This document shows, one piece after another, positions 1-64,000 of a stretch of 64,000 bases of DNA. A model generated the notes under the pieces. It was not told the DNA's origin. It saw only the letters and a program-made list of their open reading frames with translations, and ran no database searches. The DNA is from Cokeromyces recurvatus (taxonomy: Eukaryota > Mucoromycota > Mucoromycetes > Mucorales > Mucoraceae): NCBI RefSeq assembly GCF_025118155.1, contig NW_026251414.1, positions 1-64,000 on the forward strand, in the 5' to 3' direction. Both the position numbers and the translations under genes were made by a program. The first letter of the stretch is position 1. Every line of letters starts with the position of its first letter.

Positions 1-796
1 TCTTGTGATGAGAAAAATAATATAATAATAAATAGTATAAGGAGTTATTACTGATAAAGATATATGAATTACAGATTATACTTATTAGTTATATATACAC
101 ATTATTATTATAATATTGTCTTATATACTAATTTATAAATATAATCATATACTATCTATACACTATACAATATAATGACATTCATTCAAGTAGTATAGTA
201 AGGAATGAATATAATACAAAGCAGCTTCCCTATATCATTCACAAGTATGAACAAACGAGATTTCATTATTTGGTATCGAGAAAAATAACCGGCTAGACCA
301 AACACCAATAATTTAATATTTATTAGAGTTAACTGAGATTAATTCTCAGTCAGGGCAAAGACTAGAGCTCAAACACAATAACTTTAATCATTCTATGGGA
401 AAATATTCTTCTTTCAAGTTATCTTCATTCTGTTCCTGTCGCAAAGTAACCCATTCTCTACAAGATATAAATATGGATTCATTTTACACTCATCTTGGAG
501 AAATTTAGTTTATTTTTTATTTTTATTGATAATAAAAGTTTTATACAAAGTTTTCACAGATTTATTCTGTCTTATTCTTTTGTTATCTTTGTCTTATCAA
601 CAGCGGCTATTTAATTCAGGAAGAAAACATTTACTAAAATGTAAATTATTTTTATGTAATATATTTTAGTAAAAATAAAACAGTAAAATTTCAAACTCAT
701 TTATTTACAAAGTTATTGCCTTTGTTTCTTTCTAAAAATTACTTTTCTTCTTATTTAACTATAACTATTTGAACTTTGAAAAATATTTAATTCGCA
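1..796. other. AT-rich sequence, no gene seen
   Basis: No reading frame with recognisable protein character was found. The sequence is AT-rich and leads into the first exon of the Tnp2-type transposase gene at 797, so it may hold that element's left end, but no terminal repeat was identified. Confidence 0.4.
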
Positions 797-2404
797 ATGG
801 ACACTTACAACGATAACAATATCGAAAGCAGATACATTTGTAAATGCTCCAAATGCATTACAAAGCCTGATGGTTTTGACTTGGTATCCAGAACCACATT
901 GTATAATCACAAGGTCAATTATGAAAACAATTGTCCTGAAGAAGGTACTTTTTTTTTCTGAATATTTAAATAGTTTCAATTTATATTTTATTAATAAATT
1001 ATATTGCAATTTAGCTGATTCTCGACAATGTTATGATGCAATGGACATTGATGACAATGATCTCAGTAAATTTCCTTTTTTAGATATGTATATACATTTT
1101 AACAGATTAAATTTATTCTTTTTTTTTGCATTTTCTGTCATTAGATGATTCTGACATTTTTAATGGGGCTTTCCCTGACATTGCCGATGATGATGAATCT
1201 GAAGAAAGGGAAAAAGTACCTCAAGAAGGTAATAATAAAAATAAAAAAACAAAAAATACAAACATTTTATTAATATTTTATTTTTATATATTAGATCCAT
1301 ATATTCGTTATTTGGATGGTACATTTTTCCCCAAAGAGCCAATAGCTTTAACTTTATTCCTGATGCTTGTCATGCTTCAAGGCAAGTATCTTACAGATAA
1401 GGGTCTTGTTATAGTTATGTTTTTTTTAAACCGTGTTCTTGCTCTCGCTGGTAACGAGTACCGTTTTCCTCGCTCTGCCAAAACATTTAAGTCTTGGTGT
1501 GAAATTGGCAAGACTTGTTATAATGGCTTAAAGCATTATGTAGTATATCCAAATTGTCATGCCATATACCCCTTTGAGACGGTTGAAGAAAAATTTAGAT
1601 TACGAAATAAGAAATGTACTGCCTGTAAAGACTACCTTCCTGCTGGAGAAAAGTGTGGTACTCCTTTGTTAGACGCTAGATTTAAACCATTCCGCTCCTT
1701 TTTTTACAATTCAATCATTAACACCATCAAAACCTTTTTCCTCCGTGACCACTTTGTTGAAAAAATTAAACAGTGGAAATCAAGAGCTACCGTTGCCAAC
1801 CGTTTGTTTGACATCTGGGATGGTAGAGTTTGGAACAATTTCAAGTTGGATGAAAGGGATGACACACCTTTTGTAATGGCTTCAGATTACAATTTGATGT
1901 TGACCTTGAATCTCGACTGGTTCCAGCTCTATGATAACGCTCAATATTCTTGTGGTGCTATCTACATGACTATTCAAAACTTACCTCGTGAAGAAAGAAA
2001 CAAAGAAGAATTTAATTTTAGTTGGTTTATTGCCTGGTCCTTCTGAACCCTCAACATATCAAATCAATCATTATCTGAATCCCCTGGTAGAAGATTTGTT
2101 GTTGTTGCAGAATGGAATAGAACTTCAGACAAGAGTCAATGGTAAGCAAGTGGTGAAAGCTGCCTTGACGTTGGTGACCATGGATATGCCCGCTTTGAGA
2201 AAGTGTGTTGGCTTTGCCGGCCACTCTTCTGCCTTTGCCTGTCACAAGTGTGATAAGAAATTTGATCACTTGCCAAATGACGCTCATAGACTAGATTTTA
2301 GTGACTTCAATGATCTAGATTGGGTACCTCGTGTGATGGTACGTATTATAATAAAGAAAAATAAAAAAAAAAGAAAAATGAAAAGAGAACAAAAGGAAGT
2401 ATAG
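797..2404 (+). pseudogene. Tnp2/CACTA-type transposase, copy 1, frame-broken and truncated
   Basis: Likely exons are 797-944, 1015-1065, 1145-1228 and 1295 onward; these joins stay in frame. The product begins MDTYNDNN with a CxCxxC-like stretch, then an acidic linker. A conserved block follows, with a cysteine cluster (CTACKDYLPAGEKCG), LTLNLDWFQLY and then NLILVGLLPGPSEPS. The GLLPGPxEPS...INHYLNPLVEDL block is the signature of Tnp2-family (Transposase_21, CACTA/EnSpm superfamily) transposases. A single extra base near 2003, in the codons after REERN, separates the two parts: reading shifts from one frame to the next between NLPREERN and KKNLILVG. The readable match ends near 2340 at WVPRVM, so the C-terminal part is missing or lies beyond an unrecognised intron. 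Copy 2 at 6324 shares the same exon structure. Either a recently dead copy or one with a sequencing indel. Confidence 0.75.
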
Positions 2405-2959
2405 TTTGAGACTGTGTTTTATTCAATAAAGAAAATTAAAATAAAAATAAGAATTGAAGGTTAAAGATTATTTTGTGTCTACACAACTGTTTGTATTTAT
2501 ATTAATGAATCCTGAATCAAAGAAATAAAAATAACCGACAAAGAACATGAGTCACGAAACATCGTTAGTATTCGGATATACATCTTGTTGATTCAAGAGA
2601 CTGATTTCTATGGGTTATCTATTGGGTGTTATAATGATTTTATTCAAGTTTTAAATTGTTTGATCTGAGTATATGTTCCTGATATTTCTTATATTTTTAT
2701 TTAATTGGATCAAAGACGACCTGAATCCTTTATCAAGGTTATAAAAATAAATACTTGGAACTGATACGATGTCTTATAATTGATACATCTAGACAATTGG
2801 ATGTCAATAGGTTTTATATTATTTACAAGATGCTATCTACAGATTTTTATTTTATATTCAGGCTTATTGTTTATCCTTTATTCTTTATTATGTAATTCAT
2901 CTATTATAATATTACTTATGCTTATATCCAGAGCTTATTCCATAACATAAGCAACTAGA
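2405..2959. other. AT-rich spacer between transposon relics
   Basis: No coding character was recognised. It separates the Tnp2 copy from the mariner relic. No clear inverted repeat matching the far side of the mariner relic was found. Confidence 0.35.
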
Positions 2960-3897
2960 ATGACTGGGTGTAAAAGTAAATTTACGGAAAATCACCAAGA
3001 TTTTGTGAAGCAATTAGTTCAGGACGATCCTTAAGCAAATATTGACAAGGTTCTAGAGTGTATTACAGATAAGTTTGAATATTTCCGTATCACAAAGTCA
3101 CAACTGCATTCGCACATGGACTTGACAGTAAAATATCCAGTTTTGACGCAGTAGTACAAAATGACTATAAAAAATTTGGAAAAAAGATAGGAGTGGTTTC
3201 AGTATTACAAAGATACAGGTATCAACTACTATCGTAATTGCGTTTTTATTGACGAAGCTGATTTTCATATTATCATAAAAAAAATAACTACACATGGTCT
3301 AAAAAATGCACATAAGCTATTGTTAAAATCCCCTCAAACACGCTCTGTATCTTATACACGATCATAGGTGCCATTTCAACTACTGCAGTTCTTCATATTG
3401 TATTGAAAATACCAGCACCTGAAATCGATAAAAACCAAAAATAAAAAAAAAGGTTCAGAAGACAAATAAAGGTAAGAAAAGAATGGCTTGTCATAGGGAA
3501 ATAGTTGAAGAAAAATAAAAACCTGCACCAAAAGGCACGATTATTGCTAGTTTTATAAAGTTCATAAACGAACTTCTTGTTATAATGAATAAAGATATGA
3601 AAGGTTATTACCTTGTTATGGACAACGCCTCAATCCATAAATTTCCCCTTATGCAAAAAAAAAAAAAAAAAGATAGAAAGCAGAGGCTACTATAACATGT
3701 ACCTTCCACCTTATTCACTAGGATTGAACCCTATTGAACAATTCTGGTATCATGTGAAGCAAAAATTGAAACTTTAGTAGAAAGAATTAGTAAGGGCTGC
3801 AGTCGAGTTTATACAAGCGATTTGCAAGGTACTGTTGGTCATTCTAGGCGTTAAATTATAAAATGCTATAATAAAGAACCTTTCTGAATATTGTTGA
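2960..3897 (+). pseudogene. Tc1/mariner (IS630-like) DDE transposase relic
   Basis: From the ATG at 2960 one frame reads MTGCKSKFTENHQDFVKQ followed by stops. Recognisable catalytic blocks lie in order: FIDEADFHII near 3247 (first Asp), YYLVMDNASIHKFPL near 3607 (second Asp, DNxxIH motif), and LPPYSLGLNPIEQFWYH near 3707 (Glu of the NPIEQFW motif). This order of FIDE, DNxxIH and LPPYSPxLNPIExxW is diagnostic of Tc1/mariner-IS630 DDE transposases. The frame is broken by several in-frame stops and by indels, including a 20-base A run at 3653-3672 between the second Asp and the Glu. It cannot encode an active enzyme. No terminal inverted repeats were identified with confidence. Confidence 0.85.
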
Positions 3898-4903
3898 CTG
3901 TTTTATATTCGAATAAAGATGTATTTAGCTTACTTCAATGAAATTTTAAAAGCGACAAATTAAAAAATTCATAACGACAAAGTAAAGAAAAAAAAATTGT
4001 GTATGATTCATTAAGAAAAAAACTATAAAAAACGCCTCAATATTTATTCTTCATCCTCAAATGAGCCTTTCCAAATTGCTAGTAGTGTTGGGCTACTTGT
4101 TGTATATTTCTCACATGTTTGTCTTTCTTCTTTGATTTCTTCTTGATATTTCGCTCACAACAACACAGCTCTCCTACATAACGTAACTATTAGTATAAAA
4201 TCTGACTCTTTTGAAATTTGAATGCAAACCTTAAACTAGCTTAAGGCCCCCCAAGAAGAAGTCATGTATTCCACCATCTTTAATTTTAATTGTTGACGAA
4301 GGATTATACATATCTTTTACTTTCTCGACGACGGTTCAGGTCTCATCTACTAAACTTACTCTATATATATCTGTTTCAATACCCCCGCATAATACAAAAG
4401 AAACTATTAAAGTTTGAGCTTCTTGTAAGTTTAACTGGCCATCCTTCAAGTGCAGTCAGCTATACATAACAGCTATTTTTTGTCTGTGTAATATTTCCAG
4501 GATTGTGGCTGTTTCGTAAATTTACCGATTAAAAGATCTGCAGCTTTTTTTTTATTACGCTGGGAAGTAACTCGTAAGTTTAATCTTAATTGAGTACCAG
4601 TCGCTAAACAGACATCGCTTCTTGAATCGTCCCTATCAATACAAGTAATTAACAAGCTTGTAACAGATCGTTCACTGTTCAAATAAAGCACTTACACCTG
4701 TAAGTAAACTCTCTTAACAACCTTATCTGAACCCTTTTCGGCAGAGTCGACATACCTGAGGGAAAATCCAGTCTTCCATATTCATAGGAAAATCTAATAA
4801 TAATAAACAAATAATTGAATATCAACCCATACTTGAACTAAAACATACCCAAAATTTTTCAATCGTTAAATGCTCTTTAAAAAATGGACAAACCCACTCT
4901 GCC
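3898..4903 (-). pseudogene. Decayed unidentified coding sequence (minus strand)
   Basis: The complement of about 4250-4690 reads protein-like stretches broken by stops: an open stretch of 72 codons at 4473-4691, then in another frame VDETWTVVEKVKDMY and SSTIKIKDGGIHDFFLGG around 4260-4350. I do not recognise the family. The surrounding transposon debris suggests a repeat-derived gene. The rest of the interval shows nothing. Confidence 0.3.
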
Positions 4904-5365
4904 AACCCTACCGGCCACAAACGCTTTGTTGAATACTACAGCGACAAGTAGTTGTCCAGACCCATGAGGCAAGGGAATGGAAGTCAGCAGAATGGTCTGG
5001 CGCCATGGCAATGATTCACCCGCCCACATTTCATACAAAATATGGTACCCCAAGAGAATATCACGCTGGTTTTCAACATCTGGTGAATCTGTTAAGAGAA
5101 ACACAGACACTAAAGCCAGTTCCATCTAAATACAATGGTAATATCATTATTCTAACCCTACCGGCCGCAAACGCTTTGTTGAATACTACAGCGACAAGTA
5201 GTTGTCCAGACCCATGAGGCAAGGGAATGCACGTTAGAAGAATGTTCAGCGCCATGGCAATGATTCTCCCGCCCACATTTTATACAAAATATGGTACCCC
5301 AAGAGAATATCACGCTGGTTTTCAACATCTGGTGAATCTGTTAAGAGAAACACAGACACTAAAGC
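4904..5365 (+). repeat. Tandem direct duplication, two ~212-bp units
   Basis: The stretch 4904-5116 (beginning aaccctaccggcc, ending cagacactaaagc) recurs at 5154-5365 with about a dozen small differences, such as cacaaacg/cgcaaacg and ggaagtcagc/gcacgttaga. A 37-bp spacer separates the units. Each unit contains a frame reading PPTFxTKYGTPREYHAGF and on to HLVNLLRETQTLK, which could be coding-derived, but no family was recognised. An A run (5405-5433) follows, preceded by AATAAA at about 5388, as at a retroposed transcript end. Confidence 0.85.
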
Positions 5366-5404
5366 TGCCCATTGTATTGATGTTCAAATAAAAAATATTT
5401 TTAG

Positions 5405-5436
<32 letters not shown>

Positions 5437-6323
5437 AGAAAATTCTTATTTGGGATGATGACGAATTTTTTTGTTTTTTTCTTCAGCGGCATCCCAATTA
5501 AATAAAATCGTAGTTGCTTGAAAAAAACGTTGCTTCGTTCAGAGAATAAGAACTTAAACGTTAGTTATACCTATTGTTTTGGTTTTTCCTTAAAAAAAAA
5601 AAAAAAAAAAATTGAATTAAAATGCCCTCTGATGATTTAATCTCTAACTACCCTCATAGAGCACAACATTAAGTTATTATTAGATTGAAAGCCAACTACT
5701 AATTCGTGCTATCTACGATTCGGTAGATGTTCATGCAACTTGAAGCACACTATTGAGCTTCAAAGCATATACTAATAAAGAAATAAGTGATGAAAATATA
5801 AACAACATTAATTTAGGACATGTCAATGAAATTCAACTAGTTGAAACATTCAAATCTTTTCAAAAATATCATCTTGTGGTTTATCTTGCTATAATGGGTA
5901 AATGTTCTTTGTTCATATTAGGCTAAGACTGACTACAAGGACCTTACTTGTATAAACTATACGATTCTTACGGATTAGTCTTAATACAGATTGCCAAGCT
6001 GTTCTTGTATTTGTACTCATATTTATTGCAATAGGAAAGAAAGTGGCAAACTAAGAAATTTATCACGACAAATTTAAGGGTGACATTTTAAGTCTGGATA
6101 GACCGACAATTTATACAATCAAACTCGTCAATTTATTAAATCGAAAGCGCCAATTTAACGGGCAGAAATCGACAAAAAAATAAATAAATAAAATCCACCA
6201 ATCATTTACCGAGCGTATTGTATAACAGGGTTAACTGAGGAGATTGATTTAAATAAGATAAACAATGAAGTTTACCCCAGTAAAATTATTTTATTCTTTT
6301 TACTTTTTGATTTTTATTTAATT
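5366..6323. other. AT-rich sequence with weak coding remnants
   Basis: Contains A runs at 5405-5433 and 5594-5610. Short protein-like scraps appear on the plus strand after 5622 (MPSDDLISNYPHRAQH, then stops). No family could be assigned. Confidence 0.3.
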
Positions 6324-7717
6324 ATGACCAACATTAACAACGTCTACAAATGCAAATGTTCTGCAATCTGTTCGAAAAACCCTAACGGTTTTGATGTAAT
6401 TTCAAGAGCCAGTTACTACAACCACATGAACAACGACATTCCTTTGTCCAATGAGGACAACATTGGTATATGAATTATTTTTGTCAAATTTTGATGATTT
6501 CATACATCCAACTAAAATCTTTTACTTTTAAAATTTACTTTTAAATATTTAGATTCTTCATTTGTTGAAGACAACATGGATGTCGATGATAGCTACGAGG
6601 ATGCTTATGATGAATTTGGTAATTTTGCCTTTTTTTTTCTGTAATATATCTTAAAAAATAGATATTCATTGCCTATTTTATACGTCTCAATATTTTTAAA
6701 TATATAGAGTTCTCTCAAGTTTACGATGATTCTAATGAAGAGGAATCGAATGAAGGAGGTAAGATAAAATGAAATTTTAAAAATCAATAAATATTATCAA
6801 TTATATAAATGTATGATTTATATATATAGAGGATCCCTTCACGAGATTTACATATGAATCATGTCATCCAACGGAGCCCTTAGCCTTGGTATTCTTTATG
6901 ACTCTATTAATCTTTCAAGGCAAATACTTGAATGAAGAAGGCATTGAGATTTTGATGCAATGCTTTAATGAGGCATTAAAGATTGCCAAGTGTGAGTATC
7001 GTTTCCCTACTCGTGCAAATACATTTCGTGATTGGTGCCAAATTAGCAAGTTCGTATGTGGAGGACTACAGCATTTCGTCAGTTGTATTACATGTCATGC
7101 AATATACCCGTTTCAAACTGACGAAGAGAAGGAAAGAACTATGAGCAAGAGAAAATGTTCTTCAAGAAATTCTTCTCTTGAATTCAGCTGGTAGGTGTCA
7201 CACTCCATTATTTGGCAACTTGATGAAACCACTTTGTTCATTTTATTACAATTCAGTAATAAATACTCTCAAGACTTTCTTCCTTCGCGACAACTTCGTC
7301 AACAAAATCAACAAATAGAAGTCGAGAGCAGCAGTACCAGACCGCTTGTTTGATATTTGAGATGGGCGTGTCTGGAATGAGTTCAAAATGGATGATAGTG
7401 ACAGCATTCCTTTTGTTCACTCATCAAACTACAATCTTCTGCTGACAATGAACGTAGATTGGTTTCAGCTGTATTCCTACAGCCAATATTCCTGTGGTGC
7501 AGTTTATTTAACAATACAAAATTTGCCCAGAGAAGAAAGAAATCTTCGGAAAAATGTTATCTTGGTTGGATTACTTCCTGGGCCCACAGAACCATCAACA
7601 ACAGAAATGAATAATTATTTAAATCCTCTGGTTGAAGAACTGTTACTGCTTAAGGAAGGCGTAGGAATGCAGACAAAATGTAATGGATTACAAAAGATTA
7701 GGGCAGCTGTTTGTTAA
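6324..7717 (+). pseudogene. Tnp2/CACTA-type transposase, copy 2, dead
   Basis: The exon plan matches copy 1: 6324-6465, 6553-6618, 6708-6758 and 6830 onward, all in frame. The product starts MTNINNVYKCKCSAIC and later has YRFPTRANTFRDWCQ, LTMNVDWFQLYSY and VILVGLLPGPTEPS, clearly paralogous to copy 1. Damage: a frameshift near 7185, between SSLEF and AGRCHTPLFG, and TAG at 7316-7318 and TGA at 7358-7360. Both stops sit where copy 1 has tryptophan codons (KQWKSRA and DIWDG). The frame then ends at 7717, well short of a full Tnp2 protein. Divergence from copy 1 is substantial, so this is an old related element, not a recent duplicate. Confidence 0.8.
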
Positions 7718-8427
7718 ATAGAAATGATAATTGTATATATTTGATTGAATAAATACCTTATTTTATTTTACTTGTATAAGTTTGATATGGTCTTTATTTG
7801 GTATACAATTATATTAGAAAAGAGAGTCTATGATAGAGACATGTGGTTTATATTTAATAATTTGTTTTAAAGCTAATTTATGATATGTCGCGCAGAAAGA
7901 TAAAATCTATAGGAAGTTTATTCAATGTAGAGATAGCATAACATGCATCAATTGGATCACTGATATTGTTTGTTATTAGTTAATCCAAGATATTACTTTC
8001 TATCATGATCAATAGGCTTAATGAAAATAATATAGATAATGGCACTGTGTAATTGAGCACAGGTAATTAGAGTGGTTAGCTTGGTGAAAAACAACAAAGA
8101 CAAGAAAAAATTCTGCGAGAATTTCTGTTATTATTAAAACCATTCAGAACAACCAGCTTCTTTTATAATTTTTTAACAAGCATCTTTTATCGATATTAGC
8201 CATCCTTGATCCAAGGGAAATAATAGTAACCAATCTGTATTTGACATCTAAGATACAACCTTGATTCAGCCGAATTAAACACCAGCGTATAATATTGTTT
8301 GATCCAGCTTGTGTGTTTTCTCTTATTTCTTAAGGAGGTTTTTAGTTTCTTTTCTGTGGTAAAGTTGATGACCATGTGCTCGTTCGGGTTACTTTATTAA
8401 TAAAATTCTTAACTGGCATTAAATTTG

Positions 8428-8468
<41 letters not shown>

Positions 8469-9033
8469 CATGTACATCTTTTTCTTCTTGTACTGAATAT
8501 AAACAATGGCTCTTTTTATTTTACAATGAAATTAGAAAAAATCCTTTTATTAGAAGGAAAAAAATTTTTCTTTTTGTCTAATATCCAACCCATATCGAAA
8601 CATTTATTTGCAGTAATTAGAACTTTTTATCAACTTTAATATTATAGTTGGTATTTAATATCAAAGGTGGTTGGATTTATTGTAAAATATTTTTTAATGA
8701 TGTATTCAGAAAATTATTCCATCTCTCAATATGAATCCGTAATATAGCCATAATTAAAAAAAAAGAAAAACGTGATAAGAGATGATATTTTCTGTTAGAA
8801 TTATTGGAGTTATTTATTATTATTTATCAAAACTATTATGAAATGATAGAAAGTTTGAAGTAATCTGGTAATTGCATTAAATTCTTCCTAATTCTATATA
8901 AAGAAAAAGGAATTCAGTTTTATAATGTTGAAAGCATCCTTACCCTGTGATTCTTCAAAATAACAAACTCCTGATTTTTTTTTTAAAAAAAAAATAATAG
9001 TAACTTCTATATGACACCCACCCCCTCTTTTCT

Positions 9034-9085
<52 letters not shown>

Positions 9086-9164
9086 GTATTCTCTTTTTTA
9101 TTGTTTTCCTTTTTTACAAAAAAGGGAAGCTTCATTTTTTTTTTTCATATCCATATATTTGAAA
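7718..9164. other. Intergenic spacer and CEG1 upstream region
   Basis: No gene was recognised. It holds two long T runs (about 8433-8468 and 9038-9080). The second ends about 85 bp before the guanylyltransferase start codon and may be part of its promoter. An apparent 87-codon frame at 8376-8639 crosses the first T run and is not considered real. Confidence 0.45.
9038..9080 (+). promoter_or_regulatory. Poly(dT) tract upstream of CEG1-like gene
   Basis: An uninterrupted run of about 43 T on the coding strand ends about 85 bp before the ATG at 9165. Similar coding-strand T tracts precede several other genes here. Poly(dA:dT) tracts are known nucleosome-excluding promoter elements in fungi; a role here is inferred. 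Confidence 0.45.
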
Positions 9165-11303
9165 ATGTCTAATACAGAATCTACTCTACTTCCTGAATCT
9201 ATTGGGAAACGCGTAGATCCAGTTTATAGTAAAGTTTTACATGCGAGATTAAACGAACTATTGCATAGTCCCTCTGATAGGTAATATTATCAAAGCTTGT
9301 TCAATATTTATTAAATTGTGTTATTACAGTTTTCCAGGAACTCAACCTGTTAGCTTTGAATCAAAACATCTAATTGATATTGAACGTGAAGATTATTTTG
9401 TTTGTGAAAAGTCAGATGGTGTACGTTATTTGTTATTTTTTCTACATTCACCAAAAGGACCTGCTTCATTTCTAGTAAGCCAAAGACGAAGATGCAATGT
9501 GTGTATAATGTACTTATAATTACACAGTTTGGTAGAGATAAGTATTGGTATTATGTTCCTAATTTATTGTTTCCTGTAAGAGGTAGAGAAAATGAATATT
9601 TAAAAGATACTTTAATGGATGGCGAACTAGTGTTAGATATTGACGTAAATAAGGTAAAGTAGTTGCGTATATTTATGTAAATAGATATTCATGTAAAATG
9701 ATATTGTAGAAAACTTGGAGATACCTTATATTTGATTTAATGGTGATTAATGGTTCACCTGTCATTCAAAGATCATTCAATACGAGACTTGGTGTAAGTT
9801 TCTAAATATATTTCTATATTTGTTATATTTTACTTGAATTATATTTTAGATGCTACAACAAGATGTTATTCAGCCATTTGAATCAAGAATGAAATCAGTA
9901 TTAGATCCAACCAAGACACCTCCCTTTACGTAATTATCTCCCACTAGGATTATAAGTGGTAGCTATTTATTTATTTTCTATATTATAGTGTTGAGCTTAA
10001 GAAAATGGAAAGGTCTTATGGATTACATGTTGTATTCGATCAAATACCGAAACTAAAGCATAAATCGGATGGTATCATTTGGACACCTGTTAAATATCCA
10101 TACACGCCTGGCACCTGTGAAAAACTGTAATATTTATTGATATTGATACATAATTTTATCACTAACTCAATTATGATAGATTAAAATGGAAACCACCAGA
10201 ATTAAATACAGTCGATTTTAGAATAGCAGCTAGATGGAGTAAAGAACATAAGCCGATTTATACAATTGAAGTTTTATCGAATGGAGTGACATATAAATTT
10301 TATGATTATTTCCAACCAGAGCCTTCATTAGCTGCAGAGTAAGAATTGTTATTATATAATCAGGAGCTATTTTTATGAACGATTTATTTATTTAGATGGA
10401 GAAATCATTTACCAGATGGACGTATAGCTGAATTTAGGTATATTCAATATATAATAATATCTACATAGAAAATAAATATATGCATATATTATAGATATGA
10501 TCCTGAGTGTGAAATAACGATTGTTGAACCAGGATATGCGCCTACTATAAGAAAAGGCGGCTGGAGGTATGATGAAAGATAGAGTCTATCCTATGTTTAT
10601 TCACTTTTTTTTTGTTAGATTTGTAAGATTTAGAGATGATAAAAGTACAGCTAATGATGAAACAGTTGTAAAAAAGATACTAAATAGTATACGTGATGGA
10701 GTTACAAAAGAGCAATTATTATTATGTATGGATAGAGTTCGTGCAGCATGGAAAGCAAGAGAAAAGGGATTACCTATGCCATCATTTCCTAAAAGAACAT
10801 CAACAAGTAGTATATTATCTGATCAACATTCTACTTCAACAACAAGTACACCTGTTGTTAATGACTATTTTCATAACAGTTCATTAAGAAATAATTCAAT
10901 TTCAGAGGAGACAATAACAATCAAAAGAAAGGCATCCTCAGTTAAAATAGAAGAAGAAGAAGAAGAACGAAAGAAAGTGAAAACTGCTAGTGTCAACGAA
11001 ATACCCGTAATGAATAATATACCTCAGCCACCAAAAAAGAACTCATCATCTAGTATCCATAACTTATTAACCACCTCTGTTGAACCTTCCATACATCATC
11101 TATCGCGGCAATCACAGCCTGTTCATTTCATTAATTTCCATGCAGAGAATAGGCAAACAGCAATGGGAGATCATGTCTTAATTATTCGTAGTGAAACTAA
11201 TAGTGATCAGCAACACACTTTACGGACTGATAATATGCCACAACCAGAGTTACCGAAGAGGAAGAATAGTCAAAAATCAAAACTTGATTTTATATTAAAT
11301 TGA
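9165..11303 (+). CDS. CEG1: mRNA guanylyltransferase (capping enzyme GTase subunit)
   Basis: Transfers GMP from GTP to the 5' diphosphate end of nascent mRNA in the nucleus. Ten exons join in frame: 9165-9280, 9330-9474, 9528-9653, 9710-9793, 9850-9929, 9989-10126, 10180-10338, 10396-10437, 10495-10566, 10619-11303; 548 aa. Covalent nucleotidyltransferase motifs are visible in order: motif I EKSDGVR (KxDG, lysine at residue 66), motif III DGELV, motif IIIa RYLIFDLMVING, motif IV SDGIIWTP, motif V LLKWKPP, then the OB-fold part around RFVRFRDDK. The last ~170 residues are a low-complexity Ser/Lys-rich tail, longer than in yeast Ceg1, with a basic stretch after acidic EEEEE. No triphosphatase domain is fused, so a separate Cet1-type or other triphosphatase is expected. 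Intron 6 contains an ACTAAC branch point. Confidence 0.95.
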
Positions 11304-12001
11304 AATACAAAAAAAATAAAAAATAAAAAATAAAATAAAATACTGGGAGTCTTTTATATATTTTAGTTACTACTAAATAATATTCTTTGTGTGTGTGTGT
11401 GTGTAAGATATAGTTTATATTTGATTGGATCAAAATATGTATCTTGATCTTTGTTAATTATTCAGGAGCTTTGATAAGGTACAAAGGAATTTTGACAGAA
11501 AGAATGTTCTGTTCAATGTTTTAGATTATGACTGACAAAAGTCTGTATTATCAACTTTTCACAGTCTTGTCTTTAGACGTATCATCTCTTTCTTTCTCTT
11601 TCAACTACTCAAAACACTATGTCTTTTATTACTTTTTATTTTTATGATTTGATCCTTTTTAACTTTTTGACTATGACTTTTTTTTTTTCTTTTATTAGTA
11701 TCTCTCTTTGACTTTTTTTTTGAGACGCATAGAAACAAAAATTGTGAATAATACATATCACAACGAATTTGGACAAAGTAAAAATAGAATTCAGGAGAAT
11801 ATATAATAACCTTTTAGAAAGATCCAATATATGTGTATATGTATGTCCAATTTGGACAAAACAACTAGTAAATATCTAAACTCTTATCAAGAAGGGAATT
11901 AAACTTTCATAAATAAGTAATAAAAATTAAACTCAATTTTGTTACATAAGTTTTTTTTTTTTCTCATTTATAATATTATTTTCTTCTGCTTTTTCCTTAC
12001 T
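11304..12001. other. Intergenic spacer
   Basis: A GT microsatellite lies near 11388-11403 and T-rich sequence just before the next start. No gene seen. Confidence 0.4.
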
Positions 12002-13296
12002 ATGTCAGAAAAATACAAGAATTTAAAAGTTAAAGAACTTCAAGGTAAAATATATACAGACATGCTATTTAACTTTGTTTCCCTAAGAGAGAGAGAGAGA
12101 AACAAGGTCTAATTTTTATATTATAGAATTATTACAAAAGTATAATCTTCCTCATTCTGGTAAAAAAGAAGAATTAATTGAAAGATTAGTGAGACATGAT
12201 GAAAAGGTGGAATTAGAAAGAATTGAAAAAGAATTTGAACTGGATGCCGATTTTGATGATTCAAAAATTAATCTGTAAGAAAAAAAAAATAAACTACTTG
12301 AATAGAACAACAATAATAATAATTCTTTAGTAATGACATCTCTTCTGATATCTTCGCACCTATTGCATTGGAAAAACCTGATGTACTTGAAGATGAAACT
12401 AAAAAATTAAAGGAAAGTGACACAACAGCTAAAAAGACTGCTGCGGCTATAGACAATTCTACAATGATAAAAAAATCACCCTTTAAATATACACCTATTA
12501 CATTCAATAAGAAGGATTCTAATAGTGAGAAGAAAAATTCTATTAGCAAGAATCCAACTATGAATAAAGCTATAAAGGATCCAAAGACAGAAAAATTACG
12601 TTTAGAAGCTGAACGTCGTTTAGAAAGATCAAAGCGATTTGGTGTCAAATTAACTGAAGATGAAATGAGAAAGATTCGTGCGGCTCGTTTCGGCATGAGC
12701 CTTGATGATAAGAACAATAATAAAAAAGAGAAAGTTTCAACTAAGAATGAGGACAAGTTAAAGAAGCGTGCGGAACGATTTGGTGTTTCTAAAGAAGAGA
12801 ATAAACAACAGCAGAATAAAAAACAACAAGATAAAAGCTTACAACGAAAGAGGAATCAGCAACAAAAACAAGAAACCAAGAAACCATTTATTCGTAAAGT
12901 AAAACAAGGTAGAATTTTATCAAAAAAGACGAATAATTCAGAAAAGCAACATACGTTGAATAATAAATTGCAAAGACAACAACTCAATACTAGTAATCGA
13001 ACTGTCACAATTCACTCTAACCTTACCAAGCCTACAATATCTTCTTTAAATAAACAAAAGCCACATAATGGAAGAAATATCATTATTCGTACTAATCCTA
13101 ACAATGACAGAACAGTGACGATTGCTAGCAATAAGAACAATAATCGGAAGAGAGGACGCGGAAATGAGCCATCTCATTCATCTATTGTAAATATGAATAG
13201 TAACATTTTTTTTTTTATTTTATTTTTTTTTTATTAGGAGGAGTACACTAACATTGTTTCTAATTGTAGGATACAAGTAAGAAAAGACGTCAATAG
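12002..13296 (+). CDS. THO1: SAP-domain RNA-binding protein, THO1/SARNP-like
   Basis: Predicted mRNA export/transcription-elongation factor of the Tho1/SARNP (CIP29) family. Exons 12002-12044, 12127-12274, 12331-13186 and 13270-13296 join in frame to 357 aa. Residues about 6-41 form a SAP motif (LKVKELQELLQKYNLPHSG, then KEELIERLVRH), which binds nucleic acid. The middle part has the family's repeated RFG motif: ERSKRFGVKL, RAARFGMSL, KRAERFGVS. The C-terminal third is Asn/Gln/Lys-rich and strongly basic, longer than in metazoan SARNP. The last short exon adds DTSKKRRQ; its acceptor is preceded by an ACTAAC branch point at about 13249, and this supports splicing over reading through into the T-rich sequence. 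The first intron has a GA repeat. Confidence 0.85.
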
Positions 13297-13374
13297 TAAA
13301 AAAATAGATTATCTTATTCATGATAATACCCTCCTTTTCCCTCTTTTATCTATTATTATTTATGGAATTAAAAA

Positions 13375-13783
13375 TTAACAAATGATGCATTCTTCTGATT
13401 TTCCATTTGCAGATGAAACGAGAGCCTTTTTTTTAAGTGATTTTGCAGCCAATGTCTGATTATGATGAATAGGCTTTTGTAACGATAAATTATGTGATAA
13501 TAAAGCACAATCTGTATTAAGACTCTCGTCCTTTTGTTTTTTTGATCCTAGAGTTAAAGCGTAATGTTGTATATTTCCTTCATTCTTTGGATCTAGTAAT
13601 TGAATGGGTAATGATTTACGTGCACTTTGAATAGTAGCTGATTTATTCTTTGAAAGTACTTTAGGCTTAATAGTTGTATTTATAGTACTATATCTTCTAT
13701 TAGATAGTAACCTTGCTTTTTCAAGTAAAAACGGATGGCTGTCCTTTATATCGTCATTCTGAGTTTTAGCTGAAAAAGCCAAC

Positions 13784-13826
<43 letters not shown>

Positions 13827-16435
13827 TACAGTATAGTAACAAAATAATCAAAGTAATACACTTACATTAAAAGTAGGTTGTTGACCATTGATTTTCAGCA
13901 AACATGGAGATACTCTTTTTTTACATTCTTCATGACAAATAATTAAACATACTTGACAAATCATAAACTGTGTATTTACTATTTCATTACATACTTTACA
14001 AATAACGCCTATAGAAGGAAATAGTTGAAATAGATATAATACATCTTTAATATAGTTGTATGTACATTCATGTCTTTTTTTTACCTTTTCTAAAAGTTGT
14101 ATAAAGAAATCGATGGGATAAATTTTTATCTACTAAAGACTCTTCTATTGAATCTGTTTTCCTCTTTTCTTCTTTTATAGATTCTTCTTCTTGCTGTTGT
14201 GGTGAGGACTTTATTTTTCTTGTAATTGATCGGCCATCATATTGCAAAATCCAGGAATGTTGCTTAAGCTCTGTTGCTGAAGGCCTCTTGAAAGGATCCT
14301 TTTGGAAACAAGCTAATAAAAAGGATCTCATGTCCTCTGATATTGAGCAAGGTAAAGGTGGGCTTTCATCCTCGACTATATGAAACATGGCAGACATGGC
14401 CAACATATCTGCGTAAGGTGGTTTCCCTGTCACTAATTCGATGAGTGTACAGCCTAAAGACCAAATATCAGATTTAGTGGATGCTCCTTTTAATTCAATC
14501 ACTTCTGGCGCCACTATATATATAAAAAAAAGAAAAGCCATACATAAACACACACACACACACACACATAGAAGAAATATTTAGAACAATATACATATAC
14601 ATCTATAATATCATAAATTACTCCAGTTGGGTGTTCCGGAGACAAGATGACCTGTCTTCTGACTATGATTTAATTTCTTTAAATTAAGTGAGACACCGAA
14701 ATCAGACAATTTGACATCGCCTGTCTTGGTTGTCAAAATATTGGCTGCTTTTAGATCACAATGTACTACGTGGTTTTCATGTAAATACTCAAGACCATGC
14801 AAGATTTTAATACAAAAGGAAGCTACAAGTCGTTCGGGGAAGGCGCCAAAGGCCTTTAATGTTGCTAATAAGGATCCATTCTCTGCATACTCTAAAACGA
14901 TGTTTATACTTTGTGACGTTTGTATATAACCCAAGTATTGAATGACATTTGGATGAGATAATGCTTTTAGCAACGTTACTTCTTTCTATATATGTATATA
15001 TTGTATATATAACAATTTAGAGAGAGAGGGAGAGAGAGAGAGAAAGAGAGATAAAGAAAGAGTTCTTTTACCATTATTTGTTGATCACCGTCTATATATA
15101 ATCTTTTAATAGCTACCGTTTCCCCTTTGTTAAGATCTAGAGCTCTATAAACAGAACTAAACTGACCTTTTCCTATACAATTACCCAGTTGCTATAAAGT
15201 AAAAAGTTGAATGTATTCATAATATATACATATATGTATTTCTATATATTTACGTAATGTGAGGTCGTAGTTAAACCATCTGGACTCTTATTTTGTAAAA
15301 TCAAACTCTTGTCTTCTATTGAAATAGGTCTAGACTTTTTTATTAGTTCGCGTAAATGAGAGTCCATTTTATGTCCTAAACTGCCACCTCTTTTGGCAAA
15401 GTCATTATTGTCATCATGATTGTATTCATTCTTATGAAGGGTCATCATTGATTTTCGATTATTAGAAGGAGAACTGTCATTACTTTTATAATTCTTTGGA
15501 AAAGTATGACGAGATTGTTTATTCAACCTTTTCTCCCCATTTTCTTTTTCTTGTAAAATGTTAGATAAACGCAAAGGTGATTTTGGTGGTCTTAGTAAGG
15601 TATGAGTAGTTGGTGAGGAGGGTTGAGGGTTTAGAGCCTCAAACGTGTCTTGACCATTTGAACATATTAACTCATCTAGTTGTTATTAGTATTTTGATAT
15701 TAAAAGAAAAAAAAAGAAAGAAAGAAAAAAAGACCGTACCTTTATTGAATTGAGTTTTTTCATTCTCTTCTTCTTGCAAAAGTAGTTTATGATTTCTTGT
15801 TGTGTCTATAACAAGTGAATGCTCTTCATGTCTTTTAGTTAACCTAGAAAGGAACAATATCGTATGCACCACCTAGAATTCAGGAGAGTTATAAAATAGG
15901 AGACTTTATGATATAGAACACTTACTGCAGCCATATCTTTTGCCTCAAATAAATCAATTGTTTCAAAGAGTTGAGTATTGTTCAATCCAATCTATAAACT
16001 GATTTTATTACATGTATTAGGAAAAAAAAGAATAGACTTATATACCTCTCTGGCACCTTGCAGAAATCGAGTTATATTATCCATCTAGAATACAACACAT
16101 ATAAATGAATATATATACATACTGGTATTTTTTATTTATAAACCAAACAAACCTTTACAAACGCAAGATCTCTCTGCCCTATTTGTTTAATTGTTCCTGG
16201 TTTAATTTTATTGACAAGACTATTCATTCAATCATTAATTTCATCGATTTAAATTATAAAATAATAATAATAAAAAAAATGCACTTTACTTGCATAATAA
16301 AATGCCATCTTGTAAAGCTTGATGCAAAGGAGGTAATAAAGATAAATTTAAGACTGAGTTGAGATAATGAATAGCATCTTCTTCATCTAATTTATATTGC
16401 TTTAGTTTGTCTCTATTTTTTGATAATCGATCCAT
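13375..16435 (-). CDS. Calponin-homology + SIN-type (Cdc7/SepH-like) protein kinase + zinc-binding tail
   Basis: About 782 aa from 11 exons, start at 16435. Residues about 15-125 form a single CH domain of the transgelin/calponin type (DGILLC...LVNKIKPGTIKQI...MDNITRFLQGAREIGL...LFETIDLFEAKDMAAVVHTI), expected to bind actin. A Ser-rich linker follows, then a kinase domain (about 293-545): GKGQFSSVY loop, VAIKRL lysine, HCDLKAANI catalytic loop, DFGVSL, GTPNWMAPEV, WSLGCTLIEL. The subfamily pattern (NGSL..LKAFGAFPERLVA) fits Cdc7/SepH MAP3K-like kinases of the septation initiation network. HRD is HCD, so the activation-loop-sensing arginine is replaced. The tail has a C1/ZZ-like cysteine cluster (CKVCN..., CQVCLIICHEECKKRVSPC) at about 600-635. 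The Trp-Met junction GTPNW|MAPEV is restored exactly by splicing, so the exons are well supported. Confidence 0.85.
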
Positions 16436-16631
16436 GATCTTTTATTTTTGTTAATAAAAGAAAAAAATGTGTTGAAAAGGAAAAGAAAAGAAAAGAGAGA
16501 GAGAGAAAGAAGAAGAAAAATTAGTTTACTTTCATATTTAAAATAAATCTTATACAGGAGTTCTTTTTTTTTAATGTTAAAAGTTAAATGTTAATATTAT
16601 ATTTTATTATATATTAGGGTTTTAGGGTATG

Positions 16632-17117
16632 TTAATAAAATGATGTTGAACCAGCAACAATATGATTAGAAGGACGAATCCTAAAAAAGGCAGAAGGACG
16701 ACGAGTGACTGAATGAATGATAGGCGGAGGTAAAATGAAGGGAATTTCTTCATCACACCTTTTTCGCTTTTTATTAAAAACTGAAGGATAACTGTCCTTT
16801 GTTTCGCTTATAATATCTTGATGCTGACGAAGTAATAATTGATGTAAAATATCTTCAATTCTATTTAAACGATTTTCAATAGACTGTATTACGTTATTAT
16901 CTTCTTTAACCACTGACTGGTTATGAGCTGTCTTTTTTAATATAGATGAAGAAGAATGGATGGAATAGAGACAGTTTACACTTGACTTGATGCAACTTGC
17001 ACAAGGACTCTCTCCATTACATTTTGTTTTCTTTCGACGACATTCATTACAAGCACTGACCACCTTGAGTCTTTTACGTTTTGTTTCTGTTATTACAAAA
17101 TGGTTTGTATTGTTCAT
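16632..17117 (-). CDS. Small Zn(II)2Cys6 transcription factor
   Basis: A single-exon reading frame of 161 aa; the Met at 17117 was chosen because upstream residues are hydrophobic leader-like translation of AT-rich 5' sequence. Residues about 22-50 form a fungal binuclear zinc cluster, CX2CX6CX5CX2CX6C (CNECRRKKTKC...CASC...C), preceded by a basic KRKRLK stretch. A leucine-rich probable coiled coil follows (IENRLNRIEDILHQLLLRQ), as in dimerising Gal4-type factors. There is no fungal-specific middle homology domain, and the protein is much shorter than typical members. A nuclear DNA-binding regulator is likely; targets unknown. Confidence 0.8.
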   Translation of the reverse strand: MNNTNHFVITETKRKRLKVVSACNECRRKKTKCNGESPCASCIKSSVNCLYSIHSSSSILKKTAHNQSVVKEDNNVIQSIENRLNRIEDILHQLLLRQHQDIISETKDSYPSVFNKKRKRCDEEIPFILPPPIIHSVTRRPSAFFRIRPSNHIVAGSTSFY

Positions 17118-17451
17118 ACTTTTAATAATTTGAAAAGAAAAAGAAAAAGGTACAAAATAGATATGTAAATTTATATGTACCATACATACATATATGAATA
17201 GGAAAACGTGAAAAAATGGGAATACGAATGAACTCAAGTAGGATATGAAGAACGTTTTACATAACTATTACAATAATAATCAGTTTATAATATTTGGTAT
17301 AGTTTAGAATATGTATTGTCCAAATATCGGAATTTGCTACGGCTTTCGGCTGTTCCACGCTTTTTTTTTAAAAAAAAGAAAAACAGTAGCCTTATTTTTT
17401 TTTCTCTATATATTATGTAATATCCATGTATATTAATATCCATATACACAT

Positions 17452-17496
<45 letters not shown>

Positions 17497-17854
17497 CATA
17501 TATATATATGTTTATATACTCGTATATACTTCTACTTTGGTTAATACATTAATCATTCACTCATCTATCTTTACCGAATAATTTCATTTCTTATTAGAGA
17601 GAGAGAGCACAGACACCAAAGTAGAAAATAATCCGTTCCGTTTACGGAATCACATTCTATTAAAGTTGTACAAGAAGAGAGATAAAAAAAACACGAGCTT
17701 CTTTTAATAATAATTTTTTACTACTACGAATCATAATATTTTGATATCTTTGCATACATTCTTTTTGGTGGGAAAAAATGTTACATATAAACATCACAGG
17801 GAAGGTAATTTAACACGAGTTTATCATATATTAGAGTAAACAAGCTTTTATTCA
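17118..17854. other. Intergenic spacer with CA/TA microsatellites
   Basis: Alternating CA and TA repeats at about 17450-17512. It separates the start of the zinc-cluster gene from the end of MKT1. No gene seen. Confidence 0.4.
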
Positions 17855-20840
17855 TTAAAACTTGATATTCTCTCTTTTAAGCCATTCATTTGCTTCAGAA
17901 AACATGTTAAAACTAGTTGAAGAAATAGATTCTGTCTTATAAAGTGATTCAACTGCTTTAAATAATTGGTCCCAAAACTGGAATCCCTTCTTTAAATCAG
18001 ATTGAATATTGATACATGTCGGGAAAGCTATCTCTGTTAACTTTAATCCTTCCTCTTGTGATTTACCTTCTATTCTTCTTTCAATATAATATTTGCAGAC
18101 TAAACCCAAAGCAACATTTACATCTGCTAAATAAGGAAGTCTATAGATATAATCAATATATTTTTTCCAAAGAAAAAGGTGTACATCTATTTTACCTGTC
18201 AGCAATTTCATAATAATCGTCTCTTTCCTTTTTAACTAAATTATTCAAGAAAAAGGACAATGTCAACATTTCACAAAGATTTCGATAACTACGATTTAAG
18301 GCCTTCATAAAACTATTAAAGACTAATAAATCACGATTCAAAGGACCTGACCACGATGTACTCTAATCATTATCTTGTTTAGTACAAAATATACGTTATA
18401 AATAGGATCTATTTTACCTTGAGTTCCATAGGTAACAAGGAAAATGTACGCGAAAGTAAAATTGTATGTTTCTTTTGAGTTTCTAAAATAAACTATCTTA
18501 ATATCTATCAGGCCATTCTATCTTGAACTTTTTTTTTTTCTTTATTTTTTTTTTTTACCATCGCCCAGAGGTTGAGTATATGTTTTGCTATATTCTTTGT
18601 TTGTCAATATTTCAAAACGAATTAATTCAAGTGCTGTCAACATAGCTTCCTGTTCTGATTGTTTCATATTTTTTGAGTTGAATGCAATTGATAATGCTTG
18701 TCCCCAAGGAGTATAAATATGCTTGGAGGATGTTAAAAAGCTACTCAATGATAGAATTAATAATGATAATAATATACATGTAATGATCTATCCATATTTT
18801 ACTCTCTAATTTCTAATGTTTTCCATAATACATTTGCAATAATTTCATCTTTATCTTCAAGAGGCTAAGAGAGAGAGAGAGATGAGATAGTTTTAATATT
18901 ACATGTACTTTTGTATAGTAAAATCCATTTCTTTCTTTCTTTCTTTCTTTCCTTCTTTTTTTACCTCTTTAGAATGTGGCTGAGTAATAGTTTGAACTGC
19001 CCTTGATTCATTTTCAACAGCATTAATACAGAATTTTAAATCAATCGTTGAAGTCTATATACAATATTAAATAATCAACTTCTTGCATTCTATATATGTA
19101 TATACCTTTTGATTTTCTAATTCTAAATCAATAAATGCATCCTTCGTAACGTTCCAAGAACTTGTCTTTTCATAAACTGTATTTAAAGGTGTAGCATCAA
19201 TCTTGCTTGTTTTGCTTCCATTTTCAATACTTGGTTGATGATACATAATTTGTTCTACAGTAGGTTCAAACCAAAAATAACTGGCTATCTTACGTGCCTT
19301 GTAAAATGGATGTAAAGGTTGTGTCAATAAACTAAGTGTTTGTGTACGTATATTAAGAAGTTGTGCTAAAAATTGATGATATTCAGTAGATTCCCCGTTA
19401 TCTAAAGGAGCACTTTCGATGAGTACACCAGACATAAGACTATTAATGGACTATAAAGTAAGTGAGTCATAGATATCTTTATATATAAATCCATAATACA
19501 AATTTACCTGTGGTCCAATTAATCCACGCATTAAATAGTAATAAATTTCATCAGGTAAACGATAGCCAATAAACTCATGTATATCATTGGGTGCTTTCTC
19601 TATATGCATAGGCCTTACTTCACCATCATCGTGAATGACAAGATGATATTTAATAGCACAACGTGTACGACAAAAGATATCAATATAATTACTTTTCGAA
19701 ACAAGTGGATTATCTGAAAATGCTTGAACTGCATTAAATCCTGTCTTGTGTTGTTTAATTAAATCATGAACGCCTAACATACAAACAAGAATGATTAACA
19801 TGATTCACTGGAATTTCGTTTCTTTTTTTTTTTTTTTTTTTTTTTTTTACCATTGAATGTAAAACTGACTTGTGTTGTATTTAGAGGAGGAAAAGTAGGA
19901 CAATATTCAAATCCTGCTAAAATACAGATATCTAAAAATTGTTCATCTGATACATGTAAATCTTGCAGAACAGTCCGTTTACTGACCCAATGATAATTTC
20001 CCTTTTCAAAATCTATACTTGTCATCATTTTATCAATGTCCCACATTAATAATTCAGACCCGCCATAGACTGCATTAACAAGTTGTTTAGGATGTGTATA
20101 CATATAAGCCAGCTAAATATATACACATGTACAGATAGATATATGTGTATATATATGTATATATACATTTATTCGTCAATGACTATACATTATTATTATA
20201 TGCCCTTACTTTACCTGTGCCCATGATGAATAAGGTGCACGAATAAATTCAACTTGATTCTTGTAAAGAATATGAAAAACGCTATTTAAGAGTTCTGCTG
20301 AATGTATACTACTACTACTTGCCCAGTTACTCAATGCTAAATCTAACTTGCCACGTTCATAAAAATCCCACGCAGCTGCACGATGACTTGGACGAGTATC
20401 TTCAGTTGAAAATGGTTTATCCTTTCTCAAAATGGATAATCCTGAAAAAACAAAGATGGGTTGAATTCCACTTGACCTAAAATAATAAAGCAAATTAACA
20501 TGGAATTGCTTTCATTGTTAAGCATTTGTAGGATATATATATAAATATATATTTTACTTTACTTGAATCCTTCAAGTTCCTTTTCGATAGAAGCTGCAAG
20601 TCGAAGAGGTAAACCCCCCATAGCAGCTACTGCATTCTCTTTGGCGACAATTTTACGAATCCAGTAGTTACCATCGATGCCCAGTCTCGTGTCTTTTAGT
20701 TGACTCAGGGCTGATGTTTGTATAAGACGCCGTTCAGCTGTGAATACTAACGTGGTAAACAATTGATGTTAGTAACAATCTTATATTATATATTTCTTTT
20801 TTTTTTCTATGAGTTTACTATCAAAATGTCGAATGGGCAT
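17855..20840 (-). CDS. MKT1: Mkt1-like post-transcriptional regulator (XPG-nuclease fold)
   Basis: Homolog of yeast Mkt1, which with Pbp1 controls translation and stability of specific mRNAs in the cytoplasm. Twelve exons join in frame to 728 aa: 20819-20840, 20563-20737, 20215-20476, 19851-20112, 19508-19773, 19106-19450, 18965-19054, 18803-18864, 18559-18743, 18418-18482, 18196-18362, 17855-18140. Family blocks in order: N-terminal XPG-like LGIDGNYWIRKI and IQPIFVFSGL, then FIRAPYSSWAQLAYM, LLMWDIDK, LHVSDEQFLDICILAGFEYCPTFPP, then PNDIHEFIGYRLPDEIYYY and LLTQPLHPFYKARK. The C-terminal Mkt1 domain ends LPYLADVNVALGLVCKYY. The first coding exon is only 22 nt (MPIRHFD + 1 nt); an ACTAAC branch point before the second exon supports it. 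Confidence 0.9.
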
Positions 20841-21735
20841 TAAATAAAGTGTTATTTATATATATGTGTGTATATATTTATAAAAAAAAAAAAAGAAAGG
20901 TTTAAAAAAGTTGTCCAGATTTTTTTTTTTTTTTTTTTTTTGTTTAAACTTTTTTTTAATGTAATAACAAGTTTTGATTGGATAAATGACTATCTTTAAT
21001 ATTCAGCAAAAAAAAAAAAAAATGAAATTGTATTGACTAACAGTAGATTAATTAACCTGTATGGGTACTATTTTACCTTAAAATAAAATACGTATTGTAA
21101 GAGGTCTTTGGTAAATATTAAACAGATGTCATAGAAAGTTTATAATAATATTTAACGTATTTTATTCCATATTTTAAGCATACTAGAAAAAAAATAAATA
21201 GAGTTGAAAATAGTATTAATAAGGCAATATACATGAAAGTAATACGAAAATGAACCCCTTTCAAGTGTTGATAGTTAAGGTTGTGATATTCAAGAGATGA
21301 TTAAGATATAAAAGTGTTGAAACTGTCATTCATAGTTACCATATATATATGTCGAATGGAAAGCAAGATTAATAGATAATTTTAGTGTTCTTAACTAATA
21401 CGTTTTTAAGATAAGAATATGACATAAAGAAGGGCATTTATGCAAGCTAAATATATTATGTTTCAAGCTTTCCCGGTAAACTTTAATTTATTAGAATATT
21501 TTAGACAAGTTGATGATGCTGAGTAAGGATAGTGTGACGATTGTATATACATATACATATATATTTATAATACTAAGCGCATATCATTAGTGTTAAAGTA
21601 ATGCATAATGCAATGATAAAGTCTGACCAATTATATATAAACAGACAAAGTATTAATGTTGAAATAAGTGGCAACTAATTCTATAATTGTCACAAAAATA
21701 ATGCCGTTTTCTATTGATTTGTATTCAAGTTCCTG
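20841..21735. other. AT-rich spacer upstream of MKT1
   Basis: Short A and T runs at 20881-20893 and 20918-20940. No gene recognised. Confidence 0.35.
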
Positions 21736-21757
21736 ATGGCACTTTTACTATTAACAA

Positions 21758-21945
21758 AAAAAAAGAAAAGAAAAGCCAAGAACATTCATTTCTTCAGCTT
21801 CTTGGTGGCACGGGAAAGAACAAAAGAATCTTTTGATAACCAATATAAGGGTGGGCAAGGAGCAGGACGTTTCAGATTAGCACAAGTAGATAAAACAGCA
21901 GTTTCAATTTTTAACGCACTTTCATGGACAATATTCTTCAGGATA
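21758..21945 (-). mobile_element. Non-LTR retrotransposon 3' end fragment, inverted copy
   Basis: The complement of this stretch is nearly identical to 23687-23885 on the plus strand. Both contain the block whose one strand translates to LVARERTKESFDNQYKGG and on to GRFRLAQVDKTAV, and both end in the same T-rich terminus (ggcttttctttt). The paralogous copy is attached to a reverse-transcriptase relic, so this is a short 3' fragment in opposite orientation. No intact gene is present. Confidence 0.65.
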
Positions 21946-22317
21946 TAAATTTACAAGTTAAACTGGAGTAAATTAAGAATAATGCAAGTACGCATAATAA
22001 TTGATTCCACTCAGAGTACACCTATTAGTTATATACAAAAGACATGGATATAGATCTATAATAACTCTTAATAATCATTCTATAATTATATTATCAGATA
22101 TAATTTGTTATATTTTTATCTTCTTAGTACTCATCATCCTTAACCACAAAATATATAAATACTCTTACATTATTAACCCTTATTTTGTATAACATAACTT
22201 ATAATTGAATTAACTCAACTCTTAATAAAAACTTATTGACAAGTCTCAACATACTTCTTCTGTCCATTTTATTTTATTTCTCTTTTACTTCTTTTATTTA
22301 TATTTAATTCTTAAACT

Positions 22318-22799
22318 TACCTAAACCACAACAGGACGATGGATAAGTCTGAGGGAATTCTTATTTCAGATTCGTCACTATCGTATTCCTCATTTTTATC
22401 TTGTGGTTGAGCTTGTGGTTATGGGAGCCTTGCTGTGGTTGTGGTTTTTGAGGTTGCAGCTTTTGAGTAGAAGCCAATACGCTATTTCCAATAGCATTGA
22501 CGGTGGAAGAATCTTTAGCTGAAAGATTAAAGATGATGCCAGAGGGCTTTTTTTTTTTCATCTACGGCTAATAAATGATTCATTTCTGTTTTCACATCTT
22601 CTGGTATATCATAGTCATTTATGAGGATTTTCATAGCGTTCAAATACGCGTTTTTTGTTTTGATTTTGTTTGGCTTTATAGACTTGCTCTTATTGATTGC
22701 AGCTTTAAATTCAGAGTAGGACCATTTGCTAACGGGATGCTCTGAAAAATATCTCATAACAGAATCATCCCCATCATAGTCTAATTTAAATGATTTCAT
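22318..22799 (-). pseudogene. Broken unidentified gene between inverted retroelement fragments
   Basis: Starting at the ATG at 22799 the frame reads MKSFKLDYDGDDSVMRYF, then a Lys/Asn-rich helical region. It shifts frame within the A-rich codons after LAVDEKKKK (near 22555) to SGIIFNLSAKDSS and a Gln/Pro-rich stretch (QKLQPQKPQPQQ), and shifts again to EEYDSDESEIRIPSDL before a stop near 22318. One-base slips at homopolymers explain the breaks. The family was not recognised. The position between two inverted copies of a retroelement 3' end suggests it belongs to a repeat or was trapped by two insertions. Confidence 0.45.
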
Positions 22800-22899
22800 G
22801 TTAAAGACAAAGAAGAGGTGAATCACCTTTGACTTTAACGCCACAAAAGCAGCTTACTCAATTGTACTGCAGATAATTCCATCTTTCACCGAAGCTTCA

Positions 22900-23885
22900 C
22901 CATGATGAAATTAGAACTTTATTTGCAGTGTTACACTCTCATGTTTGCTTGCACTTATCGGCTTTAACTTTTGGTTGTTCCTTTTAATTCAATGTGTTAT
23001 TCTCTACTGAAAAAAAAAAAAAATTAAATTTAGGTTGTATTTTTGTTGACGTTTTTCAAGTATTAATGGTGCATTAAATTGTTTTCTCATCTCTAGATCG
23101 ACATTGTAATCTGTTCCTTATTTTGATCTGACTTGGTTCCGGATATGAAGACGGGATAACCCTAGGTTTACATATGTCTTTAGGATTTTGTTATGATGCA
23201 TGTTCACTGGTCAGATTAACCATGCGAGCTATGTTGGTTTCCTATGCCGATGACATCAGTTTTCTTTAATCGTCTTCTTTATGCAATCGGAATTTAGTCA
23301 GTCGCTCGCAGGTTAATATTTGTCCTTAAAAACGTCTTGATGCTCTGTATTACAATGTCACCTGGAAGCTTTCATAGAAAACTTGATATTATTTCATTGT
23401 AATTATTGGGTATTGGTTATTTTGCTTGGCCATCATTTTTCTAACTTAGTTATTGTATCTCTCAGACATTTATAATTTCGGCCAAAGCTCTATTGAAGAC
23501 TCATTCCGATTCCATTTATCGCAACTGGTATATAAAAAGTAGTGTATTTGATGGATTTTTATGAAGGTAATAATTTACATACTTATGTTATGGATCTCGT
23601 TTTTCCTAAGGTCTACAGAATGATCAGTGTTGCCAAGCTGAAGCTCTTTGGAAATTTAACCCAGATCACTTGTCTCCCAAGCATCCTTACACATTTGATG
23701 TGCCTGAAGAATATTGCCCATGAAAGTGCGTTTAAAATTGAAACTGCTGTTTTATCTACTTGTGCTAATCTGAAACGCCCTGCTCCTTGCCCACCCTTAT
23801 ATTGGTTATCAAAAGATTCTTTTGTTCTTTCCCGTGCCACCAAGAAGCTGAAGAAATGAATGTTCTTGGCTTTTCTTTTTTTTTT
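22900..23885 (+). mobile_element. Non-LTR (LINE-type) retrotransposon relic
   Basis: Around 23220-23270 one frame reads TMRAMLVSYADDISFL then a stop: YADD is the catalytic box of reverse transcriptases. Downstream, in shifting frames, come IISAKALLKTHSDSIYRNW and EALWKFNPDHLSPKHPY. The fragment ends in a T-rich tail (23877-23935). Many stops and shifts make it dead. The same 3' terminus is found inverted at 21758-21945. Confidence 0.7.
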
Positions 23886-23899
23886 CTTTTTTTCTTTTT

Positions 23900-23938
<39 letters not shown>

Positions 23939-24308
23939 ATTATGATAACATTATATAAATAAACATTCATCTCATTGAATTACTTTAATTACCTTTAATT
24001 CAGTCTGAATAAACTTATATCTTGTTCTGCTATTCATTCATAGCGTGGACCTTTCATTATTTCATTAAGAGGTCTAGCAACTACCCATGCATATCTATCA
24101 GAAAGCGTACTTACAGCAGTCAGACTTTTTCTCAAGTCGCATTTTTCTCTTTATCTTCTTCATATACTTTGAAGTCTTCTAATATCTGTGTTTGGTGCTA
24201 TTGTTGTTTAATTGGTACTAAGCAATATACGTAAAAAAAAAAAAAAAAAAAGGGAGGGTTCATTCTTAATTTTTGCACAACTTTTCTCAATCTATGAATA
24301 AGCACATA
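23886..24308. other. Spacer with a long T run
   Basis: T run at about 23898-23935 followed by AT-rich sequence. No gene recognised. Confidence 0.35.
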
Positions 24309-24429
24309 CAGTGCTTTGCATTTAAAAACCAAGAAATTGGAAATCAATATTCAAGGTTTTTACGTATATTTTGTTTTATAAAACGAAGTTGAGTTTTTCC
24401 AAAATCTTGATTTTAAACACAAAGCACTG
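24309..24429. mobile_element. Tc1/mariner-type MITE, 121 bp
   Basis: The two ends are imperfect inverted repeats: left CAGTGCTTTGCATTTAAAA, right complement CAGTGCTTTGTGTTTAAAA, with similarity continuing for about 35 bp inwards. The element is flanked on both sides by TA (24307-24308 and 24430-24431), the target duplication of Tc1/mariner elements. It is too short to code and would depend on a transposase in trans. Confidence 0.75.
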
Positions 24430-25733
24430 TATGATGCTATCATTACTGGCTATATTTTATTTATAATGGTCAAATACAGATATATTTATCAAGGTTAAAA
24501 AAAAAAAGTGAATCGAAGCTAAAGTCTAGAAGACTCTTCTTAGTCGAAGAAGAATAATCTAATATAATTTAATATAATATAAATATAATATTTATTTATT
24601 TTTCTGTTTTAAAAAAAAATGAAACAATTTCAGGTTATCATTCTATTCTAGATAATAGTGGTAAGAAGATAGAACAAGATGACTATCAAGTTGAAAGAAG
24701 AGTTTACAAGTTATCTTTAATGATCTTTCCAAGTCTTGATAGTAATAAATGCCATCTTCTTGAAACCCATTCACGTCATATACAATTGCAAATTCTATAT
24801 GAGTTATATAGCATTTTTAGTAACCATTCTTCTAAAAGGTTACTTGTCGTTATGAAGCCATCGAACTTTACTATTATCTACTTGAAAAGATACGGACTAA
24901 GTTGTTGGTATTATCATTTCTCAACTTTATATTTGTTTCCTGCTTTACATAGATATTATTATTTTTAGTTGCTTTTTTAACTTGTCACTTTTACTTTTGC
25001 TATAGTCTACTTTTTTTTCACATTGACCCTTTTCTATCTTGTATTTTAATAGCTGATAATTAACATACTAAGGTTTCGATTATTATTATTATTACTATTT
25101 TGAAGGGGTTCGATAAAGATGAATATAATATACACGCAATAATAGACATGAATAGATGAAGAAATAAAATATATCCTTTCATTACATTGCTGATTTATCA
25201 TCAAAGCGTATATAAAATACATATGTACAAGTACTATAATCACACTGATAGGCGCCTCTTCAATAAAAGGAATTATTACTGTTAAAGATTGATGTAAAGA
25301 CTAATAAATAAAATATGTAATGAGCTTTACCAAGAAAAAATGATATTTTGTTCTAGAGCTTATTAAGGTGATTATCATGTTTTTCTTAAGCGTATATGAA
25401 ATAACAGCATTTATTCATTACTACGAAAAAAAAAAGTAGCCTACATAAACGAATATTATTATCGGCAGTGAAAAAAAAAAATCTAGTGCTATAAATTGTA
25501 TGTTACATAATGCGGATTACAAATTATCCACCTAATTAAAACTTTAAATAACCTATTTATTGTTATTATTATTATTTTTAAATATATAAATTTGTATATG
25601 TGTATATACATATATATACATGTATATGTATATGTATATGTGTATGTGTATGTATATATATAAAAGATATATGCAGCATATGTTTATAAATATAATATAA
25701 GGAATGAATGCGAATATAAGGTATATAAATAAA
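24430..25733. other. AT-rich spacer with one weak ORF
   Basis: A plus-strand frame from about 24640 to 24968 reads SGYHSILDNSGKKIEQDD and on through LETHSRHIQLQILYELY. It looks protein-like and may follow an intron acceptor at 24638, but no family or start was found. The remainder is AT-rich with a TA/CA microsatellite near 25600-25660. Confidence 0.3.
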
Positions 25734-26241
25734 TTATTGAACAAGGACACTGTTAGAATGAGAATATCTATTATTACGTAACATAAAGTTTTGATGCTGC
25801 TGTGATGGTTGTTGCTGAGGAGGTATAACAGGAGTCATATTAGAAGGATTAATTATAGGAATAGCTCGTCGTTTTGTAGGACTATTATTTGGTGACATTG
25901 AAGGAGAAGTACGAGGAGAAGTATGAGGAGAATATAGACGTTGATGAATACGATCTCGATGTTCTAAAACCTCTGAAGAACACTGAACAGGACAAAATTC
26001 AAAATCATCATAAAAGTTCCGAGCAAGTTCAAGTTGTGCTTGAATTTGTTCAAGTCGATTAAGAGATGACACTGAAGATGAAGAAGTAGTAGTTGGAGTA
26101 GTATTTACAGGAGAAACTAATATAACAAGTTTTTAATTTATATTTCTTCAAGGATTAAACCCTATAACACACACACTTACTTATATTTTGAGGATAGAAA
26201 TGATGGGGATTATAATACATATAGTTATTAGCAGGACTCAT
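25734..26241 (-). CDS. Small hypothetical protein, Ser/Pro/Gln-rich
   Basis: Two exons (26181-26241 and 25734-26116) join in frame to 147 aa starting MSPANNYMYYNPHHF. A short predicted helix (RLEQIQAQLELARNFYDD) is followed by FEFCPVQCSSEVLEHRDR. An SP-rich segment comes next (SPHTSPRTSPSMSPNNSP), a good candidate for proline-directed kinase sites, and a Gln/Pro-rich tail. No known domain was recognised. The clean splice and non-random composition support a real gene; function unknown. Confidence 0.6.
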
Positions 26242-26967
26242 ATTATGCAAGAATAAAGAAGAAGAAGAATAATAAAAAACAAAAAATAATAAAAAAAAAA
26301 AATAAAGTTGTATTTTTATATACTCGAGCTTTAAGCTTACTTTAAAGTTAAACCAATAAAAAATGTAAAACCAAAAATATAAAAGCAGAAATATACACAC
26401 ACACACATAAATAATAAATGCTAATTTTCAACCTCCACTTCTTACTGCTGCTTATCGACTACTACTACTAAAAATCATATTCACTTGGTAAGACTATATT
26501 CTATAGCAAAGGGAAATAAAATAAAATAATAATAATAAAAATGAAAAAATAAAAAATCAGGCGATAATTTCTTAGTTTATCACTTTTTTTCTTTTCAATA
26601 TGATATGTGTGTGTGTGTTTGTGTGCTTGTATCGAAATCTTTCTCCTTTTTTTTTTTATTATGATCCTTTTTAAAGAAGAAATAGCAATCTGTTGTTTTA
26701 TAAATATTTATTATCTATTGGTAAATATCTAGAAACACAAGTCAAAACTTCTCAAATCAATCAACAGTATTTCCTTTTCTTTTCTTTTCTTTTCTTTTTT
26801 TCTTCTGGGTAAACTATCTGCCAATTAGATTTTATGGATCATTATCCGAAAGTATGACTCGCATTCTTTTTAAAATATCATAACCACATACACCACACTA
26901 CGCTTTAAATTTTGAGATCAGCGCAAATAAAAAATTATTTCATGGCATATCATTATTCTTATTATTG
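26242..26967. other. Intergenic spacer
   Basis: AT-rich, with a CA repeat near 26397 and a TTTTC repeat near 26770. No gene seen. It ends at the left terminal repeat of the Fanzor element. Confidence 0.4.
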
Positions 26968-27078
26968 CAGTTTTTACACTTCAAATTCAGACAATGTTAG
27001 TTTTTTTTTCTGGACGAATCAAAATTAATGTTCAAACGTCTAGCTTACATTTTTTGGAAAATGTAAAAACGGAAATCA
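26968..27078 (+). repeat. Left terminal inverted repeat of Fanzor element
   Basis: Reads cagtttttacacttcaaat and runs inwards through gctagacg-type sequence (complement of the right end) to cggaaatca. It pairs with 29626-29748. Confidence 0.85.
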
Positions 27079-27112
27079 AACAAAGGAACTCGAGAAATTA
27101 AATTGAGACAAA

Positions 27113-28819
27113 ATGTTGGATGAACTAAAATGCAACTGTAGGCTAACAGGTCAGCTATTTTTTTTTGTCTCTTACATGGATGTTACTTGCGAACAACCTT
27201 AAGAAGGTTTAGCTAGCGCATTTATAAAAAAAAATTCCATTTTTTGGTGCTGATTTAACTGTACAATGGGAAACTGATTTACTACTGAGATAATATGGAG
27301 ATTTTTTTTTCGATTTGGGAGTGGAATTCTTAAAGATAGTCAGCTTCTCTAACACTTGTACCACTATATCACTACACGATCTAAGAATGGAACTCAAAAT
27401 TCATTTGTATATAACTTTTACTTGGCCAACAAAGTTTCTATTGTTTAATGAAAGCGGAAGCAACTCTGCTCAATTCTGAAAAAAAAAGGGGGGGATCAAA
27501 ATGAGCAGCGTATATAACAACCTATACATAGGAAAAACCTTGTTCTTTTTTTTTTTTTTTTTTTAGAAAAGTAGCACTGTATACCACTACAAACATTAAC
27601 ATTTTTTTTTATCAAAAGGAGGTGAAGATATCCATTATAAAACATATAGTATTCGAACATGTCTTAGATGCGGTGCTTTCTCATGAGGTACGACCAGCTA
27701 TGGATGCCAATATTGCTTTTTCATTAAATGAAGAAGCCCAAGGCAACATCCGTGCCCTCTTAAAACCATTGATTTGGGAAATTAGAAATCGATTACCTTC
27801 GTTTCCGATGACAAAAGAAACTCTCAATAAAGCACCTTTTGGTATAATACCAGCATTAAGGTATATTCTGGTTAAATACGAAGCCTTAATTGAGGAAAAC
27901 CCACAAACACAGCCTGGTTTACTAGAACAATCAGAGCAGACAAATCCACCAAATAGAAAAAGACTAAAAAAAAAGAAGGTTAAGAAGAATAAAAAGACAA
28001 GCAAAGACAATAAAAAGAAGTTTGTTCCACTCAGGCTCTTTAGTTTATTTCCAAAATCAAGTTTTCGTTGGCGTTTTATAAAGATCGATAGCTGAAATTT
28101 AGGTGGCATATTTCCTGGGGCTTTTTTGGAGAAACAAGATGAAGAGACTCCTTTCCAACAGATACAAAGATGTTTCTTTGCCTACTTTGATTTTTCGAAA
28201 TTAAACATTAACAGGCAAATGTTAACATTGTTTACGAGAAATAAGCATACTAATTTTGAATTTGAATAGTCTTGAAGACTTAATAGATTTGTCTCATCGA
28301 AAAGGAAAGATGTTTTTTTTTAAATAGCATGTATACAGACGGATATACATGCAGGATATCATTCTGTAGAAAAACACAGGCAACATCGCCTAGTATAAGC
28401 AAGACTTCTTTGGAACTGCACAATTTTACCAGTGAAGAAATAAATAGATATTTTAGACCTTGTGCTGTAGACCCAAACAGAAAAGATGCTTTTGTCTCTT
28501 ATCATGAGAATACAGACATAAGGCGTTTGTCTTCAGCCGAATACTATGACATGAGTGGAAATGTAAATCGACAAAAAATGGAAAAAGAGCATAAAAGAAG
28601 ATCCAATGTAGAGACTGTTGAAACACAAATTCCTTCATCGAAAACCACATTCATAGATCATTATAAAATGTACATCACTTATATGCTACAGCATATGGAA
28701 GTTTTGTTCGATTTTTACAGCTTTGAAACTGCCAGAATTTACTGGCTCAGTTATGTCGGTTCTCAGTGCGCAGTTGAAAATGCTATCAACATTCTTATTA
28801 ACGGCTCAAAAAAATATTA

Positions 28820-28857
<38 letters not shown>

Positions 28858-29556
28858 AGAGGAAAGACGAAAAGAAATAAGAGAAAAAGAAGAAAGACAG
28901 AGGCCAAGTATGACAGAGACCCTCCTGATACTCATCCCAATCGAGGAAAGAATGCCACTAGGTAGTATACATATTCATGAATACTTTGTATTCTTGTTAC
29001 TCATAACTTTTTTTTTTTTTTTTTTGAAAGAGAACACTGGGAGAAGTTTGAGGAGAGCGATAGCCGCAAGATGCCGTTAGTTGTATTTGGCAATGGTCTT
29101 AAAAACAAAAGCCAGGTAAGATTTAAAGGGCTAAAGCATGGTATATCAGAAAAGATATATAGGCAGCTAAAAATACAAGAAAAGCTTGGGGGGATTATTG
29201 CTTCTAGACATAGACGAATACAAAACATCCAAGGTAGAAAAATACATACATGTGAATATAATAAGCGTATTAATACAATATATTACACCTGTATTGTATA
29301 GACATGCAATTCCTGTCTTGAAACCAAGCTTCAAAACCTCATATATGGAAAGGGAGGTGATGCACATAGAATACATCAAATATTCATCTGCAAAAGTTGC
29401 TATATTTATTGGAATCGAGATGTGTTAGCTGCAAAGAACATGTTAACCATTGCTACATCAATCTGAAGCGGAAATGGTCGTCCCAATGTCTTCAAAAGAC
29501 AAAGCACCACCTCTAATGTAGTTGTCATATCCCATCTCGGTGAGGTGTTGACTTAA
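27113..29556 (+). pseudogene. Fanzor (TnpB-like RuvC RNA-guided nuclease homolog), interrupted
   Basis: Fanzors are eukaryotic relatives of TnpB that cut DNA guided by an omega RNA made from the element's 3' end. The main readable body starts about 27622; upstream scraps in the element (from the ATG at 27113) have stops. N-terminal part: VLDAVLSHEVRPAMD, LIWEIRNRLPSFPMT, a Lys-rich linker, RLFSLFPKSSFRWRFIKID. RuvC-I is CAVDPNRKDAF, then IRRLSSAEYYDMSGN (Asp codon 28470). RuvC-II is LLLLDIDEYKTSK (Glu codon 29216). Zinc ribbon: CNSC (29305, 29314) and CKSC (29389, 29398). RuvC-III is YWNRDVLAAKNM (Asp codon 29418). Supported introns: 28962-29030 and 29234-29301, the latter restoring KTSK|TCNSC; 28221-28269 is likely. 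Damage: TGA at 28093 and 29464, and slips at a T run (28313-28321), an A run (about 28820-28855) and a G run (29188-29193). Confidence 0.85.
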
Positions 29557-29625
29557 AGATCTTACAGGTAAAGCCAAATTTAAATTTTGACCTTGAACTT
29601 GTCTCAACTAATTTATCCCATGGTC

Positions 29626-29748
29626 TGATTTCCGTTTTTACATTTTCCAAAAAAAAAAAAAAAAAAAGGTAAGCTAGACGTCTGAAAATTAATTTTGATT
29701 CATCCAGAAAAAAAACTAACATTGTGTGGATCTGAAGTGTAAAAACTG
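29626..29748 (-). repeat. Right terminal inverted repeat of Fanzor element
   Basis: Its complement begins cagtttttacacttcagat and matches the left repeat. It contains an A run (29650-29667) longer than the matching T run of the left copy. In known TnpB/Fanzor systems the guide RNA is transcribed from the 3' end of the nuclease gene into the right end; here that would fall within about 29440-29748. Confidence 0.85.
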
Positions 29749-32489
29749 TATTTCGGCACAACAATAACGATGGAAGCATTTTTAAGACACTTGAAAAAGT
29801 ATGATTGCATGCTTCAGGAATTATATTGATGAGTATTTTATTATCCAAAAGTTTTTTTTTTTCAACAAAGGACTAAAACTATTCAATTGGATTAAACTCG
29901 GGCAAATAAATACACTTATAGCTACAAATTGTAATATACTGCTTAACACTATTTGCTGTATAGATTGGGCCGTTATACTTTAAAACAGAATACCCATTAA
30001 AGCCCTTAAACTTTTCTAATATGTCCAAGTTATTTGTGACCAAGTTGAGGTGATGGCTATTGGCTGTGATCCTTCCCCCCCTTTTTTTTTTGTTTTTTTC
30101 TTAGTATAAATCTAACCATATTATAAACTATATGTTATTACTGCTGTCTCTAGGAACAGTGTATGCACATATAAAATCAAATATAATATCATAAAAGAGT
30201 AAATTCATAATGATTAGATCATCGAATAACTTTAAGTAATTTTTTTTCTATATATATACATGTATATGTAATGATTTTTCAATTATAAAATCAAATTTTG
30301 ACTAAAACAGCTATTCATTTTTACTGAAATAAGAGAAATAATTTTAATTAACTTACGGCCAAACTTGGGCTATACAAAGCATAAACAACGCATCAACATA
30401 TAGCTATGGCATAATATAATAGAAAGCATTGAAGAAAAAAAATTATACAAGTAATACTAAGAATATAGAGAGATGCTAACACATATTCATAAATATATAT
30501 AAATATAAATATATACATATATATTATAAAAACAAAAACAAAGAATGAGCACCTATACACTTTAATAGAAAATCATGGAAAAACGTCTTTGTTTGTATCA
30601 GGAATTGATCTGACTATATTATTTTCAAATGAAATAGAGACTAATTAAAAGAAACTTTGTAATAGATTAAAGAAGTATACAAATTTAGGAAGGAGCAAAA
30701 ATAGATTTAGCCGAAATAAAACTACTAGTAGTTTTTAGACATATTTACCTATAGAAATCTAAATTTCCCATTAGGAAAAAAAAAAACTTATTTCCGAAAT
30801 ACTGATATTATTGTTTCTGACGAGAGAATGCAGAGAAGCTGATTACAAACAGTTTGTATATCATGAATGAATGTCTTTCATGGCATTGCAATCACGTTTC
30901 CACATCATCTTGGCATGTTGTATACCTTGGTAGCAGAAAAAACCTCTAAATGAAACGTTTGATTCATCAAAAGACAGTATTTATTTTAAAGGAAGCATAA
31001 CATAGACATGTGTATTCAACATAGGATGATAGATTGATAGTTTTTACTGTCAGTATGTTTAAGAAAATATAGTCTATTTATTGTTATTATTATTGCTGCT
31101 TTATTCACTTTTATAGTTTTTTTTTATCATGGCATTTAGATTTTGTAAGAATATAATATTATTTAATAGTTAATTTTCTAATCTGCTGTGGTATTTCGCC
31201 ACTACCATAAGCAGCTGTGAACATATTTGTCCTTCCAGGATTGACCCTATATGGAGAAAATTGATCTACTTTTTGTATGTTTATCGATTGATTCAGATAT
31301 CATTTTATATATCAAATTCTTGGTTTTTATCTAGAGTTGATAGAATATGAAGCTTTGTTAGCAATAACAGCATCTGCAACAAACCTGTCTGTTCGAATTA
31401 GGCTTTGGAAAAGAATTTTTTCTTTTCTTTTCTTTTTTTTCTTTAAGAATTCATCCTATTTAAAATTATTAAATTATATAAATGCTCTTCTAATAAAAAG
31501 TTTATCTCTGTATAAAATCGTATCCATTAAAATTAAAGACTTTGTAAAACATTTCTTTTTTATATTTTCTTCTACATACATCTTTGGAAATGGTATTTTA
31601 GCAAAAGCTGATAAAGTATTAAGGCTGCTGATTTCTTACATAATTATCCATACTAACCAAGTGAAATTAATCATATAACGCAAAAAGAAAAGGGAGTAGT
31701 AGTAGTAGTAGTAACTTAGACGGCATATGTTAAAGGAAACCAATAGGAAACCAATAATGAAAGTACACCATGTATCAAAGTGTATGCATAACTGTTACTT
31801 CTAAGAATTATTTAGTGTCAAGCTGGTAAAAGACATTATAAGTAAAACAAGTTATTTAGATGGATTCAAAAAAAAAAAAGCTAGAATTGATTAACACAGA
31901 TGGCTATGCAAAAAAAGGTTGATTTAAGATAGTCTTAGTTTTAATCAATCCGTTTTGTCTATCCAAAAATAGTATATACTCTTTTTATCTCTTTTCTTTT
32001 TTACCCTGTGTCTCTAATAAGAGTTTCAGTGTCTTTTCTCCGTGTATGGATTATTTACTGATCTACAATATGTCTCATACTCTTTGAGCTTGATTACTTT
32101 CGCCATGGTAAATTTTCTCCTGAAATTCCTCCCCTTCTCTTGGTACTAACTTGATCAAATGCTTATGCAGTCATTAATCTAGCATTTGAAGTTAAAGTTT
32201 TCTATTCCTTTTCTTCTTCTTCTTTATCTTTTGCCCTATTCTTTTTTATTTTCTTTGTTTTTCCCTTTTTGATCCGATCCGGGCAACACAAAAGAAGCTC
32301 ATCAAAAGAAACCATTTTACTAAATCGGAATATTAAAACAGCTGGTCTTTAAAACATTTTCCAATCATCTTTTTTTAGATTAAACATGCTGTATGACCAA
32401 GAATAAGTAAATCATATATTAGCCAGTCACTTTTTTTTTTTTTTTTTTTTTTTTTAATTATTTTCATCTTTGACAAACAGTAACTAAAT

Positions 32490-32538
<49 letters not shown>

Positions 32539-32621
32539 TAAATCTCTTTCCTTTATAGATTTACTGAAAAGATCTATAGATACAGTCAGTAAAAAAAAAA
32601 AAAAGGAGGAAGGTGAGAACA
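29749..32621. other. Long intergenic region upstream of THR1
   Basis: Mostly AT-rich with no recognised gene. About 31161-31250 resembles 43090-43190 (same-strand similarity around cataagcagctgtg / catgagcagctgcg). About 32045-32185 is a diverged copy of 36685-36820. Two T runs sit at 32431-32453 and 32494-32535 just before THR1. A 113-codon frame at 31337-31678 looks like chance AT-rich translation. Confidence 0.4.
32494..32535 (+). promoter_or_regulatory. Poly(dT) tract upstream of THR1-like gene
   Basis: About 42 T on the coding strand, ending about 86 bp before the ATG at 32622, with another 23-T run 40 bp further upstream. The spacing is nearly the same as upstream of the CEG1-like gene. 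Confidence 0.45.
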
Positions 32622-33784
32622 ATGACTATGCTCAACTATAACGAACCTAGAAAATTTCGCATTAAATCACCATGTTCAACAGCTAATATCGGTCCTGGTT
32701 TTGATGTCTTGGGTATTTCCCTATCATTATACTTAACAATTGATGTTGAAATACTACCTCCTAGCGATAAAACACCTTCCTTTGTTATGACTTATTCAGG
32801 AGAAGGAGCGAAAGATGTTCCTCTAACGGCCGAAAAGAACCTAATCACTAAGACTGCATTATATGTTCTTGCTGCTAACGGCATTCATACTTTACCTCAA
32901 CCTCTCAAAATCCATGTAGATAATCCTATCCCCCTGGGTCGTGGTTTAGGTTCTTCTGGTGCTGCTGTAGTGGGTGGTGTCCTGTTAGGTAACGCCCTTG
33001 GTCAGTTAAATTTAGATCGTGATAGACTCCTCGATTACTGTTTAATGATCGAAAGACATCCTGATAATGTGGCAGCTGCCTTGATGGGTGGTTTTGTTGC
33101 CTCTTATTTGCGTGAGTTAAGTCCTGAACAGATGAAAAATGTACCTGCATCCGAAACTTCTCTTTTAGATATCGCCGTTACTCAAAAGTCTGTTCCTCAA
33201 CCTCCTGTAGGTATTGGACATTATGTTAGATTAGGTTGGAATCCAGATATTAAATGTATCGCTATTGTGCCTCAATTTGAAGTCGCTACGGCAAAGGCAA
33301 GAGCTGTGTTACCTACACAATATGAAAGAAAGGATATGGTAAGGAATTTCAAATTATTTACTTTATTAACTAACTAACTAACTAACTATAAAAAAAAATG
33401 CCTGATTTTATTATTATTATTATTTTCCTTTTATAGATTTTCAACTTCCAAAGATTAGCTGTGTTAACAACTGCATTAAGTCAAGTTCCACCTAATCCTG
33501 AATTGATTTATAATGCAATGCAAGACAAAGTTCATCAACCTTATCGAAAGACATTGATTCCAGGACTTCCAGAGATCTTGTCGACAATTACTTATCAAAA
33601 ATATGATGGACTTTTAGGTATTTGTCTTTCTGGTGCAGGTCCTACTATTTTAGCTTTAGCTACTAAAAATTACGATGAAATTGCCAAGGCAGCTATTGCA
33701 TTATTCAAGCAACATGGAAACTTTGAATGCTTTTATAAAGTTTTAGATGTAGTTACAGATGGTTCTACTTGTGTTGATTTATAA
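32622..33784 (+). CDS. THR1: Homoserine kinase
   Basis: Phosphorylates L-homoserine with ATP, the penultimate step of threonine biosynthesis. Two exons (32622-33338 and 33437-33784) join in frame to 354 aa, the usual size for fungal Thr1. GHMP-kinase motifs: N-terminal SPCSTANIGPGFDVLG, the ATP loop PLGRGLGSSGAAVVGG (about residue 107), HPDNVAAALMGG, and the C-terminal GHMP motif LGICLSGAGPTILAL. The Met at 32622 was chosen over an upstream in-frame GTG because the leader is too short to matter and the family starts about here. Nothing odd was seen. Confidence 0.96.
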
Positions 33785-35459
33785 ATTAAAACAAAATAAA
33801 ATAAAAAAAGGAAAGAAAGGAGGCGGATGGAAAATGTATCATGAAATTTAGCATTTAATAAAAGTATATTGAAAAAGGAATGATAGAATAGTTAGTTGAG
33901 TATTATATAAAAATAGGGCTACTCTATGTGTAAATTATATATCCTGTGTACACATTCATCTTATAATCATTTTACTACTTTTTTTTAAAAAAAAGAACTT
34001 CCATATAAACAAGTTTGCAGTTTTTTTTTTTCTTCCTCTTCTTCTTCTCCCCTTACTTCTTCAATTTGCTATAGTTACCCCAAGCCATTATTACTTTTAT
34101 CCAGTGTTTTGTATATTATTAAATTATTAAAGATATAGGAATATTCAAAATAGTAATTTGATTAAGGTATTTCATGATTTGACGTTTAAATAGTTAATAG
34201 GAACTTTAAAATGGGTATCAATTGTTCAAAAGTCAAAAAAAAAAAAAAAAGAGTACGGTAGAAAGTGTATCTTTGCTCTTCATTTTTAATTACACGATGC
34301 ATTGTTTATATTAGATAATCAATTTTTTTATTATCAGCTTTAGTTTTCACATTAAAAGGATTATTTATTATAAGTTTGTCATATTGAGCAATTGTCATAG
34401 CTTTGGAGAAGACTTTTTTTTCCTTGCTTTTTCTTATATGCTTCTATATCTTTCAGGTTTTATTTTACTTTCCATTGCTATTTTATCCTTTGAATTCTGG
34501 AAGGGGAGAGGGCCTTCTTTTCAATGTGACATAAAGATCATCTGTGACACACATCTCTTTTATAATTGTACAATATCTGAAATGAGAGTCTTGATAACTG
34601 TTTGAGCATCTTTCTACTTATTTTTTTCTTAGTGATATGAGAATGGTGTTACACTGATTATTTATTTATTTATTTTTTGAAAGGAAGCTTATTAAGGAGG
34701 AAGGAAAGAGGGTCTTCAATTATTTGTGGTATTTACATATGGTGAGACTATATTATAATGAGTTGCAATACGGAAGATGATCATGGGGTAACCAATCAAG
34801 GCACTAACAAAGATATCAGCTTCGGTTAGATCGTGTGATAGGTAACCAAAGAATAGGATCAATTATTAACGTATTACGACAAGCAGACAAGTACTGGTGA
34901 ATAACAAGCAGAGACATCTTTCATTCAGGATCGTCAAAAAGACAAGTGAACTGAAATAAACGTGTATTGAGGCTTTCAACAGAAGGGATGCCTTATTTTC
35001 AAAGTAATATTTTATGAAGATAGTACCATTTAGTGAGCGATTTTTTTTTATAATTGCTGAAGATAAGGTAGCAGCTTAGTAAGTAGTGTATCATTGGTGA
35101 AGAATGCGAAATCGAAGAATGAATTGAGCATGTCGTATACTAATACGTTCATGCATATGAGATAGCTTAGCGAAATACAATATATAAACTCAGGAGGAGG
35201 GGGGGGAGAGAGGAGGAGAAGGAATATGTATAATGTCCACCAAATGTACAGTGGAAGCAGCTATTTTGACGGTCTTTAAGGGATTTGATCGTTTTGGAGT
35301 TAAATATGTTGATAGCCAAGCCATATTTTTTCAACTGTGAGCGGACAGTTTGTGTATAGAGACGAGAGGCAATTAACTAGTCAAATCTTGATTTGTTGAA
35401 GATAGCAATCGAAGTAATTATGTTTATTGTAGAGATAGAGATAGAGAGAGCGAGAGAGC
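33785..35459. other. Intergenic region grading into retrotransposon debris
   Basis: No intact gene. On the minus strand the part beyond about 34740 may be the 3' continuation of the retrotransposon at 35460-36410, but no motif could be read there. Confidence 0.35.
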
Positions 35460-36410
35460 CTAGCAAGGATCGTTTCAAACAAGAGTATACAGATCTAAAA
35501 ACCCTCCAGGATTGATAAGTGTGCCAAAATAAGAAAAACATTTATTCTGAGGTAACGTTGTTGTTACAAAGAGTGCAGAGCTGTGATAAAAGGTCAGGGG
35601 CAAGTAGCAACGTATTCTTTGTAAGTTCCATCTATATTCTAAAGTATAACTATGTTCTTCATAAAGGTCAAGTAAAGGCTGAAACAAAGAGAGATTCGCT
35701 ATAAGAACTATATCATCAGCTTAAAGTAAGTATGTTAAATTTAGAACTAGTTGGACTAGATCGTTTAGATGGTCGTCAGTGAAAGCTTGCGATCTTTTTA
35801 ATATATTAGGTAGATTATTAATATAATTAGAATAAAGAAAAGGTGAGAAAAAAAATAACACTTCAGTTTTTGGAGAAAACCTAGTGGAGGTTGCGTTATT
35901 GAGAAGGGCTTCAATCGGGACGTAATCGAACAGGTTACAAAGTAGAATATTTAGAGGAGCGGCCAGTAAATGGTTTTTTTGTACCGTCTACCGTATGTAA
36001 TTTCAATCCACAGTGTTATATGCAGATTTAATGTCGAAAAAAAAAGCTAATACTGGATTGATCTTACGTTTACATCTAAGAATATTACATATTTCTACTA
36101 AATATGGGGCTTGATCAAAAGAATCTCGAGCTGCACAAAATTCGCTTTGTGAAATATCTGATAGGGGACTATCTACTAAAAGATAGGGATATATGCACTA
36201 AACTCTATAAGAATTTTTGTAAAAGTTAAAATGTAACTAATTGGTCTAATTGGTCTATAATTCGCAGGGTCGGTTGATGGGACATTTTTTTTATCACGCT
36301 TTTTGATCAATTTGTCAAAAGTTCCTAGGTGAACAGTTTGATATACAATACCATTTGTCTTATTCAATTTTATTTTTTTTTCTACCTGTCTTCCAACACT
36401 CACAATTGAT
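35460..36410 (-). mobile_element. Non-LTR (LINE-type) retrotransposon reverse-transcriptase relic
   Basis: The complement reads reverse-transcriptase blocks in order from 36403 downwards: DPANYRPIRPISYI (RT block 1), SQSEFCAARDSFDQAP, then LAFFFDIKSAYNTVD (block A, catalytic Asp) near 36030. From 35704 it reads ADDIVLIANLSLFQPLLDLY (block C, ADD) then FSYFGTLINPGG. Stops and shifts separate the blocks, so it is dead. The block order and the phrase NYRPI...DIKSAYNTVD...ADD place it among LINE-type elements. Confidence 0.8.
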
Positions 36411-37004
36411 TCTATTCTTTAATTGCCTACGACTCGGGCTGAACATAATCGTGCTTTATGCTATCTTACAGGTTAGTTACCTGATGGTACTCCCCCCCAA
36501 AAAAAAAATTATGTTTTTCATCCAAATAATAATTTTACCTGATTCTATGCTACTGCTTGTCTAAATATGTACTACCGGCAGCAAATAACTAGTTCTGCGA
36601 CTGACCCTTTCACTTTTTCTATTCAATCACATTCCTAACAAACGTAGGAAGCTATTTATTGCCCAAAATAGCTCCTTCACTTATGCATGGACAATTTTTT
36701 AGTTGACGATATATCACATGCTCATTTAACTTGATTACCTTTAGCATGATAAAATCCTCTTGGAGCTGACTTGGTCAAATAGTTATGCAGTGATTAACCT
36801 CGTATCACATTTCTAATATAGTTCGTTATTCTTTTTTTTCCCCTTTTAACTGTCAAACGTATTTTTCCCATTCTTGACCTAACCAAGGGAATATAGTAGT
36901 AGTTTATTATGTGGTCAAACAGAGGAGGTTTTAAATTTTATTCAATGGTAATATGTATATTTATATAAATATTTAATTGTAATAGTATATAAACATGCTA
37001 GCTT

Positions 37005-37049
<45 letters not shown>

Positions 37050-37096
37050 ATACATGTATTTATAATTATATTCTATTTTACTTCATAATTTTGTAA
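36411..37096. other. Spacer with dispersed repeat copy, upstream of PPN1
   Basis: About 36685-36820 is a diverged copy of the sequence at 32045-32185 (shared gcttgattac/acttgattac, ggtcaaat, tatgcagt.attaa). A T run at 37003-37042 precedes the phosphatase start by 55 bp. Confidence 0.5.
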
Positions 37097-38662
37097 ATGT
37101 ATTTGAAGATAGTTTTCAACTGGATTTTTATTTGTCTCTTATCGTGTCAATGTGGGCCTTTTGTTCATGCTGTAGCTGCAAAAGAATTTAACTCTCAGAA
37201 AAAGCATGATAAATTATTTGGCAAGTTTCTTCATATCACTGGTAAAATACAATTTATCGTTCAACTGATACTCAATTTAATCTGAGGCGTTTTTTTTTTC
37301 CTCTTCAAATATAAGACATACATATTGATCCATTGTATCTTGAAGGTTCTGATCCAAGTAGAATATGCCATACTATTACTGGTAATGGTTCTGAAATTAC
37401 TGGTAAATTTGGCGCCTTGGGGACTCGATGTGCTTCTCCAGTGCCACTTGTTGATGCCACTTTTAAATTTCTTAAAAAAGAGATAAATCAAATTGATTTT
37501 ATCATTTATACTGGTGACACCGTTAGACAGGTAAATATTTTTAGTATTTATTTGTCAAATGTCTTTTTTTTTTTTAAGAAAAAAAAAATAGAATCGAGAT
37601 GCTAATTTACCTGTAACTCACGATCAAGTAATTAAAGGACACACACTAGTTGCTGAATATGTTTTGAAAAGTTTTCCAAAGGGAACACTTTTTGTAAAGT
37701 TATATAAATATGTATATATACATATATGAATAACAAATCTATTAAATTAGTTTCCCACTATTGGTAATAATGATGCTTTCATGTATAATCAACTTGAAGA
37801 AAATGATCCCTTATTCCCAATACTTGAAACTATTTGGAAGCCTTTTAAACTTGATTTGACAGAGACTTTCACAAAGGGTGGCTATTTCATTCAAGAAATT
37901 ATCAAGAATAAGCTTAGTATCATTAGTCTAAATTCGATGTTCTTTTATAATCCAAATCTTGCAGTAGAAGATTGTATTTCTTCAACTAGTCCTGGTACAA
38001 TTCAACTCGAATGGCTTGAGACTCAATTAAAGAAATTGAAGAAGAAGGATGGTAAACATCAAGCATATATCATAGGACATATTTCTCCTATTGATGAATA
38101 TGGTATTCGCATTTTGAAAGACGCTTGTTATGAAAAATATTTTGCTCTACTTGGAAAATATGGCAAGTATATTGCTGGTCATTTTACTGGTCATACAAAT
38201 GGTAACTCTAAAATTCAGTATTATTATGAATTCTAATCTCTGTTATTAGCTGATACTTTAAATGCTGTTATTCCTAATGGTAATGGTAGTTATGGATTTA
38301 TAGCTGCTGACGATCAATATGCTATAGAGCAAAAAGAAAACTTAAAAATGTCTATTGTTCCCCTCTTTAATGCACCCTCTATTATTCCTTCAAATAATCC
38401 TGCTGTTCGTGTTTATGATTATGAAACAACACATGATGGCAAGTATCCTATAGGAACAATTAGAGATTGGGATCAATACTATGTAGATCTTATTAAAGCT
38501 AATGAAAAGAGAACAGTCAAGTTTAAATTGGAATATACTGCCTCTGATCTCTATCATGTTCATTATTTTGATGGTAAAGGACTTGGTAAAGCTGTCTTAA
38601 ATGTTGCTACTAATGAAAATGCACGTCAACGCTATCAAAGATATTTTAATGTTTCTACCTGA
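37097..38662 (+). CDS. PPN1: Endopolyphosphatase Ppn1-like metallophosphoesterase
   Basis: Predicted vacuolar enzyme that cleaves inorganic polyphosphate chains. Five exons (37097-37241, 37316-37530, 37592-37693, 37751-38201, 38250-38662) join in frame to 441 aa. An N-terminal hydrophobic segment (about residues 3-26) is a signal peptide or type II anchor. Calcineurin-like metal-binding motifs are in order: LHITDIHIDPLY, IIYTGDTVRQNRD, PTIGNNDAF, IIGHISPI and GHFTGHTN. The arrangement and the spacing match Ppn1/acid-sphingomyelinase-like phosphodiesterases; TGDT..NRD and GNND favour Ppn1. The protein is shorter than yeast Ppn1. The third exon acceptor abuts an A run. Confidence 0.85.
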
Positions 38663-40366
38663 AAATAATCTATTTCCTCTTCTTAATCTTTGTTCAAACA
38701 TGTTTAACACTCCCTTTCTTATTATAAACCATACATGTATATGTATTTTATGAATAGGATTTATTCTATTGTAAATATGATAAATCAACTTGACAATATA
38801 TGATCAATAAAGTTTACATATTTAAACAAACAGTGCTACAAAGAAACATGCATGATCGTCATGATGATAAGAGTAATTGCTATGTACGTCGATTCTATTC
38901 GTTTTGTAACACAGTAGTTGTCTTTTTTTTTGGCATGAAATGTGTATCAGATATGTTTACTAGGCTATTTCAATAAATAAAATAGTAAAAGTAAACAAAC
39001 AAAAAGTCAAAGAGGACTAAACACACATACAAAAAAAAAAAAAAAAGGAATTATGTGAAAATTAGAGAGAGTTATCAAAGCAAGTCAAGAATAGGTAAAT
39101 CCAGATTTAGTATTGCTGTATTAATGGAAATAAGGAACCAATTTCTTAAACAAAAGTCTAATAAATAATTAGCATGAATTAAAAGAGACCTTTTAATTGT
39201 TCCTTATTTAATGACATGATGTAGTAGTAAATCGTATACTGGAGACAAGATATAGAATGATGACCCATAAAATACCAGCGCATATATTGCTGACTATTAC
39301 TACAACTCTACCTTCAACAAACATACAGTAATGGAAGAGGAAAAAAAAATCAATTGATAGATAAGAAAAGATAAAAGAGGTGAATTCGTTTCAGAACAAT
39401 GTTTAATTTAAACTATTTAATAATATATAATACAAATCGACATATTCTTTCTTATTACAAAAGAAAAGACTCTTTAATCACAGTAGATACATTGCCATAG
39501 TTAATAGAAGAGGAAGAAGTAGCAATCAAATAAGAGACAGTGACAGTGACAGTGACAGCAGTAGTAAATAAGCAATAATAATTTTAATGCACATATTATT
39601 ATTATTTCAAGAAGTAATAGCTAGTTTCTTCATCATGACGATTTACCAATTTACTTATGATATCACTTATATTAAAGACATTATCGTTGTCGACGGAATT
39701 CTTATGTAATATATAATGATGATTTCAACAAATAAAATAGAGAAGCAAAGATCGCTTTTATATATGCAAATAAAACAAAAAAAAAAAAATAAATAAAATT
39801 AAACAGGTTTGAGCAATAATTTCTTACTGTTAAATATCATTCTTTATTTATATTTATTGACTCTGATTTATTATCAATTACTGACATATACACACAAATA
39901 TATGTCTTCATTATGTTACACAAGTCAAAGCTTATTTTATACTTGACGTAGATACGTTTTGAAGGACAAGAACAAAAAAAAACGATCTTTGTATACATGT
40001 ATACTTGATTCAATTGATTTATAATTTAAACTTTATATGCATGGTCTATTACTCCTTATTTACAAAAAAAAAAAGGCTTTGAATCGTATTTATTAAGTGT
40101 GTTTGATCCTACATATAAAATATGTAAATCCTCAATTATTATTATTTTAATTATAAGACTAGCTTTATTTGGAATTCCTGAATCAATGACGTTATTGTTC
40201 TATAACTCCGACATCGAAATTCTAAAAATGGAAAAGACTCGTTTTTCTGTGCCTTAAAGTATATACAAGTAATGTCTGGTGAGAACAAATTACATTTCAT
40301 CTTTTTTTTCTTTTTGAATTCCTTTTTATTTTTATTATTATTATTATATATTACTTACACTTAGAA
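38663..40366. other. Intergenic region, nothing recognised
   Basis: AT-rich; a short GACAGT repeat lies near 39537-39556. T-rich leader sequence precedes the next gene. Confidence 0.4.
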
Positions 40367-41684
40367 ATGACACAAACAGATGATAATTGTAGTTACTTTT
40401 CATTAAATAATCCCTCTATTATTAATAAACCAGAGCCTACGATAACTGCTTTATTTTCAACATCTAAACCAAAGCCTAATAATTTATTGAATAGAAGGCA
40501 ACAGACTGCTGCTGCTTTCTTTCAACCATTAGAATTGCCTTCTTTACCGCCTCTTTCTCAGTTATTACCATCTGATAAAAAGCAACACTTGACAAACAAT
40601 AACACTACAACAATAGCCGAAGAAGGAGTTTCTACAATGCGTATGAATTACCCTACCACCACCATCACCGCTAATCCTTCAAATATAGCATCTGTTCAAC
40701 AACAACAACAACAACCTATTTATTATGATAATGATGAGAACACAATCACTTATCCTGTAACATCTACAAACCTGATTCCAAATAATACTACCAATAGTCA
40801 TCATAATAACAATCAGAATAATACTGTAACTACAGAAGTATTAATGGATCCTAATAGTGCTGCTGCTGCTGCTGCTGCTGCTGCTACTACTACTACTACT
40901 ACAACAACAACGGCAGCAGCAGAAACAGCAGCAGCAGCAGCAGCAACAACAACAACAACAACAGCAGGGGCTCAATCTTCATTTCCTACCACTACAAATA
41001 ATGATATAATGTCTATCAATCCAAACATGTATCAATTAAATCCAACAACATCTGTAGATCCTACTGCAGCCATGATAGCAGCAGCAGCAGCAGCTATTAG
41101 TCAATCAAATTATCATAATAATACCACTCAATATTATACTAACAATCCTTATTCTATGAATCAATCACATCAACAAACAACAAGACCTCGACAATTATCA
41201 AATAGTTCAGAGAAGGTTTATTCCTTTGTAGCTATCCCTGGTACAAACCAAAAGAAAAGACCACGACGTCGTTATGATGAGATTGAAAGATTATATCATT
41301 GTAATTGGCCAGGATGCAGTAAAGCATATGGTACTTTAAATCATCTTAATGCTCATGTCAGTATGCAAAAACATGTAAGTAAAAATTTAGATGTATAATA
41401 TGTGTATGTGATCTGTATTTATTAACACACAACTTTTTCATTATCATTATTAGGGGCCTAAACGACATCCTTCTGAATTTAAAGAAATGAGAAAAGAATG
41501 GCGTAGACAAAAGAAAGCAAGAGAAGCGGCCAGTAAAAAACGAAATAACATAGACAATAATACAGTCATATCACAACAACAGATAAATGGTAATGACTCT
41601 ATGTATCGTCCTAATGCAACTACATTTCAACCGCAATATACTCAAATACCAACAAATACCATGTCATTAAATGAGTTTTATTAA
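40367..41684 (+). CDS. CON7-family C2H2 zinc-finger transcription factor
   Basis: Two exons (40367-41374 and 41454-41684) join in frame to 412 aa. The C-terminal part carries the conserved block RRRYDEIERLYHC and a single C2H2 finger (CNWPGCSKAYGTLNHLNAH...H) running into GPKRHPSEFKEMRKEWRRQ across the intron. This is the signature of fungal Con7-type factors, which in pathogenic ascomycetes control cell-wall and morphogenesis genes. The first 280 residues are low complexity: Gln, Asn and alternating runs of Ala and Thr near residues 165-200, encoded by trinucleotide tracts (gct, act, aca, gca). The basic segment after the finger (KEWRRQKKAREAASKKR) is a likely nuclear signal. Nuclear DNA-binding is inferred. 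Confidence 0.88.
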
Positions 41685-41997
41685 ATAATAAGAATTGTAT
41701 ATATTTTCTTCTTCTTTTTTTTTGGCATTACATTTCGTTTATTTGCCTCTTAACTATGTATACAAATATATTATATACGTATATCTAATTTGTACAGACC
41801 TTTTTCCTCTTTCTTCTCCTTTTCTTTCTCTCTCTGTCTCTGTCTCCTCAATGGAGAAGAAAGCTATACATACATACATACACACATACATACATACACA
41901 CACACATACATGCATATTCTATTATACAGGAAAATGTTTATATAAAAAAATAAAATAAAAAAGTTTGTTGTACATTTTATTCAAATATAACATTTTT

Positions 41998-42042
<45 letters not shown>

Positions 42043-44239
42043 CAATTACATCATGATATGATTTTAAAACCTCTTTTTTTTTGTTGTGATTATTATGTAT
42101 TTTCTCTTTTTTTTTTTTATTTTATACAAGTTTAAAAAAAGAAAGGATAATGATAAATTACATACAAAAGTAATGATATATATTATTATACAGAATATCA
42201 AGATCTTACATAATGTTTTTTTTTTATTTGACAGCTTATTATTTAACTTTTATTTATTTATTGAAATTATGATGTAACTTTTATGTCTGAGAATATACGT
42301 CAATCATGATCCTTTTTTTTTTTTGCTAGCTATATAACATTGCGAATAAAAGAATGTAAAAAGAGAGAGAGAGAAAAAAAAAGGGAGCATTTATATGTAT
42401 GTGTATATGATATGATAATACTCGATTGAATATATTAGCAAAAACCCGGAAGATTGAATCTAATTTTTAAAGAATATAAATACAAAGCAGTTCAATTCAA
42501 AATTTATAAAGATAAGGATAAATAGCACACACTTTATTCATTTTTTTGTGGAATTAAGCAAAGGTAAATCGAGGAATAAGAGTGACTAAGGATGAAGGCT
42601 TTATATTTTATTTCTTGGCTTAATTTAAAGATTGTTACTATTACTTCTCACAACTTGAAAAGATAATGAATACAATAGGAATTGACAAACCTCGTCAATT
42701 AAACTGATCAGCATCATCTAGTATAAAATGAAGAAGATGAAAAAGAAGAAAAGGCTGTATATAAATCAATCAAACAGATGCAAATATTCGTAATATTAAG
42801 CTTAATTTTAATTGAAATAACATTATTATGTAAAGAATCAAATCTTTTAAAAAGTAACGAAATATATAAATTCTTCAAACTGATAAAGATATTAACTAGC
42901 TTAACATACTAGAAATCAATTATAAAGACTGTATAAATAAATATAAATATCAATATAAATATAAATGTATATATGGAATACTGGCCAAGTCCTTTACTAT
43001 CAAAATTGAACTAATAATTATTTATATTTTCATACTCTTTCTACAAGCGGGACAGAGTTATCTTATAATCAACTTTAATTCCTACTGTATATATTAGCAA
43101 ATGTGTTTTCTTTTATTCGTGGTATTTTGTGATGTTTAACACCATGAGCAGCTGCGGATCTACCAACAGTTGCATGCTAGACATTCAAGCTTTTTAGATA
43201 TATTTCTAAGAAATTAACAATGTGAAAAAAAAACCTAAAATTATACATTTATACTAAACTGTGGGGGAGGGGAGTGGGAAAGAAGTTTCATATTAAATTT
43301 GTAATTTTTTTTTTAACCGAGCTGCATATTAAAAGAAATAAAGAAGAATAAATAATCAAGACAAATAATACATTCATTTTAATACTAACAATGATAAAAT
43401 ATTGGCATAGGAAGCTATTGATAAGGTATTCTTTTACCTTCAATTGATTCTTGTCTGATTTATTTAGTCTAATAATATTCTTATAGATATACCGTCAACA
43501 CTTTACGAAAAAAAAATTCGACTTTACTCTTATAAAATAATAATAGTCTCGTTTTATTGATGAGAGCCTTTCACGAAACACCAAACTAGATTAGAAAAGT
43601 AACCACACAGGTCATGGGGATTCATAACTCTATAAAGAGCATTATTTAATTAGATATTCTTGTTGAGTGTAGTATTATGCAGGGTCGGTATCTTATTCAA
43701 GACAATACCTCCCAAATTCACAGGCCTGAATTTGATTCAAGATATAAACTCTTGTTATTTATACCTATATTCTTTATTATTAAAAGTATTTTCGTCAAAC
43801 AAAAAAAAAATAATAATATACGTTTTAGAAAGAACTATACTACTCCAAGAAATTTAAATTTTGCTAAGTTATCACATCTAGCTGTAAAGTATAGATCTAT
43901 AAACTTTATCTTTTTTAGTTACTTTTATTCATTATTTGTGGGGGTTGGTTTCCTTTCTTTTTTTTTCAAGTTAACATTTATCTAGTTAATTACAGAAGAA
44001 GCATAATAATAATAAAACCAGTACCAATAAAATGCTAATCAAATGCAAATTATACAAGTACAAGGACAGCAGCCAATTCACAAACATCTATAATGATTTT
44101 TTTTTTTTGAAAATCCGCATATAGCAGCAAGAAAAAAAATCCTGTAGTATAAATTCTATTATTTTTCTTGTTTCCTTTCTTTCTTTCTTTCCTTTTTTTT
44201 TCTCTATTTTCTTTATTTATTTTATTTTTTTAATTTATT
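41685..44239. other. Long intergenic region
   Basis: Contains an ACAT microsatellite (about 41866-41910), a 40-base A run at 42001-42040 downstream of the CON7-like gene, and a sequence at about 43090-43190 resembling 31161-31250. No gene recognised. Confidence 0.4.
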
Positions 44240-46150
44240 ATGAATGATAACAACAGTCCAAGAATATCAGAAAACAAGTTCATGAATTGGATTTCTCCAC
44301 AAACAAAAGAACTATTTTTAAAATACAATATTGCTAATTTATTATTTTGTTATTGTCTTCCCTTATTTTATGTATTTTATCCAACCCTTTTAATGCCTGC
44401 TATCTTTCTAAGATTTTTATCTTTTATCATTGGTTGGATTTATAAACTTATTTCATCTCATCATTATCACCACCATCCTCAACAACAACAAACAACAAAA
44501 GGAAATAAAGGTCTTGCGACTAATAATAATAACGCAACTATAAGTCAGGATAGTCATATGTTAGTTGAAGATGAAATGAATAACATGTATTTTTGGTTAC
44601 AAAGATGTTCGATTTGTCTTGATCAAACTTATAATTTATGCTTGGAGACTTGTCGTGATCAATTCTGTAAAGAATGTTTTTCAAGGTAAATTAGATAAAA
44701 ATATACATGTAAATAGTAGATTCACCATTTCGTTACAATATATACATATTTATTAGATATATTGAAGAAACAGTAAACCAGTCTTGGGGTTTAGGTGTTA
44801 CTCGTATTAAATGTCCAGGTATGAATCATCTCTCTTTCTCTCTTTTTTCCCCCTTTTTCTCTATTAACTTTTTTTTTTCTAAGTTTGTCAGGAAGTAATT
44901 AGTCAAAATGAATGGAGTAGATATGTTTCATCAGATATTATTGAAAAATACAATAAATATAATCAGCCTTATCGTCCTTTTTCTCGTTATTGCAATACTT
45001 GTCAAGCCCCTGTTGCACCATGTCAATCACCTAGAAAAAGTGCGAGTCTATCACGGGAAAGGTAAATTCATAGTTAAAATAGAGACAAAAGAGTATACAA
45101 CCTTTTTTTTTTTAATTAACCTCTATCTCTTCTCCTCATTAGTCGTTTAGAACAAATTGCGAGTGATTTAAATGGTTTTTCAAAATCTATAAAAAATAAT
45201 CCAAATCTAACTCAATTAGTGGATGAAACACTCATGACATTCTTGACTGCTTGTCAAAAAGGTGGATCTTCCTTTCGTATTGGCCGTATTCAAGGTATTT
45301 ATAATCAAATTATTCCAATTCTTTGCAAGATTGTTAGAAAGATAGATTATTATAATATGGAATTGTATGAAAGATCTTCATCTATTTCAAAACAGTTGGT
45401 AGCTTTAGAAGTCATACCGGAAGCATGGAAGCAAACTCAGTTTTGGCATATTGCTAATTTTCCCATAGAAACATGGTAAGATATATGTGTATATATATAT
45501 ATGTTAATCATAATATTAATATCTTAAAAGTTCACACTGCGGTGATAAAATATGTTTACAATGTGGTGAAATGGCTCATTTAGGTACAAGTTGTTTAGAA
45601 AATTTAAAGTTAAAACTAAAAAAGAATTGCCATAATGAGCTTGCAGAGACAATTCAATGGAAATTAAATCATACGTAAATATAACATAATTTGTGTACCT
45701 ACAACTCATATTTGCTGACTGGCATGTATTTATAATAAATAGGAGACCCTGTCCCAATTGCTCAGTCATGATCAATCGAGATGAAGGATGTAATCGAGTG
45801 GATTGTTTATTATGTGGATATCGTTTCTGCTGGAGATGTGGATCTAGTTGGGCTCAAGTATGTATAAATATATATATATAAATTGAAGTAATGCCACTAT
45901 TTAACATATAAAAAGCAAAAATGTGGATTTTATCAATGTGGTGAAGAAGTTAGTTTATTAGAAGAAGCGAAACAAGAAGAGAATGTTTCATCCAAGGTTT
46001 GTTTATTTTTTAATTTTTTAATTTTTTTTTTAAATAAATTAAACAAAGAAAAAAAAAGACTTATAGTATGATATTGTATAGGCTGAATTAGGAGTCCCCG
46101 ATATGCATGCAATTGATGCTCGTCGACAAGTCATAATCAATAGCAATTAA
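44240..46150 (+). CDS. Membrane-anchored RBR (RING-IBR-RING) E3 ubiquitin ligase
   Basis: Eight exons (44240-44685, 44757-44818, 44884-45061, 45143-45475, 45531-45674, 45743-45857, 45916-45996, 46082-46150) join in frame to 475 aa. Residues about 30-75 are strongly hydrophobic and make one or two membrane segments. A His/Gln/Asn-rich linker follows. RING1: CSICLDQTYNL...C...FCKECF...CPVC. The IBR region is split: YCNTCQAPVAPC, then about 120 residues of helical insert, then CSHCGDKICLQCGEMAHLGTSC. RING2: RPCPNCSVMINRDEGCNRVDC with the catalytic cysteine in EGCN (as Parkin GGCM), then CWRCG. RBR ligases pass ubiquitin through that cysteine. The membrane-plus-RBR layout resembles ER- or organelle-anchored ligases; substrate unknown. 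Confidence 0.88.
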
Positions 46151-46324
46151 AAAAAAATATTTATTTATTTATTTATTTATATACCAAATATAATTGATTT
46201 TAAATGCAAATTTATATAACAATGCAAGAAAGAGAAAAATGAGCTTTATGTGTTTTAATTTGTTGCTAATAGGACTATTCCCTTTTTTTTTTCTCTTCGA
46301 ATAAATACATATAATACATGATTT

Positions 46325-46633
46325 TCAAGAATTTGTTGCTGTTGCCAAATAAAATAGTAGGGGCTCTTTTATGTTTAGATTATCGTCTTCTTCTTCTGGT
46401 TCTACAATATTAATAAAATCCAGCTTAGCAAACAGATCGTCAACTTCCTCTTGTTTTCGTTTTTTATTTGCTGTCACTTTTTTATCTTCTTCTTTTGTCA
46501 ATGTATTTTCCCAATCATCAAATACAACTAACGGTTGCTCTTGTTCTTTTTCTTCTTCTTCTTCTAAGCCTAGAATATTTAATAATTTTGTATCATTGAT
46601 GGCTTGTCTTATAAAAGTAGAATCAAAGTTCAT
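46325..46633 (-). CDS. Small acidic hypothetical protein
   Basis: A single exon of 102 aa (MNFDSTFIRQAINDTKLL...). It has a poly-Glu stretch, FDDWENTL, then a basic KKRKQEEVDDLFAKLDFI segment that could be a nuclear signal. I do not recognise a family. It lies tail-to-tail with the RBR gene (175 bp apart) and head-to-head with the tentative gene at 46855. The full-length start and charge pattern favour a real gene. Confidence 0.5.
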   Translation of the reverse strand: MNFDSTFIRQAINDTKLLNILGLEEEEEKEQEQPLVVFDDWENTLTKEEDKKVTANKKRKQEEVDDLFAKLDFINIVEPEEEDDNLNIKEPLLFYLATATNS

Positions 46634-46854
46634 TTTTTTTTTTTTATGTATCTAATTTTTTAAAACTCTATTTTTTTTTAAGATTACCTTTATATAACTT
46701 TTTTTTATTAATAAATTAATTAAAAAAAAAAAAAGAAATTGTGATATCACCAAAAAAAAAAGGTCATTACAATAGACTTGGGGGGAAAGGTTTTAAGTCA
46801 TCATGAAAGGGTTTTATTGTTGAATTTAAAAAAAAAAAAAAAATTGCATAAAAA

Positions 46855-47305
46855 ATGTCGGGATTGGAATTCATTGTTCCTGATTCACCATGGTAATAGT
46901 ATAGTGTGTTGATAAACAATGAAATTGTAGACATGTGTATATCTTAATGACGATCCTATTTTTTTTTCCCTCTAATAAATGATAGGTAATGTCCAATATG
47001 ACAACTACCATTGTTATTTTGTGAGATTTTACACAAAATAAAGCCTTTTCATTGGTTGATTATAATAATAAGAATAAGCATACATCATCATATCTAAGAA
47101 AGTCTTGGCTTTTTATCTAAAACAAAAAAAAAAAGAGAAACTTCATTCAAGTAGTAGTAGTTTTTTTTTCTTTAAACTTTCAAGGGAAATGATGGTTGTT
47201 TTAAATAAAAGTCGTGACACTTTTATACATGATGAGTATGCTAGATTTAAAACTGCATTTATTATAGAGGAGAAAAAAGTAAATCCCTTACATTTATCAC
47301 TGTAA
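46855..47305 (+). CDS. Tentative two-exon small gene
   Basis: An ATG at 46855 opens MSGLEFIVPDSPW and ends in a good donor (tg|gtaata) at 46892. A later acceptor (ttcaag|gg) at 47185 would continue in frame with EMMVVLNKSRDTFIHDEYARF to a stop at 47305, giving 52 aa. The second exon looks protein-coding, but the implied 292-nt intron is long for this genome, so an intermediate exon or a decayed gene is possible. Function unknown. Confidence 0.3.
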
Positions 47306-47401
47306 ACATTACATAATAATTTTTCTTTTTTCATTTATTTATATATAATTTCGAAAAAAAAAGAAAGAAAGAAAGAAAGAGGGGAAGGGTATTTAAGAAA
47401 G

Positions 47402-50400
47402 TTATTTCTTACTTATAGCTGTTGTTGTATCACTAGTTGATGCTAGTCTACTATGATGATGATCACTGCTTAACTTTGCATTATTATTACATTGTGGGGT
47501 ATCAGAATCACTTTTAGAAGTCTTTAAGGCAATTACAGATCGACTCATCTTTTTATTCCCATCAGACCGTCTTGCTTTTACTAAATGCCCTATACCAGGT
47601 AATAAGAGTCCTTGTTGAGTTGTAGATCTTTGTTCATTCTTAGGTTCTTCTGTTGGTTTTTTCGTTGCTGTCACATGCTGTTGAGGTTTTGCTATCTTAT
47701 TATCACTGTTATTATGAATTGACTTTTTCCATCGTCGCCATCCTTCAAAATCAATTAATGCTTGCATACATCCCCATTCAATAATCTTTTTCTCCAGCCA
47801 TTCAAGACTTACAGGCTTTGTTAAGAAATCATTACATCCTGCCGCTAAAGCAGCATGTCGATCGGATTCTAGTGAGGATGCTGTTAAAGCAACAATAATG
47901 ACAGGTGATCGAAATACGGATATTTTATAATCTTCTTCTTCTTCATGAGAGCTTTCTAAACTTTCTTCTGAACCTCGTTGTTGACGAAAGGAGGTAGGTA
48001 AGACACCAATTTTTTGTTCTTTTTCAATAGAACGAATCATTTTGGTTGCTTCAATACCATCCATGACTGGAAGTTGAATATCCATCTATAATAGTATAAA
48101 AGTTTAAAAAAAAAAAAGAAAGAAAGAAAACTTGAATTATTGTTATTCTATTTACTAATATTAAATGAAATCCACCTATTTTCCATTTATCCACTGCTTC
48201 TTTTCCATTACTTGCAACAGAAAACTTGATTTGATGCTTCTTCATCCAAGTAGATAAAATGGCTTGGTTAATAATGTTATCTATATATGTGTATATGTAT
48301 ATGATTAATATTCCTCTGCAAATATATAAATATATACTTTTCTCTCTCTCTCTCTCTTTTTCTTTTTCTTTCTCTTTCTCTTTCTCTTTTTTTCTTTCTA
48401 TTATACCTTCTACAATCAAAACATTGATAGGCGGACTGATGACATCTGTAAAAGGTGTTCCCTTTACCTTCTTTTTCTTTTTATTTAGTTTAAAATTGGT
48501 CATCATTTTTGATATAGTTTTCTTTTTCGGTGCTACTGGTATCTCATCCATAGTGTTGGTGATTGAAGGTTTATTATCAACTGCTTCAGTCGTTTGTAGT
48601 CCAGTTTCGACTACCTTTTCAGCTATCGTCTTCTCTATATTGGTTACCGTTTCTTCCGTCATAACTGCTGTGTTACTAGACAAAGCATTCATTAACGAAG
48701 AATTATTTCCCGAATTTGTGATTACAAAATAGTCCTGATCATGTTGTTGTGATGATCGTCTTCGAACACCAAAATAATGACTATTTCCCTGTTCTCTGCG
48801 TATAAAGTGTTGCTCTGGTGCTGGTGCTGGTGGTGATCCACGGGGACTATTTTGAATGATTTGATTTAGAATAGGTGGAATGGGACTTAATGGTGAGGTC
48901 GCAATGGCACAAAAATGAGGCTGAACGACTGCATGATGCCAAACTGTATGAAGTGCAGTCAAGAATCGTCGAGGACCCGCTGGTTTAGGCACAACGACAA
49001 CACGTGGCATACTAAAAGGATGTGGAGATGAAGATGATAAGACAAAACATTGAATCAGATCTCGAACAGCTTTATAATGGGATAATGAACTAAAATAAAT
49101 AATGGCAGAGGAACCATGATGAAAAAAATTATGGGGTGAAGATTTCTTATGACGACGACCATGATGAACAGCTTGTTGAAGGACATAGGCTGAAGCAGGG
49201 GGTTGAGAACGAAATTCAGAAAGTTTACGTTCAAGTGTGGGGAGATGATCGTCAATAAGAATAAAAGCAGGCGGGATAGCATGTATTTGTTCTTCTTCAA
49301 TCAATGGAGTTGGAACAGTTGGAGGAATAGGACCTGCTGTTCGTAGTAGTGGATTAGATGATTCTGCATGACTTTTAGGCTCTTTCTTTAATGACTGTTT
49401 TTGGTCTGTAATAGGTACATGACTAATATCCGTATTCCAACTAGCTAAACAGCTTGTTAAATGCTTGGCAAAGATAGATTTTTCTGTCGCATGTAAGACC
49501 ATCTTTAATCCTTTTAAGCATTTTATAAACTCTCCTAGCTCTTTTAGACTGGGTTCATTAGAAAATTGAATATTTGAATAATATTGTTTTAATAAAGTCG
49601 TACTCTTATTATTGTCATCTAATTCAAATATTGTCCTATTATCTTCATTCTGGGCGCCATAATCCAATTCAACTGAAAATTCAAATTCAGTTTTCTCTTC
49701 ATTGATTTGTTGTATAGATGAAGTAGCATGAATATAGGATATCAATTCTGCTGTCAAATTAGCATTGGGCAAAAGCGAAGGATCATCCGTATTTGAAGCA
49801 GAGCTTGTGTGAGTAATATAGAATGTAATTTTACACTTCTTTTCTCTCTTTGTTCTATTTGGTGTTACATTCAAGCCGACTTCAATGCAAGTACTTGGTG
49901 CGCAGCATTCAAGCACATTACGTAAATGCTAATGAAAAAGTAAAAGTAAAAATAAAAATAAAATAAATACAGTTAAATCATTGTAATCTTATTTGATTAC
50001 ACTATACACATATTACATTATATTATATATTACATTTAACAAAGCATGTCGAATGGCTCCTTCATCACCTATAACTGACGTATGATGTAAACTATTATCA
50101 TAGTGGTAAATAACAAACTTGACATTCAACTTGGATGCTACACCAGCTAAAGCATCACCAACATTTTGAAGTAATTCACCAATATCAAATTCATTCAGTT
50201 TTAATTCAGGTAATGATGGTTGTATATTATTGTTTTGTCGACTCTTTGACCATGCTTGAGCTGTTAAAGCGGATAGTAGATGCAAATGAGAACTAATATG
50301 ACATACTTGTCGAATCATGACACCAATTGCTGAAATACTAGCAATAGGAACTGCTAAAGAGCAAGCATTTAGTAATTCATGTGTTGTATTAGTACCTGAA

Positions 50401-51242
50401 GATAAAATAGAAGTAGGAGAAAATTGTTCAAGGGTTGTGATGACCATTAATGCTACATCTTGTATTTCCTGTGACACAGTTGTCAAAAAGGCAAGTTGGT
50501 GTTCATGAAATGCTTCAGTACACTGATCTACAAAGTATTGAAGTCTAGCTTGTTCATTGACTAAAGTATGATTGAGTCTAACCGTTTTAGTTTGATTAGC
50601 GATAAGAAGACGATTAGCAAATCTAAACAAAAGAGTAGTCAAGATAGATAAAGCGATAAGTAAGATACGTCCTGGTTGAATTAAAGAAGAGAATCGTACA
50701 GGTGTAGGAAGAGGTAAAGAAGTTGCAAGATAAAGATTAGTAGTAGCCATGATAAGGGCACTTGCTGTAGCCCAGTTTAAATATAAATGAAGTGGTGTTG
50801 ATTTATTATTTAAAATAACAATCATGAATAACCACCAGAAAGTGTAACCAGGTAAGATAATATAAGGCAACCAATCCATCCAATCATCAACAAGCCAAGG
50901 TAAAGAATAAATGATAATAATAAATTCAATAAGTGACTCGAATAAGCAAAGAAAATCAGCGATATAAATCATACGACGAATTTCTATCAGTATTTCATCT
51001 TGCTCCGCCGATAAATGAAGTTGAGACAATTGAATTTTATATGAATTTGTGATATCATTTTCACTATGATCCGATGAAGATGGTGAAATACAACTAAAAC
51101 TTGAATCTTGATGAAGTAAGTCAGAGGTTGTCCAGGCAGAATGAAGAAAACCTAATCTAGGCCTATTTAGTTGTTTTTGTTTTATTGAGGTATTATTTTC
51201 ACATTGTACATTGAATTCAGATTTCGACTTTAGATCTACCAT
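47402..51242 (-). CDS. Ssk1/Mcs4-type response regulator with membrane and degenerate histidine-kinase regions
   Basis: Expected output regulator of a phosphorelay feeding the Hog1/Sty1 stress MAPK cascade. Four exons (50034-51242, 48407-49928, 48156-48280, 47402-48085) join in frame to 1179 aa. Order: residues about 80-215 contain roughly four hydrophobic membrane segments (FLCLFESLIEFIIII, YIILPGYTFWWLFMIVIL, LIMATTNLYLATSLPL, ILLIALSILTTLLF). A kinase-like helical region follows with no catalytic His (FLTTVSQEIQDVALMV), then an N-box-like remnant (IGDEGAIRHALLNHLRNVLE), a low-complexity middle, and the receiver at about 910-1100: INVLIVEDNIINQAIL, LILMDIQLPVMDG (phospho-Asp), LTASS, FLTKPVSLEWLE. 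The VEDN junction is restored by splicing. Receiver and linker match Ssk1/Mcs4. Confidence 0.85.
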
Positions 51243-51686
51243 TTTTATAACAATGATCTTTCCTTCCTCTTTTCTTCAAGTAAAGAAAGAGTAAATGCTA
51301 TTAATTTTAATATTTCTTTCTTTCTTTTTTTTTTTTCTTTTTTTTTTTATAAGAAAAAAAGATAATGAAATATTATTTAAAATGTGCAATAAAGAAGGAG
51401 AGAAATAAACATTTTTAAAAAAGGGGGGTTGAAATATTTACAATCTGTTACACCTCGATTTTTTTTATATAAACATACATAATTTACAAGTACAAGTCAA
51501 ATAGAAGCTTTTCATTGGTTCAGTTAATAACTAAAAGACATTTGACTTGATAAATAATAAAGGCTTATTATTATTATCATTAAAGAAAAGCAAGATTTCA
51601 CACACAACAAAAAAAAAAAGGAAAAAAAAGAAACTGAATTTTTTTATTCTCCACACATTATATACCCCCCCGCACGTATAGTATGC

Positions 51687-51731
<45 letters not shown>

Positions 51732-51742
51732 AAAAGAAATAA
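51243..51742. promoter_or_regulatory. Divergent promoter region between SSK1-like gene and SCO1
   Basis: Shared upstream region of two divergently transcribed genes, T/A-rich. The poly(dT) run at about 51691-51727 ends 16 bp before the SCO1 start. Confidence 0.5.
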
Positions 51743-52710
51743 ATGTCACTATTAACGAAATTAACAAAACCGATTCTCGCAAAACAATGTTCAACTAAAG
51801 TAAGATTAAATTGAAATGCTATTTAAAACTAATGTTTTATATGGTAGCCACAAGTAACATTAACAACAAAGAGATGGTTGACATTAACAACTAATACAAA
51901 TAGAGCATATCAAACACAATTAAAAAATAAACGTCATTATTCTTCTACACAGAGATCCCCTTCTTCTTCTTCTTCTTCTCCTAAGGTATGAATAAATTAT
52001 CATAACCTACATTTGTTTTATCTATTTATCTTTCGTTTTTTTTTTTTTTTTTAACCATTTAGATCTTTACTTGGAAGTCAGCAGTTGTATTAGGTTTAAC
52101 AGCTGTAGGTCTCGTAATATACTTTAAAAACGAAAAAGAAAAACTTAAAACACTACGTGCTAAACGTGAACGTGATAAGATTCGAAAACTGGGTCGACCC
52201 GCTATTGGTCAGGAACCATTCGAACTCTTTAATGTCAACCAGGGCAAACGAATGACATCTAAGGAAATCCTGCAAGGACATTTTTCATTGGTTTATTTTG
52301 GATTTACACATTGTCCTGATATTTGTCCTGAAGAATTAGACAAAATGGCCGAGGTTGTGGAAGAAGTTAAAGAAGTAGTCCCTATCTTTATTACAGTTGA
52401 CCCCTTACGTGATACCGAGGAATTAGTTAAAGAATATGTACAAGACTTTCATCCAAACATGATTGGACTGATAGGAGACGCAGAAGAATTGAAAAGAGTA
52501 GCTAGATCATACCGTGTTTATTCTTATACTCCACCTAACGTTACCCCTGAAGATGATTATTTAGTGGATCATTCCATCTTTATTTATTTAATAGATCCAA
52601 AGGGACGATTTGTAGATTGTTATGCAAGAGATACTTCTTCTGAGGAAGTAGTAGCTAGTGTAAAGAATTATATCCAAGACTATCTTCAAGATGAAAAACA
52701 AAAGAAATAA
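51743..52710 (+). CDS. SCO1: Mitochondrial copper chaperone Sco1
   Basis: Delivers copper to the CuA site of cytochrome c oxidase subunit 2 from the inner membrane. Three exons (51743-51799, 51848-51985, 52063-52710) join in frame to 280 aa. The N-terminus is a basic, Ser/Thr-rich mitochondrial presequence. A single membrane helix follows (SAVVLGLTAVGLVIYF, about residues 70-86), then the thioredoxin-like domain with FTHCPDICPEEL (copper-binding CxxxC) and the ligand histidine in LVDHSIFIYLIDPKG. Length and motif order are typical of the family. Confidence 0.96.
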
Positions 52711-52740
52711 TGATAATAATAAAATATATAATCATGTTTA

Positions 52741-53128
52741 TTAATAATTTCCTAAAGTATTACTTCGATTTAAACATGGCTTATGCTGTACATGATGATG
52801 ATTTATTGTAGAACGATGTCTTGGAGGTGGTGGCAATGGAGATGATACAACGGGCACTGAAGTAATAACGATTGATAAATCACTTTTATCTTTACTAATG
52901 TCTGTGTATAAACAAAATTAATCATGTAATTGTGAAAGGACGTATTTTTCTTTAAATACAATTACTTTCTTCCTCTTCTTCTTTTATTGATTGATAAATA
53001 TAGCTACTATGTCTTCTATGTAAAACAGTCTTATTCTCTTCTTCTTGTCTATGTTTCTTTTTTTTAATTGTCATCAACTTTTTAATCTTTTGTGAAATTG
53101 ATATTAGTCCACTATTGTTGTTATCCAT
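52741..53128 (-). CDS. Small basic hypothetical protein
   Basis: Two exons (52966-53128 and 52741-52901) join in frame to 107 aa. The N-terminal half is Lys-rich (KIKKLMTIKKKKHRQEEEN), then a Glu run. The second exon reads SIVITSVPVVSSPLPPPPRHR and a His-rich tail. The PPPP stretch could bind an SH3 or WW domain. No family recognised. It converges on SCO1 with only 30 bp between stop codons. Confidence 0.55.
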
Positions 53129-53342
53129 TGACGAAATCAAAGGAAAGAAAGAAAAAAAAAAAAAAGAGAACTATATATCATGTGTATTTATATAAAACAA
53201 CCAAAATATTTATAAGAAAAGAAAGAAGCTAAAATAGGCTTTTCCCTTGAAAAGGTATAGCTTATTTTAATTAGTATAAACCAGCTTTCTTTATATAATA
53301 TATTACAGTGAAATCAAACAAAAAAAATAAAGCAAATATAAC

Positions 53343-53994
53343 TTATGATTCTTCCATTGTCACATCTTGAGTTACTGTCACAATTCTACCACCTCTTTTA
53401 CCGTTATCTGGTTTTCCAAGCCCTGCTGCACGATCAGCCTAATTGTATATATATATATATTTATATGTATATGTATATAGATACAGATATAGATACAGAT
53501 ATAGATACAGATATAGATAGACAGATATTTAGTTTCAATGTCCTTATCTATTACTCTCTCATCATTCTCTTACCTCTTCTTGTGTATATGGTTCTTCTTC
53601 TAATTTCTTAAGTCTTCTTTTGTGTAATTTACTCTTCAAATGCTCTGTTAAATGATTTTCAGAAATAAAATGACGACTATAATATGTTTAATAAAATTAT
53701 ATATGCAAATTATGTCTGTATTCTTTTTTTTTTTTTAGGGCACTTACGCACACTGAACACAGTAATGTTGACCAAGACCGGGTAAATCTGTATCAATTTC
53801 TTGATGCTTCAGCTTTTCATAATTTTCAGGCTTCAAATCACCATGGATCTGATCAAGATCACGAGTATATGCTCTTGTACGTTGTTTACGATAATTATCT
53901 CGAATACCATGATGTGTTCTCTTACGGCGAAGTCTAAAATAAAAATTGTTAAAGTGGTACTTTTCAACTTGTATGTCTGGTTTTACCTTCCCAT
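53343..53994 (-). CDS. BUD20: Bud20/ZNF593-type C2H2 zinc-finger, 60S ribosome biogenesis
   Basis: Shuttling factor for nuclear export of pre-60S ribosomal subunits. Four exons (53987-53994, 53748-53933, 53574-53676, 53343-53438) join in frame to 130 aa. The first coding exon is only 8 nt: ATGGGAAG, followed by a donor and completed by the next exon to [19 protein letters not shown], the family's conserved basic N-terminus. The C2H2 finger reads [25 protein letters not shown], and the tail carries [13 protein letters not shown]. Size and sequence match Bud20/ZNF593. The third intron contains a GATA-type microsatellite (about 53478-53521). The gene diverges from the DDX20-like gene 187 bp away, sharing a promoter with an A run at 54019-54047. 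Confidence 0.93.
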
Positions 53995-54180
53995 TGTATA
54001 GATTAATAATAGATCAACTAATTAAAAAAAAAAAAAAAAAAAAAAAATAGGAAGGATGATTAGTTTTTTATTTTTTATTAATTGAAAAAAAAAAAAAATA
54101 AGTCACCGCTACTGTCTGCATTTTTTCTTTTAAGTGGCTGAGTCAAAATACGAATACAAAAAGCAAACTTATTCTTCAAC
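53995..54180. promoter_or_regulatory. Divergent promoter, BUD20 / DDX20-like
   Basis: A 186-bp interval between two divergent start codons. It holds an A run at about 54021-54047 (T on the BUD20 strand) and another at 54085-54099. A shared bidirectional promoter for two RNA/ribosome biology genes is inferred from the geometry. Confidence 0.5.
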
Positions 54181-55824
54181 ATGAAACGTTCTCATGATGT
54201 TGCCATTGATGAAAAAGTAGAGTTCAGTGCACTCCTTCAGAATAAACAGCTTTTACAGGGTCTTAAACGAGCTGGATATGATCAACCTTCTCCTGTTCAA
54301 CTTAAAGCAATACCTTTAGGTCGACTTGGTGTTGATTTGATTGCACAAGCTAAATCGGGTACGGGTAAAACGGTTGTCTTTGGTGTTATTACGCTTGAAG
54401 CTATCCGATCTCAAGTGACGTCTACTCAAGCACTCATTGTGGCTCCTACTCGTGAAATTGCTATTCAAATCCGAGATGTCATTCGTCTCTTGGCTGTTGA
54501 TTATAAACCACCTGTAAGTTGTCATGCCTTTATTGGAGGTCTATCTATGCAAGCTGATTTACACCATTTATCTAAATGTCAAATTGTAGTCGGCACTCCA
54601 GGAAGACTGATGGCTTTAATTGCAACAAAGAAATTTATCACATCAGAACTGCGTTTGATCGTTTTGGATGAAGCAGACAAACTTATGTCTGACACCTTCT
54701 TCCCGCAAGTTGAGTATATTATTTCGAATGTCAAGGGTAAAAAGACTTTGCAAACAGTTGCCTTTTCTGCCACATTTCATGATTCTCTTTTACAGACATT
54801 ATCTGGATTTATGAAAGAACCCCAAATTGTAAAGTTGACAGATGGTATCCCTACTTTAGCTGGTAAATATATATGGAGAAGCATATAATTTCTATAAATG
54901 AATACTAATAATACTTTTATTTTATTTTTTTTGCAAATAAAAGAGGTTCAACAATACTATTTAAAGATATTAGTCGAAAACACATCAAAATTGGCAATCT
55001 ACAAATCAAAATTTGAAGCTCTTGAAAAACTGTTGAGTCAAGTTCCCTTTTATCAATGTATGATTTTTGTGAATAGTGTTCCGAGATCAATGGAGCTTAC
55101 AGCTTGGCTAAATGAAATGGGATGGAAGTCTGGACTTATTCATGCAGGTCTAACACAAGAAAAACGATTGACTGTAATGGAAAATATGAGGGATTTCAAA
55201 ATTCGTATTCTTGTCTGTAGTGACCTGGTAAGTTAATATATATAAAGGAGGAAGTCATGATATTGAACTAATATATATCAACTTCTAGATTGCTCGTGGA
55301 ATTGATATTGATAAAGTGAATTTAGTTATCAATGTGGATTTTCCCTGGGAGATTGAGACTTATTTACATCGAGTGGGACGTACAGGTCGATTTGGTACTT
55401 CAGGTATAGCAGTTAATTTGATTGGACCTGAGGATGAAGCATTTTTGGAGCAATTACTGAAAAAGGGCATTACTGTTCATCCATTACCTGGTAAGTAGGA
55501 GTTGGAGGAAATCTTTTTCATGATTCATATTTAACCCGTAAAATTTTTTTTACAGATAAAGTTACTCAAAATAAAGAATATATCAAGCAATTGACAAAAG
55601 AAGAACAAGAAGTACTCATAAAGCATCAATCACAAGTCATTGAGACTAATAAACCAGTTCCAATCCGTATCAATAAAAAAGCAAAGGCAAAGACACATGT
55701 TTCAAAGAAACAGACGACATTAGCTAAAAAACCGTCATTAGAAAAGTCTTGGTTGCCAAAACCAACCATACAACAGCCGTTACAGTATCAACAAGATTTT
55801 ATACCCCCTGATTTATTCTTTTAA
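54181..55824 (+). CDS. DEAD-box RNA helicase, DDX20/Gemin3-like
   Basis: Four exons (54181-54862, 54944-55227, 55289-55490, 55556-55824) join in frame to 478 aa. The complete DEAD-box motif set is present: Q motif PSPVQLKAIPLG, Walker A AKSGTGKT, PTREIAIQ, TPGRL, LDEADKL, SATF, IFVNSV, ARGIDIDK and HRVGRTGR. The N-terminal VEFSALL...LLQGLKRAGYDQPSPVQLKAIP and the DLIAQAKSGTGK variant point to DDX20 (Gemin3), the helicase of the SMN complex that assembles spliceosomal snRNPs. The C-terminal tail is Lys-rich and much shorter than animal Gemin3. A general DEAD-box identity is certain; the Gemin3 orthology is likely but inferred from recognition. Confidence 0.85.
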
Positions 55825-56128
55825 TAAAGTAAAGAATAATTTATTACTGATGAGGATTAAATAATATAATATGTATACATATAAATATATATAATATATA
55901 TACATAAAGAGAGAGGAGTTGAAGATAAAGTAATTTTCTTTTTTGTTTGATGAATGAGAGAGACAGACACAGAGAAAGTAAGTAAGAAGCAGAACCGGCC
56001 GATCAAAGCATAAATTATTTTTTTTTAGGACATAAAAAAAAAAAATGGCATAGAAGGAAATCGAAGAACATATATACATAATTTGCATAAAAAAGAAAAA
56101 AGAAAGCTTTGTGTATTACAAAAGATGT
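55825..56128. other. Intergenic spacer between convergent genes
   Basis: TA-rich repeats and A runs, no gene. It separates the 3' ends of the helicase and homeodomain genes. Confidence 0.4.
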
Positions 56129-56977
56129 CTACATGGGCGAATAGGTAGTGGGTCTTGTTGTTAAATAATTAAAAGGAAGGTTAAAATTTGGATATGTGTT
56201 AAAGATAGGTTCAGAAAGTCTTCGAAATAGCTATTTAGAATAATAGATTAGTTTAAATGTTAAAACAAACAAACAAAAAAAGGTCTTTTCCTTATTATTT
56301 ACCTCAGTTGAATGGCCTAATTTATGATCGATAACTGAGTGAGAGTATCGACGATTATCAATGAATCCTGCTGGTTCTTCTTCTTCATTCAAAGACCAAA
56401 GAGTAGGTGAAGTAGCTGGGTGAAATGGCATCTTTTGTTGATTATTCATGATAGGGGTATATTCATACATGCATTGAGGCTTATCATGATCAATAGGCAT
56501 CATGAGCAATAAAGAATTTTCTTCTTCTCCAGCTGTAGTAGAAGAGGCATCACTATGATAGAAGGAAGGATAAGATAAAGTTCGACTGATAGGTGTAGCT
56601 GATAAAATAGAACAATCAGAGCAAGCACAGGGTGAAAGTAAAGGTGAAGAAGTGTATTGCATTGAATATGGATTTGATAATAGTTCTGGAGATTGTCTTT
56701 TCGATTTTTTATTCTTTTCTTTAGCTCTACGATTTTGAAACCAGACTTGAACACCACGAGGAGACATGGCAAGCTTTTGAGCAAGCCAACGACGCATAGG
56801 AGCACTAGGCTTTGGATTATCCAAAAATGTCTTTTCCAACACTTTAAATTGAGCACGCGATGTTCTTCTACGATGTTTTACTTCGAATGGATTATAAAAA
56901 TTAGTTTTAAATTCTTGTTCATTCTCTTTAACATCATTTATTTCGCTTTTTTGACTTGATATTAAATCTGAAATCAT
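56129..56977 (-). CDS. Homeodomain transcription factor
   Basis: Two exons (56303-56977 and 56129-56230) join in frame to 258 aa. The homeodomain spans about residues 34-92 (RRRTSRAQFKVLEKTF ... MRRWLAQKLAMSPRGVQVWFQNRRAKEK), with the recognition-helix WFQNRRAK intact and no TALE-type extra loop. This is the Phx1/Pho2/Yox1-like fungal class. The remainder is Ser/Pro-rich, with SPLLSPCACSDCSIL and a Met-rich section. Splicing replaces a read-through tail with LFRRLSEPIFNTYPNF and ends YSPM. Targets unknown. Confidence 0.85.
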
Positions 56978-59900
56978 TGTTGGTATATATATATATATAA
57001 AAATATATAATATATGTTATATATATATATATATATATGTATATATAATTAAATTTGCATAAATAAAATAAAATAAATGCGTATATTTATAACAAAAGAA
57101 TAAGAAGTGACTTTATATGCGTGTTTGATAGGTTTTAAATTATAATTGGAATGATGGAGTTAAATAAAAATGAGGAGACAAACATGAACAGGAGGAAAAA
57201 AAAATAAAATAAAAAAAAAAAAAAAAAAAAAAAAAATAGGGGATAATTTATTCAATTTTATATAAATAAAGTTTAATAAGGGGAAAAGGGAAAAAGTCAG
57301 AGTTTGTATATTAGGAGATATACATCAAACAGTAATAACACACAACAGACATTTAAGCTTCAAATCATAACATGCAAATAAATCTATGATTGTACATATG
57401 CATGTCATCTTATTCTTGCATAGAATGAAGAAAGAAACTCTGTATAATGAGAGTAAGATATGTGTTAAACAGGTATAAATCGCGTATCATCATAATGATC
57501 GTAGGCAGTGTAGATCTTTATTCATACTTGTAGAATGTATATAAACTATTATATTTTAAAGAAGAAGAAGCAATATATATATACATATATGGAATTAAAT
57601 ATCAAATGTATTTATTAATAATTTTATCCGCTTTGTTTTTTTTATTATTATTTTATTAGCAATATGTATATCACTAGTACTGATTGTAAAAGGGAAAAAA
57701 AATAAGGATAGGAAGGAGAAAGAGGAGGAAGTAAGGAAATCGAATTTCATACGTGAAATGACGTTATTTATTTAACCATCAAGTAGAAAAATGGCAAAGT
57801 TTATAATAGTTACTATATTTGTCTACATGCTATTTTATATTTTAGTTTTACTATAAATATATACATACAGTTAAATTAACAAATGCAGATACATTTTTTA
57901 TTATTATTATCATTATTAATAGAGGAGTCAAAAGTAGAGATAAAATTTAACATATAATAATAGTAATATAGGGAAATAGGAAGAAACATACAATTCAGGG
58001 GTGTGGCATTAAAGGAAATATGACGTGTATTGATCTACATGAATTCCTTTCAAATTATAATAGATTTTCCAGAAATTATACATATTGTTAATCAAAGAAC
58101 TTATGCCAAAAAAAAAATCATGTATTTTTTCTTTATATATAAATATAAAGGTTCGTTTGCAAACTCTGCAGACGTAACATTCCAAAGTCATGTTCGTGAA
58201 ACATCTACTTTAGTAATTATCATGTTAATATAAAATTGTTGTATTCTACTAAAGGCTCAATGAACGAATATTTGAAAATGAAATGAAGTTCTAATTATAC
58301 TCTCTATATATACTTTTATAAGATAGATGAAAAAACTTCAATTATCATTTTAGTTGTAATTTCTCTTTTGTACAAAGAACTTCATTATATAAACATCTAG
58401 TTAATGCTATATGTAAAAATAACTGTGAGAGAATAAAGCTTCAAAAAATTTTTTCTGCAAAAGCAATAGAAGGGCAACTTATTACTGATTCTTTCTATTC
58501 CATATTCTCTATATTCCTCTTTCTCTTGGTCCAACTTTTAGAGTCTTCTCTGTCGTACTTTGCTTTATTACTGAGTTGTATCGAATTAGATTGCATTCAC
58601 TTCAATGTACAAATATCATTATAACCTAAAAAAGATTTTAATGATAGTAGTAATAATTGCTTATATAGTGTATAATAGATACCTGCTTCATCGTAATGAC
58701 ATGAATTGTAACTATCTAATTGAATATAAGTTTTATTTTGACCTATGAATCCACCCATTATCATTTTTCTTATTTTCGTCTTATTCTTAATATACAACTA
58801 GATTTATACATAAAATATGGCATTCTTTTTTTTTTTTCTCATTTTGCCATTAATGTTTGATATCGCCTTTTCATCACTTTCACCCTTCCTCCATCTATGC
58901 AATTTGCTTTACACCTTCTAAACCTTGTTTTCATTTCCTTTTTTATATATCCTTCTAAACCTCAAATCTGACGGCTTGTCTTGCATACTTGTGTTGACTC
59001 TTCTTCTCCTTTTATCTCACTTGATATTGTTGAATATATTCTTTATACTCTATAAACGATCTCGTCTTCACATTTGGGCTTTCGTCTTTCATAGTGTTCC
59101 ATTCACTACTGCTTCCATTTTATCTATTCTAGTCACACATAAAAAAATGCATACACACCACGAATCTTTTATCTCTTCCGGCATTCTTCATACTCCTTCA
59201 CCCTACTTATTTCTTATGGAATAGCTCCCTAGTCATCTTCAACTCTTCCTCTGTTCTTTGAATTGGATGCGGATATATGCTATTTTTTATGCTTACCATG
59301 GTAATGCGATAAACGCTTTAGAGAATATGCAACTTGATTATTTTCTGATTCTATATCTTCAATAAACAAACTGGTGAAGTCCATAATAATACATACTGTA
59401 GAAATATAAAGTAGAATAATAGGCATGTACATTCATTGTAAGACTTATAATAAGTTCTATCCGCCTATTATTACGAAATATCTATAGCCTATTAAATTAA
59501 ATGACCCGGATGGCCAGAAAGTGGATTATATATTCAAACATGGTTAACATTCTAGTAACAGAAAGCGAATGTTTAGATAAGCATTTTTATAATAACTGAA
59601 ATCGGACCTAAAACGGTATGTTTAATAGTATAAGATTCAACACAAATTCAGGTTCATATCATTAATAATGTTAGCTATGAGTCGGCTAAGGAGCAAAGCT
59701 ATAACACCCTTACCAAATTATAATCTGCGTCAAATCCGTTCCAAGTTTGGGTAACTCACAACATACCAGGAATCTCAAAATTTATTTTATAAAACTTTAT
59801 GAACTTGAATATCAATCTATCGCAATATTCATCCTTTGGAATTATGTAAAAAGTCCCAAATAACTCGAAAAAAAAAGCATCAACTAGAACACAAACTCAC

Positions 59901-60019
59901 CTTCCAGAACTAAACCATTGACAGATGACAAAGTTGTTTCGTTGTTTCCCCCCACACACACACACAAATTGCAATAAACGTTCATAATGTGTCATATAAA
60001 GCAGCGTTAAATCACAATA

Positions 60020-60063
<44 letters not shown>

Positions 60064-60666
60064 CAATTCCCACAAAATATACGGAAACTTCCTGTTAGGA
60101 TGCAGAAGATCAAAAGCTCGATTTGAGAACTACAGTATACCAAATGGCATTCATATTTTTGAACAATGTCGGATTAAACATTGTGTTGACAGAAGTGGCA
60201 AACTACATGTCATCTTTTCTCATTACAAGTAACGAAGAAGTCGTAATGCATTACGCTAGTGGATAATTTTCTCTTATACTATTTTCAACTATTTCTACAT
60301 AATTATACCACCATTACACATACATTATATAAATATTATCTATATTCCTTGTATATCATATTAACCGAACTTATCAGTATAAATGTCCCAATATATTTTA
60401 TAATAATAATAAAAGAACATTTTCATTACAAGAAAATAAACATTTATAAATTTTCTAATATTCTATCGACTAAGCTGCAAACTATTACAAAAGTTACCAT
60501 GCTTTATGAAGCCAATCCACAATTTTTTTTTCTATCACATCATTACTGTAAAAGCGTTACTTATTTGAATTGTATCGTATCAAATAAATTATAGCTTTCT
60601 ATTTTTCCTAAATTTATTAATTTAGCTGACACTGGTTAGTGACCAACTCAAAGTAAAATTCATGAA

Positions 60667-60739
<73 letters not shown>

Positions 60740-61649
60740 TTTATGCAATTTTATTGTCAAGGTAATACTCTGAACTTCTCCTCCTTTCTTAACCATATTA
60801 TATTCTGATTTTTTATTCCTAAAAGGGAAAAAGTTTATTATTAATAAAGCAAAGGCATTAGAGACTAATTGTCAACGAAAGATAAGTTCTGATAATAAAG
60901 TAGAAATAAACAAGCACAATGTAAATTAATATGCAAGAAATAAGTCTATTCCACAGAAGTGCATAAAATATGAAAAGAAACTCTACTTCTTCAAAGAACC
61001 TAAATATTAGGGACAAGCCATATTGATTCTCCAGGTATATTGAAAGGCTCTCAGGATAAAAATGATATTTTATATTAAGGGGTTAAAATATTACACCGAT
61101 GATAGAAAAAATCACATTGATAATATTATGTTTAATGTTGATAAAAAAAAGGTGTAAAAGAGGGAAATTGACAAGTTTCTTTTTGTTTTATTTTATCATA
61201 TAATAAGCTTTTAAATTAAGGGAAAGGAAATACTAGGAGATATATAAAGCAGAGATTATTAAAAATACGATATATTTTTTCTGAGCTATTGTTTCAAATT
61301 ATATATACATGCACATATTTGCTATCTAAACTTGTATATTAGTATAAGGTTTTCAACCATTTAACATAAGGTTCTTTCGAAATTCGAACTCTTTTTTTTT
61401 TTTTTTTAATTCCATTAAAGAAAAAAAATTATCAATTCATGCCCGTTATTATTATAATAGAATTAAAATAACATATCTTTTCAGAATTTCTTTATATGTA
61501 GTACTTGGACCAAGTTTATATAATTCCTCATAATATATGAACAGTGAAATAAGATTTATAAATATCAAGCATTACTTGTATATACTTTATATTTATTAAC
61601 TACCTTATTTATTTAACATTACAAATTATTGTTTTATGCGATATATTTT
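56978..61649. other. Long gene-poor region with microsatellites
   Basis: About 4.7 kb with no gene I can support. It holds an A run (57212-57236, T on the homeobox coding strand), a CA repeat (59951-59965), a TA repeat (60027-60059) and a long TG repeat (60670-60733). Around 60090-60230 one plus frame reads NYSIPNGIHIFEQCRIKHC then SGKLHVIFSHYK, which looks like a decayed coding fragment. An open 99-codon hydrophobic frame at 58925-59224 lacks any recognisable feature. Confidence 0.45.
60670..60733 (+). repeat. (TG)n microsatellite
   Basis: About 32 uninterrupted TG units, ending tgtatgtgc. Confidence 0.95.
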
Positions 61650-62534
61650 TTAAAGACTCTTTTCGGTCAATTTTTTTTTAGCTTTATCATGACTAGTATG
61701 AATTTTATCATGGATTTTAGCTCCAATTTCATACATTCCCCAACACAAGAGTCCTGAACCAACAAAGAAACCTATACGCATGAAGAGAGTAAATTCAGCT
61801 AAAAATGGATAGGCCCAGTAGCCATTCACATGCTGACAATACCAAGACCATGCAAAATAAAAGAGAGTAAATGCTGAAATCATACCTACATGTGTGTTGG
61901 AACGTTTAAAATCAATATCAAATGCTAAGAAATCAATCCATAAAAAGACAGCTGGAAATAAATGTAATGTACAATCCAATATTAAAGGAATACCAGGCAA
62001 ATCCTTTGGAATTAAAAGATGAGGATCTAGAAGCATCATGGACCAATATAGAACGCTAATAAGTCCTTCTAACTATAATATTTGATATGATTAACCCTAT
62101 TATTTATTTATTTTTTAAAGAGAAAAAATAATAATAATAATATGTATATAATTTCACTTACTGGTGTAGCAATATTTGTTATAATTTCGTAAATAACTAG
62201 TATCTATAATGTAAATAAACTACTACTTGAAATACTATTACTTTTACTTTACCTGTAGAAAACTTGGGTATAAAGTATCGGATAATCTTTAATGTAAAAG
62301 CGATTGTAGCAATAGTTAAGCCTAGAATTGTCAAATACTATATGTTTTCTTTTATGTAAGAAAATTTATTGAATGAAAAAGAAAAAAAAAGGGCGTTTTG
62401 AAATGTACCTGATATTGCCCACCAAAACCTAAAGCATAATGATTTTCAAAAGGTCCTGTATTCATATTTCGGAGAGCATAAACATTGGATAAAAATCCAA
62501 TGGTATTCAAAACTAAATTTAATCTTTGGGTCAT
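61650..62534 (-). CDS. FAR-17a/AIG1-like multi-pass membrane protein
   Basis: Four exons (62409-62534, 62253-62337, 62162-62196, 61650-62072) join in frame to 222 aa. The third exon is only 35 nt; its acceptor (atactag) was chosen because it gives FSTVIYEIITNIATP directly followed by LEGLISVLYWSMMLL. About six hydrophobic segments are present, with family-conserved YALGFGGQYQYLT, LYWSMMLLDPHL, LDCTLHLFPAVFLWIDF and AWSWYCQHVNGYWAYPFL. Animal AIG1/ADTRP proteins of this family hydrolyse fatty-acid esters of hydroxy fatty acids, with catalytic Thr and His; a Thr and the conserved His of DCTLHLFP are present here. The tail is Lys-rich. An ER lipid-hydrolase role is inferred. Confidence 0.85.
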
Positions 62535-62562
62535 AATTGAAAAAAAGAAAAAGAAAAAGAAG

Positions 62563-62619
<57 letters not shown>

Positions 62620-63334
62620 ATAAAAAGCCTGGATATACAACAAACAACTAAATTTGAATGTTATTTATGATTCGATCTTTTCGGAATTACATTTCACCCA
62701 TTACCTATTTGTGACTGGTAATAACAACAAAAAAAAAAGCATTTCATGGTATTTTGTCTTTTCCAAATAAATAAGAAAGCTATGCAATAGAAAGAAAAAT
62801 TAATATAAAAAAAAAACGAGAAAGGCTTTCACTGTTTACTAAGGGGCAATGAGAACAATAGGAACGCATATGAAACACTATCTTTCAAACACAAAGATAT
62901 AAATAGCAGAGATTAATAATGCAGAGTACGAATGAAACTCAAGGAAGCAATAATAAAGACGCCTGATAAGAAGTTCATTATACTCATTATAAATCAGTAA
63001 CCGCTAGGGATGAAAAAGATACAAAGTTGCAAAGTTATTATTTCTATTTTCCAAAGGGCTTTAGAAGTGTGTCTTATTGACAATAATCTATATCTACATT
63101 ACCACGGCTTATTGACAGGATTGTTTCTAGTAACCAGGGGCATTTGTTTCTAGGATAGTATACCTTTGCTTTAAAAAAAAATAAAATAAAATCAATACCT
63201 AAGCTTGTATTTTATTAGTAACAAAAACCAGAGTAGTAAATAATTAATCACAAACAAAAGCTCGTAAAACAGAATACAATTATTACATCAAGTATTTGTG
63301 GATTGATTGAGATTATAGGTATTTAATAAAGCTA

Positions 63335-63380
<46 letters not shown>

Positions 63381-64000
63381 TTCTTAAAATAAAAAAAGGG
63401 GAGGGTGGTATTAGAGATTTTGAATACTGGCTTGCTCAAAATCCTGGCCTTGATTTCTTCTAATGTGTTGGAAATCTGAGTTTCTAGAGTAGGAATCTAT
63501 AACAATAATTTTAAAGAAAAGTATGATAATTTATGTTTACTAAGAGCATCCATCACGTTGTCAAATAATACAAAAATTATCTATTGTTTTATCTATTTTG
63601 TTATCGAATATTTTTCTCTCTCTTTTTTTAGTAGAAATGCGTGTTCCATTTTATGTCTTTTGAAATCGATATACAATAGAAAGTGAAACGCTTATTCTTG
63701 CTGGCACAATAATAATGTTAGTCATTTTATCTCTCCAAGAGATAAAGTCAACAGCTTGCTTTTTAGTGTAATATTTTCTTTTTTCATTTAATCATTGTGG
63801 TATTGCTCGCAAAAACTGCTGATGAATTCTCTAAATTTGAATTTTTTCATTCCCTGTTCATATATTGGTCATAATTGTCTTCCTTTATATTATTTATAAT
63901 TTTAGGTATTCTTCATTATCTCTTCCTCGATGTCTACTATTACTTTCTTGAGTTTCTATTCGTACTTTGCATCATTAATCTCTGCTATTTATATCTTTGT
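62535..64000. other. Gene-poor end of window
   Basis: A 50-base A run at 62568-62617 lies 34 bp upstream of the AIG1-like start (T on its coding strand). Another A run at 63340-63377 follows AATAAA at 63328 on the plus strand. On the minus strand, 63410-63490 reads ETQISNTLEEIKARILSKP, preceded by an acceptor-like sequence; this could be an exon of a gene continuing beyond the window, but it is unsupported. Nothing else seen. Confidence 0.4.

Follow-up and report, generated by a model that had tools for sequence, protein, structure and literature searches.

We find that positions 26968-29748 of the window, by which we mean the whole 64,000-nucleotide stretch of Cokeromyces recurvatus DNA that was analysed, very probably hold a defective, internally deleted member of a multi-copy, transposase-less family of Tc1/mariner-type elements in which a gene for Fanzor1, a eukaryotic RNA-guided nuclease, is the sole cargo found. 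Both termini of this copy begin with CAGTTTTTAC, at 26968 and, on the opposite strand, at 29748, and each extends over about 120 bp (Table 1). The inverted ends pair in three blocks (41, 54 and 37 nt; complementarity 92-93%), and a two-sequence comparison aligned them with gaps over 114/126 nt at 83% identity (E 5e-37), which bears out an earlier claim that they exceed 100 bp. The copy lacks a perfect TA duplication because its own left flank reads TG, the right one being TA. By its position, the exon fragment upstream of RuvC-I is probably part of the REC region.

Table 1. Features of the window copy and its immediate flanks.
Feature	Positions	Strand	Evidence
Left flank dinucleotide TG (TA in most siblings)	26966..26967	.	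Sequence; TA at 20/23 readable 5'-side family ends
Left terminal inverted repeat, located 5' of Fanzor	26968..27086	+	End alignment; genome matches
5' region common with siblings, closing at a T run that is the site of the internal deletion	27087..27561	+	
Fanzor exon fragment upstream of RuvC-I, ended by the in-frame stop at 28093-28095	27622..28092	+	
Fanzor exon with RuvC-I (VDPNRKD)	28329..28877	+	SpuFz1 matches
Exon region running up to RuvC-II (DEYKTSK, within 29186-29228), with an internal frame shift at a G run	29071..29228	+	
Last Fanzor exon, with zinc ribbon and RuvC-III (WNRDVLAAKNM)	29302..29463	+	PF07282 score; alignment
Right terminal inverted repeat, located 3' of Fanzor; its A run exceeds that on the left	29618..29748	-	
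Right flank TA target dinucleotide	29749..29750	.	

The gene between the ends carries VDPNRKD, DEYKTSK, CxxC...CxxC and WNRDVLAAKNM, that is RuvC-I, RuvC-II, zinc ribbon and RuvC-III. The original prediction had described this order correctly; however, the motifs do not lie in one reading frame in the window copy. The RuvC-I exon (28329-28877) alone matched the solved Spizellomyces punctatus Fanzor SpuFz1 (8gkh) at E 0.008, the corresponding exon of a relative (L052) did so at E 2.3e-5, and a profile of this exon made from the window copy and four relatives reached E 5.4e-10. In this comparison VDPNRKD aligns with DPNKRD of SpuFz1, and the D ... E ... D catalytic residues of the split RuvC follow in order. 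The same five-member profile matched the RuvC-I region of Parasitella parasitica Fanzor1 (PpFz1; 9cf0) more weakly, at E 0.0096; this protein is described as having a RuvC insertion domain and a target-adjacent motif (TAM) of ATN (PMC11423790). The last exon matched PF07282, the TnpB/Cas12f zinc ribbon, at E 2.9e-5 with 24.6 bits, 1.7 under the cut-off of 26.3, which another family member (L043) exceeds with 40.9 bits. The L052 exon with DEYKTSK had no solved-structure match at E 1. A Fanzor had been proposed from the motifs, and the profile matches agree with that proposal; we classify the gene as Fanzor1-like, an assignment that rests on the SpuFz1 and PpFz1 matches.

The element belongs to a dispersed family in a genome of 28.05 Mb in 64 contigs. 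Its left end has at least 40 genomic matches (40 scored of 106 candidates), and a 24-base core of the ends, with up to 3 mismatches allowed, was found 69 times as against 0 for the reversed pattern used as a control. When end matches and the partner ends seen in inspected loci were merged, at least 86 distinct sites resulted, among which 17 pairs of ends face inward at less than 8 kb. Fanzor sequence lies inside all 17 pairs, as detected by mapped matches in 16 and, for the pair on C20, by exon matches within L032, and 20 of the 52 unpaired sites have a Fanzor match within 6 kb inward. Neither of the two adverse outcomes named with the original prediction, the want of any Fanzor/TnpB match and ends that fail to bracket the gene at other loci, was seen. 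The RuvC-I exon of the window copy has at least 139 genomic matches (150 scored of 212 candidates), 24 of which, the window included, are stop-free over at least 160 residues by our own count, and family members diverge to 33-60% identity in this exon. PF07282 has 70 matches, 60 of them over the cut-off. Clustering of the RuvC-I and PF07282 matches at 2.5 kb yields about 141 Fanzor loci, a rough figure because matching was exon-wise, only the best candidates were scored and weak matches are included.

The end pairs C5:347932-349844 and C1:1147958-1152160 each enclose two Fanzor remnants in opposite orientation; from this orientation both of their ends would be of the 3' type, and fused or tail-to-tail elements are possible. 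Also, the ends at C21:284247-285900 recur with the same flanks at C43:159995-161642, as do those at C18:85363 and C27:313645, which reflects either segmental duplication or redundancy in the assembly.

Ends reading CAGT are characteristic of mariner elements, and CAGT is the terminus of this family. Moreover, TA stands directly outside 45/63 readable family ends, at a background of 0.104 (the dinucleotide frequency in the window), and on both sides of several paired elements; TA duplications are a mariner hallmark (PMC3627910). DDE_3 transposase domains are frequent in the genome (at least 184 matches, 150 scored of 403 candidates) and DDE_1 has one match. Among the 150 DDE_3 matches listed of 184, none lies within any of the 17 end pairs, and no transposase gene with the ends of this family was found. 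On C2, one of the listed DDE_3 matches lies 5.8 kb inward from an unpaired end; it was considered as an autonomous partner and rejected, since a match to the family 3' region (C2:401393) comes before it and the DDE_3 match is therefore taken to lie outside that element. Thus, the proposal of a transposase-less carrier with Fanzor as its only cargo agrees with the TA target, the CAGT terminus and the 17 pairs free of any listed DDE_3 match, provided that the Tc1/mariner label is read as a statement about termini and target only. Among the same 150 of 184, several groups of DDE_3 matches score identically and have frames of 450-489 aa without stops, and these are probably young multi-copy elements. 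No guide RNA came to light: folds of the terminal ~85 nt of 5 copies were not clearly above shuffled sequences (z -0.46 to 2.47), and an Rfam search of 26000-31000 returned one match, at E 0.94, far below its gathering score.

At least part of the family has moved recently. L043:433-3808 and L037:6068-9480 are 3.4-kb elements with TA on both sides and unrelated flanks, and they align in two blocks, at 99.7% and 98.3% identity; near-identity at unrelated sites indicates recent movement. The pair are the best-preserved copies examined, but a frame that L043 keeps open is interrupted by a stop in L037, so even here a full protein is only putative as judged from the reading frames. At RuvC-I both Fanzor genes read VDPGRK instead of VDPNRK. 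On a longer time scale the protein has been constrained: between the RuvC-I exons of L031 and L052, pS is 0.86 (saturated) and pN 0.26, and we take the combination of saturated pS with this pN as evidence that the protein has long been under purifying selection. For the window copy against L031, dN/dS is 0.56, closer to neutral. In addition, L034 shares ends at 83-84% identity with elements on C9 and C12 and does not align with them in the adjacent 5' sequence. The ends have thus been kept and the neighbouring sequence has not, which suggests that something recognises the ends, be it a trans-acting transposase, the RNA machinery of Fanzor or the two together.

The flanks of the two ends appear to differ. 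In the first 43 oriented ends, (A/T)TA preceded the element in 16/16 TA-bearing 5' flanks and TAG followed it in 8/12 3' flanks. This asymmetry was spotted by inspection and is mostly post hoc, and held-out ends were then gathered. The 3'-side TAG pattern was not recovered there (2/13, background 0.137, p 0.55) and is rejected. A(A/T)TA was found in the held-out set at 3/4 5' ends vs 2/13 3' ends (p 0.053), the set being small, and pooling of all TA-bearing ends gives AATA or ATTA at 15/20 5' vs 3/25 3' ends (Fisher 3e-5), again mostly post hoc. TA itself is more frequent at 5' ends (20/23) than at 3' ends (25/40, leaving 15/40 3' ends without it) in the pooled data (p 0.047); a loss of TA at 3' ends was not reproduced, with TA in 12/24 of the first set and 13/16 of the held-out set. 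In the account of the SpuFz1 element Spu-1, CA stands as a conserved dinucleotide before the 5' inverted repeat, and CATA serves as the TAM (Saito et al. 2023; PMC10432273). By analogy with this requirement for CATA, A(A/T)TA on the 5' side is predicted, as a tentative lead, to be the TAM of this Fanzor1 group.

The two sets of ends were composed as follows. The first set left out C45:1001757, C4:615788 (a 3' end), C2:404767, C45:1004657, C56:381267, C56:595295, C9:301894 and C1:1152160 as degenerate or without an anchor, C43:161642, C43:159995 and C27:313645 as duplicates, and seven unoriented ends; of the seven, C7:333622 could later be oriented and entered the held-out set, and C64:437287 was oriented and proved degenerate. 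The held-out set left out L080, L081, L082, L089, L098, L099 and L103 as degenerate or ambiguous and L084-L087 for unknown orientation. It is partly non-blind, as C7:333622 had been visible earlier in unoriented form and the 3' ends of L035, L039 and L042 came from loci already at hand, though uninspected.

It would be tempting to go further and to regard A(A/T)TA at the 5' flank as the Fanzor's own TAM, with insertion choice and nuclease targeting coupled, as in IS605/TnpB, within a Tc1/mariner-like element, the ends being near-constant and RuvC-I diverged; on balance we think this unlikely. Distinctly unlikely, in our judgement, is that the family spreads mainly through cuts made by Fanzor and copying during their repair, A(A/T)TA on the 5' side marking the TAM of Fanzor and a transposase rarely acting. 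The pooled AATA/ATTA contrast, the CA and CATA of SpuFz1 elements (PMC10432273) and the L034 comparison with C9 and C12 are all consistent with such spread; however, the companion TAG pattern failed in the held-out ends, that set is small, and transposase action is expected to leave TA on both sides.

Bao and Jurka (2013; PMC3627910) describe MuDR-type Fanzor1 elements with 9-bp duplications in Rhizopus, Phycomyces and Mucor, and their ROr-4, PBl-3 and MCi-4 are like the present family in having inverted ends and Fanzor1 cargo and, as described, no transposase. Ends of more than 100 bp around such cargo would suit a MuDR-type carrier here too, but by eye the paired siblings show TA and no 9-bp repeat in their flanks, and TA and CAGT mark the ends of the family at large, so that we hold this assignment to be very unlikely.

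The preferred reading, a decayed member of a Tc1/mariner-type family, is further specified by the lesions of the window copy. Four siblings, L031, L045, L032 and L040, are 93-94% identical to it over the shared columns of 27250-28820 and carry, at about window position 27561, 1218, 1236, 839 and 832 extra bases, respectively, which the window copy lacks. This missing 0.83-1.24 kb includes an N-terminal exon, and what remains is not a full-length Fanzor1 with its N-terminal region. In three of the four siblings (L031, L032 and L045) the extra stretch encodes CKSC...GH...C, a CKSC-x4-H-type motif that we presume to be zinc-knuckle-like; the N-terminal CxxC...H...C motif is missing from the window copy because of the internal deletion. 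A similar CxxC...H...C motif was observed in N-terminal Fanzor frames of L052 (reverse complement 1206-1604) and L043:1238-1966, the latter frame having no Pfam match better than E 0.13.

Furthermore, the stop at codon 28093-28095 is absent at that position from all four siblings, the reading frame changes around the G run between the exon that precedes RuvC-II and the DEYKTSK segment, and the final exon ends early at 29464-29466, with a stop that L040 has and L032, L045 and L034 do not. The siblings are damaged as well: L032 and L040 are without most of the RuvC-I exon, L031 is without the 3' part, and the RuvC-I exon of L045 carries a stop. The original prediction had seen here a complete Fanzor transposon with its whole architecture; an intact, active element, for which the presence of both ends and of all catalytic motifs in order might speak, is close to untenable, as the alignment with the siblings, with its deletion, unshared in-frame stop, frame shift before RuvC-II and early final stop common to one sibling only, refutes it unless an assembly error spans about 1.2 kb. 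The window copy is a pseudogene with an internal deletion.

We infer that a resident transposase of the Tc1/mariner type, encoded elsewhere, moves these elements in trans. In the better-preserved copies, the Fanzor, guided by an RNA that extends from the element's 3' end into the adjacent flank, would probably cut the vacated or uninserted site, and repair from the element-bearing copy would then restore the element, a role assigned by analogy with the proposal for TnpB. Cutting of element-free sites would favour retention, as discussed for SpuFz1 (PMC10432273). The window copy is unable to make a full protein and persists at most as a transposable pair of ends.

Elements of related make-up are already published, namely Fanzor1-only ones with mariner-like TA ends (PMC3627910), repeat-bounded Fanzor1 families that lack a transposase (PMC10432273) and an inverted-repeat element of a virus with Fanzor1 alone (PMC10711439). 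The window copy is a decayed further example of this known kind. Spu-1 of Spizellomyces punctatus, as described in PMC10432273, is alike in placing Fanzor1 between inverted repeats, in its many copies, partial and Fanzor-less ones included, in the want of a transposase between the repeats and in the conservation of bases ahead of the 5' repeat. It differs in that its repeats are of 30 nt vs ~120 bp here, its TAM is CATA, whereas A(A/T)TA is only predicted here, its gene is a single ORF vs apparently several exons, and its guide RNA was shown, none having been detected here. PUl-4, reported as a non-autonomous Mariner Fanzor1 element (PMC3627910), shares Fanzor1 as sole content, TA duplications and mariner-like ends; ends of that type match confirmed Mariner elements in the same account, whereas no autonomous partner was found here among the DDE_3 matches listed. 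An element of Spodoptera frugiperda ascovirus 1a is likewise described as non-autonomous, with inverted repeats and encoding just Fanzor1, and a guide RNA was shown for it (PMC10711439), none being detected here; unlike the present family, it has TTAN duplications and 13-bp ends (PMC3627910).

Elsewhere in the window, Pfam matches mark ordinary host genes, namely an mRNA capping enzyme C-terminal domain (10551-11303), a GHMP kinase (32580-33377), a DEAD-box helicase (54142-54888) and a homeodomain protein (56231-57016). On the minus strand at 47402-51275, frames resemble by eye a histidine kinase and a response-regulator receiver; the two longer ones had no Pfam match at E 0.001.

Taken by itself, the single locus in the window is ordinary. 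The family as a whole offers many independent insertions, two of them near-identical and recent and several decayed, in a small genome, and the use of a Fanzor to its transposon therefore becomes testable. The family also yields a predicted target-adjacent motif for a Fanzor1 group that is so far uncharacterised.
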